Shown here piece after piece: positions 1 to 64,000 of a stretch of DNA of 64,000 nucleotides. This stretch comes from Undibacterium paludis. GTDB taxonomy: Bacteria > Pseudomonadota > Gammaproteobacteria > Burkholderiales > Burkholderiaceae_D. A program made the position numbers and the translations under genes. How positions within the stretch are numbered: the stretch's first letter is position 1; every line of letters begins with the position of its first letter. Location: assembly GCF_022568815.1 (NCBI RefSeq), contig NZ_JAKZHX010000009.1, forward strand, positions 248,001 through 312,000, in the 5' to 3' direction. Below the pieces are notes generated by a model. It ran no database searches. It was not told the DNA's origin and was given only the letters and a program-made list of their open reading frames with translations.

Positions 1-516
1 ACCACCGCCAATCACGCCAGACATGGCTGCATAGGACACCAGGGCGATGGTCGTTACCGTCACGGCTGCCAGCAGACCTGGCAAGGCTTCCGGCAACAAG
101 GCATGGACGATAATTTGCCAGGTCCTTGCGCCCATGGCCTGGCAGGCTTCGATAATGCCTTTATCCACTTCGCGCAAGACGTTCTCAACCAGACGTGCAA
201 AGAATGGGGTGGTCCCTATCACCAGCGGTGGTATGGTGCCAGGCACCCCCAGCGATGTACCGACCAGGAACAGCGTGAAAGGTATCAGCACGATCAGCAA
301 AATGATGAAAGGCACAGACCGTAAAATATTCACGACAACTGACAGCGTTGCATACACAAAACCCTGTTCCAGCAATTGCTTGCGTCCGGTCAGAAACAGC
401 AGCACACCCAGGGGCAAACCCAGAACCACCGTAAACAGCAAGGAAAAACCCGTCATGGTCAGGGTATCGAGCGTAGCCTGGGCGATATCGGCCCAGTCTA
501 TGTTTGAAAAATCCAT
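1..516 (-). CDS. metI: Methionine ABC transporter permease MetI (partial, C-terminus outside window)
   Basis: Inner-membrane permease of the D/L-methionine importer MetNIQ. The 172 codons present read from ATG at 516 to the window edge with no stop. They begin MDFSNIDWADIAQATLDT and contain several hydrophobic segments plus the EAA-type cytoplasmic loop (EACQAMGARTWQII, about residues 130-143) that docks on the ATPase. MetI proteins are about 217 residues, so roughly 45 residues are missing beyond base 1. The ATG overlaps the metN stop by one base (TGATG), a sign of translational coupling. The substrate is assigned from the NIL-domain ATPase next door; the permease alone would only say amino-acid-type ABC permease. 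Confidence 0.93.
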   Translation of the reverse strand, partial: MDFSNIDWADIAQATLDTLTMTGFSLLFTVVLGLPLGVLLFLTGRKQLLEQGFVYATLSVVVNILRSVPFIILLIVLIPFTLFLVGTSLGVPGTIPPLVIGTTPFFARLVENVLREVDKGIIEACQAMGARTWQIIVHALLPEALPGLLAAVTVTTIALVSYAAMSGVIGGG

Positions 517-1538
517 CACGCCACTCCTTCCACAGCATCCACCCTGACTTCTGCACTACGCAATAAATTGATGACAGTTTCCCTATCTGTGACAGTGCCA
601 CGCACGCCAACCAGCAGTTGCCCATAAGGCGTATCCTTGATGCTTGCTATCACCCCTTGCAGAATGCTGATGTCTGCTCTGGTCTGCATGGCGATGCGGC
701 TCAGTATCGGTTCATGGGTAGCCCTGCCTATGTAGGTAATGCGCAGCAGTTGCTGGTTGTCATCACGGCAGACCTGTCTCAGCAAATCCACATCAAGTGC
801 CTGGTTTTCTGCCACCAGACTTTTTGTCACCGCATGCTGAGGATGCAGGAAGACATCAACAACATCACCCGTTTCCACAATCTCACCTGCCTCGATGACT
901 GCAACACGATCGCAGATCATGCGTATTACTTGCATCTCATGCGTGATCAGGACGATGGTCAGGCCCAGTTTGCGATTAATATCAAGCAACAGGCGCAAAA
1001 TGGCCTGAGTGGTTTCCGGGTCCAGCGCCGAGGTCGCTTCATCACAAAGCAAGAGCTGAGGATAGTTGGCGAGTGCCCGCGCTATTCCCACTCTCTGTTT
1101 TTGCCCACCTGATAATTGCGCGGGATATTTGCTGCCATGTTCATGCAGGCCGACCAGTTCCAGCAGCTCTGCTACTCTTGCACTGATTTGCTGCCGGGAA
1201 TATTTACCCGTCAATTTAAGAGGGAATGAAATATTTTCCGCGACTGTCTTTGCCTGCAACAAATTGAAGTGCTGGAACACCATTCCCACACGTTGACGCA
1301 AGGTATGCAACTGCTGTGTATCAAAACTGGTGATGTCTTCATCATCAATCAACACCCTGCCCGAACTGGGCCGCTCCAGTAAATTGAGGGCGCGCAGCAA
1401 AGTGCTTTTACCCGCCCCAGAACGACCTATGATGCCAAAAACCTGACCTGTTTCTATGTTGAGATTGATATTGTGCAAAGCCCTTATATCGCGGCCCTGG
1501 TGGCTATAATTTTTTGCTAACTGCTCTATACGTATCAC
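516..1538 (-). CDS. metN: Methionine ABC transporter ATP-binding protein MetN
   Basis: ATPase subunit of the MetNIQ methionine importer, 340 aa. Walker A GRSGAGKS lies at residues 38-45, the signature LSGGQKQRVGIARAL near 141-155 and Walker B LLLCDEATSALD near 160. The last ~90 residues form a C-terminal NIL-type ACT-like domain, which in E. coli MetN binds methionine and inhibits transport; its presence is what separates MetN from other polar amino-acid ATPases. The start codon is GTG at 1538, since no in-frame ATG lies nearby. It is the first gene of a metN-metI operon on the minus strand. The substrate-binding lipoprotein metQ would be expected just outside the window. Confidence 0.95.
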   Translation of the reverse strand: MIRIEQLAKNYSHQGRDIRALHNINLNIETGQVFGIIGRSGAGKSTLLRALNLLERPSSGRVLIDDEDITSFDTQQLHTLRQRVGMVFQHFNLLQAKTVAENISFPLKLTGKYSRQQISARVAELLELVGLHEHGSKYPAQLSGGQKQRVGIARALANYPQLLLCDEATSALDPETTQAILRLLLDINRKLGLTIVLITHEMQVIRMICDRVAVIEAGEIVETGDVVDVFLHPQHAVTKSLVAENQALDVDLLRQVCRDDNQQLLRITYIGRATHEPILSRIAMQTRADISILQGVIASIKDTPYGQLLVGVRGTVTDRETVINLLRSAEVRVDAVEGVA

Positions 1539-1800
1539 TGACTGTCTGACCTGCTGTTGTTGCTGTTGAACAGAACTTTATCGAAGGCAACAAGTTTTTT
1601 CCAATCATATATATGCATTTGTATATACAACTATTCGTATAAGTAAAGTTGAAAAATGAATACGCACCCTATTAATTGGTTGATGTTGATTGAAGTTGAT
1701 ACATGGCAACAAACCCTGATTTGTGTTTAAATCGCTTGTAATTTGCGTCCGGGCTCACTATGTTGAAATGATCCTGGTTCCGGTTTTAGGAGTTAATATT

Positions 1801-2115
1801 ATGGTCACTTCCGTTACATCTTCGAGCGCAGCACAAGTTGCACAACAACAGCAACTCATACAGCAGGCAGCAGCCGAGCGCCAGAAACAAAGTACAGAAG
1901 CGATAGGTGCAGCAGCAGATCGCGATTCCAGCGCAGCAGACACCATCGCTGAAGCAAGAAAAATCACGGCCAATCCACCAGTTCAGGCGACTCAAGCCAA
2001 CAAAGAAGCCAGCAAACCGCCAGAGCCGACGGAACAGACACCCCCCTCCCCACCGCCACCCGTAGTCAATACACGCGGCGAAGTGACAGGGACACGCATC
2101 AATACCACGGCCTGA
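1801..2115 (+). CDS. Small Ala/Gln/Pro-rich protein of unknown function
   Basis: 104 aa, starting at ATG 1801 behind a good ribosome-binding site (TTTAGGAG, 7 bases upstream). An upstream in-frame start at 1723 is less likely because it lacks a Shine-Dalgarno match. The sequence is low-complexity: a Gln/Ala stretch at residues 10-25 (QVAQQQQLIQQAAAERQ), then a Pro-rich tail with runs of prolines near residues 75-90. No signal peptide, membrane segment or conserved domain is recognised, so it is probably disordered. A strong hairpin terminator follows 15 bases after the stop, so it is a single-gene transcript. The clean RBS and terminator argue for a real gene. Confidence 0.65.
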   Translation: MVTSVTSSSAAQVAQQQQLIQQAAAERQKQSTEAIGAAADRDSSAADTIAEARKITANPPVQATQANKEASKPPEPTEQTPPSPPPPVVNTRGEVTGTRINTTA

Positions 2116-2129
2116 GTCACCGCTTACAA

Positions 2130-2163
2130 AGCAAAAAGCCACCTGTAACAGGTGGCTTTTTTT
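2130..2163. terminator. Rho-independent terminator, probably bidirectional
   Basis: A 9-bp stem AGCCACCTG/CAGGTGGCT with a 3-base loop is followed by seven T on the plus strand, and is preceded by five A that give T5 on the minus strand. It lies between two convergent genes: the small plus-strand gene ending at 2115 and the DUF1501 gene ending at 2186. Confidence 0.9.
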
Positions 2164-2185
2164 GGTTCTGCCTATCGTGAAGGTC

Positions 2186-3430
2186 TCAAGCCTTGCCCTG
2201 GTAAAGATTAAAGTTCGCCCTGGCAAAACCATGATCTGGAAAGACTTTGACCAGTTGATTATCCGACAGTCCCATATGTCGCTCGCACACCTGGGCCAGT
2301 ACAGAACGAAAATCGGTTGTCACCGCCAGATCACGTCCTTCGTACAATTGATCACTGGCAAGGCCACGCCAGTCACCATAAACCTTGCCGCCGGCGACCT
2401 TGCCACCAAGTATCCACATGACATTGCCGTGACCATGGTCCGTACCACCATTGCCATTCTGTTTCGCGGTACGGCCAAATTCTGACATGACGACGATGGT
2501 GGTATCGTCAAACAAAGGGCCCAGACGTCTGGCCAGGTTGGCCAGCCCCAGGCCCAGCGGCGACAGGCGATTTGCCAGCTGCCCCTTGCCCGCCCCCTGG
2601 TTGGCATGCGTATCCCAGCCCCCCAGGGCCATGAACACTATCTGGATCTTAGGGTCATTGCGCATCAGGGTGGCGATGCGGGTACTGTCGTCAGGGAAAC
2701 CATTTGGCAAAGGCGCGCCGCCGTCAGCAGCTTGCTGCTCGTTTTCCATGGAGGCGCCCATCATTTCCTGATGCGCTTCTTTAGCGTCACCAAAGGCTTT
2801 GGCGTATTTGTCATTGTCCTTGTATAAAGCCTCGAAGGCACTGCCGACCTTGGGCCTGTCCAGCACATTGGCCTTGGTGCCGGCAGCGCCGCTGGCAATG
2901 TTTGTCGCGGCCACAGAGCCCGACAATATACGTGGCATCACTGCGCCGACACTGATCCCACGGGTAGGTGTGGTCAGGCCTGGCAAGCTGGCAAGCAAGC
3001 GGTTCATCCAGCCATCCTGGGTACTCTTGCGACCAGGGGTGGCTGACTCCAGGTAATCCTGGGCATCAAAATGCGAACGCGTCGTATCTGGCGAGCCGCT
3101 GGAATGCACAAAGGCCAGCTTCTTTTGCTGCCACAACTCATTGAGATCACCCAAGGCCGGATGCAGCCCAAAATAACCATCCAGGTTCAGCGCCCCACCT
3201 TCTTGCCCGGGCTTTGGCAAGGCAATACCAGGGCGTAACCTGGCATAGTTACTGTCCCCGTAAGGAGCCACGACATTCAAACCGTCCACAGCGCCACGCA
3301 ACATGATGACAATCAGCTTGTTCTTCGTGGGCATGCCATTTCCGGCCTGGGCTGCCCAGGCATTGCCTCCTATGGGTAGCAGCATGCCGCTACCAGCTGC
3401 CAGGGAAAATAAAAAATCTCTACGGTTCAT
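2186..3430 (-). CDS. DUF1501 domain protein (Tat-exported, sulfatase-like fold)
   Basis: 414 aa when started at ATG 3430, which has the RBS GAGAGG 6 bases upstream; the longer frame from 3475 has none. The N-terminus MNRRDFLFSLAAG is a twin-arginine (Tat) signal followed by a hydrophobic stretch and an Ala-rich cleavage region. DUF1501 proteins belong to the alkaline-phosphatase/sulfatase superfamily. Here VVMSEFGRTAKQNGNGGTDHGHGN near residue 330 carries the conserved acidic, Arg and His residues typical of the family. It follows the DUF1800 gene by 41 bp on the same strand; the two families commonly occur together and are presumed to act in the envelope. The substrate is unknown. Confidence 0.88.
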   Translation of the reverse strand: MNRRDFLFSLAAGSGMLLPIGGNAWAAQAGNGMPTKNKLIVIMLRGAVDGLNVVAPYGDSNYARLRPGIALPKPGQEGGALNLDGYFGLHPALGDLNELWQQKKLAFVHSSGSPDTTRSHFDAQDYLESATPGRKSTQDGWMNRLLASLPGLTTPTRGISVGAVMPRILSGSVAATNIASGAAGTKANVLDRPKVGSAFEALYKDNDKYAKAFGDAKEAHQEMMGASMENEQQAADGGAPLPNGFPDDSTRIATLMRNDPKIQIVFMALGGWDTHANQGAGKGQLANRLSPLGLGLANLARRLGPLFDDTTIVVMSEFGRTAKQNGNGGTDHGHGNVMWILGGKVAGGKVYGDWRGLASDQLYEGRDLAVTTDFRSVLAQVCERHMGLSDNQLVKVFPDHGFARANFNLYQGKA

Positions 3431-3471
3431 GATTGCCTCTCGCCTGAAATCGGCTGTTCTTTTGGTTGAAA

Positions 3472-5052
3472 TCAATGCTGCATAAAATCAGGGCTGCCCA
3501 GTACCAGCGACGCACGCAAGGCTGGCTGGTTGCCGCTGATCAGGTCGCGGGTGCGTTTGCTGATACCCGGTCCCAAAGTTTGCATCAAAGCGTTTGCGTC
3601 CAGGGCATCCATGACGGCAGCCCGTTCCGGCTTGTCGTCAGCCTGTTTCAGCAATTGTTTTTTACCCATTTTGTCACCTTCATCGATCACCTTGTCAAAA
3701 GCCAGACGCCCTGTTGCAAGTGCAGTTGCAAAGTTGATGCGTCGCGTCAGGGCGTCGGGATTGAGCCAGGCATCCTGAGTATTCTTGTAGCCATCCGGTG
3801 TCTGACTGCCATACAGGGGCATGCCTAATTGAGCCATCGCACCTAATGCCGGCCTTATGTTCTTTACCTGGATATCACTGGCACGCAGTGCAGAAATCAC
3901 GAACTGATAAGGTGTCTTGTATTTGGCGGCAATACTGCCAGGGTCACGAAATTCAGGGCTGCTGAACAGAGTCTGCAAGACCGAGCGTATGTCACCTCGG
4001 GTTTCCAGATAGCGTTTAGCCAGTCTGTCAACCAGGGCCGGTGGTGGATTATCCTGTACAAAATACTGTGCCAGTTTATAGCTCAGATGATGCGCAGTGG
4101 ATGGATGTGTGGCCAGTACATCAAGCGCATATTCAGCCTCTGCCTGTCCGCTGGGTGCGATGGTTTTACCAAGCCAGGTCTTGCTACCTTTGTCATGCCG
4201 CTCCGCGTCAAAATGAAAATTCTGGTTATTCCTGACCATGGCGCGCGGATCAAAAGTCCAGCCTGTCAGCATGCGTGCCAGTTCGGTGACATCTCTTTGC
4301 GTGTAACCGCCATCGACACCCAGGGTATGCAATTCCATCACTTCCCTGGCATAGTTTTCGTTCAGGCCATTGGCTTTCGCCTTTGCTCCCTGCAATTTGC
4401 CACCCCGACCAGATGGCTGGAAATTTGCTGACGTGGATAACCAGTTATCCAGGTAAAACAGCATGGCCGGGTGCTTGGCCGTAGCACCAAGCAGATCGCG
4501 GAAATTACCAAATACATAGGGGCGGATGGCGTCGCGTTCGTAGCTGGCTACCAGGGCTCTGTCGAGCCCCTTGGCACTATACACATTGAAGTGGTTGAAC
4601 CAAAAATCGACCATCACCTCTTCAAGCTGGCGTGGGCTTTGTAATGCACGATACAACCTGGCTTCTGCCGTTTCTTCAACAATGCGCCCTACCAGTTCAC
4701 GCCGCTTCTTTTGCGAAGCGTCACTCTCGTCCCTGGTATCTTTCAGCGCTTTTTGATAATCAAACAAAACACTACCGGCAGACTGGCTGCTGACTTCGAG
4801 CGACTTGAGTTTTGCCGTCAGGCTGTCTGGCAAGGGAATGAACTGCGGGTTCAACTGTTGTTCTATGTATTTGTCCACACCGATTTTCATGACCCTGTCG
4901 ATATCGCCTGGGCGCGGCCCGTAGCCAAGACGGTTCAAGACATGCAGGGCCTCTGCTTCGCCCTGGCTGTCCGCCGCCGTAGCGGGCAGCAAGAAGAAAT
5001 GTGATGCGATGGTGAAACTTGCCAGTGTAAAAAGTTTTGCGATGTTTTTCAT
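3472..5052 (-). CDS. DUF1800 family exported protein
   Basis: 526 aa with an N-terminal Sec signal (MKNIAKLFTLASFTIASHFF then ATAADS). The opening of the mature protein, VLNRLGYGPRPGDIDRV, and internal segments such as MVDFWFNHFNVYSAKG, NENYAREVMELHTLGV and LARMLTGWTFDPR are hallmarks of the DUF1800 family, a large helical family with no settled biochemical role. It is the first gene of a two-gene operon with the DUF1501 gene downstream. The reproducible pairing suggests a joint envelope function; some family members lie near secreted carbohydrate-active or metallic-surface proteins. Confidence in the family is high, in any function low. Confidence 0.9.
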   Translation of the reverse strand: MKNIAKLFTLASFTIASHFFLLPATAADSQGEAEALHVLNRLGYGPRPGDIDRVMKIGVDKYIEQQLNPQFIPLPDSLTAKLKSLEVSSQSAGSVLFDYQKALKDTRDESDASQKKRRELVGRIVEETAEARLYRALQSPRQLEEVMVDFWFNHFNVYSAKGLDRALVASYERDAIRPYVFGNFRDLLGATAKHPAMLFYLDNWLSTSANFQPSGRGGKLQGAKAKANGLNENYAREVMELHTLGVDGGYTQRDVTELARMLTGWTFDPRAMVRNNQNFHFDAERHDKGSKTWLGKTIAPSGQAEAEYALDVLATHPSTAHHLSYKLAQYFVQDNPPPALVDRLAKRYLETRGDIRSVLQTLFSSPEFRDPGSIAAKYKTPYQFVISALRASDIQVKNIRPALGAMAQLGMPLYGSQTPDGYKNTQDAWLNPDALTRRINFATALATGRLAFDKVIDEGDKMGKKQLLKQADDKPERAAVMDALDANALMQTLGPGISKRTRDLISGNQPALRASLVLGSPDFMQH

Positions 5053-5277
5053 TTTTTGCCAACTCTTTTCTTCTAATGGGGTGTCCGTTTTCTGATATGG
5101 ACCATGTCACCAATATAGAGTCTGGCCGGGGAATTTCACAAGTAACGACATGTAAATCAAATTCAGCAAATCTGTTGATTGTTACAGAATGACCAGCACT
5201 GCTCGTGCTTGCCCGTTTCCAGTATTGCGTAAGCAAATAATCTGATTCCAGATGTAACCAGTCTGGCTTACAGGCAA

Positions 5278-5312
5278 AAAAAATCCCGCGATCCTGTCGC
5301 GGGATTTTTTAA
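5278..5312 (-). terminator. Rho-independent terminator
   Basis: An AAATCCCGCGA/TCGCGGGATTT inverted repeat with a short loop is flanked by A-runs on one side and T-runs on the other. It lies 14 bases past the stop of the thioredoxin-like gene on the minus strand and could also work on the plus strand. Confidence 0.88.
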
Positions 5313-5325
5313 TTCAAAGCTGCAT

Positions 5326-6888
5326 TCAGGATTTGGTCAGCACACCCTGGCAAACTGCCTTCTGCGGATCGCTGGCTGGCAACTTGCCACAAATACCATC
5401 AAGTTGCGCGCGCACTTTCTGGTAGCTTGGCTGATGCTTGCCCTCCTTGTTCCATTCATTGAGCTTCTTGCCCATTTTTTCCAGGTAGGCACGGTTGCGC
5501 TCGTAAAAGGCATTATCTACCTTGGCCACTTCTTCAAACACACTCTGTACGGCTTTTTCTATGCGCGCATCCTCTTGCGGAGCCAGGTCGACCAGGTTGC
5601 TGACATAGCTGGAACCCCATTGCAAACGCGTTGCCGGGCCTTTAGATGCATTGTAGGCTTGCTCATACCAATTGGCAGCAGCACTCTTGTCGCCGCGTTT
5701 CTTGGCATTTGAGCCTAGGGTGGACATGAAATAATAAGGTGAATGTGAACGCTTCAGCTCGGCCTTGAGCAAGGTGTCGGAGTCATCAAGCAAACCTGCA
5801 TCACCCAGCGCATGTGCCGCAGCATTGACAACAGACTGGCGCTCGTAAGCGTCAGTCGTGGCCTGCTCGATAACAGCCACCCGTTTTTGCACATCCTTTT
5901 GCAGCGCCGCCTCAGGTTTGCCATTGTCCAGTTTGGCCAAGGCCACCTGCGCACCGACGGCGCCCAGCCTGTCTGTCTTGGATATGGTGGCATCATCTGC
6001 CAGCTTGATCAGGGCCGCGTTCCAGGCACGCACCAGTTTGCCACGCGGCTCAGACTTGGCCACCGTCAGGAACTCCGTCACTTCTGCCGCACCGCCGGTC
6101 AGCAAATCCATATTGTCGCGGGCAACCTTGACATCAGAAATGGCCTTTAACACTTTTTCTGTCGCTTGAGCCTTGTCTATGGCTGGCACCGTCTGCCCCG
6201 GCTTGGCGGTTGCTGCTGCATAAATGCCACGCAGATGCAAACGGGTTGCATGCAAACCTGATGGACTTAGTTCAGCCAGCTTCAACAAACTGACAACCAG
6301 GTCTTTGCTGGCAACCAGTTTTTGCTCAGGGTCATCCCAGGAATAATCAGCCAGCAGGCTCCAGTCTTCATCTTTCAGACCCTTGCCGCCGCTCATTGCC
6401 ACTTTCAGGGTGTCTTGCACCGACAAAGTAGTATTCAGCGCCAGGGTCAATACTTGCAGGTAACGCTCAGAATCCACTTCGCCGGGCAGGCGCGTGATTT
6501 CTGTGCCATCAGGTTTGAACAGTATCATCGTCGGATAACCCCGCACCTTGAACTGGGCAGCAAATTTTTGTGCGCCTGGCGTATCGCCATCCAGATAGAC
6601 GGGGATGAAATGCCGCGACTTGTCGATAAACTCCTGGCGATTGAAAATAGTCGCCTTGACCTGATTACAGGGTGGGCACCAGACCGCGCCCCAATACAGG
6701 AACAGGGGTTTGTTGCTCGCCTTTGCCTGTGCAAAGGCGGCTTCCACATTATTATCTTTGCGCCAGTCTATGCCAGCCTGACCGGCATGTGCAGAAGCAC
6801 TTGGTGCTTTATTATCAATGGCATGGGCTGGCAGGGCAAAAACTGCTGCCGCCAGTAAAGTGGTAATCAGGGAGGTAGTCTTCTTCAT
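5326..6888 (-). CDS. Secreted thioredoxin-fold protein with long helical C-terminal region
   Basis: 520 aa. A Sec signal peptide (residues 1-23, ending PAHA) shows export. Residues ~40-155 form a thioredoxin-like domain with a redox motif WCPPC (Cys71 and Cys74) followed by VRGYPTMILFKPDGTE, which contains the cis-proline of the fold. The remaining ~360 residues are Ala/Lys/Leu-rich and probably helical repeats (TPR-like), unlike short periplasmic DsbE/TlpA proteins of about 180 aa. The expected role is thiol-disulfide exchange in the periplasm with a scaffold domain for a partner. It is transcribed alone, ending in a hairpin terminator. The partner and direction of electron flow cannot be read from the sequence. 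Confidence 0.82.
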   Translation of the reverse strand: MKKTTSLITTLLAAAVFALPAHAIDNKAPSASAHAGQAGIDWRKDNNVEAAFAQAKASNKPLFLYWGAVWCPPCNQVKATIFNRQEFIDKSRHFIPVYLDGDTPGAQKFAAQFKVRGYPTMILFKPDGTEITRLPGEVDSERYLQVLTLALNTTLSVQDTLKVAMSGGKGLKDEDWSLLADYSWDDPEQKLVASKDLVVSLLKLAELSPSGLHATRLHLRGIYAAATAKPGQTVPAIDKAQATEKVLKAISDVKVARDNMDLLTGGAAEVTEFLTVAKSEPRGKLVRAWNAALIKLADDATISKTDRLGAVGAQVALAKLDNGKPEAALQKDVQKRVAVIEQATTDAYERQSVVNAAAHALGDAGLLDDSDTLLKAELKRSHSPYYFMSTLGSNAKKRGDKSAAANWYEQAYNASKGPATRLQWGSSYVSNLVDLAPQEDARIEKAVQSVFEEVAKVDNAFYERNRAYLEKMGKKLNEWNKEGKHQPSYQKVRAQLDGICGKLPASDPQKAVCQGVLTKS

Positions 6889-7053
6889 GGATGTAGACCC
6901 GGGATAAATATATCAGGCGAACAGTGTAGCAAAATTAAACCCGATCTTGGGAAACACCTATACCCTTGACCTAGACTAAATTCATGTTTGCTTATCTGTT
7001 TCCTGCCAATGACCAGGCATGTCATGGATTCATGACCGGATCAGGCACATGAA

Positions 7054-7091
7054 ATTCATCCGCAAGCATTCCCCAATACCTGCGGATGAAT
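7054..7091 (-). terminator. Long inverted repeat downstream of the protease gene
   Basis: A perfect 11-bp stem ATTCATCCGCA/TGCGGATGAAT has a 16-base loop and, on the minus strand, only a short TTT after it. It lies 74 bases past the stop of the papain-like protease gene. It may be a weak terminator or an mRNA 3'-end stabiliser. Confidence 0.5.
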
Positions 7092-7164
7092 CATTGCCAT
7101 TCCCTCGCTTATACAGGTGTGCAGGTATCAGCAGCACCTGGCCAGGGAAAATATGATGGCTTAT

Positions 7165-7752
7165 TTACGGATTGATATTCATGCGCTCAGAATGGGTCCA
7201 GCTATGGTCGCTGGCATACACTGCAGAGCTGTAAGTACGGTAGGTATTGCCCTCGCCTGGCCATGGGTTCATGATGTAGATGTAGTTCACACCGTTATAA
7301 GTTTCATAACCGGAACCAACCATGATATGACCGCCACCATTGGTCCAGCCATAGCGGATGATGAAGGGACGGTTGGCATTGATATCAGACACAACCGTAT
7401 TCCAGGACAGGGCAGACGCATAAGCGCTATTGGGTACCGACCAGTGCTGCAATATGCTTTGTACGCTGCCGCCACCGCCGTATAGTGAATTGGGCTGATT
7501 GGCATAGCTGTTCCAGTTAAAGTTGGAATTCCCGCAGGCATAGTTCAGGCCGAAAGCCCAGTTGACTATCTGGCACTGGCTGGGGGTGCGCGAATAGTAA
7601 TTGAGGACGGCCTTGCTGCTGGCCGACCAGCACCATTGGCTATGTTCCTGTATCGTCAAAGGCACATTCAACTGACGCGATTGTGCGAGCGCAAAAGGCA
7701 GCATCAGAAAAAAACTGATCCCTAAAACAAGGTGTTTCAAACGTGATTTCAT
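7165..7752 (-). CDS. Secreted papain-like cysteine protease (C39/C70-like fold)
   Basis: 195 aa from ATG 7752, which has the RBS GGAGAT 6 bases upstream. The signal peptide is residues 1-23 (ending FALAQ). The mature protein starts with a papain-like active-site block: QEHSQWCWSASSKAVLNYY puts the nucleophile at Cys41 with the helix following it. TNGGGHIMVGSGYE supplies His142, and IYIMNPWPGEG supplies Asn162 as the third residue. This pattern fits the AvrRpt2/C70-like papain family (PF12385 type). It is the last gene of an apparent operon: the preceding exported protein ends 61 bp upstream and uses the same RBS sequence. Substrate unknown; it could be a secreted effector or degradative enzyme. 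Confidence 0.82.
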   Translation of the reverse strand: MKSRLKHLVLGISFFLMLPFALAQSRQLNVPLTIQEHSQWCWSASSKAVLNYYSRTPSQCQIVNWAFGLNYACGNSNFNWNSYANQPNSLYGGGGSVQSILQHWSVPNSAYASALSWNTVVSDINANRPFIIRYGWTNGGGHIMVGSGYETYNGVNYIYIMNPWPGEGNTYRTYSSAVYASDHSWTHSERMNINP

Positions 7753-7813
7753 TATTATCTCCGTGGCTGAGCAAATATAGTTGAGTTTGTCGAAGCAAAT
7801 ATGGTGGACGCAC

Positions 7814-8590
7814 TTAGCGGAAATTGTCCATATTCGTCTTGACGACAGCACGCAGGGATTGCACAAGGTCTGCCCCCTCCATCAAACTGACCTGATCTGT
7901 CGCAGCATCAGGTGCATTCAGGCTGCGCTGCTTCAGGGACAGCGAAGTACGAGCCGAATACAAGGGCATGAAACGGGCATAACCATCATTCGCCGAAACG
8001 ACTTCGAGCAAATCGGACTTGGCCTGATAAATACGGATGAAGCGCACATTGGAACGGCTGGCGTTGGCATGTACCCCCATTGATGCATCAACATCTTTGG
8101 CCAGCACGGCAGCACCATAAGAGATCACTTCCCAACGACCATTACTCTGTTCCAGAGTAGCCAGGCCAACCGGGCGATCACCAACACTGATCAGCACACG
8201 CCACTGCCCGTTCGGTTTTGCCATGGAACGCAAATCACTGCGTCCGGCCAGCAAATCATTCGGGTCTACCGAATACACGGGGAAGCCATAAACTGCCTTG
8301 GCATCTTTCAAGTCCTGCCAGTCGTTGATATCAAGTGGAAAACCGGCAGGTACGCCAGCACCACCGCCCGACCGCGTTTGCAGGTGATGTTGCGCGAACA
8401 GGGTAAAGTCGCGCTGTGCGGCAGCCAGCACGGGCCCAGCCTGGTTACTGGCAGCCTTTGCTTCAGTCGAAATTGATTGCGCCATGACACCGGGGTTTGC
8501 CAGGCCCAGGCTGACGGCAGTAAGCAGGCTGCATAATATGGACCGATGTACGGACCGATGACGCATGCATTGCAAGGATGTTGATTGCAT
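7814..8590 (-). CDS. Exported protein of unknown function, partner of the cysteine protease
   Basis: 258 aa. ATG at 8590 has the RBS CGGAGAT 6 bases upstream. A basic N-terminus is followed by a hydrophobic segment ending GVMAQS near residue 38, so it is probably exported by Sec. The rest has no domain I can name. A central beta-rich part (about residues 95-200: WRVLISVGDRPVGLATLEQ, GRWEVISYG) resembles a small alpha+beta sandwich, and the C-terminus is polar. It lies 61 bp upstream of the secreted cysteine protease on the same strand with an identical RBS, so a role as inhibitor, propeptide-like chaperone or adaptor is possible, but that is inferred from position only. Confidence 0.6.
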   Translation of the reverse strand: MQSTSLQCMRHRSVHRSILCSLLTAVSLGLANPGVMAQSISTEAKAASNQAGPVLAAAQRDFTLFAQHHLQTRSGGGAGVPAGFPLDINDWQDLKDAKAVYGFPVYSVDPNDLLAGRSDLRSMAKPNGQWRVLISVGDRPVGLATLEQSNGRWEVISYGAAVLAKDVDASMGVHANASRSNVRFIRIYQAKSDLLEVVSANDGYARFMPLYSARTSLSLKQRSLNAPDAATDQVSLMEGADLVQSLRAVVKTNMDNFR

Positions 8591-8670
8591 AGTAAATCTC
8601 CGTTGATTGAGTGAACTTCATTCCGCCTGTCCAGACGGAATTCCTGGTGCAGCAAACAAGACATGAGGGT

Positions 8671-8943
8671 TCATGCCGGACATCGGAATACCTGTTTTTG
8701 CCAGACAGCAGCAAGCACACAGGTAAATACGGAAGCAATCAAAAACTGGAAAAAGGATAAAGCCAGAGATGGGCGAGCAAATGAGTGAACAATGCCATCA
8801 ACACCCAAGAAGCAGAGCAATACGCAGCCGGGCACGGCAATATAAAACCGGGGAATGAGCGCCAGCACGACTTGATAGCCCCTGAAAATGCAGGCGACAA
8901 GCATGCCAGCGACACTGCGAACAGTGACTGACGGTGATTTCAT
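8671..8943 (-). CDS. Small hydrophobic membrane protein downstream of glycine riboswitch
   Basis: 90 aa with two to three hydrophobic stretches (about residues 11-32, 36-52 and 63-82). It is the first open frame after the tandem glycine riboswitch, starting about 55 bases past the second aptamer. GGAG lies 14 bases before the ATG inside a small GAGC/GCTC hairpin, which could be part of an expression platform. The first helix (FRGYQVVLALI) is faintly like YidD, but the Cys-containing core of that family is absent. No function is assigned. It could be a real small transporter subunit or a decayed gene. The next gene in the same direction begins 80 bp downstream. Confidence 0.45.
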   Translation of the reverse strand: MKSPSVTVRSVAGMLVACIFRGYQVVLALIPRFYIAVPGCVLLCFLGVDGIVHSFARPSLALSFFQFLIASVFTCVLAAVWQKQVFRCPA

Positions 8944-8997
8944 GAGAGCCAGGCTCCAGAAAATGAATAGAGGCGATGCGCATCCCGCACATCTTTA

Positions 8998-9190
8998 CCC
9001 CCTCTGTTCTGGACCTGAGAGATTCACGTGACGCGCCACAAGGCGACGTCCGCTTGCTCCTTCGGTGTGCCGGTCAAGCAGAACCGGCAACTCTTCAGAG
9101 TTCACTTGCGATACCGGTCCTTTTGCCTGAGAGTTTCCGGGGCGGTTGCTCCTTCGGCGCTGTCTGATACCGCACGACAGTCTCTCCCGA
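8998..9190 (-). ncRNA. Tandem glycine riboswitch (two aptamers)
   Basis: On the minus strand two glycine aptamers lie head to tail. Aptamer 1 (about 9190-9110) has CGGGAGAGAC, then GCCGAAGGAGCAA, then AAACTCTCAGGCAAAAGGACCG. Aptamer 2 (about 9106-8998) has AACTCTGAAGAG, ACCGAAGGAGCAAGCGG and AATCTCTCAGGTCCAGAACAG. These are the conserved blocks of the gcvT-type glycine riboswitch (Rfam Glycine family). Tandem glycine aptamers usually switch on glycine-cleavage or export genes. Here the first downstream frame is a small membrane protein, followed by secreted proteins. No clear intrinsic terminator lies between aptamer 2 and the ATG at 8943, so control is probably at translation initiation. Confidence 0.93.
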
Positions 9191-9483
9191 TACCACACAC
9201 CATATCAACACGATATGAGAGTTTCTATAAAATTTGATAATGCAGTCTAGGTCGAAGATTGGGAAAATGCCAATTATTTTTTTAAGTATTTTAATTCCAG
9301 CTTTAAATGAAGCCGTGTCCATGGCTGAGGTACAATTTTCCTAAGCGACATGTCAGTGGCTTCTGGAGTCCCCTCTGGTGCGCAGGCCATTCCAATGACT
9401 ATTGAGAAAACTGATATGGAAGAAAAGAACAAAGATGGCGAAGCAGGCTGCCCACTCCATTTTTTAAACACCTATGTTTAAAA
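9191..9483. other. Intergenic stretch with no recognisable gene
   Basis: About 290 bases between the riboswitch 5' end and the tRNA-operon terminator. Only short frames exist: one of 65 codons on the minus strand (9274-9471) has no RBS and unremarkable composition. The promoter of the riboswitch transcript should lie near 9190-9240 (AT-rich), but I cannot place it with confidence. Confidence 0.5.
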
Positions 9484-9516
9484 AAACAAAAAAGCCTGGA
9501 TTTCTCCAGGCTTTTC
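9484..9516 (-). terminator. Terminator of the gltX-tRNA transcript
   Basis: Minus-strand stem AAGCCTGGA/TCCAGGCTT with a 4-base loop and a following run of six T. It sits 25 bases past the second tRNA-Glu and ends the gltX/tRNA-Ala/tRNA-Glu unit. Confidence 0.9.
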
Positions 9517-9541
9517 TTGCATCATCGTGATAATGACGTAT

Positions 9542-9617
9542 TGGCGTCCCCAGGGGGATTCGAACCCCCGTACTCACCGTGAAAGGGTGATGTCCTAGGC
9601 CTCTAGACGATGGGGAC
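9542..9617 (-). tRNA. tRNA-Glu: tRNA-Glu (TTC)
   Basis: 76 nt with an encoded CCA end. The acceptor GTCCCCA pairs with TGGGGAC, the anticodon loop CTTTCAC gives anticodon TTC, and the T-arm GGGGGTTCGAATCCCCC is intact. It is identical to the copy at 9685-9760, and is the last gene in the gltX-tRNA-Ala-tRNA-Glu-tRNA-Glu row. Confidence 0.97.
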
Positions 9618-9684
9618 ATATTCTGTCCGTGTTACCGACCTAAATTATTTACCTGCTGCCCACAATCAATACAATATAATTGAT

Positions 9685-9760
9685 TGGCGTCCCCAGGGGG
9701 ATTCGAACCCCCGTACTCACCGTGAAAGGGTGATGTCCTAGGCCTCTAGACGATGGGGAC
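9685..9760 (-). tRNA. tRNA-Glu: tRNA-Glu (TTC), second identical copy
   Basis: 76 nt including CCA, identical base for base to the copy 67 bp downstream on the same strand. The anticodon is TTC. It lies between tRNA-Ala and the other tRNA-Glu, a local tandem duplication. Confidence 0.97.
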
Positions 9761-9794
9761 AACAAGTATTGTTCTGCTCTGCCACTTTTTTATT

Positions 9795-9870
<76 letters not shown>

Positions 9871-9934
9871 GACGCTGCAGAACAGAAACAAGATTATAGG
9901 GGACACACACCAAAATGTAAAGCCCCTACCCTGA

Positions 9935-11329
9935 CTAAGCTGCAATTACATTCAGGCGCTGCAAAACCACATCACGACCAAACAGCTCTATCACCGCATC
10001 AATCGACGGGGTTTGCAACTGCCCAGTCAGCAATAAGCGCAAAGGCATGGCCAGTTGTGGCATCTTCAAAGAGAAGTCAGCCAATGTCTGCTTCATTGAT
10101 GCAGACAGTGCTGCCTTATTCCACTCCACCGTCTTGCAGGTTTCTGCATACTGACGCAGGGCTGGCAATACGGCATCTGTCACATGCTGGGTCATCAAGG
10201 CGGCATCAGGTGCCGGCTGGCGATAAAACAGCATGGCAGCCTGCGCCAGTTCCACCGTGGTATTGGTGCGCTCTTTCAACAAGGCGACCACGGCAGGCAA
10301 AGGCGGGGCATTGTCAAACTGCGCACCTTCACTGAGCATCTGCGGCTTGATCAGGTCAGCCAGGCGTTGATTATCTGCGGCCTTGATATAGTGGTTATTG
10401 ATCCACGCCAGCTTCTCAGGATTGAACTGTGCAGCAGAACCCGATAAATGGTTTAAATCAAACCAGCTGCACATTTGCTCCATGGAGAATATCTCGTCGT
10501 CACCATGACTCCAGCCCAGGCGAGCCAGATAATTGAGCATGGCTTCCGGCAGATAGCCCTTGTCAGAATAATCCATGACGCTGACTGCATCGCGGCGCTT
10601 GGACAGCTTTTGTCCATCCGTGCCCAGTATCATCGGCACGTGACCATAATGCGGCAAGGTGGCGCCCAGGGCATTGAGGATATTGATCTGGCGCGGCGTG
10701 TTGTTGACATGATCGTCACCACGAATCACATGCGTGATCTGCATATCCCAGTCATCGACCGCCACGCAGAAGTTATAAGTCGGCGTGCCGTCAGGACGTG
10801 CGATCACCAGATCGTCCAGCTCACGATTGGCGATAGTGATCTGGCCTTTGACCACATCTGTCCAGCTTACCTCGCCATCCAGAGGGTTTTTAAAACGGAT
10901 CACCGGCTTGCGGTCAGCCGGGATTGCAGGCAGCGTCTTGCCCGCTTCAGGGCGCCAGGTGCCGTCATAGCGTGGCTTTTCACCGGCTGCGCGTTGACGC
11001 TCACGCATGGCTTCGACTTCTTCAGGCGAAGAGTAGCAGTAATAAGCCGTGCCCTTGGCCAGCATGTCGGCCAGGACTTCGCTGTACCTGTCCATGCGCT
11101 TCATTTGATAGAAAGGACCTTCATCATGCTGCAAGCCCAGCCAGCTCATACCGTCAAGAATGGCTTGCACGGCTTCTGGCGTGGAACGCTCAAGATCAGT
11201 ATCTTCTATGCGCAACACAAACGTGCCGCCGAAGTGACGGGCAAAAGCCCAGCTGAACAAGGCAGTGCGGGCACCGCCAACATGGAGATAGCCGGTCGGG
11301 CTGGGAGCGAAACGGGTACGTACAGTCAT
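9935..11329 (-). CDS. gltX: Glutamyl-tRNA synthetase
   Basis: 464 aa class I synthetase that charges tRNA-Glu. The N-terminal catalytic signature is [18 protein letters not shown] (HVGG is the HIGH equivalent, residues ~17-20). The second ATP-binding motif is [14 protein letters not shown] near residue 243, the KMSKS equivalent. The C-terminal ~150 residues form the helical anticodon-binding region. Length is normal for the bacterial discriminating type. Its own substrate genes, two tRNA-Glu, follow directly on the same strand. Upstream there is a perfect inverted repeat, GGTTAAAA/TTTTAACC (11386-11407), in the probable leader or promoter. Confidence 0.98.
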
Positions 11330-11385
11330 GAGATCTCAGGCATGCGCTACGACACCTGCCAACAAGGTGAACTAAGCGCGAAAAT

Positions 11386-11407
11386 GGTTAAAAACAGCAT
11401 TTTAACC
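11386..11407 (-). promoter_or_regulatory. gltX promoter region with inverted repeat
   Basis: On the minus strand a -35-like TTGAAG is followed 17 bases later by TAAAAC, and a perfect 8-bp inverted repeat GGTTAAAA-N6-TTTTAACC overlaps the -10 region. It lies about 57-78 bases before the gltX start. Either a promoter with an operator or a leader hairpin; the call is tentative. Confidence 0.35.
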
Positions 11408-11534
11408 GTTTTAACCAGGCAGGCGGACAGCTTCAAGCAATTGATCTCGCTCCCGGTTTCAGGCATGTTAGTATTAGGGTCAAAAATCACATCAGGATCA
11501 CCATCTCCCTGGCAATAGATTGACAGCCTCACAG

Positions 11535-12431
11535 ATGCAAGCACCACTCATGCCCCCACTCCCTGTCCGCAATGGCATTGCGCCCAGCTATATCTGGTTG
11601 CCTGAAGGGCATTGGGACTGTCTCTTCAGTTTTTTACAAGAACAATTTCCCGATGTGGCAGCCAGCACCTGGGAAGCGCGCATCGAAAAACAGGAAGTCC
11701 TCGACCAGACTGGCAATTGCCTGCATGCAGACAGCCCCGTCAAACGCGGCATGTGCATTTATTACTATCGCGAACTGGAGAATGAAACACCAATCCCCTT
11801 TCACGAAGAAATCCTGTTCCGGGACCAGCATTTGCTAGTGGTGGACAAGCCTCATTTCTTGCCTGTGACGCCATCAGGTCGATTTTTACAGGAAACCTTG
11901 CTGGTTCGCCTGAAAAAAAGTACCGGGCTGATGGATTTAAGCCCCATACACAGGCTGGACAGGGAAACTGCCGGCGTCATGCTGTTTTCCCATAATCCTG
12001 CTACACGCGGGCAATATCAATCCATGTTCCAGCGCAAATGCATGTCCAAGACCTATCATGCGCTTGCTGCGCATTTGCCAGATCTGCGATTTCCCTTGCG
12101 GCATTGCAGCCGTATGGAAGAAGCCGACAAGTTTTTTATCATGCGTGAAACGGAAGGCCCACCCAACTCTGAAACTGTGGTGAGCATACTGGAACGCAGG
12201 GGTGATCATAGTCTTTATCAACTGCAGCCTGTCACTGGTAGAAAACACCAATTGCGCCTGCACATGTGCAGCCTGGGTGCCCCAATCATCAACGATGTTT
12301 TTTATCCTATTGCCTTGCCATGCAAGGCGGACGACTTTTCTGCGCCCCTGCAATTATTGGCTAAATCAATCAGCTTTGATGATCCGATAACAGGCAGGCC
12401 ACGTCATTTTGAGAGCAAAAAATCATTGTAA
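11535..12431 (+). CDS. RluA-family rRNA/tRNA pseudouridine synthase
   Basis: 298 aa from ATG 11535; a TTG 15 bases upstream and an ATG 15 bases downstream are alternatives, and none has a clear RBS. The catalytic block PIHRLDRETAGVMLFS near residue 140 contains the Asp that attacks uridine, as in RluA/RluC/RluD, and GRKHQLRLHMCSLGAPI near residue 235 is the conserved C-terminal motif. The region before the catalytic domain (residues ~25-85) looks like a short S4-like RNA-binding part. It converts uridine to pseudouridine in structured RNA, but the exact site (23S rRNA or tRNA) cannot be read from the sequence. It is transcribed divergently from gltX. Confidence 0.88.
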   Translation: MQAPLMPPLPVRNGIAPSYIWLPEGHWDCLFSFLQEQFPDVAASTWEARIEKQEVLDQTGNCLHADSPVKRGMCIYYYRELENETPIPFHEEILFRDQHLLVVDKPHFLPVTPSGRFLQETLLVRLKKSTGLMDLSPIHRLDRETAGVMLFSHNPATRGQYQSMFQRKCMSKTYHALAAHLPDLRFPLRHCSRMEEADKFFIMRETEGPPNSETVVSILERRGDHSLYQLQPVTGRKHQLRLHMCSLGAPIINDVFYPIALPCKADDFSAPLQLLAKSISFDDPITGRPRHFESKKSL

Positions 12432-12514
12432 AATCATAGTGATTAGCACCTCCCAGAGGCAAAACCCGCAGACGGGTTGACAGTCTCCTCGTAAAAAGGT
12501 AAGATTCTGGTCTT

Positions 12515-12591
12515 CGGAGTGTAGCGCAGCCCGGTAGCGCATCTGCTTTGGGAGCAGAGGGTCCAAGGTTCGAATCCTTGTACTCCGACCA
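12515..12591 (+). tRNA. tRNA-Pro: tRNA-Pro (TGG)
   Basis: 77 nt with encoded CCA. The acceptor CGGAGTG pairs with its TACTCCG partner, the anticodon loop TTTGGGA gives TGG, and the T-arm is CAAGGTTCGAATCCTTG. It is identical to the copy at 12687-12763. A hairpin terminator follows at once (12599-12627). Confidence 0.97.
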
Positions 12592-12598
12592 GATTCCA

Positions 12599-12627
12599 GG
12601 GATCGTCAGTGACGATCCCTTTTATTT
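12599..12627 (+). terminator. Terminator after first tRNA-Pro
   Basis: A perfect 9-bp stem GGGATCGTC/GACGATCCC with a 3-base loop, followed by TTTTATTT. It lies 7 bases beyond the tRNA 3' end. Confidence 0.88.
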
Positions 12628-12686
12628 CGGTCATTTTGGATTAAACTGAAATGGACTAAACCGAAATAAATGCAAGACCAGTTTTT

Positions 12687-12763
12687 CGGAGTGTAGCGCA
12701 GCCCGGTAGCGCATCTGCTTTGGGAGCAGAGGGTCCAAGGTTCGAATCCTTGTACTCCGACCA
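12687..12763 (+). tRNA. tRNA-Pro: tRNA-Pro (TGG), second identical copy
   Basis: 77 nt with CCA, identical to the tRNA at 12515-12591. It has its own terminator downstream, with a hairpin sequence different from the first, so the two copies seem to be independent transcription units rather than one operon. Confidence 0.97.
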
Positions 12764-12765
12764 GT

Positions 12766-12803
12766 TAAAAAGGATCATTGATAACTCAATGATCCTTTTT
12801 TCT
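12766..12803. terminator. Bidirectional terminator between tRNA-Pro and ribD
   Basis: Stem AAAAAGGATCATTGA/TCAATGATCCTTTTT with loop TAAC and further T on the plus strand. It also gives a T-run on the minus strand, where it lies 46 bases past the ribD stop. Confidence 0.9.
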
Positions 12804-12848
12804 TTTCTACATATTTTTTCCGGGGCCAAGCTGGAGTTAAGCAAAAAC

Positions 12849-13967
12849 TCAGGCAAGACGCGCCAATATGCGTATATCCGCGCCCAGCTGCGTTACCTCA
12901 TGAAAGCGCAAAGTCTGTGCCTGATCAACATGGGTCAACTCATTGAGGTCAAACAGGCCCGCGCCACGCCCCAATAGCTTGGGCGCCATATATAGCAACA
13001 ATTCATTGACGCATTGCTGCTCAATCAAAGCACCATTCAAAGCGGCACCAGCCTCCACATGCAGCTCATTGATTTGCCGGCGCCCCAATTCCTGCATCAG
13101 CGCTGGCAAATCAACCTGCCCTTCCTGATTTGGCAGGCAAATGACTTCTATACCAGCCAGGCGCAATTCCACCTGTTTTTTTTCATCCGGCACAGCGCAT
13201 ACCAGTAAAGCCCCTCCTTGCAGAATCTTTGCCTCTGGCGATATGCGCAGGCGTGAATCAACAATGATTTTTTGCGGTTGCCGTGGCGTATCGAGTCCAC
13301 GCACCGTCATCATGGGATCATCGGCAAGCACTGTACCTATGCCAGTCAGTATGGCATCGGCCCGGGCGCGCCAGCGATGACCATCCTGCCTTGCCTCTGG
13401 CGAGGTAATCCATTGACTCTGACCATTCGGCAATGCGGTAATGCCATCCAGGCTGCCGGCCACCTTCATACGCACCCAGGGGCGACCACTTTCCATGCGC
13501 TGGAAAAAACCTATATTCAATTCACGCGCCGACAGAGCGAGATCAGGGAATTGACCACATGCAACCGCAATGCCGGCTTCACGCAAGATGGCCAGGCCAC
13601 GGCCTGCAACCTGGGGATTGGCATCCTCCATTGCGGCAACGACACGAGCAACCCCTGCTTCGCGCAAGGCGTTCGCACATGGCGGCGTACGACCATAATG
13701 ACTGCAGGGTTCCAGCGTGACATATGCCGTCGCCCCACGCACATCATGCCCCTTTGCAGCTGCATCACGCAGGGCCTGCACTTCGGCATGCGCCCGCCCC
13801 ACCGGCTGGGTCCAGCCCTGCCCCAGCACCTGATCATCACGCACAATCACACAACCAACCTTGGGATTGGGTGAAGTTTCTATCGTGGCGCGGCCAGCCA
13901 GGGCCAGCGCCATTTGCATGTACTGACGGTCGACCTGTAATTCAGGTTGCGAATCCATTTTACTCAT
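12849..13967 (-). CDS. ribD: Bifunctional riboflavin biosynthesis deaminase/reductase RibD
   Basis: 372 aa. The N-terminal cytidine-deaminase-like domain has the zinc site HAEVQAL (about residue 59) and PCSHYGRTPPC (about 86-96). The C-terminal domain is the NADPH-dependent reductase (RibD_C) with motifs such as RPWVRMKVAGSLDG and LHVEAGAALNGALIE. The enzyme carries out two consecutive steps of riboflavin synthesis on the pyrimidine intermediate. ATG 13967 is used; a second ATG three codons later has a better-spaced GAG. It lies 13 bp downstream of apbC/mrp and is probably co-transcribed with it. Confidence 0.96.
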   Translation of the reverse strand: MSKMDSQPELQVDRQYMQMALALAGRATIETSPNPKVGCVIVRDDQVLGQGWTQPVGRAHAEVQALRDAAAKGHDVRGATAYVTLEPCSHYGRTPPCANALREAGVARVVAAMEDANPQVAGRGLAILREAGIAVACGQFPDLALSARELNIGFFQRMESGRPWVRMKVAGSLDGITALPNGQSQWITSPEARQDGHRWRARADAILTGIGTVLADDPMMTVRGLDTPRQPQKIIVDSRLRISPEAKILQGGALLVCAVPDEKKQVELRLAGIEVICLPNQEGQVDLPALMQELGRRQINELHVEAGAALNGALIEQQCVNELLLYMAPKLLGRGAGLFDLNELTHVDQAQTLRFHEVTQLGADIRILARLA

Positions 13968-13980
13968 GAAGCGATATGTC

Positions 13981-15069
13981 TCAGGTATTCTGTATACTGA
14001 TGGTCGGGAACTTGCTGCTCATGTCCTTGGCTTTTTCTGCCACCTTGATGGCAACTTTGCGGGCAATATCTTTGTAGATTGCCGCAATTTTCCCGTCCGG
14101 ATCGGCGATCACGGTAGGCTTGCCTGAGTCCGCCTGCTCACGTATGGACATGGTCAAAGGCAGGCTACCAAGAAAATCGATACCAAAGTCAGCACACATT
14201 TTCTGGCCGCCGCCCTCACCAAAGATATGTTCGGCATGGCCGCAATTTGAACAGATATGTATGCTCATGTTCTCAACGATACCCAAAATGGGGATGTCGA
14301 CTTTTTCAAACATGCGCAAACCCTTGCGGGCGTCAAGCAAGGCAATATCTTGTGGTGTCGTGACGATGACGGCGCCAGTGACCGGCACTTTCTGTGACAG
14401 CGTCAATTGCACATCACCGGTGCCTGGCGGCATGTCGACGATCAGATAATCGAGATCATGCCAGTTAGTCTGGCTCAACAATTGCTGCATGGCCTGGGTA
14501 ACCAGGGGGCCTCGCCAGACCATGGGTTCATCCGGATCTATCATAAACCCAATGGAAGACACTTGCAGGCCATGATTCTCCAAAGGCTCCATGGTTTTGC
14601 CGTCGACAGTCTCGGGACGACCGGAAATACCCATGATCAGGGGCTGTGAAGGACCATAAATATCGGCATCCAGAATACCGACCACCGCCCCTTCGGCCGC
14701 CAGCGCCAGCGCCAGATTGGCTGCCGTGGTCGATTTGCCGACCCCACCCTTGCCTGAGGCAACGGCGATGATATTCTTGACGTTCGGCATCAGCTTGATG
14801 CCGCGCTGCACCGCGTGCGCGACGATTTTTGAACTGACATTGACATTCACCTGATTCACGCCTGGCAAACGGGCAATGGCTGTAACGACGGCGCCCCTGA
14901 TCAAATCAAACTGGCTTTTGGCTGGATACCCCAATTCCACATCAAGACTGATATTTGCTGCCTCGACTTTGATGCTCTTGACAGATTTAGTGCTGACCAG
15001 ATCTTTTTGGGTATTTGGGTCTATGACTTGCGCCAGGGCTGCTTTTACTTCATCAACTGTAATACTCAT
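13981..15069 (-). CDS. apbC: Iron-sulfur cluster carrier protein ApbC/Mrp (P-loop NTPase)
   Basis: 362 aa when started at ATG 15069 with the RBS GGAGA 7 bases upstream; the frame is open further but without a start signal. Residues 1-85 form a MIP18/DUF59 domain (SITVDEVKAALAQVIDP). Then comes the deviant Walker A GKGGVGKST near residue 105, followed by LDADIYGPSQP and MPPGTGDVQLTL, all typical of the Mrp/NBP35 family. A CxxC motif (ICSNCGH, about residue 275) is the usual site for a bridging Fe-S cluster. It acts in the cytoplasm in cluster assembly or transfer. ribD follows 13 bp downstream; a divergent cupredoxin gene lies upstream. Confidence 0.95.
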   Translation of the reverse strand: MSITVDEVKAALAQVIDPNTQKDLVSTKSVKSIKVEAANISLDVELGYPAKSQFDLIRGAVVTAIARLPGVNQVNVNVSSKIVAHAVQRGIKLMPNVKNIIAVASGKGGVGKSTTAANLALALAAEGAVVGILDADIYGPSQPLIMGISGRPETVDGKTMEPLENHGLQVSSIGFMIDPDEPMVWRGPLVTQAMQQLLSQTNWHDLDYLIVDMPPGTGDVQLTLSQKVPVTGAVIVTTPQDIALLDARKGLRMFEKVDIPILGIVENMSIHICSNCGHAEHIFGEGGGQKMCADFGIDFLGSLPLTMSIREQADSGKPTVIADPDGKIAAIYKDIARKVAIKVAEKAKDMSSKFPTISIQNT

Positions 15070-15250
15070 GCAATTCTCCAAAGATATCCTGCAAGGATAG
15101 CGCAATTTGCGTCTTTCGCAGACTATAGCCTTGTTGCATGTGGGCATATAGGTAGCCATATTCAAGCAAGGCAAACTTCCACGATGCCTCAAGTTCAAGC
15201 ATAATGGGCTGATAAACATGGCGGTTTTAACAAAAAATCAGGAGAACTTA

Positions 15251-15943
15251 ATGCAAACAACCACCCTATTTCGCCCAGCAGCCAAGTTCAGCCTGCTGTT
15301 GACAGCCATTGGCGTACTGAGCAGTTCATTCAGCGCACAGGCAGGCTCCCTGGTCGGTGCCCTGACTGATAAAAACGGTCAACCTGTCAGTCATGCGGCC
15401 CTGTATGCCACACCGATAGGTGTGGCGCTACCAGAGAAAAAAGCTGACGAGACTGCCGTGGTGGCCCAGGAAAACTATGCTTTCAGCCCCTATCTGACCG
15501 TAGTCCGCACCGGAACCCTGGTACGTTTCCCCAACAAAGACAAGCATGAACATCACCTGAAATCTTTCTCACCTGCCAAAACCTTTGAATTACGGGTCAA
15601 TAGCAAAAAAGAGGAACCTGCGCCAATATTGTTTGACAAGGCCGGCGATGTCGCCCTGGTGTGTCACTTCCACGACTGGATGCGCGGCTTTATCTATGTG
15701 GTCGATACGCCTTATTTTGGCAAGACTGATGCCTCCGGCAACGCCACCATCAACAATCTGCCCGCCGGCAAGTATGAAGTCAAAGCCTGGGCGCCAAATA
15801 TGTTCGGCGAACCCTTAACACAAACCATACAAGTAGCCGGTGACGGTGCAAGCACCATCAAGTTCCAGTTCAATTTTGTTCCCAAAGCGCCACCTGCCCC
15901 ACGCAATCTTGGTAAAGCACCAAGCACATTTGGCTACGATTGA
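15251..15943 (+). CDS. Exported cupredoxin-like (type 1 copper) protein
   Basis: 230 aa from ATG 15251 with the RBS GGAGAAC 6 bases upstream; an upstream start at 15218 lacks one. The signal peptide is residues ~1-31 (ending SAQAGS). Residues 85-150 carry a plausible type 1 copper site: His101/His102 in NKDKHEHHLKS, then Cys138, His141 and Met144 in VCHFHDWMRG. A carboxypeptidase-regulatory-like beta domain follows (KTDASGNATINNLPAGKYEVKAWAP). Proteins of this plan are often annotated as methylamine-utilisation or plastocyanin-like proteins. A role in periplasmic electron transfer or copper handling is inferred; no redox partner gene is adjacent. Confidence 0.82.
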   Translation: MQTTTLFRPAAKFSLLLTAIGVLSSSFSAQAGSLVGALTDKNGQPVSHAALYATPIGVALPEKKADETAVVAQENYAFSPYLTVVRTGTLVRFPNKDKHEHHLKSFSPAKTFELRVNSKKEEPAPILFDKAGDVALVCHFHDWMRGFIYVVDTPYFGKTDASGNATINNLPAGKYEVKAWAPNMFGEPLTQTIQVAGDGASTIKFQFNFVPKAPPAPRNLGKAPSTFGYD

Positions 15944-15946
15944 GCT

Positions 15947-15982
15947 GTCAGTGGCTGCCGTCATCCGATGGCAGCCACTGAC
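15947..15982. terminator. Long hairpin between convergent genes
   Basis: A perfect 13-bp stem GTCAGTGGCTGCC/GGCAGCCACTGAC with a 10-base loop, immediately after the cupredoxin stop and 46 bases past the DUF924 stop. There is no good T-run on either side, so it may be a 3'-end stabiliser rather than a classic terminator. Confidence 0.6.
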
Positions 15983-16028
15983 AATAAAACCGGTGTGATC
16001 TCTGCCATGAGCGAAAACCTGACCAGCT

Positions 16029-16628
16029 TTAGAACGAAGAGCCCGGCCCGGACAGAAATTGCAGTTCTTCAGCCGTTGACTGCCGCCCCAATATGCTGTT
16101 TCTGTGAGGGAAGCGACCAAAGCGCTGTATGACTTCACGATGCTTTATGGCGAAGCGATAAAAACCCTCAAATGTTTCACCTTGCCCGGTACTTACCGCC
16201 GTGCGTAAAGCTTCGTACAAGGCCACCGCCCTGTCCTGGTCTGCCAGTGATTCCGAATGTTCCAGGGGCAAATAGAAAAACACTCGCTGTATAGGGCGCA
16301 ATTGCTGATCCAGCCCGGATGCCAGCCCGGCTTTGCAAAATTCCCTGGCGGCAGCATCAAAAGCAAATGCCTGTGGCGTGTTTCTGTACATATTCCTGGG
16401 AAACTGGTCGCACAATATGATCAATGCGAGCTGCCCTGCTGCATCACCCTGCCAGTCTTTAAGCTTGCCACTGATGGCTGCGTCGCTCCAGCTGGCGAAC
16501 CGCTTTTTGATATCCGCATCGATGCTTTCATCTTTGGACCACCAGAGTCTTGATTGCGTCCCGGCTGTCACCATGTCGTCGGCATCTGAACCAAACCAGA
16601 ACTCCAGCACACTATTTTTGTCTTCCAT
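16029..16628 (-). CDS. DUF924 family protein (TPR-like)
   Basis: 199 aa; ATG 16628 has the strong RBS GGGGGAAG. The N-terminal VLEFWFGSD and the central LALIILCDQFPRNMYRNTPQAFAFD are diagnostic of DUF924 (PF06041), an all-helical, TPR-like bacterial family of unknown role. Length is normal for the family. It is transcribed alone and convergently to the cupredoxin gene, with a 13-bp-stem hairpin between them. Confidence 0.9.
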   Translation of the reverse strand: MEDKNSVLEFWFGSDADDMVTAGTQSRLWWSKDESIDADIKKRFASWSDAAISGKLKDWQGDAAGQLALIILCDQFPRNMYRNTPQAFAFDAAAREFCKAGLASGLDQQLRPIQRVFFYLPLEHSESLADQDRAVALYEALRTAVSTGQGETFEGFYRFAIKHREVIQRFGRFPHRNSILGRQSTAEELQFLSGPGSSF

Positions 16629-16697
16629 TCTTCCCCCTGACGTAAAAACATAGTGTAAATGATCTTGTCAGCAGCGTCGGCTACTTAAAATTCCTTT

Positions 16698-16717
16698 ATT
16701 TCTGTCTTGACTGAAAT
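16698..16717. promoter_or_regulatory. Putative operator of the GbsR/MarR-type regulator (site 1)
   Basis: The 20-bp near-palindrome ATTTCTGTCTTGACTGAAAT lies 25 bp before the regulator start. It is nested inside a wider imperfect inverted repeat, AATTCCTTTATTTC to GAAATGAAGGAATT (16689-16726). The same 20-bp pattern recurs at 17319-17338, before the next operon, which marks it as a likely binding site of the regulator encoded between them. Confidence 0.6.
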
Positions 16718-16741
16718 GAAGGAATTCACTACACTGTGCTC

Positions 16742-17272
16742 ATGGAACTTACACCCGTCAAACAAAAATTTATCCTGCACTGGGGCGAAATGGGCACCTT
16801 ATGGGGGGTCAATCGTACAGTCAGCCAGATACATGCCTTGCTGTACGTGGTGGGTTGCCCCATGCAGGCAGAAGAGATTGCAGACACGCTGGGCGTAGCC
16901 CGTTCAAATGTGTCGAACTCGCTGAAAGAATTACAGAACTGGAAGCTGGTCAAGCTTGCCCATGTCATGGGTGACCGCCGCGCCCACTATGAAACCTCGC
17001 TGGATGTCTGGGAATTGTTCCGCACGGTAGTACGCGAACGCAAGGAGAGAGAATTCAATCCCACCATCACTACCCTGCAGCAATGCATGGACAGTCCCGA
17101 CCTGGATCAGGAAGACAAGGCTACTCAACTGAGAATTGCAGAAACCCTGGCCCTGATGAAGACGCTCACCAGCTGGACCGACGAAATGTTGCGACTGGAA
17201 CCCAGCACCCTGATGAAGCTACTGAAAATGGGGGCAACGGTACAAAAATTTGTCCGTGGGGAGGAAAAATGA
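16742..17272 (+). CDS. GbsR/MarR-family transcriptional regulator
   Basis: 176 aa. ATG 16742 is taken; a GTG two codons upstream would have a better-spaced AAGGA and is possible. The winged-helix part is at residues ~25-90 (VSQIHALLYVVGCPMQAEEIADTLGVARSNVSNSLKELQNW), with the recognition helix ARSNVSNSLKEL. The sequence around GDRRAHYET and the C-terminal amphipathic helices fits the GbsR subgroup (DUF2250/MarR_2 type). A palindrome covers its promoter (autoregulation inferred) and recurs before the downstream DCC/epimerase/DUF2269 operon, making that operon the likely target. The ligand is unknown. Confidence 0.85.
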   Translation: MELTPVKQKFILHWGEMGTLWGVNRTVSQIHALLYVVGCPMQAEEIADTLGVARSNVSNSLKELQNWKLVKLAHVMGDRRAHYETSLDVWELFRTVVRERKEREFNPTITTLQQCMDSPDLDQEDKATQLRIAETLALMKTLTSWTDEMLRLEPSTLMKLLKMGATVQKFVRGEEK

Positions 17273-17318
17273 GGCAGCTGCGCAAAAAGAAATGCTGATG
17301 CATTTTTTTTGACCAAAC

Positions 17319-17338
17319 ATTTCTGTCAAAACAGAAAT
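17319..17338. promoter_or_regulatory. Putative operator of the GbsR/MarR-type regulator (site 2)
   Basis: ATTTCTGTCAAAACAGAAAT is a perfect palindrome except for its central four bases. It shares 16 of 20 positions with site 1 at 16698-16717 (half-site ATTTCTGTC). It lies 34 bp before the start of the DCC protein gene, where an operator would overlap the promoter. Confidence 0.6.
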
Positions 17339-17371
17339 TACAGAAAATAATATCAGATAAAGAAAACCATC

Positions 17372-17809
17372 ATGACTGACTATCCACTGACCCTGCTATA
17401 TGACGCAACCTGCCCTGTCTGCAAACTTGAAATGGACAATTTAAAGGCGCGCGATCTTGATCATCAATTGCTTTTTGTTGATGCCTCTGCCCCCGACTTT
17501 GATGCCGGCAAGTATGCCTGCACCCAGGCAGAAGTAATGCGTGTCCTGCACGGCATCAAGCCAGATGGCAGCATAGTAAAAGGGGTTGAAGTGATACGAC
17601 TTGCCTATCGTGCTGCAGGCCTGGGCTGGATAACTGCAGTGACCGGTATCCCTTTATTAAAGCCGCTTTTTGACTGGGCTTATCAACATTTTGCCCTCAA
17701 TCGCCATCATATATCTGTCGTGTTTGCAGACCTCATCATCCATATTGCAGCCAAACGCGTAGAAAAACGCAGTCGTGCCTGCAAGAATGGCTATTGCACC
17801 ATCAAATAA
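17372..17809 (+). CDS. DCC-family thiol-disulfide oxidoreductase (DUF393)
   Basis: 145 aa. The N-terminus LLYDATCPVCKLEMDNL carries the family signature: Asp followed by CPVC (Cys14 and Cys17), as in the DxxCxxC proteins of DUF393, which have a thioredoxin-like fold. A central segment around LHGIKPDGSIVKGVEVI is also typical. It is the first gene of a three-gene operon (DCC, epimerase-DoxX fusion, DUF2269), preceded by the palindrome at 17319. No signal peptide, so it should be cytoplasmic. The redox partner is unknown; the neighbouring DoxX-type membrane domain is a reasonable candidate by position. Confidence 0.9.
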   Translation: MTDYPLTLLYDATCPVCKLEMDNLKARDLDHQLLFVDASAPDFDAGKYACTQAEVMRVLHGIKPDGSIVKGVEVIRLAYRAAGLGWITAVTGIPLLKPLFDWAYQHFALNRHHISVVFADLIIHIAAKRVEKRSRACKNGYCTIK

Positions 17810-17826
17810 AACACTTTGACTTAATC

Positions 17827-19149
17827 ATGAAGATACTTATCTGCGGCGCGAATGGCTTTCTTGGCAGGCATATCACTGCCAGCCTGCAAGATGCCGGCCA
17901 CGAAGTTTGCCTTGGTGTGCGAAAACTGAAACACCCTCGCCAGGTGCAGCAGGCACCTGCAGAAATTGCAGTCAATTTTGCCAGCGATACCAGCCCGGCC
18001 ATATGGGAAGCGCGCCTGCGACAAATGGGCAGGATAGACGTCATCATCAATGCTGTTGGCATATTCAATGAATCTGGCGCTGACAGTTTTGACGCAATTC
18101 ATCGCGACGGACCGATTGCCTTGTTCCAGGCAGCACAAGCCTGCGGCATCAAAACTGTCATACAAATATCAGCACTGGGTAGCAAAGAAGAAAGCAGTTG
18201 GGACACAGCACTGACACCCTATATGCGCAGCAAACGCGCTACAGATGACATGCTGATGCACAGTGATCTTAACTACCTGATACTGAGGCCATCGCTGGTG
18301 GTCGGCCTTGATGGCGGCAGCAGCCAGCTCTTCAGGAGCATGGCCAGCATGCCACTGACGATGCTGCCAGGCAGTGGTGATCAGCAGGTGCAGCCTGTGC
18401 ATGTTGATGATCTGTGCACGGTGATCAATCACTGGCTGGCAGATCCGGCCAGGCAAAAGCAGATATTGCATGCGGTAGGTCCCGTAGCCATGTCTTACCG
18501 GCAAATGCTGGAAAACTATCGCACCGCCATGGGCATGCCGCCACAGTATATGATAGAGCTGCCCATGCCAGTCATGCGTGCCATCAGCAGATGTGCCAGC
18601 CTGCTACCCGCCAGCGTGCTGACACCAGACAGTCTGCACATGCTTGAGCAAGGCAATGTCGCCGATGCGGCAGCATTTGCAACACAATTGGGTACTCCGG
18701 CAAAATCAGCGAAGGACTGGTTCAAGGGCATACCGGCGCAAATGCTGGCCAGTGCAGCCATTGCCCATTGGAGCCAGCCTCTATTTCGCTATGTGCTGGC
18801 ACTGATCTGGTTTGTTACCGCCGCCTTGTCGTTTGGTATTTACCCGATACCAGCAAGCCTGGCCTTGTTGCAACCTCTGGGTTTAAGTGGCACAGCAGCC
18901 CTGCTAACACTGATGGCGGCATCAAGCCTGGATCTTTGCCTGGGCATCGCAAGCTTGCTGTGGCCCAGACGCCTGTTATGGCTGATGCAGATTGGCCTGA
19001 TTACCGGTTACAGCATCATTATTGCCCTGTTTTCGCCAGAATATTATTTACATCCTTTTGGTCCCATACTGAAAAATCTGCCGATACTGGCTGTCCTCGC
19101 TTATTTATACGCTCATCAAAGAGATTCAACACAAAGAGAAACAAAATGA
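17827..19149 (+). CDS. SDR-family epimerase/reductase fused to a DoxX-like membrane domain
   Basis: 440 aa. Residues 1-300 form an atypical short-chain dehydrogenase: the glycine motif GANGFLG at 7-13 binds NAD(P), followed by DVIINAVGIFNES and a Tyr/Lys-type region (YMRSKRATDDML). Residues ~310-430 are four hydrophobic segments (PLFRYVLALIWFVTAALS, PLGLSGTAALLTLMAAS, LMQIGLITGYSIIIALF, ILAVLAYLYA) resembling DoxX/DoxD-like membrane proteins. The fusion would place the dehydrogenase at the inner face of the membrane. It lies 17 bp after the DCC gene and overlaps the next gene by four bases (ATGA). Substrate unknown; many such proteins are annotated as NAD-dependent epimerases acting with quinones. 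Confidence 0.87.
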   Translation: MKILICGANGFLGRHITASLQDAGHEVCLGVRKLKHPRQVQQAPAEIAVNFASDTSPAIWEARLRQMGRIDVIINAVGIFNESGADSFDAIHRDGPIALFQAAQACGIKTVIQISALGSKEESSWDTALTPYMRSKRATDDMLMHSDLNYLILRPSLVVGLDGGSSQLFRSMASMPLTMLPGSGDQQVQPVHVDDLCTVINHWLADPARQKQILHAVGPVAMSYRQMLENYRTAMGMPPQYMIELPMPVMRAISRCASLLPASVLTPDSLHMLEQGNVADAAAFATQLGTPAKSAKDWFKGIPAQMLASAAIAHWSQPLFRYVLALIWFVTAALSFGIYPIPASLALLQPLGLSGTAALLTLMAASSLDLCLGIASLLWPRRLLWLMQIGLITGYSIIIALFSPEYYLHPFGPILKNLPILAVLAYLYAHQRDSTQRETK

Positions 19150-19616
19150 ACACTTATCTTTTGCTCAAAACCATCCATATCCTGTCGTCTGTTTTACTGG
19201 TGGGGACAGGTTTTGGTTCAGCCTTCTATATGTTTTTTACAAATCGCAGCAAAAACTTCCAGGCGCAAGTCGTGGTAGCGCGCCTGGTTGTGCTGGCAGA
19301 CTGGTGCTTTACCACACCTGCCGTGATCATACAGCCACTGACAGGCTTTGCCATGGTCCATATGGCGGGCTGGCCCATGAATACACCATGGATCATGTGG
19401 TCATTTATTCTCTACCTGTTTGCAGGCGCATGCTGGCTGCCTGTGGTCTGGTTGCAGATACGCATGAAAGTCATACTGGAACAAACCAATGCCAATGGTG
19501 GCGCATTGCCAGCGCTTTATTGGCGTTATGCCAGAACCTGGGAATATCTTGGCTATCCAGCCTTCATCGCCATGATAGGCGTGTATTACCTGATGGTGAA
19601 CAAACCGGCTCTCTAA
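19146..19616 (+). CDS. DUF2269 family integral membrane protein
   Basis: 156 aa. ATG 19146 overlaps the preceding stop (ATGA), so translation is coupled to the epimerase-DoxX gene. There are four predicted membrane helices: TIHILSSVLLVGTGFGSAFY (10-29), LADWCFTTPAVIIQPLTGFA (50-69), PWIMWSFILYLFAGACWLP (~81-100) and GYPAFIAMIGVYYLMV (~137-152). The His near residue 11 and the overall plan match DUF2269 (PF10027). It is the last gene of the three-gene operon, followed by a hairpin. Function unknown; the operon suggests a small membrane redox unit. Confidence 0.88.
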   Translation: MNTYLLLKTIHILSSVLLVGTGFGSAFYMFFTNRSKNFQAQVVVARLVVLADWCFTTPAVIIQPLTGFAMVHMAGWPMNTPWIMWSFILYLFAGACWLPVVWLQIRMKVILEQTNANGGALPALYWRYARTWEYLGYPAFIAMIGVYYLMVNKPAL

Positions 19617-19620
19617 AGTA

Positions 19621-19656
19621 AATGCCCCAATGACGTCATTGTCACCGGGGCATTGA
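19621..19656 (+). terminator. Hairpin after the DUF2269 operon
   Basis: AATGCCCC pairs with GGGGCATT around a 16-base loop that is itself palindromic (AATGACGTCATT). It sits 5 bases after the operon stop, with no T-run behind it. Probably a 3'-end structure or factor-aided terminator. Confidence 0.55.
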
Positions 19657-19694
19657 GTGCAGGCTGCGATTTCCAGTAAGAGTTCAAATCAGGA

Positions 19695-20426
19695 TCATGC
19701 ACCTCTCACATGTGTGGTCGCCTGCACCATTTCATGTACATCATTGGTCATGACAGCCAGAAAACCAAGTAGCACCAGGTAATAGACAGCATAGGTAAAA
19801 CGTACTTCTGCTGACAGGTCATAGTAGGCTTTGTTTTCTTCCGCTTCAGGATCATATTTCCAGGCGCGCCAGAGTTGTGGCCATGCCATTATGCCTATCA
19901 GTATCAACATCGGGCTGGGGCGATAATAAAACAATGCAAGCAATACAGGTACGCCGACAAACCAGATTCGCGGCGTCAACACTGCGGTAATGCGCCCACC
20001 ATCGAAAGGCGACAGCGGAATCATATTGAACAGGTTGAGGAAAAACCCTGAATAAGAAATCGCCAGCAATAAATCACTGTTGTAGTTACGAGCCAGAAAA
20101 TAGCAAAGTATGGACGCTACCGTTCCTGCCAGCGGCCCACCAAGTCCAACATAGGCCTCGGTCTCAGCATTGTGTGGCATTTCTTTCAACTCTATCCACG
20201 CCCCCAGAAAGGGGATGAAGGTGGGCAAGCCAACATTCAAACCACGCTGACGTGCGGCGATATAATGCCCCATTTCATGCGCAAACAGCAGCAAGACAAA
20301 TCCAACCGCATACCACCAGCCAAAAATCCAGGAATAAATCACCACGGAGATCAGCATGGTGCCGCCCGAAGTCAGCAATTTGCCAAACTTGACACCCGAA
20401 AATAACAGGAAAAGCAGTTTCATCAT
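19695..20426 (-). CDS. Site-2-protease-family (M50) membrane metalloprotease
   Basis: 243 aa polytopic protein. LFAHEMGHYIAARQRG (residues ~48-63) contains the HExxH zinc motif within a membrane helix, and NMIPLSPFDGGRI (~142-154) carries the second conserved Asp motif (NxxPxxxxDGG), together forming the intramembrane protease active site. It lacks the PDZ domain of RseP, so it is the compact SpoIVFB/YdiL-like type. It is downstream of the DUF2167 gene (46 bp) on the same strand and probably co-transcribed. Substrate unknown. Two consecutive ATG codons (20426, 20423) are both possible starts. Confidence 0.88.
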   Translation of the reverse strand: MMKLLFLLFSGVKFGKLLTSGGTMLISVVIYSWIFGWWYAVGFVLLLFAHEMGHYIAARQRGLNVGLPTFIPFLGAWIELKEMPHNAETEAYVGLGGPLAGTVASILCYFLARNYNSDLLLAISYSGFFLNLFNMIPLSPFDGGRITAVLTPRIWFVGVPVLLALFYYRPSPMLILIGIMAWPQLWRAWKYDPEAEENKAYYDLSAEVRFTYAVYYLVLLGFLAVMTNDVHEMVQATTHVRGA

Positions 20427-20472
20427 GATGCTGTCACGCTTTGTATATATGTCTTAAGAAGCAGGGCAAGGC

Positions 20473-21354
20473 TTAATCCTTCTTGCGGCCGAACAGTTTG
20501 CCTATCATCGCGCCCCCGCCAACAACAGCAACCAGGATCAGCTTGGCAAACTTGGCGAGAAAAGCAAAGAGGATGGCAAACAAACCCAGTTTTTTTGCAG
20601 CCACACCGGCCACCAGCGCAGCCAGGCCATATTCAGCCACCCGGTCAGTACTGATATTGAAATCGCCATAGCGTTTGCCATCGGTAAATTCCAGTTGTCC
20701 CAGCAAATTCTTGGCGATGGTTTTTTGCTGCGGCAGGTCTTTCAAGTCTGTCACCAGGTTCAGGCTGATGTAGCCTTCGCGTCCCAGGGCATAGGTGTTG
20801 TAATTGACGCCCTGCTCACTGTTTTGGCCCTGCTTGTCTTTGGTGATGGCGGACCAGACCAATCTGTGGGTGGGTGCTTCATAGTTCGGTTTTTCTGCCC
20901 AGCCGACCAACTCCATTTCAGGTATGCCACGCTGGCGACGCTCTTTGTTGCCTTCTTCCGTGCCCTCTTTCAGGCTTTTAAGCAAATCATCGGCATTCCA
21001 GTCCTTGGCATCATCGTCCTTGATATAACCGGATTTTTCATAGCGGGCAACGATGATCCAGTTACCCTGTTCAGGCAAGACAACGCCGAGCAGGTCCGGA
21101 TCAGCGGAGTTGCCCATGGCATGCATGAGACGGCCCGCCTCAGGCATAGGGACAAAAACTTCACCAGCCGGCACTTTCAATACTGCCTGATCGATCAATT
21201 TTATTTCAACGGGGCCAGGCTGCATTACCTTCTTCACCGCCTCAAAGGCTGCATTGGCTTCTGCCCTTGCAGCATCATTTTGGGCATGAGCAAAATGGCC
21301 AGAAAAAGTTAAAAGAAAGATTGCGACCCACCTCAGATACCGCTTATGCATCAT
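20473..21354 (-). CDS. DUF2167 family exported membrane-anchored protein
   Basis: 293 aa. ATG 21354 (or 21351) follows AGGGAAAAC, a suitable RBS. A signal peptide ends at HAQN near residue 25. The body matches DUF2167 (PF09935): EVFVPMPEAGRLMHAMGN, WIIVARYEKSGYIKDDDAKDWNADDLL and MELVGWAEKPNYE are typical blocks. A C-terminal Ala/Leu-rich helix (about residues 245-285) ends with a Lys/Arg-rich tail, so the protein is anchored with most of it in the periplasm. It lies upstream of an M50 protease gene, an arrangement suggesting that the protease may act on or with it; this is inferred. Confidence 0.88.
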   Translation of the reverse strand: MMHKRYLRWVAIFLLTFSGHFAHAQNDAARAEANAAFEAVKKVMQPGPVEIKLIDQAVLKVPAGEVFVPMPEAGRLMHAMGNSADPDLLGVVLPEQGNWIIVARYEKSGYIKDDDAKDWNADDLLKSLKEGTEEGNKERRQRGIPEMELVGWAEKPNYEAPTHRLVWSAITKDKQGQNSEQGVNYNTYALGREGYISLNLVTDLKDLPQQKTIAKNLLGQLEFTDGKRYGDFNISTDRVAEYGLAALVAGVAAKKLGLFAILFAFLAKFAKLILVAVVGGGAMIGKLFGRKKD

Positions 21355-21606
21355 GTTTTCCCTGTAAATTTATATTTTCATTATTCTTTATGGCAAGTCA
21401 CTTCGACTTCGATTTTGTGCTTTGCTCAGCAACCTCTTTGTGCACTTCATTTTCATAAAGATAAGCATAATGCCTTGAAGCCTGGCCTAAATCAAATCAG
21501 GTTTTACCAGGATACGCGGCATTAGCGTCCATAAGCAGTAAAATACCGGACTTAGTCTCAGCAACGACAGGCATGCAGGCACCTCAGCCTTGCAGAATGC
21601 AAAACC

Positions 21607-22683
21607 ATGACCAGACCAGACAGCAATAACAACATCTCAGCCGATAGCAACAATCCAGGCTTTACCAGTTTGTCAGCCAGCGCCGTCAGCCTGGCGCAGC
21701 AGCATGTGCAGGACATACTGAAACTGGCCTTTGAGCATACTGCACAGCAGGCAGCAGTACTGGTCTATGACAAACGCAGTGAGCTGGCCGAGGCGCTGAT
21801 GCTGGCCTATAGCGCCTGTCTGCCACAAGCACAGAAGATTGACTTTGATGCAGAGACACCAGAATTCATCCTGAGCGCACTCAATGCGCTGTCAGCATCC
21901 GACCTGGTTATCCTGGTGCAATCGACAAATTTCAGGCTGGAAGCCTATCGTCTGCGGGTGGAGTTGTTCAAGCGCGGCCTGAAAGTCATAGAACATCCGC
22001 ACCTGGCTCGCATGTCCGGGCAAGAAGCCCTGCACTACATAGAATCATTGGCCTATGATGCAGATTATTATCGCGGCACCGGCAACGCACTCAAACAAAA
22101 AATCGATGCTGCCAGCAGCGGTGTCATTGATAGCGGCGGTGCAAAACTGGTGTTCGGCGGCCGTTTTGAACCGGCCAAGCTCAATGTGGGCGACTATCGC
22201 GAAATGAACAATGTCGGCGGTCAATTCCCTATTGGCGAAGTATTTACAGAGTCTGTAGACCTGGAAGACGTCAACGGTCAGGTGCGCATCTTTGCCTTTG
22301 GCGATACCAGCTTCAAGGTCAACCAGCCTGCTTCACCTATCACCCTGGTGGTGGAAAAAGGCCAGGTCGTGGACACCATCAATACCACCCCTGAGTTTGA
22401 GCAGGTCCTGGCAAATATCCGCGCTGACGACAGGGTGGTCTGGGTACGCGAACTGGGTTTTGGTATGAATCGTGCGTTTTCCAAAGACAGGACCGTCCGC
22501 GACATCGGTACTTACGAACGTATGTGTGGCGTACACCTGTCACTTGGCGCCAAGCATGGCAGTTACGCCAAACCCCATATCAAACGTGGTGAAGGCAGGC
22601 ACCACGTCGATGTATTTGCTGTTACCGAAGCAGTAAGACTGGACAATGAAGTCGTCTATAAAGATGGCGCCTGGGTAGTCTGA
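21607..22683 (+). CDS. M29-like aminopeptidase family protein
   Basis: 358 aa. The C-terminal half resembles the M29 aminopeptidase (AmpS/AmpT) active site: PIGEVFTESV (Glu), RELGFGMNRAF (Glu), GVHLSLGAKHGSYAKPH (His) and GRHHVDVF (His and Asp) match the order of the five metal ligands. The N-terminal ~120 residues are less similar to M29, with an extra helical leader of ~25 residues. No signal peptide, so cytoplasmic. The ligand pattern suggests a co-catalytic metal site and activity on peptide N-termini. It is separated from metG by 170 bp. The family assignment is by motif only, and an uncharacterised sister family is possible. Confidence 0.7.
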   Translation: MTRPDSNNNISADSNNPGFTSLSASAVSLAQQHVQDILKLAFEHTAQQAAVLVYDKRSELAEALMLAYSACLPQAQKIDFDAETPEFILSALNALSASDLVILVQSTNFRLEAYRLRVELFKRGLKVIEHPHLARMSGQEALHYIESLAYDADYYRGTGNALKQKIDAASSGVIDSGGAKLVFGGRFEPAKLNVGDYREMNNVGGQFPIGEVFTESVDLEDVNGQVRIFAFGDTSFKVNQPASPITLVVEKGQVVDTINTTPEFEQVLANIRADDRVVWVRELGFGMNRAFSKDRTVRDIGTYERMCGVHLSLGAKHGSYAKPHIKRGEGRHHVDVFAVTEAVRLDNEVVYKDGAWVV

Positions 22684-22852
22684 CCTCCCTGGCGGCAGGC
22701 AGCAATTGCCAAAAGCCGATACAATCAGTCTAGATGTTATCAATAAAGCATAAAATTTCTTGCTTCCAGCCAAACACGGGGCAAAGCGGCTTCAATTTGC
22801 CCGTTCGCTGTTAGAATATTACCCTTGTCCGTTCTTGAAAAGTGCATCAACC

Positions 22853-24907
22853 ATGACCCGTAAGCTGTTCGTTACCACTGCCCTGCCGTACGCTAATGCG
22901 CCCTTCCACCTTGGTCACATCATGGAATATATCCAGGCTGACATCTGGGTAAGGCATCAGCGAATGTCTGGCAATGAGGTACATTTCGTCGGGGCAGATG
23001 ACGCACACGGTGCGCCTATCATGATTGCGGCTGAAAAAGCCGGTATCACACCACAGGAATTTGTCGCGCAGATCGCTGCCGGCCGCAAGCAGTACCTTGA
23101 CGGCTTTCATATTCAGTTTGATAACTGGCACTCCACCGATGGTGAAGAAAATCACCAGCTATCACAAGACATCTATCGCAAACTGAAATCTGCCGGCTTC
23201 ATCACCAGCAAAACCATAGAACAGTTCTTTGACCCGGTCAAAAACATGTTCCTGCCTGATCGTTACATCAAGGGCGAATGTCCGAAATGCGGCGCCAAGG
23301 ACCAATATGGCGATTCCTGCGAAGTCTGCAGCGCTGTCTATGCGCCGACTGACCTGAAAAACCCATACTCCGTTCTGACCGGTGCGACACCTGTCATGAA
23401 ATCGTCCGAGCATTTCTTTTTCAAGCTGTCCGATGAAAAATGTGTGGAATTCCTGCGCGGCTGGGCCCTGCAAGATAACCGCCTGCAATCTGAAGTGGCC
23501 AACAAATGCAAGGAATGGCTGGAAGGTGAAGGCGGCCTTGGCGATTGGGACATCAGTCGTGATGCGCCGTACTTCGGTATAGAAATCCCGGATCAGCCGG
23601 GCAAATACTTCTATGTCTGGCTGGATGCACCTGTTGGTTACCTGGCTTCGCTGAAAAACTACTTTGGCAAGACTGGCCGCGATTTTGACGCCTTCATGGC
23701 AGACCCGACGACCGAGCAAATCCATTTCATCGGCAAGGACATCACCTATTTCCACACCCTGTTCTGGCCTGCGATGCTGAAGTTCTCCGGTTACAAGACA
23801 CCGGACAATGTATATGCCCACGGCTTTGTGACGGTATCGGGCGAAAAAATGTCGAAGTCACGCGGTACCGGCATTTCTCCCTTGCGCTACCTGGAAATCG
23901 GCATGAATCCTGAATGGCTGCGCTATTACTTCGCCGCCAAGCTCAATGCCAAGGTGGAAGACCTGGACATGAATCCCGAAGATTTTGTCGCCCGCGTCAA
24001 TGCAGACCTGATCGGCAAATACATCAACATTGCCAGCCGTGCAGCAGGCTTTATCGCCAAGCGCTTCGATGGCATCGTGGCAACTGACTGGGCAACGGCA
24101 GATGATGCCTACCTCAATAACCTGCGCAATGTTGCGCCAGAAATCCAGTCCCTGTTTGAAGCACGTGAATACGGCAAAGCCCTGCGCCTGGCCATGGAAC
24201 AGGCTGACCTGGTCAATGCCTACGTCGATGCCAACAAACCCTGGGAACTGGCGAAGAAGCCTGAGAACGACGCCAGACTGCAGGAAGTATGCAGCCGCTT
24301 GCTTGAAGCCTTCCGCATCCTGACCATCTTCCTGAAACCGGTCTTGCCACAACTGGCAACACAGGTAGAAGCACAATTGAACATCGCCCCGCTGCAATGG
24401 GCAGATGTGGCCACACCTTTGCCACATCAGCACAAGATCAATCCTTACACCCACCTCATGCAAAGGGTGGACCTGAAGATATTTGATGACTTGTTTGATG
24501 CACCGGCACCAACGACCACTACTGCGGCTGCGACCGAAGCAGCAAATGACATTGAAGCCCTGGCCGAAGAAATCAAGATTGATGATTTTGCCAAGGTCGA
24601 CCTGCGCATCGCCAAGATCGTCAATTGCGAGCACGTGGAAGGCTCGGACAAGCTCCTGCGCCTGACGCTGGATGTCGGCGAAGGCAGCACCCGCAATGTG
24701 TTCTCAGGTATCAAATCAGCGTACCAGCCAGAACAACTGATAGGCAAGTTCACTGTCATGGTGGCTAACCTGGCGCCGCGCAAGATGAAGTTTGGCATGT
24801 CGGAAGGCATGGTACTGGCGGCATCTGCTGCTGATGAGAAAGCCAATCCAGGCCTGTACATACTGGAAGCCTGGCCAGGCGCGCAGCCGGGCATGCGCGT
24901 TCGCTGA
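22853..24907 (+). CDS. metG: Methionyl-tRNA synthetase
   Basis: 684 aa from ATG 22853 ([20 protein letters not shown]); the longer open frame from 22760 is not conserved-looking. The HIGH motif is HLGH (19-22). The zinc knuckle CPKC...CEVC at ~143-160 places it in the MetRS1 type, and the KMSKS loop is [10 protein letters not shown] at ~331. A C-terminal EMAP-II-like tRNA-binding domain starts near residue 578 ([15 protein letters not shown]) and mediates dimerisation. Essential for charging both initiator and elongator tRNA-Met. A GNAT gene follows 21 bp downstream, possibly in the same transcript. Confidence 0.98.
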
Positions 24908-24928
24908 CATGGCAATTGCGGCAGCAAT

Positions 24929-25408
24929 ATGAATATTGTCGTTCGCGAAGCAAGGATTGAAGATGCGCAATTGATTGCGCATCTTACGCGTAGTTGCTGG
25001 GCCAATAAAGTCGCATCCACCTCCAGCGGTCATGTAGAAAGCAGTGAGCGTGTCTGCAATGATCTCATGCTGGGCGGAGGTTTCGTCTTGTTACTCGACG
25101 ATGAACCCGTAGGTTCAGTACGCTGGCTGCCGCTTGAAGCGGCCGGCAATTGCTGGGAAATGCTGCGCATGGGCGTATTGCCCGCCTTTCGCGGTACGGC
25201 TCTGTCCCAGCATTTGCTGGAAGCTGTCATCCATGCAGCCCAGACAGCAGGCATAGAAGAACTGCGGCTCGGGGTGCGTAGCGATCAACCACGCTTGCTG
25301 GACTTGTATGCCGCCTTTGAGTTTGCACTGGCGCCTGAACTGGAATACTCTCAAGCCAATCCAGACGAACCCGCACCCCATGTTATGCGGCGCTTTCTCA
25401 AAAACTAG
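24929..25408 (+). CDS. GNAT family N-acetyltransferase
   Basis: 159 aa single-domain GNAT. The acetyl-CoA-binding motif A is LRMGVLPAFRGTALSQHLLEAV (residues ~73-94), preceded by the beta strand PVGSVRWLPLE and followed by IEELRLGVRSDQPRLLDLYAAFEF, the usual motif B. It starts 21 bp after metG and might be co-transcribed. The acceptor substrate (amine, peptide or antibiotic) cannot be read from sequence. An imperfect inverted repeat (25428-25471) and the 175-bp repeat element lie downstream. Confidence 0.87.
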   Translation: MNIVVREARIEDAQLIAHLTRSCWANKVASTSSGHVESSERVCNDLMLGGGFVLLLDDEPVGSVRWLPLEAAGNCWEMLRMGVLPAFRGTALSQHLLEAVIHAAQTAGIEELRLGVRSDQPRLLDLYAAFEFALAPELEYSQANPDEPAPHVMRRFLKN

Positions 25409-25504
25409 AGAAATCGGCATAATTGTGCCTGTCAGATATATTTTAGGTATACTCCTCTATATCCGGACAGGGATGCCTGCATAACTTGCCATTCTATTTA
25501 TGGT

Positions 25505-25679
25505 TAGTGGACTGTAACAGTAAAAGCGGAAGTGAAAGACATGTGCCCGGCGAATCAGGACAAGGCAAGGTGTTGACAAATAAGCACAGCGATAGCGGGG
25601 CTATCGCGCGTATTTGCAACGCCGCCCTGGTCGCCGCGCACATGGCAGGCACTTCGCTTTTCACTGTTACAGTCCACTA
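25505..25679. repeat. 175-bp palindromic MITE-like repeat, copy 1
   Basis: Starts TAGTGGACTGTAACAGTAAA and ends with its imperfect reverse complement ...TTTTCACTGTTACAGTCCACTA. Inner parts pair too: CATGTGCCCGGCGA with TCGCCGCGCACATG, GTTGACAAATA with TATTTGCAAC, and the apex GCGATAGC-GGG-GCTATCGC. The whole element can therefore fold into one long hairpin. A second copy of exactly the same length lies at 63215-63389 (11 differences by my count). It sits between a GNAT gene and pepP. A TA at each end would fit TA target duplication as in IS630/Tc1-type elements; no transposase is present in the window. Confidence 0.88.
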
Positions 25680-25752
25680 GTAATGACGCATCCTGAATCC
25701 ATCCTATTCAAAAAAACACCGCTCTTCTCAGCACTGATTTGGACATATATCC

Positions 25753-27576
25753 ATGAACAGCCCAATAAGCCCGTCTGCCGTCACTTCCCCTATACCTGCA
25801 CGCCTGGTGCAATTGCGTACCGCCATGCGAGCCCAGGGTCTGGATGCCTACATCATCCCTTCCGCCGATCCGCATTTGTCAGAATACCTGCCTGAACGCT
25901 GGCAGGGGCGCAGCTATTTCTCCGGTTTTACGGGTTCTGTTGGCACGCTGGTCGTGACGGCAGATTTTGCCGGTTTGTGGGTGGATAGCCGTTACTGGAG
26001 TTCTGCCGAAGCAGAATTGGCGCCAACCGGCATACAGATGATGAAAATCGCCTCGGCGGCAGCCACCCTGCATATAGACTGGCTGGCAAACAACCTGGCC
26101 GCGGGCCAGATTGTGGGTGTAGACGGCATGGTGCTGGGCCTGGCAACAGCCAGGGCATTGGAGCAAGCCTTGAGCAGTAAACAGATCAGTCTTAATACAT
26201 CGCATGACCTGCTACAGGAAGTCTGGGATGGTCGCCCAACCCTGCCGCTATCACCTATATATGAACATCTGCCGCCCTTCGCCACCGTTGCCCGCAAAGA
26301 CAAACTGGCCATGATCAGGGAAGAAATGCGTAGCAAAAATGCCGACTGGCACTTTGTATCGACGGTGGATGACCTGGCATGGATTTTCAATCTGCGCGGT
26401 TCAGACGTCAGCTATAACCCGGTATTTGTCGGCCACGCCCTGATCAGCCAGCACAGTGCAACCTTATATGTGTCAAAAAGCAAGGTAACGGCAGAACTCG
26501 CCGCCACACTGGCTGCTGACGGCATCAAACTGGGCGACTATACCGAAGCCACCACCGCCCTGGCAGCGCTACCTGCAAACAGCGCGATATTGGTAGACCC
26601 GCGCAGAATCACCTATGGCTTCAGGCAAGCCATCCCGGCGTCGGTACGTGTCGTTGAAGCTATCAATCCTTCTGTTTTTGCCAAATCACGCAAGACCCCA
26701 GAAGAAGCACAATTCGTTCGCGAAGCCATGGAACAAGATGGCGCAGCACTGTGTGAATTCTTCAGCTGGCTTGAATCAGCACTAGGCAAAGAAGAAATCA
26801 CTGAGCTCACCATTGATGAAAAAATCTGTGCAGCCCGCGCCCGCCAGCCACATTTTGTGTCACCCAGCTTTAATACCATTGCCGGCTTCAATGCAAACGG
26901 CGCCATGCCACATTACCGCGCCACCAAAGAATCCCATGCGACGATAGCCGGTGATGGCCTGTTACTGATCGATTCTGGCGGCCAGTACCTGAACGGCACC
27001 ACCGACATCACGCGCGTAGTGCCGGTAGGCCAGGTGTCAGAAGCGCAAAAACGGGACTTTACTCTGGTCCTGAAAGGCGTCATCAATCTGTCGCAAATGC
27101 GCTTCCCGCGCGGCACATTGTCACCCATGCTCGATACCGTAGCACGTGCACCTATCTGGGCGGAGGGCATCAACTTTGGACATGGCACCGGCCACGGTGT
27201 AGGTTACTTCCTGAATGTACATGAAGGCCCGCAAAACATTTCCGGTGCAATCGCTGAAGCGCATATGGCAATGGAAGTCGGCATGATCACATCCAATGAA
27301 CCTGGTATTTATCGCCCGGGAAAATGGGGTGTCAGGATAGAAAACCTGTTGCTTAATGTAGCAGCCATGCAAACCGAATTTGGCGAATACCTGGCGTTTG
27401 AAACACTGACACTGTGCCCCATAGACACACGCTGCATCATCACCAGCCTGTTGCGCGAAGATGAAGTCAAATGGCTCAATGACTACCATGCAACGGTCTT
27501 GCAACGTCTGTCCGGCCGCGTATCAGGTTCGGCGCTGGAGTGGCTGAAAGAAAGAACCCAAGCGATTGTCCGCTAG
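25753..27576 (+). CDS. pepP: Xaa-Pro aminopeptidase (M24B, aminopeptidase P)
   Basis: 607 aa. Two creatinase-like N-terminal domains (about residues 10-300, beginning LRTAMRAQGLDAYIIPSADPH with SPGF-type FSGFTGSVGTLVV) precede the pita-bread catalytic domain. The metal ligands are visible: Asp residues in LLIDSGGQYLNGTTDITR, His in FGHGTGHGVGYF, Glu in TSNEPGIYRPGKWG and Glu in GVRIENL. The length corresponds to the long three-domain form seen in eukaryotes and many proteobacteria rather than the 440-aa E. coli PepP. It removes the N-terminal residue before proline in the cytoplasm. It ends at a bidirectional terminator facing phoR. Confidence 0.94.
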   Translation: MNSPISPSAVTSPIPARLVQLRTAMRAQGLDAYIIPSADPHLSEYLPERWQGRSYFSGFTGSVGTLVVTADFAGLWVDSRYWSSAEAELAPTGIQMMKIASAAATLHIDWLANNLAAGQIVGVDGMVLGLATARALEQALSSKQISLNTSHDLLQEVWDGRPTLPLSPIYEHLPPFATVARKDKLAMIREEMRSKNADWHFVSTVDDLAWIFNLRGSDVSYNPVFVGHALISQHSATLYVSKSKVTAELAATLAADGIKLGDYTEATTALAALPANSAILVDPRRITYGFRQAIPASVRVVEAINPSVFAKSRKTPEEAQFVREAMEQDGAALCEFFSWLESALGKEEITELTIDEKICAARARQPHFVSPSFNTIAGFNANGAMPHYRATKESHATIAGDGLLLIDSGGQYLNGTTDITRVVPVGQVSEAQKRDFTLVLKGVINLSQMRFPRGTLSPMLDTVARAPIWAEGINFGHGTGHGVGYFLNVHEGPQNISGAIAEAHMAMEVGMITSNEPGIYRPGKWGVRIENLLLNVAAMQTEFGEYLAFETLTLCPIDTRCIITSLLREDEVKWLNDYHATVLQRLSGRVSGSALEWLKERTQAIVR

Positions 27577-27591
27577 TCAAACAGAGTATCC

Positions 27592-27632
27592 GAAACAAAA
27601 AAACCGCAATAACTTGCGGTTTTTTTGTTTTT
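27592..27632. terminator. Bidirectional terminator between pepP and phoR
   Basis: AAAAACCGCAA/TTGCGGTTTTT stem with loop TAAC, flanked by A7 and T7 runs. It ends both pepP (plus) and the pst-pho operon (minus, phoR stop at 27668). Confidence 0.92.
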
Positions 27633-27667
27633 GCTGACTTATGTGTTAGTTCGATACATCCAAGTTT

Positions 27668-28960
27668 TCAGACACTGACTGCAGCAACTGGAAACTGTAC
27701 ACAAAACTTGCTGCCAACATCCGGTGTTGACTCTATCAAGAGATTAGCCTTGTGCCGCAACAGCACATGCTTGACGATAGCCAAACCCAGTCCCGTCCCC
27801 TGGGTCTCACGCGAACGGCTTTTGTCTACCCGGTAAAAACGTTCAGTCAAACGCGAAATATGCTCGGGACTGATGCCTATGCCATCATCTTGCACAGCAA
27901 ACTTGGGCCCCTGCTCTGTATCTATCCAGGTAATCCGGATATTCCCGTTCTCTGGCGTATAACGAATGGCATTGGTCACCAGATTGGTCAGTGCACTACG
28001 TATTTCATCATTGCTACCCTTGATATCCGGCCCGCTGCACTCCAGGGTAATCTGGTGCCTGCCGGCAGACAGGGCATGCGCCTCCTGCAAAATCTGCTCC
28101 AGCATACCCAGCATATTGATGCGTTCAGGACGTGGCGGATGATCAACTGATTCCAGCCTGGTCAGGGTCAGCATGTCCTCTACCAGGCGCTGCATGCGCT
28201 CGCCCTGCTCTGTCATCAATTTCAGGTGCATATTGCGCGTCTGGTTATCAAGATCACTCTGCATGGAGGCGATTTCCAAAAATCCATTGATGACAGTCAG
28301 CGGAGTACGCAACTCATGGGAGGCATTCGCAATAAAATCCCTGCGCATCATGTCTATGCGCTCTGACTCGGTAACATCATGCGTGACCAGGATCTGACGA
28401 CGGTTCTCAAAGGGAATGATATGGGCAATCAACTTGCGATCGCGAAATGACAGGGTCAGCGGCGTGTCATAACGCCCCAGGATGATGTAATCCATGAACT
28501 CCGGGCTACGGACCAGGTTGGTCACACGCATGCCCTTGTCCTGCGCATGGCTGAGCCCGAGGTGACTTTCCGCAGCAGGATTGCACCACTCCAGGAACAA
28601 AACATCGTCCATGATCACCACGCCATCAGGCAACAGTGTCATGGCCTGGCGAAAGCGCGCCAGCCATTCTGCCAGCTCAGCCTGGTTTTTTTCATCACCA
28701 CGGCGCAACTTGTAAAGGCGTGAGAAAATATCCGTCCACGCTCCCCAGCCATCGGGCAGGCGCGAACTGCTGGGATGATCCAGCCAGTCAGCAAGACGTT
28801 GCAGGTAAAAAAGCTGCACGCAAAATAAAGCGATCATGCCAGACATGCCGATGACCAGGCCCGCAGTTGCGCCCCAAAGATAGATGGCGCTGGCCGTACC
28901 CAGCAGCACGAGTGCGATGCGTACCACGGCAGAAATCCAGAAAATAAGGCGAGGCGACAT
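27668..28960 (-). CDS. phoR: Phosphate regulon sensor histidine kinase PhoR
   Basis: 430 aa. Two N-terminal membrane helices (about 8-28 and 30-52) with almost no periplasmic loop, a linker, then a PAS domain (residues ~100-195; PDGVVIMDDVLFLEWCNPAA). The HisKA box is FIANASHELRTPLTVINGF with the phosphorylated His215. The ATPase domain has N (LTNLVTNAIRYTP), G1 (VQDDGIGI) and G2 (GTGLGLAIVKH) boxes. This is the PhoR architecture, in which phosphate is sensed through PstSCAB-PhoU rather than by a periplasmic domain. Last gene of the pstSCAB-phoU-phoB-phoR row; 252 bp separate it from phoB, wider than the other gaps. Confidence 0.96.
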   Translation of the reverse strand: MSPRLIFWISAVVRIALVLLGTASAIYLWGATAGLVIGMSGMIALFCVQLFYLQRLADWLDHPSSSRLPDGWGAWTDIFSRLYKLRRGDEKNQAELAEWLARFRQAMTLLPDGVVIMDDVLFLEWCNPAAESHLGLSHAQDKGMRVTNLVRSPEFMDYIILGRYDTPLTLSFRDRKLIAHIIPFENRRQILVTHDVTESERIDMMRRDFIANASHELRTPLTVINGFLEIASMQSDLDNQTRNMHLKLMTEQGERMQRLVEDMLTLTRLESVDHPPRPERINMLGMLEQILQEAHALSAGRHQITLECSGPDIKGSNDEIRSALTNLVTNAIRYTPENGNIRITWIDTEQGPKFAVQDDGIGISPEHISRLTERFYRVDKSRSRETQGTGLGLAIVKHVLLRHKANLLIESTPDVGSKFCVQFPVAAVSV

Positions 28961-29212
28961 GAATGGTCCTGAAAATTGCGAGGATTTTATGATGACTTAT
29001 TTGGTATAGGCAGGTTACGCCGATAGCTTGCCAACATCAATGTATCGTCCAGTTTACTCCAAAGAGCATCACATTTCGACTACAAAAACAGGCAGCTTAT
29101 CAACATTCCATTGAGGTAAAAATATAAAGCGTAACGCCCTGAATTACCGATGAAAAGACCTACCTGATGCCGTCTGGCCAAATTACAGATACAACATCAG
29201 GCATGAACAGGT
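28961..29212 (-). other. 252-bp spacer between phoB and phoR
   Basis: No open frame of note. Contains a long-loop inverted repeat (CCTGATG near 29163 and CATCAGG near 29195). It could carry a phoR promoter or a processing site that adjusts PhoR level relative to PhoB; no PhoB-box match is seen in it. Confidence 0.4.
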
Positions 29213-29899
29213 TTATTTTTCAGAAAGCATGTAGCCTACGCTGCGCACCGTCTTGATCAGGGATTCGGCATTTTTAAGCACTTTGCGCAAACGAAGGACA
29301 TGAACGTCAACCGTACGTTCTTCGATGACGACATGGTCGCCCCAGACCTTATCGAGCAACTGACTGCGCGAAAATACTCTTTCCGGGTGGGCCATGAAAA
29401 ATTTCAGCAACTTGTATTCAGCGTGGCCGATATCAACTTTGCTATCCTCAATCTTCACGGTACAACTGACCGGGTCCAGCACTACCGGCCCAGCCGTCAA
29501 CGCTGTCTGTGCATGTTCAGGGCTCTTGCGACGCAGTAGCGCCTTGATCCTGGCTGTCAGTTCGCGTGGTGAAAACGGCTTGGTGACATAGTCATCAGCA
29601 CCATGATCAAGACCGGCAATCTTGTCCTCTTCCATGCTCTTGGCAGTCAGCATGATGACAGGAATTTCATTGAACTGGCGATCAGAACGTATCTTCGACA
29701 AGAGACGCAGACCACTCTGGTCAGGCAACATCCAGTCCAGCAAAATCAGTTGTGGTGTACGGCGCTGCAGGTAATCCCAGGCCTCGGCCGTAGAATTGAC
29801 CGCAAAAGTATTCCAGCCTGCGGCGCGCAGCGAAAAACTCACCAGCTCCACGATTGCCGGCTCGTCTTCCACGATCAGTATTGTTGTATCTGTAGCCAT
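29213..29899 (-). CDS. phoB: Phosphate regulon response regulator PhoB
   Basis: 228 aa from ATG 29899 (a TTG two codons upstream is less likely). The receiver domain (residues 5-120) has the acidic pair EDEP, the phosphorylated Asp in LILLDWMLPDQSG (near residue 52), and Lys in DDYVTKPFSPREL. The C-terminal winged helix (residues ~135-228) of the OmpR/PhoB type ends KTVRSVGYMLS. It binds direct-repeat PHO boxes as a dimer; matching boxes occur at 34622-34639, 34681-34698 and 40168-40196. Its start lies about 9 bases after the phoU stop. Confidence 0.97.
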   Translation of the reverse strand: MATDTTILIVEDEPAIVELVSFSLRAAGWNTFAVNSTAEAWDYLQRRTPQLILLDWMLPDQSGLRLLSKIRSDRQFNEIPVIMLTAKSMEEDKIAGLDHGADDYVTKPFSPRELTARIKALLRRKSPEHAQTALTAGPVVLDPVSCTVKIEDSKVDIGHAEYKLLKFFMAHPERVFSRSQLLDKVWGDHVVIEERTVDVHVLRLRKVLKNAESLIKTVRSVGYMLSEK

Positions 29900-29908
29900 C
29901 GTCAATAA

Positions 29909-30619
29909 TTAATTTTGTTGTTCCTGCTTGCTTGCCACGTAGTCAGAGTGGCGGATGTCCTTGCCTTCAACGATATAAATCGTATGCTCGGCGATATTTT
30001 TTGCGTGATCGCCAATACGCTCTATCGCTTTTGCCACCCACAAGGCATTCAAAGAAGACGAAATTGTGCTGGGGTCTTCCATCATGAAGGTGATCAGGTT
30101 GCGCATGATGGAGCGAAAATCATTATCGATAATCGCATCCTGGGCAATCAATTGCACGGCCTTGCTCTCATCAAGACGGGCAAAGGCATCAAGTGACTGA
30201 TGCAGCATGTCGGCCACGCTACTGGCCAGTACACGCACTGTTTCATAGCCGCTGAACATCGGCACACCGCGGCGATTGGCGGCAGCTTCCTTGGAAATGC
30301 GCGCAATCTTGGTCGATTCGTCACCGATGCGTTCCAGGTCGGTAATTACTTTGCCAGTTGCCATTACGGTACGCAAATCATTTGCAGCCGGTTGACGTTT
30401 GACGATCAGGTGGCTGCACATGTCATCAAGCGTCACTTCCAGACGATTAACTTCCAGATCAGACTGTATCACTGACTCAGCCTGTTCCGCATTACCCGTG
30501 CGGAAACAGGACATGGCATCGTGAAAATGGCTTTCAACCAAGCCGCCCATCAACAAGACCTTGGAGCGTATCGTCTCCAGATCCATATCATATTGTTTTG
30601 AAGAATGTTCGCCTGTCAC
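29909..30619 (-). CDS. phoU: Phosphate signalling regulator PhoU
   Basis: 236 aa. I use the GTG at 30619 (VTGEHSSKQYDMDLETIRSKV) because AGGAGAAACC lies directly upstream; an ATG 7 codons further up would place the RBS inside the coding region. Two PhoU repeats of three-helix bundles are visible, each with the metal-binding E/DxxxD-type motifs (DLERIGDESTKIA near residue 100 and AIERIGDHAKNIAEH near 205). PhoU links the Pst transporter to PhoR and keeps the Pho response off when phosphate is plentiful. Lies between pstB and phoB. Confidence 0.96.
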   Translation of the reverse strand: MTGEHSSKQYDMDLETIRSKVLLMGGLVESHFHDAMSCFRTGNAEQAESVIQSDLEVNRLEVTLDDMCSHLIVKRQPAANDLRTVMATGKVITDLERIGDESTKIARISKEAAANRRGVPMFSGYETVRVLASSVADMLHQSLDAFARLDESKAVQLIAQDAIIDNDFRSIMRNLITFMMEDPSTISSSLNALWVAKAIERIGDHAKNIAEHTIYIVEGKDIRHSDYVASKQEQQN

Positions 30620-30713
30620 AGGTTTCTCCTGAATTCGCAATTACAAAAGTTAAAACGACATACCCGATTATTGCCTTTGCCATGCAAAGACAATATTTGC
30701 AGGGTGGCGTTTT

Positions 30714-31493
30714 TCAGCCGAAACGGCCAGTAATATAGTCTTGTGTCTCTTTCTTCACAGGATTCATGAAGATGTGATCCGTTTCGCCAAATTCCACCAG
30801 TTCACCCAGATACATATAGGCAGTGTAGTCCGAGCAACGGGCTGCCTGCTGCATATTATGGGTGACGATGGCAATGGTGTATTCTTCTTTCAGCTCATTG
30901 ATCAACTCTTCAATTTTCACTGTAGAGATAGGGTCCAGTGCAGAAGTCGGCTCATCAAGCAGCAATACTTCAGGCTTGACGGCTACACCACGCGCAATGC
31001 ATAGGCGTTGTTGCTGACCACCGGACAAACTCAGGCCACTCTTGTTGAGCTTGTCTTTGACTTCAGTCCAGATTGCTGCTTTTTTCAAGGCCCATTCTAC
31101 GCGCTCATCCATTTCACCCTTGGACAGATTTTCATATAAGCGCACGCCAAAAGCGATATTGTCATACACAGACATGGGGAAAGGTGTCGGTTTTTGGAAC
31201 ACCATGCCGACGCGGGCACGCAGCAGATTGATATCCTGGTCGCTATCAAGGATATTTTTGCCGTTGTAAATGATCTTGCCCTCTGCGCGCTGACCAGGAT
31301 ACAGGTCATACATGCGGTTTAGCGTACGCAACAACGTCGATTTACCACAGCCGGACGGGCCGATAAAGGCAGTGACTTTCTTGTCAAATATATTCAGATT
31401 AATATCGCGCAGGCTACGGGTCGCGCCGTAGAAGAAATTCAGCCCGCCGATTTCGATTGCTTTTTTCTGTGTAGAGTCTTGTGTAGTAGTCAT
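30714..31493 (-). CDS. pstB: Phosphate ABC transporter ATP-binding protein PstB
   Basis: 259 aa. Walker [10 protein letters not shown] (residues ~45-53), signature [16 protein letters not shown] (~155) and Walker [17 protein letters not shown] (~172) with the switch His in [21 protein letters not shown] and the [16 protein letters not shown] segment are PstB hallmarks. It powers high-affinity phosphate import with PstA and PstC. 13 bp after pstA and 94 bp before phoU in the same operon. Confidence 0.97.
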
Positions 31494-31506
31494 ATCGAGG
31501 CCAGTA

Positions 31507-32379
31507 TTAATGCTGTGTTTTTTGGTTAAACAAAGTGCGCGATAAAATATTCAAACCGAGTACGCTGAAGGTAATCAGCAAGGCGCCGCCCCAGGCCAGT
31601 TCGCGCCAATTGTCATAAGGGCTTGTGGCAAACTGATAGATCACCATAGGCAGATTGGCCATAGGCTTGTTCATGTCAGCGTTAAAGAACTGATTGCTCA
31701 GCGCGGTGTACAGCAAAGGCGCTGTTTCGCCAGAGATACGGGCAACCGCCAGCAAGATACCCGTCACAACGCCGGCCTTGACGGCACGCAAACGTATCAG
31801 CAGCGCGACTTTCCAGCGTGGCGCACCCAATGCAAATGCAGCCTCGCGCAAACTGGCAGGAACCAGACCCAGCATATTGTCCGTAGTACGCACAACGACA
31901 GGAATAGCAATCAGCGAGATGGCAATACTGCCAGCCCAACCAGAGAAGTGCTTGACGTTGGCAACATAGATTGCATACACGAACAAACCGATCACGATAG
32001 ATGGCGCCGACAACATGATGTCGGTAACAAAACGTGTAATAAAACCAAACCAGCTTTTATCACCGTATTCCGCCAGGTAAATACCGGCGAGGATACCGAT
32101 AGGCGTAGAGATGATCGTTGCACTGACAACCATGACGAAGCTGCCAAAAATCGCATTCATCAAACCACCACCATCACTACCAGGCGCAGGAGTTGACTCG
32201 GTGAACATGGCAAGATTGACGGCACTAAGTCCGTTTTTTATCAGAGTAAACAATATCCACATCAAGAAAAATATGCCAAGCGCCATAGCAAATGACGACA
32301 GACCTATCCCCAGTTTGTGCATGAGCAACCGGCGGCGATATACCGGATTATCGGCAGATTGCATTGTTGAGTTTTCCAT
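31507..32379 (-). CDS. pstA: Phosphate ABC transporter permease PstA
   Basis: 290 aa with six predicted membrane segments. The conserved ABC permease loop ([21 protein letters not shown], with the EAA...G motif, residues ~180-200) contacts PstB. The N-terminal cytoplasmic tail is ~35 residues. Its ATG overlaps the pstC stop by one base (TAATG), showing translational coupling. Forms the phosphate channel with PstC in the inner membrane. Confidence 0.95.
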
Positions 32380-33425
32380 TATTTGGCTCCTTCTTTTCTG
32401 GACAAGCCCAGCAACAACAGTTTGGCAGCCGACAATACAATGAAAGTGATGACAAACAAAATCAGGCCAAGCAAAAATAACGAGGATGTGTGCAAGACTG
32501 TTTCTGCCTCTGCAAATTCATTCGCCAGGGTCGAGGCGATGCTGTTACCGGCAGCAAACAATGACCAGGACAAGTGATGTGAGTTACCGATCATGAAGGT
32601 AATCGCCATGGTTTCACCAAGAGCGCGCCCCAGACCCAGCATGACACCGCCAACCACACCTATCTTGGTATACGGCAGCACTATCTTGCGCACTACTTCC
32701 CATTTGGTGCACCCAAGGCCATAAGCGGATTCTTTCAGCACTGGTGGCACGACTTCAAACACATCGCGCATGACTGAAGAAATAAAAGGAATAATCATGA
32801 TTGCCAATACAACACCGGCCGAGAGCATGCCCATGCCTATCATGGGGCCGGAGAACAGAATACCGATGACCGGCAGCTTGCCCAGCGTAGCAGCCAGCAT
32901 CGGCTGTACATATTGTGAAAACAAGGGCGCAAATACAAACAGGCCCCACATGCCATAAATAATGCTGGGCACACCTGCCAGCAATTCGATCGCTGTACCC
33001 AGAGGACGTTTGAGCCAGTTAGGGCAGATTTCCGTCAGGAACAGGGCAATACCGAAACTGACGGGAAAAGCAATCAGCAGAGCAATCACTGAGGTAACCA
33101 ATGTGCCGACAATAGCGATCATACCGCCGAATTTGTCATTGACGGGGTCCCATTCTATCGTCCAGATAAATGGCAGACCGAACTCCTTCATCGCCGGAAT
33201 GGAGCGCAGGAACAGGGAAATGATAATACCGACCAGTGCCACCAATACAAGAGCAGCAAATATAAAGGTCAGTTTATGGAAAATGAAATCTTGCAAACGC
33301 TGGCGGCGCATGACGGCGGCCATTACCGCAGGGTCGATTTGTTCAACCTGGTGCTGTGATGTATTTGCGTTGGATGGAATTGCAGTTGGTGCAGTCATGT
33401 TGACGGAGGACATTTGAGTAGTCAT
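32379..33425 (-). CDS. pstC: Phosphate ABC transporter permease PstC
   Basis: 348 aa when started at ATG 33425 ([18 protein letters not shown]); later ATGs at 33413 and 33398 are possible and none has a strong RBS. A polar N-terminal tail of ~50 residues precedes six membrane helices. The permease loop [22 protein letters not shown] (about residue 230) is the EAA motif, and [19 protein letters not shown] is typical of PstC. 92 bp after pstS. Confidence 0.95.
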
Positions 33426-33517
33426 GGGTGTCTTTTCGACCGGGAGGTGACCCGGACAATACCGGATCACCCCATATCAATTTAATTCAACAGTCTGAAT
33501 CAGTTCAGGTCCAACGA

Positions 33518-34561
33518 TTACCACAGGGCTTTGCCGCTGCCATCCTTGACTTTTGCTTTCCAGCTGTCTTCGATCAGTTTGATTACTGGTGCTGGCAGGG
33601 ACACGTATTCCAGTTCAGCAGCCATGGCGCCACCGTTTTTGAATGCCCAGTCAAAGAATTTCAACACTTCTTTGCCTTTTTCTGCATCAGCCTGGGATTT
33701 GTGCATCAGGATGAAAGATGCACCAGTAACAGGCCAGGTCAATTTGCCAGGCTGGTTGGTCAGTACCAGGTACATGCCAGGCGCCTTGCTCCAGTCCGCA
33801 CCCGCTGCAGCCGCCTTGAAGTTTTCGTCATCTGGTTCAGCGAACTGGCCATCAGCATTCTTCAACAAGGTGTAAGTCATCTTGTTTTTCTTGACGTAAG
33901 CATATTCAACATAGCCGATGGAATTTCTGATTTGCTTGACGCTGGAAGCAACACCTTCATTACCCTTGCCACCCACACCGACTGGCCATTTGACTGCAGT
34001 GGAAGAACCAACAGCCGTTTTGAAGTCTGCACTGACTTTGCTCAGGTAATCAGTCCACAAAAAAGTGGTACCAGAACCGTCAGAACGGTGTACGACGGTG
34101 ATGTCTTCTGCAGGCAGTTTCAGGCCAGCATTGATGGCGGCGATTTCAGGTGCATTCCACTTGGTGATTTTGCCCATGTAGATGGCTGCCAGTACATCAC
34201 CGGTCATCTTCATTTTGCCAGGAGCGATGCCGTCCAGGTTCACCACAGGAACCACACCGCCGATGATGGCCGGGAACTGTGTCAGGCCATCAGCTTCAAG
34301 TTCTTCAAGCTTCAGGGGCATGTCTGAAGCACCGAAATCAACTGTTTTTGCCTTGATCTGTTTGATACCGCCGCCGGAGCCGATGGATTGATAGTTCAAT
34401 CCATTGCCGCTGGCTTTTTTATAGGCTTCTGCCCATTTTGCATAAATTGGGTAAGGGAAAGTCGCGCCAGCGCCTGTAATATCGGCAGCCTGGACTGCAC
34501 CAAATGTTACAGCAACGCCAATTGCAGCGATGAGAGTTTTGACAACACGTTTGATTTGCAT
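33518..34561 (-). CDS. pstS: Periplasmic phosphate-binding protein PstS
   Basis: 347 aa from ATG 34561, with GAGGTG as RBS; the in-frame GTG two codons upstream is part of that Shine-Dalgarno sequence. Signal peptide residues ~1-25 (ending AVQAAD). The mature protein starts ITGAGATFPYPIYAKWAEAY and has phosphate-binding segments IGSGGGIKQIKAKTVDFGASD and HRSDGSGTTFLWTDYL, as in E. coli PstS. It delivers phosphate to PstCAB. First gene of the pst-pho operon, preceded by a PHO box with correct spacing to a -10-like TACAGT. Confidence 0.97.
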   Translation of the reverse strand: MQIKRVVKTLIAAIGVAVTFGAVQAADITGAGATFPYPIYAKWAEAYKKASGNGLNYQSIGSGGGIKQIKAKTVDFGASDMPLKLEELEADGLTQFPAIIGGVVPVVNLDGIAPGKMKMTGDVLAAIYMGKITKWNAPEIAAINAGLKLPAEDITVVHRSDGSGTTFLWTDYLSKVSADFKTAVGSSTAVKWPVGVGGKGNEGVASSVKQIRNSIGYVEYAYVKKNKMTYTLLKNADGQFAEPDDENFKAAAAGADWSKAPGMYLVLTNQPGKLTWPVTGASFILMHKSQADAEKGKEVLKFFDWAFKNGGAMAAELEYVSLPAPVIKLIEDSWKAKVKDGSGKALW

Positions 34562-34605
34562 GTTCACCTCAGAGTTAAAATACAGTATTCAGTACTACGA
34601 GGCGC

Positions 34606-34639
34606 ACTGTACAAGCCAAATATGACAAGATTATGACGT
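34606..34639 (-). promoter_or_regulatory. PHO box and -10 region of pstS
   Basis: On the minus strand the half-sites ACGTCAT and TTGTCAT begin 11 bp apart (34639 and 34628), followed by exactly 10 bp and then TACAGT (34611-34606) as the -10. This is the PhoB-activated promoter layout in which the PHO box replaces the -35. It drives pstSCAB-phoU-phoB-phoR. Confidence 0.85.
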
Positions 34640-34680
34640 GTCACAAAGTACCTGAAATAATTGACCTTATTATCATTTTT

Positions 34681-34714
34681 TTGTCATAAACTTGTCATTT
34701 AGGCCGTCTAGAAT
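34681..34714 (+). promoter_or_regulatory. PHO box and -10 region of ppk1
   Basis: On the plus strand TTGTCAT AAAC TTGTCAT (34681-34698) is a strong direct-repeat PHO box. Ten bases later comes TAGAAT (34709-34714) as the -10. The ppk1 start is 32 bp further on. Confidence 0.88.
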
Positions 34715-34746
34715 AGCTTACGTATATATATGACGGTGTTTATGAC

Positions 34747-36948
34747 ATGCGAAAGACTATGCCAAATCAGGAAGCCCCTTCTTTGACGACTGTGCCAGAA
34801 GAACCCAAGCAAGTGCCCAACCCAGAAATTGAGTTATCAGAAAAACAATTAAAAACCGTCAAGCAGAATGTAACCGAGCTATCACGCGCCGTCATCTTCC
34901 TTGACCGGGAGATGTCACAGATTGCTTTTAACTGGCGCGTCCTGGCGCAAGCTGAGGATCGCAACATTCCCTTGCTCGAACGTTTGAAGTATTTGTGCAT
35001 AGTCGGCAGTAACCTCGACGAATTTTTCGAAGTAAGGGTAGCCAGCCTGCTGGCGCAAAATACCATTGACGGCGAACTGGTACAGCATCCGACTTTTCAG
35101 GCAATGCTCAAGCGCATCAGCAATGAGTGCCACCAGCTTGCACAAAGACAATACGAATTACTGAACCAGGAAATCCTGCCGCAGTTGTCCAAAAAGGGCA
35201 TACACTTGCTCAGGCATTCTGAACGCAATGAAGCGCAACGCACCTGGGTCAAGGCTTATTTTGAACGTGAAGTCAGGCCCTTATTGACACCTATAGGCCT
35301 GGACCCTGCCCATCCCTTCCCGCAGGTGGTTAACAAGAGTCTCAATTTCATCGTCTCCCTCGCGGGCAAGGATGCGTTCGGACGCGGTACCGGCATCGCC
35401 ATCGTCAAGGCACCGCGCGTCTTGCCACGCATCATACGTCTGCCTGACGAGTTATCCAATGATGGCATGGCATTTTGCCTGCTGTCCTCAGTCATCCACT
35501 CGCATATAGAAGATTTGTTCAATGGTCGCGAAGTACTGAACTATTCCCAGTTCCGCGTCACACGTGACAGCGACTTGTGGGTCGATGAAGAAGAAGTCAA
35601 AAACCTGCGCCAAGCCTTGCAGGGAGAATTGCAAACCCGCCAGTTTGGTGCAGCAGTACGCCTGGAAGTAGCCAAGAACTGCCCGGAAAATCTCTCGCTC
35701 TTTTTGCTGGAGCAGTTCAACCTCGACAGCGATCGCCTGTATCCCGTAGATGGTCCGGTGAACATGGTAAGGCTTGGCGAACTGGTTGATCATGTCAAAC
35801 AGCCGAATCTACGGTTTCCACCATTTTCGGCCAAGGTCATCAGCAAATATGCGCACGCCGATATATTTACCCTGCTGCGCAAGCAGGACATTTTGTTGCA
35901 TCACCCGTTCCAACCCTTCCAGACAGTCATCGACTTCATCCGCTCTGCATCCCTGGACCCCAGTGTCGTCGCGATCAAACAAACGATTTATCGCACCGGC
36001 ATGAATTCTGACCTGATGGAGTCACTGATTACAGCAGCCCGACTGGGCAAGGAAGTCACTGTCATCGTCGAATTGATGGCGCGCTTTGACGAAGAGGCAA
36101 ATATCAACTGGGCCGACAAACTTCAACGCGCCGGCGCCCAGGTAGTATACGGTGTGGTCGGACTGAAGACCCACGCAAAACTGGCTCTGGTTATACGCCG
36201 CGAAGAGGGTGGCACGCTGCGTCACTATGCACATTTGGGTACAGGTAATTATCACCCGTCCACCACCCGCTTCTACACCGACTTTGGTTTACTGACAGCA
36301 CATCCGGCAATGGCGGCAGAAGTCAATGAAGTATTCATCCATCTTACCGGCCTGACCAAGCCGAAAAAGCTGGATTATCTGTGGCTGGCGCCGTTTGCCC
36401 TGCAACCACAAATCATCAGGGCGATACGCAACGAAGCCCGCATTGCCCGCGAAGGCCGACCTGCCCGCATTATCGCGAAAATGAATGCACTGCTGGATGA
36501 GTCGGTCATCCGTGCCCTGTACGCAGCATCGGCAGATGGCGTCAAGATAGACCTGATCATACGCGGCGCCTGTGCCCTGCGACCCGGCGTGCCCGGCTTG
36601 TCGGAAAACATCAAGGTGCGCTCCATCATCGGACGTTTCCTTGAGCATAGCCGCATCTATTACTTCCGCAATGACCTGGCACACGACGTCTATCTTGCCA
36701 GCGCAGACTGGATGAACCGTAACCTGTTCCGCCGCATTGAAGTCGCCTTCCCGGTACTGGAAAAGTCGCTGAAGAAAAGAGTGATATCAGAAGGTCTTGA
36801 GCCCTACCTGAAAGACAATGTCAATGCCTGGACGCTGGATTCTGATGGTCGCTATGAGCGCAAGAAAGCGCGGGCAAAACAGGTTCGCTTCTGCGCACAA
36901 CAACACTTGATGCAAACTCTGGGTTCTTTATCTGACACGGAAAATTAA
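34747..36948 (+). CDS. ppk1: Polyphosphate kinase 1
   Basis: 733 aa. Makes inorganic polyphosphate from ATP, reversibly. The N domain begins FLDREMSQIAFNWRVLAQAED (the family FINRELSWLxFNxRVL block). The catalytic C domains have IYRTGMNSDLMESLITAA, then GLKTHAKLALVIRR with the autophosphorylated His near residue 478, and HLGTGNYHPSTTRFYTD; NLFRRIEVAFPVL closes the core. The ~35-residue polar N-terminal tail is extra. ATG 34747 is taken, 34759 is possible. Divergent from pstS with its own PHO box. sixA follows 2 bp after the stop. Confidence 0.97.
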   Translation: MRKTMPNQEAPSLTTVPEEPKQVPNPEIELSEKQLKTVKQNVTELSRAVIFLDREMSQIAFNWRVLAQAEDRNIPLLERLKYLCIVGSNLDEFFEVRVASLLAQNTIDGELVQHPTFQAMLKRISNECHQLAQRQYELLNQEILPQLSKKGIHLLRHSERNEAQRTWVKAYFEREVRPLLTPIGLDPAHPFPQVVNKSLNFIVSLAGKDAFGRGTGIAIVKAPRVLPRIIRLPDELSNDGMAFCLLSSVIHSHIEDLFNGREVLNYSQFRVTRDSDLWVDEEEVKNLRQALQGELQTRQFGAAVRLEVAKNCPENLSLFLLEQFNLDSDRLYPVDGPVNMVRLGELVDHVKQPNLRFPPFSAKVISKYAHADIFTLLRKQDILLHHPFQPFQTVIDFIRSASLDPSVVAIKQTIYRTGMNSDLMESLITAARLGKEVTVIVELMARFDEEANINWADKLQRAGAQVVYGVVGLKTHAKLALVIRREEGGTLRHYAHLGTGNYHPSTTRFYTDFGLLTAHPAMAAEVNEVFIHLTGLTKPKKLDYLWLAPFALQPQIIRAIRNEARIAREGRPARIIAKMNALLDESVIRALYAASADGVKIDLIIRGACALRPGVPGLSENIKVRSIIGRFLEHSRIYYFRNDLAHDVYLASADWMNRNLFRRIEVAFPVLEKSLKKRVISEGLEPYLKDNVNAWTLDSDGRYERKKARAKQVRFCAQQHLMQTLGSLSDTEN

Positions 36949-36950
36949 AC

Positions 36951-37430
36951 ATGGATTTAATCCTCTGGCGTCACGCAGAAGCTGAACCGGCAACTGCTGA
37001 ATTGACCGATGAATTCAGGAAACTGACAGGCAAGGGAATCAAGCAGGCAGGCAAGATCGCCTTCTGGCTCGATAGCACCTTGCCAGAATCCTGCCGGATT
37101 TTAGTCAGCCCGACCATCCGTACCAGAGATACTGCCGAAGCGCTGATTGCCTGCGGCAGGAAGTACAAAGTCCTGCCGGAGCTGGGACCTGCAGCCACGG
37201 TTGCCGAGGTGCTGACAGCGGCAAACTGGCCGAATAGCCGCGAGCCGGTACTCATCGTTGGTCACCAGCCCTATCTGGGTCAGGTAGCTGCCGAACTGCT
37301 CGGCCACCCCTTGCAGGAATACAGCGTACGCAAAGGCAATGTCTGGTGGATCACCCAAAAACAGCGGGAGAATGCTGTCGTGCAAACCTACCTGAAAGCC
37401 ATCATGTCGCCCGATCTGGTCGTCAAATGA
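36951..37430 (+). CDS. sixA: Phosphohistidine phosphatase SixA
   Basis: 159 aa member of the histidine phosphatase superfamily. LILWRHAEAEPA (residues 3-14) contains the RHG-type motif with the nucleophilic His8; ILVSPTIRTRDTAEAL has the second Arg and LIVGHQPYLGQVAAEL the catalytic His near residue 104. E. coli SixA removes phosphate from His of signalling proteins (nitrogen PTS). Only 2 bp separate it from ppk1, so it is co-transcribed under the PHO-box promoter; a ppk-sixA pair is common in proteobacteria. Confidence 0.92.
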   Translation: MDLILWRHAEAEPATAELTDEFRKLTGKGIKQAGKIAFWLDSTLPESCRILVSPTIRTRDTAEALIACGRKYKVLPELGPAATVAEVLTAANWPNSREPVLIVGHQPYLGQVAAELLGHPLQEYSVRKGNVWWITQKQRENAVVQTYLKAIMSPDLVVK

Positions 37431-37527
37431 TCTGTTTAACGCGATGTGCGTGACCGGTTCTAGCCGCTCCCAGCAGCAATTCCGTCAAGCTGTTACCATG
37501 GAGGCCTGCACTTATTGAAAAAGACCA

Positions 37528-38424
37528 ATGAAGACCAGCCATATTTTAGCTGCCTTGCTCGCCGTGATCACCTGGGGCATCAATTTCGTCGTGATCAAGA
37601 TAGGCCTGCAAGGGTTGCCGCCCGTCTTGTTTACCGCCTCACGTTTTGTCTTTGCCGCCTTCCCCCTGATTTTTTTCATTCCACGTCCCAAGACCTCATG
37701 GAACTGGGTCATTGCCTATGGCATGTTCCAGTTTGCCTTCCAGTTCACCTTGCTGTTTTGCGGCATCAAGATGGGCTTCCCTGCCGGCCTGGCCTCTCTG
37801 GTCATGCAATTGCAAGCCTTCTTTACCATGGGTCTGGCTGTATTGCTGCTCGGTGAAAAACCGCAATTGATGCAAGTTCTCGGTGCGCTGATTGCATTGT
37901 CCGGCATGGTACTGGTTGGCATGCATATAGAAGCGCAGGCAACCATGATAGGTTTCCTGATGGTGGTTGCCGGAGGCATCTGCTGGAGCATCGCCAACAT
38001 CGTCACCAAAAAGATAGGTGTAGTCAATCCACTGGCCATGGTGGTCTGGGGCTCGGCTATCGCCAGCCCTCCCTTGTTGCTGGCATCCTTGTTGATGGAA
38101 GGCACCGACGCATGGTATGCCGCATACCAGCAACTGAACTGGGTTTCGATAGGCGCGATTGCCTACCAGTCTTATCCCAATACCTTGCTGGGATTTGGCA
38201 TCTGGTCGTGGTTGATGCGTAAATACCCGGCAGCGACCATCGCCCCGTTTACCCTGCTGGTGCCTGTGGTTGGCATGCTCAGTGCAGCGGTGATACTTGA
38301 TGAATCCTTGCTGTGGTGGAAAATCGCTGCCGGCCTGCTGGTACTGGCGGGTCTGGCATGCAATCAATATGGCCAGCGGGTCTGGCTGTGGTTCAGGCCA
38401 GCGACGGTCAATTCGTCTTCGTAA
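37528..38424 (+). CDS. EamA-family (DMT) exporter
   Basis: 298 aa with ten predicted membrane helices in two EamA repeats (about residues 5-135 and 145-285). ITWGINFVVIKIGLQGLPP at the N-terminus and the second-repeat motif SWLMRKYPAATIAPFTLLVPVVGMLSA closely resemble the E. coli EamA/YdeD cysteine/O-acetylserine exporter group, so export of amino-acid metabolites is likely, but the substrate is not proven. It is 97 bp after sixA and could be transcribed on its own. It converges with the LpxH-like gene, 7 bp between stops. Confidence 0.88.
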   Translation: MKTSHILAALLAVITWGINFVVIKIGLQGLPPVLFTASRFVFAAFPLIFFIPRPKTSWNWVIAYGMFQFAFQFTLLFCGIKMGFPAGLASLVMQLQAFFTMGLAVLLLGEKPQLMQVLGALIALSGMVLVGMHIEAQATMIGFLMVVAGGICWSIANIVTKKIGVVNPLAMVVWGSAIASPPLLLASLLMEGTDAWYAAYQQLNWVSIGAIAYQSYPNTLLGFGIWSWLMRKYPAATIAPFTLLVPVVGMLSAAVILDESLLWWKIAAGLLVLAGLACNQYGQRVWLWFRPATVNSSS

Positions 38425-38431
38425 AAGTTTT

Positions 38432-39334
38432 TCAGGGATGAGCGACTGCAGAATTGGTTGCCTCAAGCGCTGCTTCAAGTTCAGTTTCCCGAACAGCATC
38501 AAGACTGCTTTCGCCATGCATGTCTGTGATCTGGTCAGAATGACAGACATCATGCCATGTCACCAGTTTGATCACGCCCTGCGCATCTTCCACCAGGGCT
38601 GACAGGCTTTCTACCCAGTCGCCATCATTACAATACAGGATACCGCCGATGTCGCGAATTTCCGGCTTGTGAATATGGCCGCAAATGATGCCATCAACGC
38701 CTTTGCGACGCGCCTCATCTGCCAGCGCATCTTCAAATTGCGTGATGTAACTGACCGCATTCTTGACCTTGAGTTTCAGGTATTGCGACAGCGACCAATA
38801 AGGTAAGCCCGCACGGGCACGCCATTTATTGAATATCTGGTTAAACTTGAGGATGACTGTGTACAGGCTGTCACCCACATAGGCCAGCCATTTGGCACAG
38901 GCAATGACACCGTCAAAGCGATCACCATGCAAGACCAGCATACGCTTGCCCGCTGCGGTTGTATGTACCAGCTCATCCCTGATTTTGATACCGCCAAAAT
39001 CAAGGTCAATGAACTGACGTATGGACTCATCATGATTACCGGGCACAAAGATGACATTCGTACCCTTCTTGGCTTTTTTCAAGACCGTTTGCACGACATT
39101 ATTGTGCGTCTGATCCCAGTACCAGCGGCGCTTGAGCTGCCATCCATCAATGATATCGCCGACCAGGTACAGGGTTTCAGAATCGGTGGCGCGCAAGAAT
39201 TCCAGCAACTTGGCAGCCTGGCAGCCGCTCGTCCCCAGATGCAAATCGGATATCCAGATAGTGCGGAAACGCTGGGTTTCTTTCTTGCCGGACTTGTACA
39301 ATTTGCTGCTCAGGAACTGATCGGCTGGCTTCAT
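38432..39334 (-). CDS. LpxH-like metallophosphoesterase (UDP-2,3-diacylglucosamine diphosphatase family)
   Basis: 300 aa calcineurin-type phosphoesterase. The metal-binding motifs are in order: ISDLHLGTSG (about residue 30), LVGDIIDGW (~58), VPGNHDESI (~96), VLHGDRFD (~132) and CGHIHKPE (~213). The fused-looking ~45-residue acidic C-terminal tail is extra. Related proteins are annotated as UDP-2,3-diacylglucosamine diphosphatase, but this long form differs from the 240-aa LpxH of lipid A synthesis and may act on another pyrophosphate lipid. Its RBS AGGAGAG lies in the end of the upstream acyltransferase gene (3-bp gap), so the two are translated together. Confidence 0.82.
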   Translation of the reverse strand: MKPADQFLSSKLYKSGKKETQRFRTIWISDLHLGTSGCQAAKLLEFLRATDSETLYLVGDIIDGWQLKRRWYWDQTHNNVVQTVLKKAKKGTNVIFVPGNHDESIRQFIDLDFGGIKIRDELVHTTAAGKRMLVLHGDRFDGVIACAKWLAYVGDSLYTVILKFNQIFNKWRARAGLPYWSLSQYLKLKVKNAVSYITQFEDALADEARRKGVDGIICGHIHKPEIRDIGGILYCNDGDWVESLSALVEDAQGVIKLVTWHDVCHSDQITDMHGESSLDAVRETELEAALEATNSAVAHP

Positions 39335-39337
39335 GCT

Positions 39338-40099
39338 TTACTCTCCTGTTCCGTAATGACGTGCGTAGCGGTTGTCAAGATTCGCCAGGGGCAGCATGAC
39401 GAACAGGTCTGCACTATGGAAATCAGGGTCCCAGGCCGGCTCACCGCAAACCCAGGCACCGGCGCGTATATAACCTTTCAGCAAGGGCGGGATACGCGCC
39501 TCGGTTGAACTGCTGTCTATTTCATCCAGAGGGAAAGGCGTGTGTGGGACCACACGGTATTCCAGTGGAGAAAAGTCGCTGGCGGACAAGCTGCGGTAAA
39601 TTGCTGCCGCGTTCTGGCCGCCATCGGTCAGGCTGATGCTGGCACAGCCGATGAGATAGGAGCAGCGTTCGCGGCGCATATAGGCAGCCAGCCCGGCCCA
39701 CAGCAACATGATGACCGCGCCACTGCGGTAATCAGGATGTATGCAGGCGCGACCTGCTTCTGCCACACTGCTGCGTATATGCTGCAGGCGAGACAAGTCA
39801 AATTCTGTTTCCGAATAATAGCGGCCAATGTGACGGGCAGCGTTTGGCCCCAGTATGCGGTAAGTACCGACCACTTTCAGGCTTTTGGAGTCACGCACGA
39901 TCAAATGATCGCAGTGGTCATCAAACTCATCCTTATCCAGGCCATCCGGATTGGACAAGGCGGACAAACCCATACTTTCTATGAAAACCTTGTAGCGCAG
40001 GCGCTGTACTTCCTTGACTTCTTCCGGCGTCGTGGCAAGACTCAGACTAAGTTTGGAAAAACTGGGATTCGCATCGGCGGGTATCGTGAGTAAGCGCAT
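39338..40099 (-). CDS. OlsB-like N-acyltransferase (Acetyltransf_5 family)
   Basis: 253 aa. ATG 40099 is preceded by AAGGAC at proper distance. The block VQRLRYKVFIESMGL (about residues 31-45), LDKDEFDDHCDHLIVRD, VVGTYRILGP, YYSETEFDLSRL, EAGRACIHPDYRSGAVIMLLWAGLAAYM and YLIGCASISLTDGG are diagnostic of the PF13444 family, which includes ornithine-acyl-ACP N-acyltransferase OlsB. OlsB makes lyso-ornithine lipid; no olsA-type acyltransferase is adjacent, so the assignment to ornithine lipid is inference. The promoter carries three PhoB half-sites, consistent with lipid replacement during phosphate starvation. It is followed by the LpxH-like gene. Confidence 0.8.
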   Translation of the reverse strand: MRLLTIPADANPSFSKLSLSLATTPEEVKEVQRLRYKVFIESMGLSALSNPDGLDKDEFDDHCDHLIVRDSKSLKVVGTYRILGPNAARHIGRYYSETEFDLSRLQHIRSSVAEAGRACIHPDYRSGAVIMLLWAGLAAYMRRERCSYLIGCASISLTDGGQNAAAIYRSLSASDFSPLEYRVVPHTPFPLDEIDSSSTEARIPPLLKGYIRAGAWVCGEPAWDPDFHSADLFVMLPLANLDNRYARHYGTGE

Positions 40100-40151
40100 T
40101 CATCGTCCTTGTCATGGTTGTTCGTTGATCCGACGAACGAAGAATAATCAA

Positions 40152-40196
40152 GGATTACTTCAGCAAGATGACAGGCAGATGTCGGTTTGATGACAA
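40152..40196 (-). promoter_or_regulatory. Three-half-site PHO box before the OlsB-like operon
   Basis: On the minus strand TTGTCAT, CCGACAT and CTGTCAT begin at 40196, 40185 and 40174, exactly 11 bp apart. Ten bases later lies TAATCC (40157-40152), a weak -10. The middle half-site is degenerate. Layout and period are those of PhoB sites. Confidence 0.7.
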
Positions 40197-40199
40197 GTC

Positions 40200-40240
40200 A
40201 AAAAAACAACAATCCCCGTCTGACAGAACATCAGACAGGG
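40200..40240 (-). terminator. Terminator of the histone-like gene
   Basis: On the minus strand CCCTGTCTGA pairs with TCAGACGGGG and is followed by ATTGTTGTTTTTTT. It lies 50 bases past the stop of the lysine-rich protein gene and insulates it from the PHO-box promoter next door. Confidence 0.7.
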
Positions 40241-40289
40241 ATTTTCGGGTTCATTGGGCAGAACCGCAATGGTCGGGCTCAAACGCGCA

Positions 40290-40754
40290 TTATTTCTCTT
40301 TTTTGGGACGCCCCGCTTTCAGTGGAGCAAGACCGGCGATCAACTTCTTCAAATTGGGTACATCTGTCTTGCTCAACAAGGCAACACCTATGCGCAGCAA
40401 CTGGCTTTTCTTCACTTCGACACCGGCTTTCAGGCAAGCCTTCTTGACTGCGCCAAGCGCAGCATATTCGCTTTCTGGCATGGTGAAACTGTCTCTCACC
40501 AGCTTGGCTTTTTTGACTTTCTCTACTGTTTCAGGAGCAGCTTTCGTCACCGTCGCCGAAGCCTTCGCCACGGGTATTTTTACTTCAACCGCTTTACCAT
40601 TGGCCTTGCTGCGCGGAGCAGGCTTCTCACTCACAACAGCCTTGCTGGCTATCGTCTTTTTCACTGCCGTCGGACTTTTTTTAACGACAGTCAATTTTTT
40701 TTCGGTGCTTGCTGCCACTGCCGGACTCAATTTCTTTGTTGTTGCGGTTGCCAT
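40290..40754 (-). CDS. Lysine/alanine-rich histone H1-like DNA-associated protein
   Basis: 154 aa; strong RBS GGAGG before ATG 40754. The first ~90 residues are a low-complexity Lys/Ala/Val/Thr tail (KKSPTAVKKTIASKAV and similar), like AlgP or bacterial histone H1 tails. The last ~65 residues form a compact domain (RDSFTMPESEYAALGAVKK to KAGRPKKEK) that looks like a small helix-rich module ending in an AT-hook-like GRPKK. DNA or RNA binding is inferred from composition. Single gene with its own terminator. Confidence 0.72.
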   Translation of the reverse strand: MATATTKKLSPAVAASTEKKLTVVKKSPTAVKKTIASKAVVSEKPAPRSKANGKAVEVKIPVAKASATVTKAAPETVEKVKKAKLVRDSFTMPESEYAALGAVKKACLKAGVEVKKSQLLRIGVALLSKTDVPNLKKLIAGLAPLKAGRPKKEK

Positions 40755-40949
40755 CTCAGCCTCCAGGTTGAAAACATGTAAACAATATAAACAATTTATT
40801 GCTGATTATCAAGGAAGAAGCATAGCCAGCAGAAATGACAGCGGCATTACGAAAAACCCTGTGCCAGCAAAAACCAGCCATGTCGTGAGATAATCCGCGC
40901 CGCCTCAGTCCGGTAATACGCAACATCCATCAATTGCATTAATATCATC

Positions 40950-42008
40950 ATGATCACACGCCATTCTCTGCTCTTCTCCCTGGTTTTACTCAATTTCTCC
41001 ATGCCTGTACACGCCGATGTCACTACCGTGCAGGGGGCGGGTTCGTCCGCCGCTGCCCCCCTGTATCAAAAATGGGCCGATGCCTACAGCAAAACTGGTG
41101 GGCCGGTCATCAGCTACCAGGCAACGGGTTCATCGGCAGGAATTAAGAAAATCAAGGGAAACAGTGTTGAGTTCGGTGCCAGCGATGCCGCGTTAAGTCA
41201 GGCTGATCTGAAAAAAGAAAAATTAATACAATTCCCATCCGCCATTTCTGGCGTAGTGCCGGTCATCAACTTGCCGGGTATCAAAACGGCTGAATTACGC
41301 ATGACCGGTGAAGTCCTTGCGGGCATTTTTTCCGGTGAAATTACGCACTGGAATGACGCAGCCATTGCTGCGCTCAATCCCGGCCTGCGTCTACCGAACA
41401 AGAATATCGAGGGCATCGTACGCCAGGACGGTTCAGGCACGACCTATAACTTTTCCGACTACTTAAGCAAAGTCAGCAAGAACTGGCAGTCGAAGTACGG
41501 CAGAAATTTCACCATTCCCTGGAACAGCCGCTTAATACAAGTCAAAGGTAGCAGCGCGATTGCCGGTACACTCAAAAAAACACCGTACGCCATCAGCTAT
41601 ATCGACTTTAATTACGTAACACAGGAAAAACTCGATTTTGCCTTGCTACAAAATCGCGATGGTAAATTCATCGCGCCTTCAGCCGAGGCATTTTCATCTG
41701 CACTATCGAACAGCAGTTGGAAAACCGACGCTAACTTTGAAGAAATGCTGACAGATAAAGCCGGGCAAAAAACCTGGCCCATCACCATGGGCACTTTTAT
41801 CGTCATGCAGCAACGCGCCAAGGATGTACAACAGACGACTGCCGCCATGAAATTTTTCACATGGGCCTTCATGCGTGGCGACCGCCATGTCAACAGTGTG
41901 GATTTTGTTCGTTTACCAGACAGCCTGCAAGCCAGGATATTCAAGGAAATGACGACTGTCACCGATAAAAAAGGCGAAGTCCTCAACTGGAATTTGAATC
42001 CGACGTAA
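40950..42008 (+). CDS. Second PstS-type phosphate-binding protein (orphan)
   Basis: 352 aa. Signal peptide residues 1-22 (ending PVHADV). The mature sequence VQGAGSSAAAPLYQKWADAY, GSSAGIKKIKGNSVEFGASDAAL and RQDGSGTTYNFSDYLSKVS matches PstS along its whole length and keeps the phosphate-contact Ser/Thr/Asp/Arg positions. There are no permease or ATPase genes beside it, so it either feeds PstCAB encoded 8 kb away or has a sensory or scavenging role. Upstream I see neither a PHO box nor a strong RBS, unlike pstS. Diverged clearly from the first PstS, so not a recent duplicate. Confidence 0.88.
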   Translation: MITRHSLLFSLVLLNFSMPVHADVTTVQGAGSSAAAPLYQKWADAYSKTGGPVISYQATGSSAGIKKIKGNSVEFGASDAALSQADLKKEKLIQFPSAISGVVPVINLPGIKTAELRMTGEVLAGIFSGEITHWNDAAIAALNPGLRLPNKNIEGIVRQDGSGTTYNFSDYLSKVSKNWQSKYGRNFTIPWNSRLIQVKGSSAIAGTLKKTPYAISYIDFNYVTQEKLDFALLQNRDGKFIAPSAEAFSSALSNSSWKTDANFEEMLTDKAGQKTWPITMGTFIVMQQRAKDVQQTTAAMKFFTWAFMRGDRHVNSVDFVRLPDSLQARIFKEMTTVTDKKGEVLNWNLNPT

Positions 42009-42016
42009 TAACAAAT

Positions 42017-42805
42017 TCAATCTTGTGGTCCTGGCACAGTCCTGGCCCTGGCAATCAACAATGCGGCAACCGTCAGCAATACGACAAAGCAGTCGGTTGA
42101 ACACAGTGCCAGACGAAAGAGAAAAACTTCTTTCACCTGGCCACTACTCACACCGCTTGATACACAAAAGCTAAGCGGCAGGGCCAGCAAAAGCGCAGTC
42201 AGTGCAGTGCTGGCAAATAAAATATAGCGCCACTGGTCATTTTCTTTAGGTTCCAGTATGACGACATGCGGTAATTTTATTTGCCATCGCACATAACAAT
42301 AAACCAGCCCTGTTACACCCAGCAAGGTACTCAGATGTTGCAGGATATGGAAAACATGCGTATGAACACCGGCAATCTCTATTGGCATGCGCAATACATC
42401 AAAGTAAGCAACGGCAAAACCACTGGCATGGGTAAATGCATCCCAGACAACATGGGTCACAGCACCAAGAATCAGAGACAGGGAAATCCAGACAAGCTGG
42501 GCGCCTGACAAGGTGCGGGATGCAAAAACATGTGCCTGCAATACCTGTCTTTGCATCTGTGGCAGCAGGTAGATGAAATGTGTCTGCATCGCATGCAAAA
42601 ACATGAACACAAGCCACCCCGAAGGCAAACACACTAATAGCAATCCCTGCCATTGATGAGCCAGCGTGGCCATGTCGAAAGCAAATACATAGTAGCCAAG
42701 ATCAGGTGCAACACTGCCGATGACCAGAGCCATAAGACTGAAGTGTCGCGGGGCAAGACGACGCAATGGAAGTATGGCGAGCGGGTGGGCGAAGGTCCAG
42801 GGCAT
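42017..42805 (-). CDS. DUF4184 family membrane protein
   Basis: 262 aa with about six membrane helices. The N-terminal MPWTFAHPLAILPLRRL, LMALVIGSVAPDLGYY and the later SLILGAVTHVVWDAFTHASGF contain the His/Asp residues conserved in DUF4184 (PF13803), a family related to membrane metal-dependent hydrolases of the YdjM type. Function unknown. It is 15 bp downstream of the murein endopeptidase gene and could be the last gene of the VOC-mepA-DUF4184 transcript. Confidence 0.88.
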   Translation of the reverse strand: MPWTFAHPLAILPLRRLAPRHFSLMALVIGSVAPDLGYYVFAFDMATLAHQWQGLLLVCLPSGWLVFMFLHAMQTHFIYLLPQMQRQVLQAHVFASRTLSGAQLVWISLSLILGAVTHVVWDAFTHASGFAVAYFDVLRMPIEIAGVHTHVFHILQHLSTLLGVTGLVYCYVRWQIKLPHVVILEPKENDQWRYILFASTALTALLLALPLSFCVSSGVSSGQVKEVFLFRLALCSTDCFVVLLTVAALLIARARTVPGPQD

Positions 42806-42820
42806 GATGATTGATTAAGT

Positions 42821-43510
42821 TCAGTTCTTTTTGCAGGGGATGTCGAAATCAACATGATAATGTTCATCATGCCTGATCCAGGCTTTTTCCTTCATAAACT
42901 TCATGTGCGCCTGTAAATAGGAACCGCGCTTTGTAGTAAACAATTTTGTCAGGTAAGGTGGATCGATGATCACCAGCGCCAGCTCCCTGCCCTTTGCCTT
43001 GGCGGCCAGGTCAAGCTGAAATAAATGCTCAGCCAGGGCAGCAACGTCTATGTGATAGTCACCATATCGACCTTGCGCATCAAAATCAATATCGTAACCA
43101 AATTTGTTATCAATGCTTCCTGGCAATGGTCGGGATATGCCCTGCCCATTAATGAGCGGCATCATAAAATCAACCGATAAACCATTGCGGTGGGTGCGAT
43201 GGGGTTTCATGCGCCCGCCCTTTTGCCATCCCGTCTCGCCATAGACAAACACTTTGTCAGGGACAGTCTGCTCAAGCTGCTGATAAGCCTGCGTCACAAT
43301 ATCGGCGACTGTGGAATGCACATAGGTCCGGCCCAGGCTGACGCCCAGCGCACTGTAGGCAGAGAAGTTGCGCCCTTCTGCGGGCAAACGGACGCCATCC
43401 TCCAAGCGGCCATTGGCGACTGTCCCATGGCATGTGCTTTCTTTGGCTTGCAATGCGCAAGGCCATGCCGGGATCAGACTCAGTATACAGACGCAGATGA
43501 GCCTGAACAT
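42821..43510 (-). CDS. mepA: Penicillin-insensitive murein endopeptidase-like protein (MepA/M74)
   Basis: 229 aa from ATG 43510; a TTG two codons upstream would overlap the VOC stop. Signal peptide residues ~1-22 (ending LQAKES). Zinc-site motifs are HRTHRNGLSVDFMMPL (His, His, Asp; residues ~105-120) and RHDEHYHVDFDIPC at the C-terminus, as in MepA. It would cut the D-Ala to meso-DAP crosslinks of peptidoglycan in the periplasm. Shorter than E. coli MepA (274 aa). Immediately follows the VOC gene and precedes DUF4184. Confidence 0.85.
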   Translation of the reverse strand: MFRLICVCILSLIPAWPCALQAKESTCHGTVANGRLEDGVRLPAEGRNFSAYSALGVSLGRTYVHSTVADIVTQAYQQLEQTVPDKVFVYGETGWQKGGRMKPHRTHRNGLSVDFMMPLINGQGISRPLPGSIDNKFGYDIDFDAQGRYGDYHIDVAALAEHLFQLDLAAKAKGRELALVIIDPPYLTKLFTTKRGSYLQAHMKFMKEKAWIRHDEHYHVDFDIPCKKN

Positions 43511-43512
43511 GT

Positions 43513-44154
43513 TCAAGTCAGTATCCGCAGTCCACGTGGTGTCATGATATGCGCAATGAGTTGCGCTGGCTGTCCGGTCGAAACTGGTTTTACCATTACA
43601 TCACCTTGCACACCCAGTTTCTGTATGAGTTCGCCAATTGTGGCAGCGTCAGGATGCAGCAATTCCAGCTTGAGCAAACTCATACCAAAATCCTGCATGC
43701 CAGTTGCAGGATGCCTTGCGGTATGCCATTCGATCAAGGCAGGCGCTATGCCATCGAATGGTAATGAGCCGTCTTGTGGTATGGTGATCAGCCAGTGATT
43801 GTCGCCACGGCTCATGGCTTCGATATCACCCAGGTATTCCTGCGTCTGGCTCAATGCAGCCCGGATGTCAGGCGTACGGGCCACCCAGTTTGAAAGGCGT
43901 GGTTTGCTGTCCGGTTTTAATGCGTCCAGCGCAAACCAACGAGATCGTCCGGGCCTTGGCGCAGCAGGATTGATTGCGATAATTTCCAGAAATAATGCAG
44001 ACCCCAGCCGAACAAACATATTATGCGTCCCCATGCGCGGATGCTCTCCACCTGCCTGGGGAGCAATACCGAGCAGGGTTTCCACATATGCCGCTCCCGA
44101 CGTCAGGTCAGGGGCAGTAATGGTAATGTGATCAATTTCACAGGATAACAACAC
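43513..44154 (-). CDS. VOC (glyoxalase-like) family protein
   Basis: 213 aa. The start is GTG 44154 with AAGGAG 4 bases before it. The N-terminal IDHITITAPDLTSGAAYVETLLGI, GGEHPRMGTHNMFVRLGSALFLEIIAI and LIEWHTARHPATGMQDFG match the glyoxalase-like domain PF13468. His, Glu and other metal-ligand candidates are present, but the reaction is unknown. First gene of a probable VOC-mepA-DUF4184 operon; its stop and the next start are 2 bp apart. Confidence 0.85.
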   Translation of the reverse strand: MLLSCEIDHITITAPDLTSGAAYVETLLGIAPQAGGEHPRMGTHNMFVRLGSALFLEIIAINPAAPRPGRSRWFALDALKPDSKPRLSNWVARTPDIRAALSQTQEYLGDIEAMSRGDNHWLITIPQDGSLPFDGIAPALIEWHTARHPATGMQDFGMSLLKLELLHPDAATIGELIQKLGVQGDVMVKPVSTGQPAQLIAHIMTPRGLRILT

Positions 44155-44180
44155 CGATCTCCTTGCCCCCCGGATTCCAA

Positions 44181-44217
44181 TGCCAACATCAATGCAGATC
44201 GCAATATGATGTTGGCA
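44181..44217 (-). terminator. Hairpin between two minus-strand genes
   Basis: A perfect 11-bp stem TGCCAACATCA/TGATGTTGGCA with a 15-base loop, 24 bases downstream of the exported-protein gene stop (44242). No T-run, so its function as a terminator is uncertain. Confidence 0.5.
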
Positions 44218-44241
44218 TCAGTGTGCGCATAAAAAACTGTT

Positions 44242-45195
44242 TTACTTACTGACTTCTTTCGCGGGCGGCGCAGTTTCCTTGACTGGCTGTACCGCTTCCC
44301 TGCCTGTCTGCGGGGTCACAACAGCAGTATCAGGCAAGGCGCTTCGCCAGCTTGAAGGCGTACACAAATCCCATTTTGAATTGGGTACATAAAACAAGGC
44401 GGCCTGCTTATGCGAGAGGAAATGGAAAGACGGCTGTTGTATCGCCTTTACCGTACCATCAGCAATAAAATACTCCACCGAGAAGCGCGGATAAGCCATG
44501 ACCAGACCACCCAGCGCAAATGAAACATCTTCTGGCTTGATAATCTCTGCCACCCGGTCTTCACTGGTACCTATGCTTACGTTCAACAGTCGCAACCTGG
44601 TTTTTTCAAACAACTCGCGTTCGGCAAATGATTCACGGGCAGTATTGAGTTTGCGCAGTATGCCAAACGGGTTGGTACCTATATCGACCAGTGAACCTAT
44701 CTGTGACAGCGAGGGGTTATTGACGACTTCGACAATGCTGCGCCAGGTGGACTTGCCCGAGAACTGTAAATTGACGGTGGTTGCCGTCTGGCTGATGGCC
44801 AACAAACTTTCTATCCAGGCGCTGGCATCCTTGGCCCAGTGATATTTGGTCGCCGTCGCGTAACCACGACAGCTGTAAAATGCCAGGGCATCCTGCTTGG
44901 ACACGGTACCTGTGAGCTTGTTGTCGACAAATACCAGACCACCAATATCACCGTCGGTCATTGCCACATAAGCTATGTTGCGGCCCAGCGCGTCTTTCAT
45001 CTCAAACCGTTCCATTGCAGATTCTGGCGGCACAGTGGTAATTACAGTACGTGCATCTGAATTCTGGTCAACAAACATGCTTTTAATCGGCGTAGCTGTC
45101 TTGTTGGGCTGGTCAATATTATTGGCTCCGGCATGGGCCGAGCCACTCAGGCCCAGCGCCAGGATGGGCAGACAGGCTAGTAAATAGGGTCGCAT
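44242..45195 (-). CDS. Exported protein of unknown function
   Basis: 317 aa. Signal peptide residues 1-22 (ending SAHAGA). I recognise no domain. The middle (about residues 90-190) has mixed beta strands and helices, with a CRGY motif near residue 110 and WDLCTPSSW near 275, so one disulfide is possible. The tail is Pro/Glu/Lys-rich (TAPPAKEVSK) and looks flexible. No membrane anchor beyond the signal. It lies alone between a lipoprotein gene and the VOC operon on the same strand. Confidence 0.68.
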   Translation of the reverse strand: MRPYLLACLPILALGLSGSAHAGANNIDQPNKTATPIKSMFVDQNSDARTVITTVPPESAMERFEMKDALGRNIAYVAMTDGDIGGLVFVDNKLTGTVSKQDALAFYSCRGYATATKYHWAKDASAWIESLLAISQTATTVNLQFSGKSTWRSIVEVVNNPSLSQIGSLVDIGTNPFGILRKLNTARESFAERELFEKTRLRLLNVSIGTSEDRVAEIIKPEDVSFALGGLVMAYPRFSVEYFIADGTVKAIQQPSFHFLSHKQAALFYVPNSKWDLCTPSSWRSALPDTAVVTPQTGREAVQPVKETAPPAKEVSK

Positions 45196-45272
45196 AAGAT
45201 AAAAGAGATTTATAAATAAATTATCTTAACTGAAATTACCTGGCTATAGCAGATTTCGTGCACTATGCGAAA

Positions 45273-45309
45273 ACATCCGCACACCAGTATTGGCGTGCGG
45301 ATGTCGGGA
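45273..45309 (-). terminator. Terminator of the Ig-repeat lipoprotein gene
   Basis: On the minus strand ACATCCGCAC/GTGCGGATGT is a perfect 10-bp stem followed by TTTTC. It lies 30 bases past the lipoprotein stop. Confidence 0.72.
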
Positions 45310-45338
45310 TGGATTCTACGACTGCCTTGGTTGATTGG

Positions 45339-46568
45339 CTAGTTGACGATGACTGTGACGATGGCAAACACGTCAGGATAATCATCACGCTGTGCCTTGA
45401 CATGATATGTGCCAGGTTTGTCAGGTGCGAAATAACTCCCCATGATATTGATCGTACCGGCATTGGCTTCCACCAGATACCAGCTCACCGGCTGGCGAAT
45501 ATAAAAAATATCTGGCGGGTAGTTGATATTGGCCCTGAAAAAGTATTGGCTTCCGGCTTTGATGCTGACGCTCTTGGCTTCGACTGTCAGGTAAGGCGTG
45601 AACACCGGTGCAGGTGTACTACTTACATTGACTGTGGCTGTTGCACTCAGCGCCGGAAAATCTTCTCTTTGCACAGTCACGTGATAAACGCCAGGCTTAT
45701 CGGGTGCTGTATATTCACCATTCATATTGATGCTGCCACCACCAGTTTCCTGCACGGACCATTTCACCGGTTGGCGTAGGTACCTGACATTGGCTGGATA
45801 ATTGATCGCAGCGTCAAAGCTCAAGACACCGTTAACGAATGTCGTAGCATTCATCGGTGTCAGTTCCAGCGTGGGTTTGAAATTGACATCGGGATTGTCG
45901 AGTGCCTGCCCGACAGTACTCGCCCTAGCCAGCAAGTCCAGCACCTGGGTATTTTGCAAAGCAGTCATTTTTGACTTCAGGCTGTCAAGCAGCTTGTCTT
46001 GCGCATCGCCACTGCCAGGACTGGCTGCAGTTGCCGCTTTTAAGGGTGTAGTATAAAAGTCCGCCAGCTTGCTGGTATCGGCGTAGGCAGCCAATGCCAG
46101 GCTGACCTCATTTTGAGCCTGCTTGATATTGCTGGCTGTCACGGCCTTTTCTATTACTGCAGCGTCAGGATTGGCAAACACGCCAGCCATATCGGCCCGC
46201 AGCAGGCGGGTGGACAACATGTCCGTCAGTGGTGTCAGGTTAATGGTCCCGGCATTGATTGCAATTGCGTGAAGCCTCCTGCCATCAGCGGGATTGCTGA
46301 CCTGTAATACACATGGCAAGACGCCTGACATGATCTGCATGCTGTAGCTGCCATCAGAAGCTGTCGTGGTGGTGCCACTGCCAGTACGGCATTTGGCATT
46401 GACAGCGGCGCCGGATATCGCCATTCCTGTCGCTGCCGTACCGGATAAAACTAGTCCGGTAGGCGGTGTTACCACACCACCATTAACCACACTGCCACTC
46501 GTGCCACCACCACATGCCGCCAGCAAAACTGCAGACAAACTCAAGCTCAGACCAAGGACAAATTTCAA
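45339..46568 (-). CDS. Lipoprotein with two Ig-like repeats
   Basis: 409 aa starting at TTG 46568; no ATG or GTG lies nearby in the signal peptide. The lipobox LLAAC with cleavage before Cys19 is followed by GGG, so it is a lipidated surface or periplasmic protein. Residues ~30-120 look like a carboxypeptidase-regulatory-like beta domain. The C-terminal half has two tandem Ig-like units of ~85 residues, each with NYPxxxxYxRQPVxWxxxE and APDKPGxYHVxxQRxDxP. The strong likeness between repeats suggests recent internal duplication. Function unknown; adhesion or matrix binding is plausible for the fold. Confidence 0.75.
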   Translation of the reverse strand: MKFVLGLSLSLSAVLLAACGGGTSGSVVNGGVVTPPTGLVLSGTAATGMAISGAAVNAKCRTGSGTTTTASDGSYSMQIMSGVLPCVLQVSNPADGRRLHAIAINAGTINLTPLTDMLSTRLLRADMAGVFANPDAAVIEKAVTASNIKQAQNEVSLALAAYADTSKLADFYTTPLKAATAASPGSGDAQDKLLDSLKSKMTALQNTQVLDLLARASTVGQALDNPDVNFKPTLELTPMNATTFVNGVLSFDAAINYPANVRYLRQPVKWSVQETGGGSINMNGEYTAPDKPGVYHVTVQREDFPALSATATVNVSSTPAPVFTPYLTVEAKSVSIKAGSQYFFRANINYPPDIFYIRQPVSWYLVEANAGTINIMGSYFAPDKPGTYHVKAQRDDYPDVFAIVTVIVN

Positions 46569-46692
46569 TTAACTCACCCAGCACAGTGTTTTCAAGTGTG
46601 CTCAGTGTATAAGCGATACCCTGAGAAAAATGATAGGAAATGTATTTAATTTGTCACTAATTTGTATATTCAGCTGTTTTGCATTTAGTCGT

Positions 46693-47997
46693 TTAGTCAA
46701 CCGCTGCAGTACGATAACGGTTAACTTCGGCCGAGTTCACCACACTGGCCTGGTTACCCCAGGCATTGCGCACATAACTGAGCACCAGGGCCACCTCTGC
46801 ATCGGACAGGGTATGGACAAATGGTGGCATGCCATACGGGCGCGGGTTACCACCGGTCACCGGGGGAAAGCCGCCAGCCAGCACCATGCGCACCGGGTTA
46901 GACAAAGCGGGGGCAAGCAGGGCCGGGTTGTTTTTCAATGCTGGGTAGATTGATGCCACACCTTCCCCACCTGCGCCATGACAATCCATGCAATGGGTTT
47001 TGTACAAGGCACCGCCTTGCTTCATGATCTGCTCCATGGTATCGGCACTGACAGTTTGTGTTGCCAGGGCTTTGTCGAACATATCTTTTTCAACCGGCGT
47101 CACTGTCGGTATGGCTCGCAGATAATTGACCATTGCTGCAATATCGGCGTCATTCAAATACTGGGTACTGCCAGCCACCACTTCGGCCATGGGGCCGGAA
47201 ACGGCCGTATGTTCATTCACCCCGGTTTTCAGCAAGGCTGATAGCTGCTGCGGTTGCCATTGCGCCAGATGTATTTCCTGGCTATTGGTGAGCGCAGGCG
47301 CATACCAGTCCGTCAGGTGGCCGCCTGAGAAATCACTGACACCGGCATTCGCTCCCAGACCATTACGGCCGCCATGACAGGCACTGCAATGACCAAGGCC
47401 ATTGACCAGATAAGCACCGCGATTCCACTCTGCCGATTTGCTTTGGTCCGTCTGATAAGTAGCGGGACGAAAGTAAGCCGCACGCCAGAATGCCAACAAA
47501 GCCCGGTTATTATAAGGAAAACGCAAATCATGTTCCTGATTCTGCTGCTCGCTTTTAGGCAGCGACATCAGGTAGGCATACATGGCGTCAGAGTCGGCAC
47601 GCGATACCTGGGTGTAATTGGTATAAGGAAAAGACGGATACAGCATGCGACCATTCGTTGATTTACCATTGTGCAGGGCCTGCCAGAAATCATCCGCCGT
47701 CCAGCTACCTATGCCAGCCTTGACATCCGGTGTGATATTAGGTGTGAAGAATTGACCAAAATCAGTCTTCAATACCCGCCCGCCGGCGAAAGGGGCGCCA
47801 CCAGGCACCGTATGGCAGCCCAGGCAATTACCGGCCTTGACCAGATAAGCGCCCTTGCTGACCTTGTCTGAGGCAGATATATCATTTGCGATGACCGGCA
47901 CGGCCCTAGTGTCATCGACCAGGTAATAACCAAAAGCAGCTACAGCTGCAATACCTGTCAACAGCAACAACAAGACAGACAATAGAATTCTTTTCAT
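46693..47997 (-). CDS. Triheme membrane-anchored cytochrome c
   Basis: 434 aa. One N-terminal hydrophobic helix (residues 5-26), possibly uncleaved. Three c-type heme sites: CLGCH (~58), CSACH (~204) and CMDCH (~336), each in a cytochrome c-like domain with a distal Met candidate. This three-domain plan matches the cytochrome subunit of membrane alcohol/gluconate dehydrogenases, but no dehydrogenase gene lies next to it. It follows the diheme cytochrome gene by 62 bp and is probably co-transcribed from the FNR-box promoter. Confidence 0.9.
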   Translation of the reverse strand: MKRILLSVLLLLLTGIAAVAAFGYYLVDDTRAVPVIANDISASDKVSKGAYLVKAGNCLGCHTVPGGAPFAGGRVLKTDFGQFFTPNITPDVKAGIGSWTADDFWQALHNGKSTNGRMLYPSFPYTNYTQVSRADSDAMYAYLMSLPKSEQQNQEHDLRFPYNNRALLAFWRAAYFRPATYQTDQSKSAEWNRGAYLVNGLGHCSACHGGRNGLGANAGVSDFSGGHLTDWYAPALTNSQEIHLAQWQPQQLSALLKTGVNEHTAVSGPMAEVVAGSTQYLNDADIAAMVNYLRAIPTVTPVEKDMFDKALATQTVSADTMEQIMKQGGALYKTHCMDCHGAGGEGVASIYPALKNNPALLAPALSNPVRMVLAGGFPPVTGGNPRPYGMPPFVHTLSDAEVALVLSYVRNAWGNQASVVNSAEVNRYRTAAVD

Positions 47998-48059
47998 AGT
48001 CAGATATTTTTATAATTCACACCGAATGGGCAAGCAGGGACAAGAATTCAGTCCAGGAC

Positions 48060-48827
48060 TTATCGAAGGACACTGCCACACTTCAGTGGCAATTGGGCAT
48101 AATCCTCCGGCTTGAGCAGCGGGGCAATGCCGTTTGCCGGCACAGCCTGAGCTGCCAGCCAGCTTGATACGGCAGCAATATCCTGAGATTTGAGCTGGGT
48201 GGCGATTTGCTGCATGCAATCAGGGGCATGTGCCTTGCGATTACCGGTTTGCCAGGCACCCAGCTGGGCAATCAGGTAATCCCGCGGCAAACCAAGCAAG
48301 CCCGGCACAAACGGTGCCTGACCTGTCATTGTCTGCCCATGACAGGCTACACAGGCTGGCAGTTTACGCTCCTTGTCGCCATTCAAGACCAGTTGCCTGC
48401 CTTGCTCCATGAGCTGGGCAGAGATATCGCCAGACTGTGGTGCGGCATAGGGTGGATGCTGGTCAGCAAAATAACTGGCAATTTCTTTGAGATAGGCGTC
48501 CGACATATGCGCCACCATATAGCGCATGGCTGGAAAATTACGCTTGCCGTCGCGAAAATTGACCAGTTGCTCATAGAGGTAGCCCGCTGGCTTCCCCGCA
48601 ATACGTGGATAAAAGCCGTCACTGCCTGCCTTGCCCTCGGCACCGTGGCAAGCGACACAGGCTTTCAGGCGCTGCTCCAGCGTATCTGGCACTTTTTGTG
48701 CCGATTGTGCAAATGAAAAAACGGGTACTCCCAAAAGCAGGCAAAAAAGACTGGACTTCAAGCTGGATCTGATACTGAACCTGCAACCGCTGACAAACGC
48801 CATAGTGATAGCAATAAAAGGAGGCAT
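48060..48827 (-). CDS. Diheme cytochrome c (c4-type)
   Basis: 255 aa. The signal peptide ends near residue 40 (FSFAQS). Two CVACH heme motifs (about residues 57-61 and 160-164), each heading a ~100-aa domain (CVACHGAEGKAGSDGFYPRIAGKPAGYLYEQL and CVACHGQTMTGQAPFVPGLLG), identify the cytochrome c4/c553 family. It shuttles electrons in the periplasm. First gene of the two-cytochrome unit; the perfect FNR-type box at 48883-48896 lies 56 bp before the start. ATG 48827 is taken, the ATG at 48806 is an alternative. Confidence 0.9.
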   Translation of the reverse strand: MPPFIAITMAFVSGCRFSIRSSLKSSLFCLLLGVPVFSFAQSAQKVPDTLEQRLKACVACHGAEGKAGSDGFYPRIAGKPAGYLYEQLVNFRDGKRNFPAMRYMVAHMSDAYLKEIASYFADQHPPYAAPQSGDISAQLMEQGRQLVLNGDKERKLPACVACHGQTMTGQAPFVPGLLGLPRDYLIAQLGAWQTGNRKAHAPDCMQQIATQLKSQDIAAVSSWLAAQAVPANGIAPLLKPEDYAQLPLKCGSVLR

Positions 48828-48882
48828 AAAAGTACAAGCTTAACAGTTTGTTCAAATTATTTCGCCAAAGCAGAACTTTTTC

Positions 48883-48896
48883 TTGATTTAAATCAA
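48883..48896 (-). promoter_or_regulatory. FNR/Anr box before the cytochrome genes
   Basis: TTGATTTAAATCAA is a perfect match to the FNR consensus TTGAT-N4-ATCAA. Centred 62 bp before the diheme cytochrome start, it would put a class II start site about 41 bp downstream near 48848, with AT-rich ATAATTT as a -10. It implies oxygen control of the cytochromes. Confidence 0.75.
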
Positions 48897-49298
48897 ATTT
48901 TAGTCCTGACATAGGTGTATGACAAAAATCAGGGGTATCACAAAAATATATTTGCTAGCCAACCATTACTTGAAGCCTCAAACAAAATCATGCCAAAGCC
49001 ATGCAGAACGCGAGTGTCAGCGCAGATAACCAGCTGACACAGATGCATTGCAGGAATTTTTCTGCAAAAGAAAGCAAAGTCTTGCTTGTCAAGAAGGCTC
49101 AAGCCGGGGATAATTCTGCCCTTTCGTCTCATTTGAGGCCCAGATTCAGCAAGATGACCTGGCCCGCTTTCATCAGCGGGCTTTTTTATCCGCGCCGCGC
49201 CTGCCGTTGATCTGTAAATGATGATCGATAGCAGCTTTCGCCCTTGCTATTGCCAAACACTATTGACAAGCATTTGTTGTCGTAATCGAATTTGTTAC
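48897..49298 (+). other. Intergenic region before rpoD; possible small RNA
   Basis: No convincing protein gene. A short frame (49001-49210) has no RBS and runs through the hairpin at 49158-49188. The presence of a good terminator here with no gene ending before it on the plus strand leaves room for a short untranslated RNA, or for attenuation of the rpoD transcript. Confidence 0.4.
49158..49188 (+). terminator. Intrinsic terminator 110 bp upstream of rpoD
   Basis: GCCCGC/GCGGGC stem with an 8-base loop and a T6 run. No plus-strand gene ends near it. Confidence 0.8.
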
Positions 49299-52037
49299 AT
49301 GAAAAACAGCTTAACTGACACATCTCCTTCAACAAAAACAGGCTCAACCCTCACCTTAGGTAAAAAACCGCAACTGCAACTGAACCGTCAGCCGCTCAGC
49401 GTCCCGCGCACGGCAACGGTACAAACCGTGCAGATGGTGGTTCCCGTTGTCGACTCAACAGAAGAGACGCCGACACTGGTCAGCACTCCGGTAACAGTGA
49501 TTACCAAACGTCGCTCCAGATTGCAGCCACTGGCAACCGAGGGAACTGAAGAGACCTCGGCAGCCGATGCAGCTGCAACAGCAATTGATGATCCTGCGAA
49601 CGGAGATGCAGGCGAAAGCGCGGCAAACACCATAAACACAGCGACAACTACAGAACAAGTCTCCATGACTGCGGAAGAATCAGTCACCAGTACGGAAAGC
49701 CTGACAAAAACCCTGGCTGAAGCTGCGACTGGTGACACAGAACCAGCCAAGCCACGTGTCGTCGTCATCCGCAAGACCGCACCCAAGCAGGCCAAAAAGC
49801 TATTGCTGGCAGACCAGCCGGTCAACACCCCGGTCGTCATCAAGCGCGAGGCACGCATAGGCTCGGGCAAGCTGGCGCCACCAGCACCAGTCGTGACACT
49901 GAAACCAGTAGCGACACCGGCTCCCGCCGCGTCGGCATTGCCAGCAATATCCTCCTTCACAGGGTCAGCGCCGGTCACGCCAGCAGCGGCTACCATCAAG
50001 GATATTGACACCTCCGGTTACGTCTTGCCAGCCATGCGCGAACCGGCAAAACGCGGCCGCAAGTCGTCGGAATTTCATTTTGAGAATGATGAGATCCAGG
50101 CGCTGAATGCAGCAGAATCAGCAGAAATCAAGCGTGCTGCACGTGTAAAAGCCAAAAAACCCGGTACTGGCAATGCAGCCAGCCAGGAAGAACAACTTGA
50201 ACAGTATCGCAAGCAACTGACCAAGCTGATCAATCTGGGCAAGGACCGCAGCTATCTGACTCATGCAGAAATCAATGATCATCTGCCTGACGATGTCGCC
50301 GACGCAGAAATGATACAGGGCGTTATCAGCACACTCAACGACATGGGCATCGCTGTCTACGACGCAGCCCCTGATGCCGCGATGATGCTGCTGACAGACA
50401 ATGTCGCCACCAATGTCACTGAAGATGAAGCAGAAGCTGCTGCGGCAGCTGCTTTGGCCACAGTAGATTCAGATTTTGGTCGCACTACCGATCCGGTGCG
50501 CATGTACATGCGTGAAATGGGCGGTGTGGAGCTGTTAACGCGTTCGGGCGAAATCGAAATTGCCAAACGCATAGAAGATGGTCTCAAGGATATGGTGCAG
50601 GCAATTTCCGCCTGCCCTGGCACCATCAAGGAAATTCTGGTCATCGCCGACAAGATTTCCAAAGATGAAATCCGTGTGGATGACATCATAGACGGCATGC
50701 TGGACCCTGATGCTACGGATGCGCCAGCAATAGAACTCAGTGACAACGACGATCTGGATGATCTTGATGATGACGATGATGCCGTAGCAGAAAATGCAAG
50801 TGGCATCAGTGACGAACAGTTGCAGCAATTAAAAGCCACTGTCCTGCAAAAATTCGCAGTGGTTGGCATGCGCTTTGAGCAAATGCAAAAAGCACGTGAA
50901 ACGGATGGTTATCAGTCTCCTGCATATCAACAGGCACAGCAATCCATCACACGTGAATTGCAGGGTATGCGCTTTAGCGTCAAGACTGCAGAAAAACTCT
51001 GCGACAGCCTGCGCAAGCAGATGAAGACTTTGCGCCAGACAGAAAAACAGATGCTGGAATTGCTGGTCAATAAATGTGGCATGCCGCGCAACTATTTCAT
51101 TGAGCAGTTCCGCAACAATGCCACGAATACGCAATGGCTGGAAAAAGAGATCAATGGCACATCCAGCTATGCCGCAATCATGGGCAGGAATATCCATGCT
51201 GCGCGTGAATTGCAGCAGAAACTGGTCGACCTGGAACAAAATGTCAGCCTGCCGCTGAATGACCTGCGTGAAATCAACAAGCAGATGGTCGCCGGCGAAA
51301 AGCGCTCCAGCGAAGCCAAAGCAGCAATGACCGAGGCCAATCTCCGTCTGGTCATTTCAATCGCCAAGAAATATGTGAACCGTGGCTTGCAATTCCTGGA
51401 CCTGATCCAGGAAGGCAATATTGGCCTGTTGAAAGCAGTCGACAAATTTGAATATCGTCGCGGCTATAAATTCTCTACCTATGCAACCTGGTGGATCAGA
51501 CAGGCGATTGCACGTGCAATTGCCGATCAGGCACGCACGATCCGCGTTCCGGTGCATATGATAGAAACCATCAACAAGATGAACCGGGTACGCCGCCAGC
51601 TCCTGCAGGTGACCGGTCTGGAACCGGAACCGGCAGCAATTGCCGAGAAGATGGGCCTGCCAGAAAACAAGGTAAGGGAAATCCTGAAGATAGCCAAAGA
51701 GCCGGTATCACTGGACGTGCCAATTGGTGACGATGGTGATTCCCAGCTGGGCGATTTCATCGAAGACAGCATGACATTGTCCCCTATGGCTGCGGCAATG
51801 CAGGCATCCGTACAAGAGAAACTGAAAGAAGCGCTCGACTCATTGAGCCCGCGCGAAGCCAAGGTTTTGCGCATGCGCTTTGGCCTCGACACCAGCACGG
51901 AATTCACGCTGGAAGAAGTTGGCAAGCAGTTTGAAGTAACGCGTGAACGCATACGCCAGATCGAATCCAAAGCCATGAAGAAGCTGCGTCACCCTGCCCG
52001 TGCCGACCATCTGAAGAGCCTGATGGAAAGCAACTAA
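49299..52037 (+). CDS. rpoD: RNA polymerase primary sigma factor RpoD with long N-terminal extension
   Basis: 912 aa from ATG 49299 ([20 protein letters not shown]); an upstream start would add 27 unconvincing residues. Region 1.1 begins near residue 300 ([20 protein letters not shown]), followed by region 1.2 ([19 protein letters not shown]), the non-conserved region with an Asp-rich tract (~485-505), region 2 ([39 protein letters not shown]), region 3 and region 4.2 ([28 protein letters not shown]). E. coli RpoD is 613 aa, so ~300 residues rich in Thr/Ala/Pro/Val are added in front. The conserved part is complete, so it should function as the housekeeping sigma. dnaG, its frequent neighbour, is absent. 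Confidence 0.95.
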
Positions 52038-52065
52038 AGGCTGCAGCAAAAACCAAAAGACAAAG

Positions 52066-52103
52066 AAAAAGCCCTGCATCTTATCGAGATGCAGGGCTTT
52101 TTT
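52066..52103. terminator. Bidirectional terminator after rpoD
   Basis: AAAAAGCCCTGCATCT/AGATGCAGGGCTTTTTT stem with a 5-base loop. T-runs on both strands end rpoD and the NadR-like gene (stop at 52144). Confidence 0.93.
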
Positions 52104-52143
52104 AACGCCTCAGTAAATATCTGCGCCCGAAATGCAATCACCA

Positions 52144-52668
52144 CTAACCGAGCAGGAATGACAGGGCAAACTGCACCTGCTCCACCCTGGCCTGGAGGCT
52201 GCCTTCTACCAGCAGGAACGGGATTTCCCGCTCATCAAGCAGGTTCAGCACCTGCTCATGAATGTGATCACGCACGGCCGCAGATTCACGTTGCAGGCCG
52301 TCGGACTGCCAGGGAAAATCCGGTGCAGTGACGATGGTGAAGTCATAGCCATGCGACTGCTCCAGCTCTGCCAGTTCAGCATCAGGCTCGCCAAAATAAT
52401 GGCGGCTGTAGATTGCTGTCATCATCGGCCCAGTATCGCAAAACAGCCATTGGCTGGCTTGCGCCAGTAATTCGGATTCGCGCTGGACCTGCGCCTTGGC
52501 AATCAGTATCTGCTCCTGCTGCTGCGGTACCCGCTGCCGGGTTTCGACAAATTCACGCAGGTACTCCGGCACCCATACTGTCTGGTACTGCTTTGCCAGT
52601 GCTTCGGCCAATACCGACTTTCCTGAGGACTCAGCACCAAGAATAACGACACGGTTTACTGTAGGCAT
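52144..52668 (-). CDS. NadR-kinase-like ATPase (ribosylnicotinamide kinase type)
   Basis: 174 aa. P-loop GAESSGKSVLAEALA (residues ~11-25), then WVPEYLREFVETR and LFCDTGPMMTAIYSRHYFG, as in the C-terminal ribosylnicotinamide kinase domain of NadR. That domain phosphorylates nicotinamide riboside to NMN. The NadR repressor and NMN adenylyltransferase domains are absent; it is a stand-alone kinase. It overlaps pnuC by 13 bp, so the two make a salvage unit: uptake of the nucleoside by PnuC and trapping by phosphorylation. Confidence 0.87.
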   Translation of the reverse strand: MPTVNRVVILGAESSGKSVLAEALAKQYQTVWVPEYLREFVETRQRVPQQQEQILIAKAQVQRESELLAQASQWLFCDTGPMMTAIYSRHYFGEPDAELAELEQSHGYDFTIVTAPDFPWQSDGLQRESAAVRDHIHEQVLNLLDEREIPFLLVEGSLQARVEQVQFALSFLLG

Positions 52669-53246
52669 GTTTTACTCCAGGCACGCAGGCCCATGATCGC
52701 CATCACAACAAAGATGGCATACAAAATAGCTGTCAGCATCAAGCCTTTGTAGATATACAGGGCGACATACAAGACATCAACAACTATCCAGACATGCCAG
52801 TTTTCCAGTTTTTTACGGCTTAACAACACCTGCCCCAACAAACTGCCTGCTGTCAGAAAACCGTCAGCATAAGGCACATCCGTGTCAGTAAAGGTTTTCA
52901 GGAACCAGGACAGCACTACAAATGCAATCACCATGATCCCGAGAAACCCGAATCTATCGTGGCTGCTCAGCAATGTTACCTGCAACCTCTCATACTGATC
53001 ATTGCCACGCAACCAGTTCACCCACCCCCACACAGAAACCAGAATAAAAACAAATTGCAACCCCATGTCACCATATAATCTGGCATCAAAAAATACAATC
53101 GCATACAAGGCTGAAGACAAAATAGAAAATAACCAGCTCCAATGCAGTTGCCGTATATTTAAGGCAACAGTGACTACAGATAGAGCAAAAGAAATCAATT
53201 CCAGCAGGCTTGTACTGAAACCAAATAAGGGGAAAGGGTCATTCAT
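52656..53246 (-). CDS. pnuC: Nicotinamide riboside transporter PnuC
   Basis: 196 aa from ATG 53246; a TTG three codons upstream is unlikely. Seven membrane segments. SWLFSILSSALYAIVFFDARLYGDMGLQ, VSVWGWVNWLRG and WHVWIVVDVLYVALYIYKGL are the PnuC family blocks (with the WxxW and W...D-x-Y substrate-binding residues). It lets nicotinamide riboside diffuse in, and the downstream kinase (13-bp overlap) retains it. No NiaR/NrtR-type operator was recognised. Confidence 0.93.
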   Translation of the reverse strand: MNDPFPLFGFSTSLLELISFALSVVTVALNIRQLHWSWLFSILSSALYAIVFFDARLYGDMGLQFVFILVSVWGWVNWLRGNDQYERLQVTLLSSHDRFGFLGIMVIAFVVLSWFLKTFTDTDVPYADGFLTAGSLLGQVLLSRKKLENWHVWIVVDVLYVALYIYKGLMLTAILYAIFVVMAIMGLRAWSKTCLQ

Positions 53247-53355
53247 TGTACGCAAAAGAAGTAGTTTGATTGCATTATCAATGATTTAGATTGTGATAAG
53301 CCAGGTTTATCCGTTATATTCCTAAGAATCAGACAATGGACAAAAGACTTACCTT

Positions 53356-53853
53356 ATGAAAAAAACTTCAGGATTTACGATCATTGAAATGATGGTAGTC
53401 ATAGCCATCATAGCTATCCTGTCCTCCATCGCTATACCTTCTTATATGTTTAAAATCATCAAGGAACAGTTGGAAGCGGGAGTAAAATTTGCTGATATCG
53501 CAAAAAAACCGGTTGAAACATCTTGGCTGTCCAAACAAAAATTCCCTGCTGATAATCTCGCTGCAGAAATACCTGTTGCCGACAAAATAGTCAGCAATGT
53601 TGTAAGTTCTGTTGCAATACAGGACGGAGCAGTTAATATAACTTTTGGAAATAATGTGAATGGTGTACTCAAAGGCAAAGTACTGACTTTACGCCCAGCA
53701 GTGGTTGAAGATGCTCCAGTAGTGCCAGTCGCCTGGGTTTGTTCGAAGGGACCTGTTCCTGAAAAAATGACGGTAAAAGGGATAGACAACACTACAATTC
53801 CATTATCAAATTTGCCTCCCTATTGCCGCCCCAGGGTCACTGACAGCAAATAG
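53356..53853 (+). CDS. Type IV pilin-like protein
   Basis: 165 aa. Class III signal MKKTSGFTIIEMMVVIAIIAILSSIA: short basic leader, cleavage Gly6/Phe7, Glu at +5 of the mature protein, and the N-terminal hydrophobic helix typical of PilA and pseudopilins. The C-terminal region has two Cys (WVCSKGPVPEK and PPYCRPRV) forming a putative D-loop disulfide. Major pilin or minor pilin cannot be told; no pil assembly genes are nearby. It has its own downstream terminator. The base composition is more A/T-rich than the neighbours, common in pilins. Confidence 0.85.
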   Translation: MKKTSGFTIIEMMVVIAIIAILSSIAIPSYMFKIIKEQLEAGVKFADIAKKPVETSWLSKQKFPADNLAAEIPVADKIVSNVVSSVAIQDGAVNITFGNNVNGVLKGKVLTLRPAVVEDAPVVPVAWVCSKGPVPEKMTVKGIDNTTIPLSNLPPYCRPRVTDSK

Positions 53854-53890
53854 GCCTGCTTGCCCAAATTGGCTCGAGTTCTCATTAGCG

Positions 53891-53921
53891 TAAAAAAAGG
53901 GTTCCAGCGGAACCCTTTTTA
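53891..53921. terminator. Bidirectional terminator between pilin and TonB receptor genes
   Basis: AAAAAGGGTTCC/GGAACCCTTTTT stem with loop AGC, with flanking A and T runs. Lies between convergent genes (stops at 53853 and 53925). Confidence 0.92.
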
Positions 53922-53924
53922 CTT

Positions 53925-56186
53925 TCAGAACTTATGCTCAAGCATGACGCGGAAGGTTGTCGTTGTTGGCGTCGTATTAGTTTGATAACTGGAACCCTTA
54001 CTGTCAACATAAGAGCTGGCGCTGATATTGTCCTGATGAAGGGTGTTGCCCAAGGATGCACGCACATTGGTTTTTGCGTCAAACTTCCACAAGGCATACA
54101 GGTCGAGCACACGCTTTGGAACAGAGTAACTGCTTTGCGCTACCGAAATACGTACCGGACCACCATCCTGGAAACTGGCATTACCACCTATGGTCAAAGG
54201 CAGTTTGTCAAGCTTGTAATCAATGCCGAGATTGGCACTGATCGGGGTCTGTGAGTCAAGCCGGTTATTCGGGCCGGGCACTGAATTCAGGTCAGACCAG
54301 TTGAAAGACAGATTAGCCCTGAAATCAATTGCCGGCGCCTCCGCCATCAAGGCGCGCAAAGGCAACTTGGCTTCCAGTTCTATGCCCTTGGTGGTGGCCT
54401 GGCCGGCGTTAACCGGCATGCTGACCCAGGTTCCATTGGCTTCCTGGGACACGGTGGAGAGCACGATATTGTCTATCTTGCGCACATACACGCTGGCGCT
54501 GAGCATGCCACCACCTGGCAGGTAATGTTCATATGCCATATCCAGGCCCCAGGCCAGTTCCGGCTTGAGGTTGGGGTTGCCTGTGTAATCAGGACTGGTG
54601 GCGCTGTTATTATTTGAAATAAAGCGGCGCGGTATCAGGCGGCTGGTGTCCGGCGCCTTGTAGGTACGTGTGATACCAAGCCTGACCTGATCATTCTTAC
54701 TGTCTGGCAGCTTGTACAGAGTCTGCAATATCGGACTCCAGACGCTGGACTTGTTATGCACTTCGCTATAAGTATTCCCCTTGCTGCGGGTATCAAGCCC
54801 CTCCCAGCGCAAACCACCATAGACGGACCATTGCTTGGTGACATTCCACTCATCCTGGGCGAACAGGGCCAGGCGGGTCACATCTGCATCAAAGTCCTCA
54901 TTCAACTGGATAGGCTTCAAGGGGATTTTTTGCAATTCAGTCACATAAACCACGTCTGCTTGTTCGCGGGTTTCGCTACGTTTGCTATAAGCGCCATCCC
55001 AACCAAAGACAAAAGAATGATTTTCGACATATGGCGCGCTGTACTTGCCAGCCATGGTCAAACCCTTGTCCGTACCACCAGAAGTAGACTTGCGATCCAG
55101 TATCTGGGCACTACTTGGGTCATAACCTGCCAGCCCGACATCAGTATTACGCTTGTTGTAATTGACGCCGAGCTTGACGTCCAGCTTGGCGCTATCAGCC
55201 AGCTTGTGTATCCAGTTCAGATTGGTGCGGAACATGGCGGAGTTCGACTGAATCTGCTGAAGGTCACTCGCATAAATATTGAGCGCACCAGTCGACAATT
55301 CACGATTGTGACCAACAAAACGGCTGGCATTGACGAAACTTTGCGTCGTCAGTGTATCGCCATTCTCAAAACTCCAGTTAATGCGCGGTGAAAATCCGAC
55401 ATTGTTAAACGTACCCCAGCCCAGTATATCGGTATGTCCGCGCTGGGTATTGCCAGCTGCGTCAGTCCTGACTTCGTCGATATAACTCGGACGCTCATAC
55501 TGGCCATGATTGAGGTTGCCAGAAACTGAATAAGACATGCGGCCAGCCTTATCCGAAACCTGGTAATTGAGGTTGCCGCCATACTTGCCACCATCTTCAA
55601 ACAGGCCCGCCTTCAGCTCTCTTTGTGCTGTCTGCACACTTTTCTTCAGGACGATATTGATGGACCCGGCAATAGATTGCGTGCTCAATTCTGCCGTCGC
55701 AGCACGAATGACTTCTATCCTCTCTATCATGTCAGGAGACAGGGAATCCAGCGAAAAGCCTGGCGGGCTTGGCTCACCATTCAACATGATCTGGGTATAG
55801 CCCGCGCCTAATCCGCGCATACGGATATCGCCGCCACGCCCCTGTACACCACCCATGGTCACGCCAGGCAAACGTTTCAATACCTCACCAACGGTTGTAT
55901 CGCCATAGCGTACGATATCTTCCTGCGTCACGACAATTTTGGTGGCCGTGTCCTGGCGGCGCTCATCATAATTGCGCGCACCCTGCACTTCCACCTTTTG
56001 CATTTTTGACTCCAGAGCCTTGGGGTCGGTTTTCTCAGCTGCCTTGGCTGTCGGTTTTTCTGCTTTTTTTTCAGTCGTTTCTGACCTTGAAGGATCAACT
56101 GTCTGAGCATATGAAGACTGGCTAAAAGTTGCCAGGATCGCCATGGACAAGATTGTCGGGCGTAAAGTAAGGCGGTTCACTCGCAT
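53925..56186 (-). CDS. TonB-dependent outer-membrane receptor
   Basis: 753 aa from ATG 56186 (MRVNRLTLRPTILSMAILAT); the frame is open further upstream without a start signal. Signal peptide ends near SSYAQ (28). A Lys/Glu/Ala-rich linker (residues ~30-75) precedes the plug (VTQEDIVRYGDTTVGEVLKRLPGVTMGG, RMRGLGAGYTQIMLNGEPSPPGF) and a 22-stranded barrel with an ordinary C-terminal Phe (MLEHKF). Ligand unknown: siderophore, heme or sugar/peptide. No Fur box, exbB or periplasmic binder is adjacent, so iron specificity cannot be assumed. Confidence 0.92.
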   Translation of the reverse strand: MRVNRLTLRPTILSMAILATFSQSSYAQTVDPSRSETTEKKAEKPTAKAAEKTDPKALESKMQKVEVQGARNYDERRQDTATKIVVTQEDIVRYGDTTVGEVLKRLPGVTMGGVQGRGGDIRMRGLGAGYTQIMLNGEPSPPGFSLDSLSPDMIERIEVIRAATAELSTQSIAGSINIVLKKSVQTAQRELKAGLFEDGGKYGGNLNYQVSDKAGRMSYSVSGNLNHGQYERPSYIDEVRTDAAGNTQRGHTDILGWGTFNNVGFSPRINWSFENGDTLTTQSFVNASRFVGHNRELSTGALNIYASDLQQIQSNSAMFRTNLNWIHKLADSAKLDVKLGVNYNKRNTDVGLAGYDPSSAQILDRKSTSGGTDKGLTMAGKYSAPYVENHSFVFGWDGAYSKRSETREQADVVYVTELQKIPLKPIQLNEDFDADVTRLALFAQDEWNVTKQWSVYGGLRWEGLDTRSKGNTYSEVHNKSSVWSPILQTLYKLPDSKNDQVRLGITRTYKAPDTSRLIPRRFISNNNSATSPDYTGNPNLKPELAWGLDMAYEHYLPGGGMLSASVYVRKIDNIVLSTVSQEANGTWVSMPVNAGQATTKGIELEAKLPLRALMAEAPAIDFRANLSFNWSDLNSVPGPNNRLDSQTPISANLGIDYKLDKLPLTIGGNASFQDGGPVRISVAQSSYSVPKRVLDLYALWKFDAKTNVRASLGNTLHQDNISASSYVDSKGSSYQTNTTPTTTTFRVMLEHKF

Positions 56187-56425
56187 ATAGATATTATTGT
56201 GGCAATAGTCGTAGATAATAAGCCTGAGACCATACCACATGGTGCTAAGTTCCGGGGGAGCAAGCAAAGCTGACTGCAGCAGCCTTGCCACAACCAGGCT
56301 TTACAAGCCCTGAAAACTCTTACAAATAAATTTTTGAAACAATGGAAACAGAGATTTACACTGTAAGTGTCAACCGAAAACAGGTTCAGGCATTGTAGGT
56401 ATAGCTGCTTTAACAGGAGGCTATC

Positions 56426-56617
56426 GTGCGTATCAAACTTTTAATTTCCCTGGCTCTGGCCGTTTCAACTCTTGCCCTGTCTGGTTGCGTCGTCGCACCA
56501 GCTCCAGGGTATGGCTATGGTTATGGTGGCCCCAATGTCTATGTCAGGCCAGCACCCGTTATAATTGACGTTGGCCCACGCTGGGGTGGTGGCTACCATC
56601 ACTGGCGTCGCTGGTAA
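56426..56617 (+). CDS. Small Gly/Tyr-rich lipoprotein
   Basis: 63 aa. GTG 56426 follows AGGAGG at ideal spacing. The signal ends in the lipobox LALSGC (Cys21), so it is a lipoprotein. The mature part is Gly/Tyr/Pro/His-rich (APGYGYGYGGPNVYVRP and GGGYHHWRRW). Such short Gly/His/Arg-rich lipoproteins are common in betaproteobacteria; role unknown, metal binding possible. Confidence 0.72.
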   Translation: MRIKLLISLALAVSTLALSGCVVAPAPGYGYGYGGPNVYVRPAPVIIDVGPRWGGGYHHWRRW

Positions 56618-56669
56618 GGCAATTGGTGCTCGTCTTAAGTCGCCTGCAGGGCCAAAATCTGGTTCTGCC

Positions 56670-57416
56670 TTACTCAAATACCGGGGCAATAGCCAGTGGC
56701 ATTTGCTGCGCCAGTATCTGCCCCTTCTCTGGCCATTCATTGAACTTCAGGCTTGCTGTTTTATAGGCCTTTGAACTCTCATCAGGAAAAGCTGCCGCCT
56801 CCTGGACAAGCAAGACATGAACATGCAAGTCTGCACCACGAAAACTGATGCCTGCCTGCTTCAGGTTTTTGGGGAAAGAAAAACGCACACCTACACAAGA
56901 TTTCCCATTCACCCTGGCGTCACCAACAGTTTTAAGATAAGTCTGCGCCTGCTCACAAGCTGTACGCAAGTCAGCCATATCGTATACACCGTCAGCCCGG
57001 GGCACGATGGATATCCGCCCCTGAAAATCCACCTGGGTCACAGCCTGGTTCAACATCAACTCAGCATTTTCATCATAAGCTGCCTTGAGCAAGGGAAAGC
57101 TGGCGCGCCCGACCGCATCGAGCGGCAAACTCAGACGCATGCTCTTGCTGACCAGGATCAATTGCAAGTCATCAGGCAAGGGCTGGCTGGTTTTAGAAAC
57201 TACCTGGAAATGATTTTGTATGAAGTGTTTGGGTTTGCCATATTTTTCAAACTGTATCATCGCCTTGTAGGCGTTACGATAGCTAACCCAGGTAACATCC
57301 GCCTTTTTGCCAGCATCCGCTGACTTCGGGACCGTATCTGCGCTATTTGTCTGCGCACATGTCAGTCCCGATGCAAGCAGCATCATGGCAAAAATGGTGG
57401 AATACTTCATCTTCAT
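56670..57416 (-). CDS. Exported protein of unknown function
   Basis: 248 aa. Signal peptide residues 1-22 (ending LTCAQT). The mature protein has blocks such as VTWVSYRNAYKAMIQFEKYG, LQLILVSKSMRLSLPLDAVGRASFPL and LHVHVLLVQEAAAFPDESS, predicted mixed alpha/beta. One pair of Cys (RTACEQ and KSCVGVRF, ~45 apart) may form a disulfide. The plan is loosely reminiscent of DUF2987 proteins, a suggestion only. It follows the MipA-like gene by 15 bp and is probably in the same operon. Confidence 0.62.
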   Translation of the reverse strand: MKMKYSTIFAMMLLASGLTCAQTNSADTVPKSADAGKKADVTWVSYRNAYKAMIQFEKYGKPKHFIQNHFQVVSKTSQPLPDDLQLILVSKSMRLSLPLDAVGRASFPLLKAAYDENAELMLNQAVTQVDFQGRISIVPRADGVYDMADLRTACEQAQTYLKTVGDARVNGKSCVGVRFSFPKNLKQAGISFRGADLHVHVLLVQEAAAFPDESSKAYKTASLKFNEWPEKGQILAQQMPLAIAPVFE

Positions 57417-57431
57417 GCTTTTATATACAAA

Positions 57432-58256
57432 TTAAAATCGATATGCCAAACCGGAATAAACGGTCACATAATCACGCTTGCCCAACCATAAACTGTCTTT
57501 GTCGGTATTGAGCTGATGAGAAGCAGTAATATGCGAAGTCAACAACCATGAAGAACTGAACTCCCAATTCCAGTTCAATCCCAGATAAACATTCCTCACA
57601 TCGGCATTAGTGTTCACGACAGGTTTCAGGGCCTTGCTTGCACCATCACAGGGACTGCAGTTGGTCACAGCAAAACCAGGATTCGACAAAGCTGTTGTTT
57701 CAGGATCAAAACTGGAGCCGCTGGCATCATAAAACCGTTTGCTCCAGGTAAAACCTGCCGACAGGGCCATACCGTGATGACTGGCCAGCTTATGGTAGCT
57801 GCGGGCCTCCAGATTCAGATAGTTCGTATTTTTCCCGGCACCTGTACCAAACAGCAATTTGCTACTCAAACGCAGATTGGCGCGCGGGTAAACATTGAAA
57901 AACCCGCCCAGCTGGAAACTGCCGTCAATATCCCCGAAACCGGCCAGTTTGCGTGCCGCAGAAGAACTGCAACCACGCTGATACGCCAGCAAAGGACCAT
58001 ACTCCATTTCACTAGACTTGCTAAAGTGCATACCCAGGTTGGTATTGCGCAGGAATACGCCGTTGCTCCACTGCATTTGCACATTTGGCATGATCCTGGT
58101 TTTTTGTTCGCCACCAAGTTCACAGCTGGGTTCAGACAGCACCCCCAGACCAAGATAGGTATCGGTACTGCCGTCCGGCAACATGCTGGCAGCCGGGGTC
58201 TGCGCAAAAGCGATTTGCGTACTACCTAATAGAAGAATTAAGGAAATGGATTTCAT
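57432..58256 (-). CDS. MipA/OmpV-like outer-membrane protein
   Basis: 274 aa from ATG 58256 (MKSISLILLLGSTQIAFAQT), with a signal of 18 residues; the upstream-open frame is not used. Repeated amphipathic beta strands (YLGLGVLSEPSCELGG, YVTVYSGLAYRF) and a C-terminal YRF indicate an outer-membrane barrel of the MipA/OmpV type. Four Cys residues are unusual for a barrel: CELGG, GCSSSAAR and NCSPCDG, the last as a CxxC. First gene of a two-gene unit. Confidence 0.72.
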   Translation of the reverse strand: MKSISLILLLGSTQIAFAQTPAASMLPDGSTDTYLGLGVLSEPSCELGGEQKTRIMPNVQMQWSNGVFLRNTNLGMHFSKSSEMEYGPLLAYQRGCSSSAARKLAGFGDIDGSFQLGGFFNVYPRANLRLSSKLLFGTGAGKNTNYLNLEARSYHKLASHHGMALSAGFTWSKRFYDASGSSFDPETTALSNPGFAVTNCSPCDGASKALKPVVNTNADVRNVYLGLNWNWEFSSSWLLTSHITASHQLNTDKDSLWLGKRDYVTVYSGLAYRF

Positions 58257-58479
58257 TCTGAATAAATTTAAGTCGTCGGTATACCCATCCTGATTACAAC
58301 ACATAAAACAAGCTGGTTTCAATCGTGTAAGGGAATGAGGAAACCGCATCATAGACATTTATTACCACTTTCACAATGTCAACTCCTGGCAGGCCAGATA
58401 CATATTGTTTTCTAGTTTTCTGACTGCAGATTGTGCAGCACCACATACCGCACAAGCCTGCCTCTCCATTAAGCCAAAT

Positions 58480-59289
58480 TCAGGGAGTCATTGCATTACC
58501 TGAAATCACATCAACATATAAACGCACATAATTTTTCGCCATCATGTCGGCGGCAAACAAAGTTTGAACCCGCCTCTGCGCAAGTTTCCCCATTTGCAAA
58601 GCCAGGCAGGGATAATTCCACAGTCGCGCCATGGCACCGCGCAACGCCAGTACATCTTCAGGTACGACCACCAGGCCCGCCTCTACCGCAATATCAAGGT
58701 ACCTGCCACCTGTGTCTGATTCACAGTAAATCACTGGCCGGCCAAATATCGCCGCTTCCAAAAAAGAAACCCCGTCCTTACGCTTATTGGCGGGAAATAC
58801 CAGTCCATAACACAGGCTCAACAAAGCCAGTTTGTCTTCTTCAGGCAAAGAACCAAGAAAGTGGACGTTGTCCAGCCCAAGTTCCAGGGCCTGCTGTTTC
58901 AAGGCCTGTTCTTCTGGCCCCTGACCGACTATTACCAACATCATGTCAGTGCCGGTCAAGGCCTCCAACAAGGTATGCAAGCCTCTGCGATATAGCAACC
59001 CACCGACAAACAAATAGAAACGTCGATCAAAGCGCTGCTGCCATTTGACAATCAATTCATCCCTGGCTTCAGGGTATCTGCCTACGTCAACTCCATAAGC
59101 GGTAGCCCCGACCCTGCCGCGATGACTCTGGATGCTATTGGCAGGCAAACATTCAGGGTTGGCAATTACCAGCTTGTCGACATCGTTCAAGAGCCAGCGC
59201 CACAAAGGCCGATAGACTTTTTCAAGAAATTTCTTGTACACGATGTCCGCTCTAGTTAACCTGTAAATAAGCTGCGTTATATTTTTTGC
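58480..59289 (-). pseudogene. 5'-truncated family-4 glycosyltransferase
   Basis: The frame holds the GT-B C-terminal domain of a GT4 enzyme: FLFVGGLLYRRGLHTLLEALTG, MLVIVGQGPEEQALKQQA, and KRKDGVSFLEAAIFGRPVIYCES with the E-x7-E donor motif. The N-terminal acceptor domain is almost wholly missing. The open frame begins directly after a TAG at 59292-59290 and enters at a point (LTRADIVYKKFLEKVYRPLW) that aligns with the middle of typical family members (HSDIVxQKxxxxxYRPL). No ATG lies in the first 17 codons; a GTG at 59241 has no good RBS. Full GT4 enzymes have ~370 residues, here at most 270. Probably inactive. Confidence 0.72.
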
Positions 59290-59450
59290 CTATTGTTTGC
59301 AAATTGCCTGGCAAATCAACTGACTGATCCTGTAATACTACCTACCCGGCATCAATGTAAAACACTGTATTTGAAACTGCGGCCACCATGAATCAACATC
59401 TTAGAGAAATGAAGCAGACGAGTCTTCCCTGACTTGTCGCGCAAATGTCA

Positions 59451-60776
59451 TCAATTTGTAGCCAGGCCGGCAGGCAAGAAGATAGTGAATCTGGCGCCAC
59501 CATATTCACCTTGCGCCACACTAATCCTGCCGCCATGCGCCTGCACGGCTTTTTGAGCGATAGCCAATCCCAATCCAAAGCCACCCGTATTGCGGTCGCG
59601 ACTGCGGTCCAGGCGATAGAATGGCTCGAAAATACGTTCGCGCTCATCTTCTGGTATGCCTGGGCCATCATCCTCCAGACTAATTTCCATACCCACTCCT
59701 GGAATGCGACAAGCGCTCAACCATATACTGTCATTGGTGTATTTGGCTGCATTGCGCAACAAATTACTGACCGCCCTGGCCAACAGGCGCGGATCACCAA
59801 CCATCATCCCCAGATCAGCGGGCAATACAGTTTTTACCTGATGCTCCTGCAATACATGCTGCAAGCCGTCGACACAGTCTTGCAGGCAGGTACCCAAAGA
59901 AAATTCACTGGCCTGCAAGGGGGCTGCCTGATCCAGCTTGCCCAGATCCAGCAATTCGCTAACCATGGTATTCAACTCTGTAATATCAGCCCCCATGGCT
60001 TGCAGGCGCGGCTCCAGCAGGGGATTTTTGGCTGCATTGCGCAACAACTCCAGGGCAAATTCCAGCCTGGCTATGGGCGTACGTAACTCATGTGAGACTG
60101 AGTGCAACAGGTTTCTTTGCGCATCGAGCAGCTCCTCTATGCGCTCTGCCATCTGGTTCATGCGCTGCGCCAGGGGGTGAATGCTGTCGCGTTCACTGGT
60201 CTGTGCCCTGACCTTCAAATGACCTGCGCCAAATTCATCGGCCACCTTTTCCAGTGCCTGCAAACCACGCCAATGCGAACTTGACCACAGCGCGATAGGG
60301 ATCAACAGGCATACTGCAACGATGATATAACGCAGCACTTCCGTCTTCAGTACCGGTGCGACATCAATAGGCAGATCCTGCGCAAGGATGACGTCTTCAT
60401 CACTACCTATATAGCGCTCACCTTTCAGGTCCACCCGTCGATAAAAAGACTTGTCTGCGACGTTGATCACCACTTCGCCGCGCAGCAATTGCGCCTGACG
60501 GCTGGCATTGAGCGTTTCCTTTGCAGTTTGCAAAGGAATCAGGTCAAAGCGGGCGTGGGTAATTTCCCTGAGCTTGTTCAGGCGTGGCAGCCATTCATCG
60601 GGCCCGGCCTGGTCGACATATTCACTCAACAGAAGTATCTGGCCGGAAGCCTGTTGCTCTGCCACCTCATCAAAAGGGTCGCCAAAGAACATGCTGATGA
60701 CCAGATAGATGGCAATGGTGGCAACGCTGATGGACAGCATCACCAGGGTAAAAAATCGCAGAAACAGGCGATTCAT
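59451..60776 (-). CDS. RstB-like sensor histidine kinase
   Basis: 441 aa from ATG 60776; a GTG one codon upstream is as likely. N-terminal helix 8-30, a periplasmic domain of ~125 residues, a second helix near 157-177, a HAMP linker (GLQALEKVADEFGAGHLKVRAQ), then HisKA (LLHSVSHELRTPIARLEFAL with the phosphorylated His) and the ATPase domain (LLRNAAKYTN, EDDGPGIPEDER, GGFGLGLAIAQK). Layout and linkage resemble RstB of E. coli. The stop of the response-regulator gene is directly before its start. Stimulus unknown. Confidence 0.92.
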   Translation of the reverse strand: MNRLFLRFFTLVMLSISVATIAIYLVISMFFGDPFDEVAEQQASGQILLLSEYVDQAGPDEWLPRLNKLREITHARFDLIPLQTAKETLNASRQAQLLRGEVVINVADKSFYRRVDLKGERYIGSDEDVILAQDLPIDVAPVLKTEVLRYIIVAVCLLIPIALWSSSHWRGLQALEKVADEFGAGHLKVRAQTSERDSIHPLAQRMNQMAERIEELLDAQRNLLHSVSHELRTPIARLEFALELLRNAAKNPLLEPRLQAMGADITELNTMVSELLDLGKLDQAAPLQASEFSLGTCLQDCVDGLQHVLQEHQVKTVLPADLGMMVGDPRLLARAVSNLLRNAAKYTNDSIWLSACRIPGVGMEISLEDDGPGIPEDERERIFEPFYRLDRSRDRNTGGFGLGLAIAQKAVQAHGGRISVAQGEYGGARFTIFLPAGLATN

Positions 60777-60779
60777 CAC

Positions 60780-61466
60780 CTAATCCCAGGCTGACGGGCT
60801 GAACAGATAGCCCTCACCCCACACCGTCTTGATTTTATCGGCTTGAGCATCATCAAATTTTCGCCGCAAACGAGAAATTTTATTGTCTATGCTGCGGTCC
60901 AGTCCATCAAATTCTATACCGCGCATCTGTATCAAAATATCGTTACGCGACAAGACTTTGCCAGCGGCTTCTGCCAACACCAGCAAGAGCTTGAATTCAG
61001 CACTGTTGAGATCAACTTCCTGGTCACGCCAGGACACAGTACGGTCACTGCGACACAAACGGAATGCACCAAACACCAGATCATCCGTCTCGCTGACCGG
61101 CGCCTCCTTCACCCTGCGCAACAGGGCCCGCAGGCGGGCCAACAAAATCCTTGGCTGTACCGGCTTGTTGACATAATCGTCAGCTCCCTGCTCCAGTCCG
61201 GATACTTCATCAAAAGCATCTTCCCGCGCCGTCAATATCAGGATAGGCACGGGGCTGATGGCGCGCAACTGGCGACACACGACCATGCCATCCATGCCTG
61301 GCAACATCAGGTCAAGCACAACAATATCGGGATTGGTCTGTTGAAAATAGCTGAGGGCAGCGTCACCACGACTGACGACATCTATCGTAAATTCATACTC
61401 ACTGAGGTATTCGACAACCAATGCCGCCAGTTTGGCATCGTCCTCTACCAGCATTACACGAAACAT
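60780..61466 (-). CDS. RstA-like OmpR-family response regulator
   Basis: 228 aa. Receiver: LVEDDAKLAAL, phosphorylated Asp in VVLDLMLPGMDG, Lys in DDYVNKPVQPRI. Winged-helix domain from ~135 (LCRSDRTVSWRDQEVDLNSAEFKLL) ends KIKTVWGEGYLFSP. It is followed without a gap by the histidine kinase gene. Upstream there are two 20-bp direct repeats (61541 and 61577), a plausible own-binding site that also faces the divergent lipoprotein gene. Confidence 0.92.
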   Translation of the reverse strand: MFRVMLVEDDAKLAALVVEYLSEYEFTIDVVSRGDAALSYFQQTNPDIVVLDLMLPGMDGMVVCRQLRAISPVPILILTAREDAFDEVSGLEQGADDYVNKPVQPRILLARLRALLRRVKEAPVSETDDLVFGAFRLCRSDRTVSWRDQEVDLNSAEFKLLLVLAEAAGKVLSRNDILIQMRGIEFDGLDRSIDNKISRLRRKFDDAQADKIKTVWGEGYLFSPSAWD

Positions 61467-61540
61467 GGCTTATCTCCTTTTTGCCCGCATTGTAGTGGAG
61501 CATGGCAAAAATTTGCACAAAATACCGGACAGTTTTCCCC

Positions 61541-61596
61541 AACTTACAATTTTCAGACAATTCCCCTCTATAGCAGAACTTACAAATTGCAGACAA
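61541..61596. promoter_or_regulatory. Two direct repeats between response regulator and lipoprotein genes
   Basis: AACTTACAATTTTCAGACAA at 61541-61560 and AACTTACAAATTGCAGACAA at 61577-61596, 36 bp apart and in the same orientation, 18 of 20 bases equal. The TTACAa/cAGACAA halves recall RstA-type TACA-rich boxes. Likely response-regulator sites in the divergent promoter region. Confidence 0.55.
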
Positions 61597-61725
61597 ATAT
61601 CGGACATTTCGGGAAGGACTTGGTACGGTCGGACCGCTATGCTCTGCCCCACTCAATTTTAATTCATAACCTGGGGCAGGCCATCGCTGCGATGGCACAT
61701 CCCCAACGTATACCGGGTCTACAAC

Positions 61726-62460
61726 ATGCAATCCAACCGTCTATCCTTTCGCCAGTTGCTCCCCCTGTCCCTCATCACTGCACTGATCTTGAGCGCCTGT
61801 GGCGGCAGCAGTGACTTTACCCCCCAACCGGTCCCGGTGCAGGTCAACGTTGACTTCGGCACCGAACCTGCCGGCTGGGTATCAGGCACATCTGACTTTA
61901 CCACCGACACCAAGCCGACAGACATCGTTACCGAATACCGCACACTGCCCGCCCCCCTGTCAGGCAAAGGTCTGTACACCTATGGGACCAACCGCAGTGA
62001 TGATTTGTTCATCTACATCAAGAAAAAATATCTGGGCTTTGCCCCAAATACGCAATATGCCCTAAGTTTTCAGGCGACCATCGTCAGCAATGTGGCCACC
62101 GGCTGTTTTGGCGTGGGCGGCTCGCCCGGCGAAAGCGTCTGGTTCTTTGGCGGTGCCTCGCCGACCGAACCATTGACCGTACAACAGGGTGACCAGTACA
62201 CCATGAACATCGACCGTGGCGGCCAGGCCGGGTCAGGTAAATATGCCCAGGTACTGGGCACCATAGGCAATACCAGCAATGATTGCGGCAAAGCACCGTA
62301 TATGGAGAAAAAACTCAGTAATCAGACACCCCTGAATGTCACCACAGGTGCTGACGGCAGCTTATGGCTCTTGTTTGGCATTGATTCCGGATTTGAATCC
62401 ACCAGCCATATTTATTACAAAAACATTACTCTCAATGCTGTCCCCATCCTGAACAAATAA
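61726..62460 (+). CDS. Lipoprotein of unknown function
   Basis: 244 aa. The signal ends in LILSAC (Cys25) followed by GGSSDF, a canonical lipobox; without Asp at +2, outer-membrane sorting is expected. The mature part is beta-rich, with FGTEPAGWVSGTSDFTTDTKP, YIKKKYLGFAPNTQYALSF and IYYKNITLNAVP, like a jelly-roll or carbohydrate-binding fold. Two Cys (GCFGVGG, DCGKAP) may be paired. Divergent from the RstAB-like system across a region with direct repeats, so possibly its target. Confidence 0.72.
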   Translation: MQSNRLSFRQLLPLSLITALILSACGGSSDFTPQPVPVQVNVDFGTEPAGWVSGTSDFTTDTKPTDIVTEYRTLPAPLSGKGLYTYGTNRSDDLFIYIKKKYLGFAPNTQYALSFQATIVSNVATGCFGVGGSPGESVWFFGGASPTEPLTVQQGDQYTMNIDRGGQAGSGKYAQVLGTIGNTSNDCGKAPYMEKKLSNQTPLNVTTGADGSLWLLFGIDSGFESTSHIYYKNITLNAVPILNK

Positions 62461-62552
62461 ACATCACCAGAACGGCTGCTTGCCGTTTGCCTGTACGTCG
62501 GGCAAACGGCAAAGTAAAATCCACGTCTACGACAACATTTGACGGCACAGCC

Positions 62553-63203
62553 ATGTCCACAGCAACACCTGCATCAGCAATCGTCCCTGCTTCGTCTGCC
62601 AATTTATCTGCAGATATCGAAAAGCAATTCAGCGCCAAAGGCATCAAGGACAGGCCCGCTTACCTGAAGGCCAAAAAAATCGGCGGCCACAAACTGGCAT
62701 TTCGCGATGCAGTGGCAGACGATGCAGCCTTCATTGTTGCCTTGCGCACCAATGAGCAAAAAGCCAGATATATATCCCAGACCTCAACAGACGTGGCACA
62801 GCAAAGACTGTGGCTGGACAATTATGCACAAGATGACAGACAGGTTTATTTCATCATCGAGAACAGTAAGCGGGAACCCATAGGCACAGTGCGCCTGTAT
62901 GACAGACAAGGCGATTCTTTCTGCTGGGGGTCATGGATATTGCAGGCAGGCGCCCCAAGCAGCAGCGCCATCGAATCGGCCCTGATGGTGTACCACTACG
63001 CCCTGGCACTGGGCTTCAGGCAAGCCCATTTTGAGGTCAGAAAAGCCAATGAATCCGTCTGGAAGTTTCATGAACGTTTTGGCGCAATCAAAACTGCCGA
63101 GACTGCCGAAGATTTTCATTACACCATCGCCGCATCTGACATTGCCAACTCTTTGGACAGGTACGCCAAATTCCTGCCCAAAGGTATCACCATAGAATTT
63201 TGA
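62553..63203 (+). CDS. GNAT family acetyltransferase
   Basis: 216 aa from ATG 62553 (MSTATPASAIVPASSANL); an upstream TTG start is less likely. A ~55-residue Ser/Ala-rich leader precedes a RimJ/RimL-type GNAT domain: LAFRDAVADDAAFIVALRTNEQKARYIS, YFIIENSKREPIGTVRLYD and HFEVRKANESVWKFHERFGA (CoA-binding and final helix). Related proteins modify ribosomal proteins, sugars or antibiotics; this one is unassigned. A copy of the 175-bp repeat begins 11 bp after the stop, just as copy 1 lies after a GNAT gene. Confidence 0.83.
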   Translation: MSTATPASAIVPASSANLSADIEKQFSAKGIKDRPAYLKAKKIGGHKLAFRDAVADDAAFIVALRTNEQKARYISQTSTDVAQQRLWLDNYAQDDRQVYFIIENSKREPIGTVRLYDRQGDSFCWGSWILQAGAPSSSAIESALMVYHYALALGFRQAHFEVRKANESVWKFHERFGAIKTAETAEDFHYTIAASDIANSLDRYAKFLPKGITIEF

Positions 63204-63214
63204 GGTAATCCGGC

Positions 63215-63389
63215 TAGTGGACTGTCACAGTGAAAGCGGAAGTGAAAGACATGTGCCCGGTGAATCAGGGCAAGGCAAGGTTTTGACAAATAAACACAGC
63301 GATAGCGGGGCTATCGCGCGTATTTGCAACGCCGCCATGATCGTCGAGCACATGGCAGGCACTTCGCTTTTCACTGTGACAGTCCACTA
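63215..63389. repeat. 175-bp palindromic MITE-like repeat, copy 2
   Basis: Starts TAGTGGACTGTCACAGTGAA and ends TTTTCACTGTGACAGTCCACTA, same length and orientation as copy 1 at 25505-25679, 11 differences by my count. One difference is compensated: TGTAACAG with CTGTTACA in copy 1 is TGTCACAG with CTGTGACA here. The last three bases CTA (63387-63389) are, on the minus strand, the TAG stop codon of the DHH-family gene. It thus sits directly on that gene's 3' end. Confidence 0.88.
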
Positions 63390-64000
63390 GCCATCCAGAT
63401 TAATGCGGGCAATCAGTGCAGCCAGGGTTTCCGCCGCCTTTTCATTCGGCACCTGGCAGGTGCCGGCATTTTCGTGACCGCCACCACCATACTCCAGCAT
63501 CAACGGGCCGATATTGGTCTTTGATGTACGGTTCAGGATAGACTTGCCGGTCGCAAAAACCGTATTCTGATTCTTCAGCCCCCACAAAACGTGGATGGAA
63601 ATATTAGTCTCAGGGAACAAGGCATAGATCAAAAAACGGTTACCGGCAAAAATCGTTGCCTCATCACGTAAATCAAGCACGACCAGATTGTCATGCAAGG
63701 TGGCACAACGCCGGATTTGCTCCCTGCATTTTTCTTCATGCTCAAAATACAGGTCAACCCGCTCTTTGACGTCAGGATTTTGCATGATTTCGCTGATAGA
63801 CTGGGTTTTGCACAAATCGATCAGTTCCATCATCAATGCGTAATTTGATATCCTGAATTCGCGGAACCGCCCCAGACCGGTACGCGCATCCATCAAAAAA
63901 TTCAGCAAATCCCATTCTTTCGGATTCAGCACCTCTTCACGATTAAATTGTGCCGAGTCCCCCTTATCGACAGCCGCCATCATACCGTCCCATGAAGCCG
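63387..64000 (-). CDS. DHH-family phosphoesterase (exopolyphosphatase-like), partial
   Basis: C-terminal ~204 codons of a gene whose start is beyond 64000. The first window codons read ASWDGMMAAVDKGDSAQF, which fits the region after the DHH motifs. The C-terminal DHHA1 domain is present (MLEYGGGGHENAGTCQVPNEKA, with the GGGH substrate-binding motif). Relatives in this order are usually annotated as exopolyphosphatase; true activity may be on nucleotide or oligonucleotide phosphates (NrnA-like). The stop codon TAG is made by the end of the repeat element, so the C-terminus may be changed from the ancestral one. Confidence 0.85.
   Translation of the reverse strand, partial: ASWDGMMAAVDKGDSAQFNREEVLNPKEWDLLNFLMDARTGLGRFREFRISNYALMMELIDLCKTQSISEIMQNPDVKERVDLYFEHEEKCREQIRRCATLHDNLVVLDLRDEATIFAGNRFLIYALFPETNISIHVLWGLKNQNTVFATGKSILNRTSKTNIGPLMLEYGGGGHENAGTCQVPNEKAAETLAALIARINLDG

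Follow-up and report, generated by a model that had tools for sequence, protein, structure and literature searches.

The window, by which we mean the whole 64,000-nucleotide stretch of the Undibacterium paludis genome that was analysed, carries a 175-bp palindrome, in all probability a MITE, in the intergenic region between two + strand genes, and a copy of the same length lies further downstream. The features of both neighbourhoods are given below.

24929..25408, + strand: GNAT acetyltransferase (PF00583), the upstream neighbour, 96 bp before copy 1
25505..25679: MITE copy 1, 175 bp with both flanking TAs counted in, with 31 near-full places in its own genome and a fold z of -12.1 as DNA
25505..25506: left TA target duplication, supported by filled and empty alleles at six other insertions and by the flanking bases of 87 sites
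25507..25534, + strand: left terminal inverted repeat, whose likeness to the termini of the partner IS630-family IS extends over ~30 bp
25511..25521: 11-bp ACTGTAACAGT, left member of a near-identical direct repeat, read from the sequence, with a filled/scar orthologous locus elsewhere
25540..25552, + strand: inner box, left arm, lineage-variable and largely paired (helix 2 and the start of helix 3), compared with other genera
25589..25607: apical hairpin GCGATAGC-GGG-GCTATCGC (helix 5), with 92.3% of cells paired across 85 copies
25632..25644, - strand: inner box, right arm, from the helix alignment of 85 copies and other genera
25650..25677, - strand: right terminal inverted repeat, resembling the ends of the partner IS630-family IS
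25663..25673: 11-bp ACTGTTACAGT, right member of the same direct repeat, read from the sequence, with a filled/scar orthologous locus elsewhere
25678..25679: right TA target duplication, on the same evidence as the left one
25753..27576, + strand: M24-family peptidase (PF00557), the downstream neighbour, starting 73 bp after copy 1
63215..63389: MITE copy 2, 175 bp, 94% identical to copy 1
63387..63983, - strand: ORF, from the ORF listing alone, with a TAG stop supplied by the terminus of copy 2

Elsewhere in the window, tandem glycine riboswitch aptamers (Rfam RF00504) lie on the - strand at 8994-9199, and tRNA genes at 9542-9870 and 12515-12763 include two identical copies of tRNA-Glu and a near-identical repeat pair of tRNA-Pro.

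The initial annotation described a palindrome that folds end to end, and its coordinates, its length, its terminal repeats and its apex were all borne out. Folded as DNA, 25505-25679 has a minimum free energy of -63.7 kcal/mol, which was equalled by 0 of 200 shuffles; as RNA, z was -12.7 for the + strand and -13.4 for the - strand. The second copy is indeed of equal length. The compensating change from A-T to C-G that had been reported between the two copies is also real, but it affects the pair 25516-25668, in the terminal repeat 12 bp from the outer end, and not the hairpin apex. Among 85 aligned copies, this pair is A-T in 65, C-G in 13 and G-C in 1, and is unpaired in 6.

The element is widely dispersed. 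In its own genome, 31 places span at least 160 of the 175 bases (from 65 matches, including reverse-strand self matches of the palindrome). Within the genus, 13 of 43 genomes (own included) gave matches, 8 of them with at least 14 each and 5 with one each, counts that likewise include the reverse-strand self matches. The plasmid records held no match to the MITE. Its 17-base end occurs without mismatch in 16 of 392 genomes and in 5 of 44 genera including its own, and related elements were detected in 7 of 11 chosen genomes when a 161-bp copy was used as query. The 92 loci that were fetched represent 78 independent sites, 11 sites being common to more than one locus, and the copies fall into length classes of 175, 163, 95 and about 90 bp. 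The family thus has features that define MITEs, being short, bounded by terminal inverted repeats and present in many dispersed copies. One insertion site is common to four species (L177, L188, L196 and L205, in G010, G015, G026 and G042), with 4-5 broken pairs per copy.

Viewed from the window, which holds only two copies, the palindrome might be an old sequence that was duplicated locally and never moved. However, the 31 near-full places are spread across many contigs of the own genome, and the comparison with related genomes that had been proposed as a check showed 8 of the 43 genus genomes (own included) to be rich in copies, so that this is not a two-copy duplication. Empty sites also exist: six relatives lack the element at the window locus, where the intergenic junction is too diverged for the empty site to be read at base level. 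A local duplication was therefore rejected, and we accord it next to no probability.

At other copies, insertion could be followed at base level. Six filled/empty pairs were found, comprising five insertions that differ between the genomes G021 and G022 and one copy of the own genome compared with G022. By eye, all six fit loss of the element plus one TA in length; the single TA is intact in four of the empty alleles and mutated in two. Most flanks of the insertions shared by G021 and G022 are 88-98% identical. Of 87 distinct sites, 58 have C, 23 T, 5 A and 1 G immediately 5' of the left TA, and 55 have G, 16 A, 12 T and 4 C immediately 3' of the right TA, whereas between the two TAs the element starts with G in 84 and ends with C in 82. 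Such variation outside the TA, next to a nearly invariant G and C inside it, favours a 2-bp duplication of TA over a 4-bp duplication of CTAG, and the latter was rejected. Insertion thus is accompanied by TA target duplication in a CTAG-like context. This answers, at the six pairs and the 87 sites, the suggestion that the TA at both ends reflects IS630/Tc1-type mobilisation, and, together with the dispersed copies and the empty sites, it upholds the reading as a MITE family. In the window, the TAG stop codon supplied by the end of copy 2 suits insertion at a CTAG stop codon of the - strand ORF. Members of the IS630 family (IS630, ISY100) duplicate TA, according to passages of PMC2170065, and a preference of IS630 for TA in CTAG is given in the title of Tenzen 1991, as cited there. 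TA duplication is therefore common to these elements and to the MITE, which differs in being far too short for a transposase gene.

The initial annotation had noted that no transposase was to be seen. This holds for the own genome, in which a search for PF13358 and a scan for paired MITE ends turned up no transposase, but not beyond it, as the search for an autonomous IS with the same ends led to a clade of IS630-family elements in other Burkholderiales. A Caballeronia plasmid carries a full-length relative (L235), and NF033545 (E 2e-74) and PF13358 (E 6e-25) both place its 350-residue protein in the IS630 family. Relatives of this transposase numbered 199 in public genomes, of which 80 were kept, and the ends were inspected at 30 of these 80 loci, chosen by us. 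Where the transposase shared 71% or more identity with its Caballeronia counterpart, TAGTGGACTGTAAC-type repeats were present at both ends in 22 of 22 inspected loci (three of them copies from one genome), and the first 17 bases of the MITE were matched at 13 or more positions near both gene ends. The distance between these like ends is 1.10-1.11 kb in 21 loci and 1.03 kb in one. In the eight inspected loci at 64-68% transposase identity, by comparison, 12 or fewer of the 17 end positions match.

The likeness between MITE and IS extends over ~30 bp. Comparing 24 MITE copies with five IS sequences, of which three were whole and two partial, gave 272 BLAST rows, and 269 of these fell inside the outer 40 bp; the other three were one 49-bp end match and two weak matches at E 0.02. 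The MITE therefore also resembles, in its ends, an autonomous element whose transposase can be assigned to a family, IS630. Partner transposase and MITE were found together in one genome, that of Oxalobacteraceae bacterium AB_14 (G392), which has eight intact transposase genes and two MITEs. By eye, a Variovorax IS end (L268) resembles the ends of these MITEs more than AB_14's own IS ends do. In the genome G107, the 17-base end lies ~300 bp from four contig ends, backed by pieces of IS630-like transposase that are 69-84% identical to the Caballeronia protein; this carrier of IS ends has no MITE match.

A search of the 43 genus genomes for the partner transposase gave matches in three: G003 has a fragment of 41 residues (56% identity), and G021 and G026 have distant proteins (27-29%). 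The 8 MITE-rich genomes thus have no close partner transposase, although insertions differ between G021 and G022. IS630 transposases with PF13358 in G021, G026 and G042 were rejected as partners, their ends matching at 13 or fewer of 18 bases in the 7 loci scanned. In the own genome, 40 stretches (L061-L100) were scanned for terminal repeats (four mismatches or fewer) that face each other 0.6-3.8 kb apart, and such pairs were seen only in L073, L074, L084, L087 and L090, where one member of the pair has 4 mismatches. Two lone terminal repeats also face each other in L061 (6239-11963), 5.7 kb apart and with one mismatch at each end. Nine large ORFs inside the repeat pairs of L061, L074, L084 and L087 gave no Pfam transposase domain and are ordinary genes; an autonomous element in the own genome was rejected, as none of these four pairs encloses a transposase. 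Wide pairs in 7 relatives, built from matches with no more than one mismatch, were discarded as well, for example 240914-242961 in G021, which by eye is two adjacent MITEs.

Taken together, we conclude that the palindrome is very probably a MITE that cannot move by itself and depends on an IS630-family (Tc1/mariner-like) transposase supplied in trans. Such a transposase would bind both MITE ends, cut the element out and paste it into a new TA. As no such transposase turned up in the host genome, its copies look stranded, and the partner probably was lost or only visited.

The initial annotation further proposed that the structure is maintained because it acts as RNA or DNA. Covariation was examined in an alignment of 85 copies, from which we left out truncated or shortened copies (L012, L016, L022, L030, L073, L083, L091, L095, L097, L210 and L211), repeats or near-repeats (L115, L117, L122, L123, L126, L127 and L129), the second element in L184, unfetched genus copies and all copies from other genera. 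Double-sided changes were present in 29 of 72 pairs, against 20.8 +/- 2.2 in shuffles, in counts that are favoured by the use of the window copy's own fold as reference structure and that come from related, non-independent copies. In terms of cells, 212 had a double-sided change (shuffles, 87.6 +/- 9.5). The covariation score was 0.150, compared with 0.103 for shuffles and 0.038-0.052 for slid partners, and 25 replacements of one Watson-Crick pair by another each mapped to a single branch of the tree, compared with 0-3 for slid partners. The arm pairs thus covary beyond both controls, also inside the terminal repeats. A requirement that a single transposase accept both ends could account for the double changes within the outer 30 bp, but not for the paired inner box (25540-25552 with 25632-25644), in which 6 of the 7 pairs of the outer helix (helix 2) have double changes. 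In other genera the sequence of this box differs and its arms are still largely paired, as judged partly by eye in 25 chosen copies; L201 could not be split, and the 5' box of L001, L114, L175, L207, L346, L347 and L354, wrongly split by the motif search, was read by eye.

Across the 85 copies, the longer the terminal branch, the more pairs are broken (Spearman 0.68): copies on the 28 shortest branches have 0.43 broken pairs each on average, those on the 6 longest 9.0. This shows that the fold is kept in lineages still being copied and not in resident copies, and the proposal that its conservation signals an RNA or DNA role of its own is not supported. If the element were a structured RNA (for example for 3'-end processing or as a terminator) or a cruciform whose fold the host selects in place, the excess of double changes and the covariation score would be accounted for, but the decay of pairing in resident copies speaks against it. 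Departures from pairing favour G-U over A-C (124 vs 68 events), which would point to the + strand as RNA; however, with pairs as the unit the bias is only 25 vs 13 (p 0.07), and raw counts at unpaired sites lean the opposite way (111 vs 138). Similarly, the upstream gene is co-oriented with the element at 49 of the 78 independent sites (p 0.03), whereas the downstream gene is unbiased (34 same, 42 opposite, p 0.42), both counts resting on simple ORF calls with short spurious ORFs. A terminator-like hairpin is predicted at the apex on the - strand (one found, 0.4 expected). Against a structured RNA, Rfam gave no match over the element at the gathering score and none up to E 1, the automatic consensus fold of the full alignment by RNAalifold was poor (17 pairs at -8.1 kcal/mol), and insertions are missing from relatives at the sites tested. 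The G-U bias and the upstream gene orientation are thus weak hints of an RNA role, and a host function for the fold, unsupported in view of the decay in resident copies, seems improbable to us.

The double changes could also stem from mutation and not from selection, through hairpin template switching that copies one arm to the other or through conversion between copies. The 25 same-branch Watson-Crick changes would be expected from such events, as would an inner box that differs between genera yet stays largely paired. A further case in favour is an orthologous site at which the G021 copy (L114) has 175 bp and the G022 copy (L125) 163 bp, with one internal stretch replaced; either conversion from another copy or template switching may underlie this difference. 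Then again, stepwise changes may hide on long branches, and mutation of this kind leaves the TA duplication, the CTAG-like targets and the IS with like ends unexplained, so that it would add to transposition by an IS630-family transposase and not replace it. We regard it as a plausible source of the double changes, short of a probable one. Our own proposal, more tentative still, is that the whole palindrome is regenerated together, either through templated copying of one arm from the other or through a strand-specific need for the RNA during its active life, and decays once stranded. If this is true, such renewal and the 23-bp scars described below would make the MITE family a record of how palindromes are born, repaired and deleted in bacteria.

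Deletion was observed at one orthologous locus. G021 carries a full 175-bp element at 587518 (L118), and at the corresponding position of G022, 520095 (L329), there is a 23-bp palindrome. The flanks are 94.1% and 95.9% identical between the two genomes, and their overlap is exactly an 11-bp repeat, the ACTGTNACAGT-type repeat found in both ends of the element. These direct repeats are near-identical, agreeing at 10 of 11 positions in the window copy and at 9 of 11 in the present-day G021 copy. The 23-bp palindrome at G022 520095 is therefore a deletion scar. A long palindrome with such repeats in both ends would be prone to deletion between them, bridged by the hairpin and possibly brought about by slippage, with loss of the element and a 23-bp palindrome left behind. 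The 23-bp pattern of fused ends, allowing up to three mismatches, occurs at 19 places in 8 of the 43 genomes, exactly the 8 that are MITE-rich. As a reversed control pattern also matches (6 places in 4 genomes, likewise MITE-rich), single scars with three mismatches may be due to chance.

Two further sites resemble remnants. A 23-bp palindrome with like variant bases is present in L328 (G021) and L330 (G026), within 3 kb conserved at 87% identity, and may be an old scar or a separate site. In the own genome, L069 (contig C67, 226681) has a shortened end between flanks that enclose a full element in G021 and G022 (L135 and L137); perhaps this is an old shared insertion that decayed in the own genome, although the alignment of the element is poor. 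Nearly precise excision of Tn10 is a deletion between short direct repeats inside the inverted ends that leaves a small scar. The MITE scar would be the same kind of event, deduced here by genome comparison from a single orthologous locus and from the 23-bp palindromes of several genomes. Closely related genomes thus offer filled, empty and scar alleles of one palindrome family, which could be used to measure how bacteria lose long palindromes.

Correia elements likewise begin with TAGTGGA at their end, and their core probably differs from that of the present MITE. Most likely, the family described here is a Correia-like, IS630-mobilised MITE that is new within an already known kind, the palindromic MITEs of IS630 type. 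In the literature searched there was no description of the family, and a string search for TAGTGGACTGT gave no paper on bacteria by title. In the relevant sections of a 2007 review (PMC2229807), the Correia elements of Neisseria (CREE/NEMIS) are also MITEs shorter than 200 bp that are bounded by TA on either side and form a long stem-loop, and they too have discrete length classes, of about 107 and 155 bp. The present MITE differs in its host and in that an IS with like ends was found, and it bears on Correia-like elements, whose build is similar. Among the bacterial repeat families that these sections cover, RUP is the only one with an IS of matching ends, such likeness having been not looked for or not found in the others. 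RUP of Streptococcus pneumoniae and IS630-Spn1 are also a pair of MITE and IS630-family IS linked by common ends and TA targets; RUP has a 9-bp terminal repeat and 107 bp there, compared with ~30 bp of IS likeness and 175 bp here. In contrast to the RUP system, no close partner was found in the host genome of the present MITE, and it is one IS630-family clade of other Burkholderiales that matches the MITE over ~30 bp, with one public genome holding both IS and MITE.
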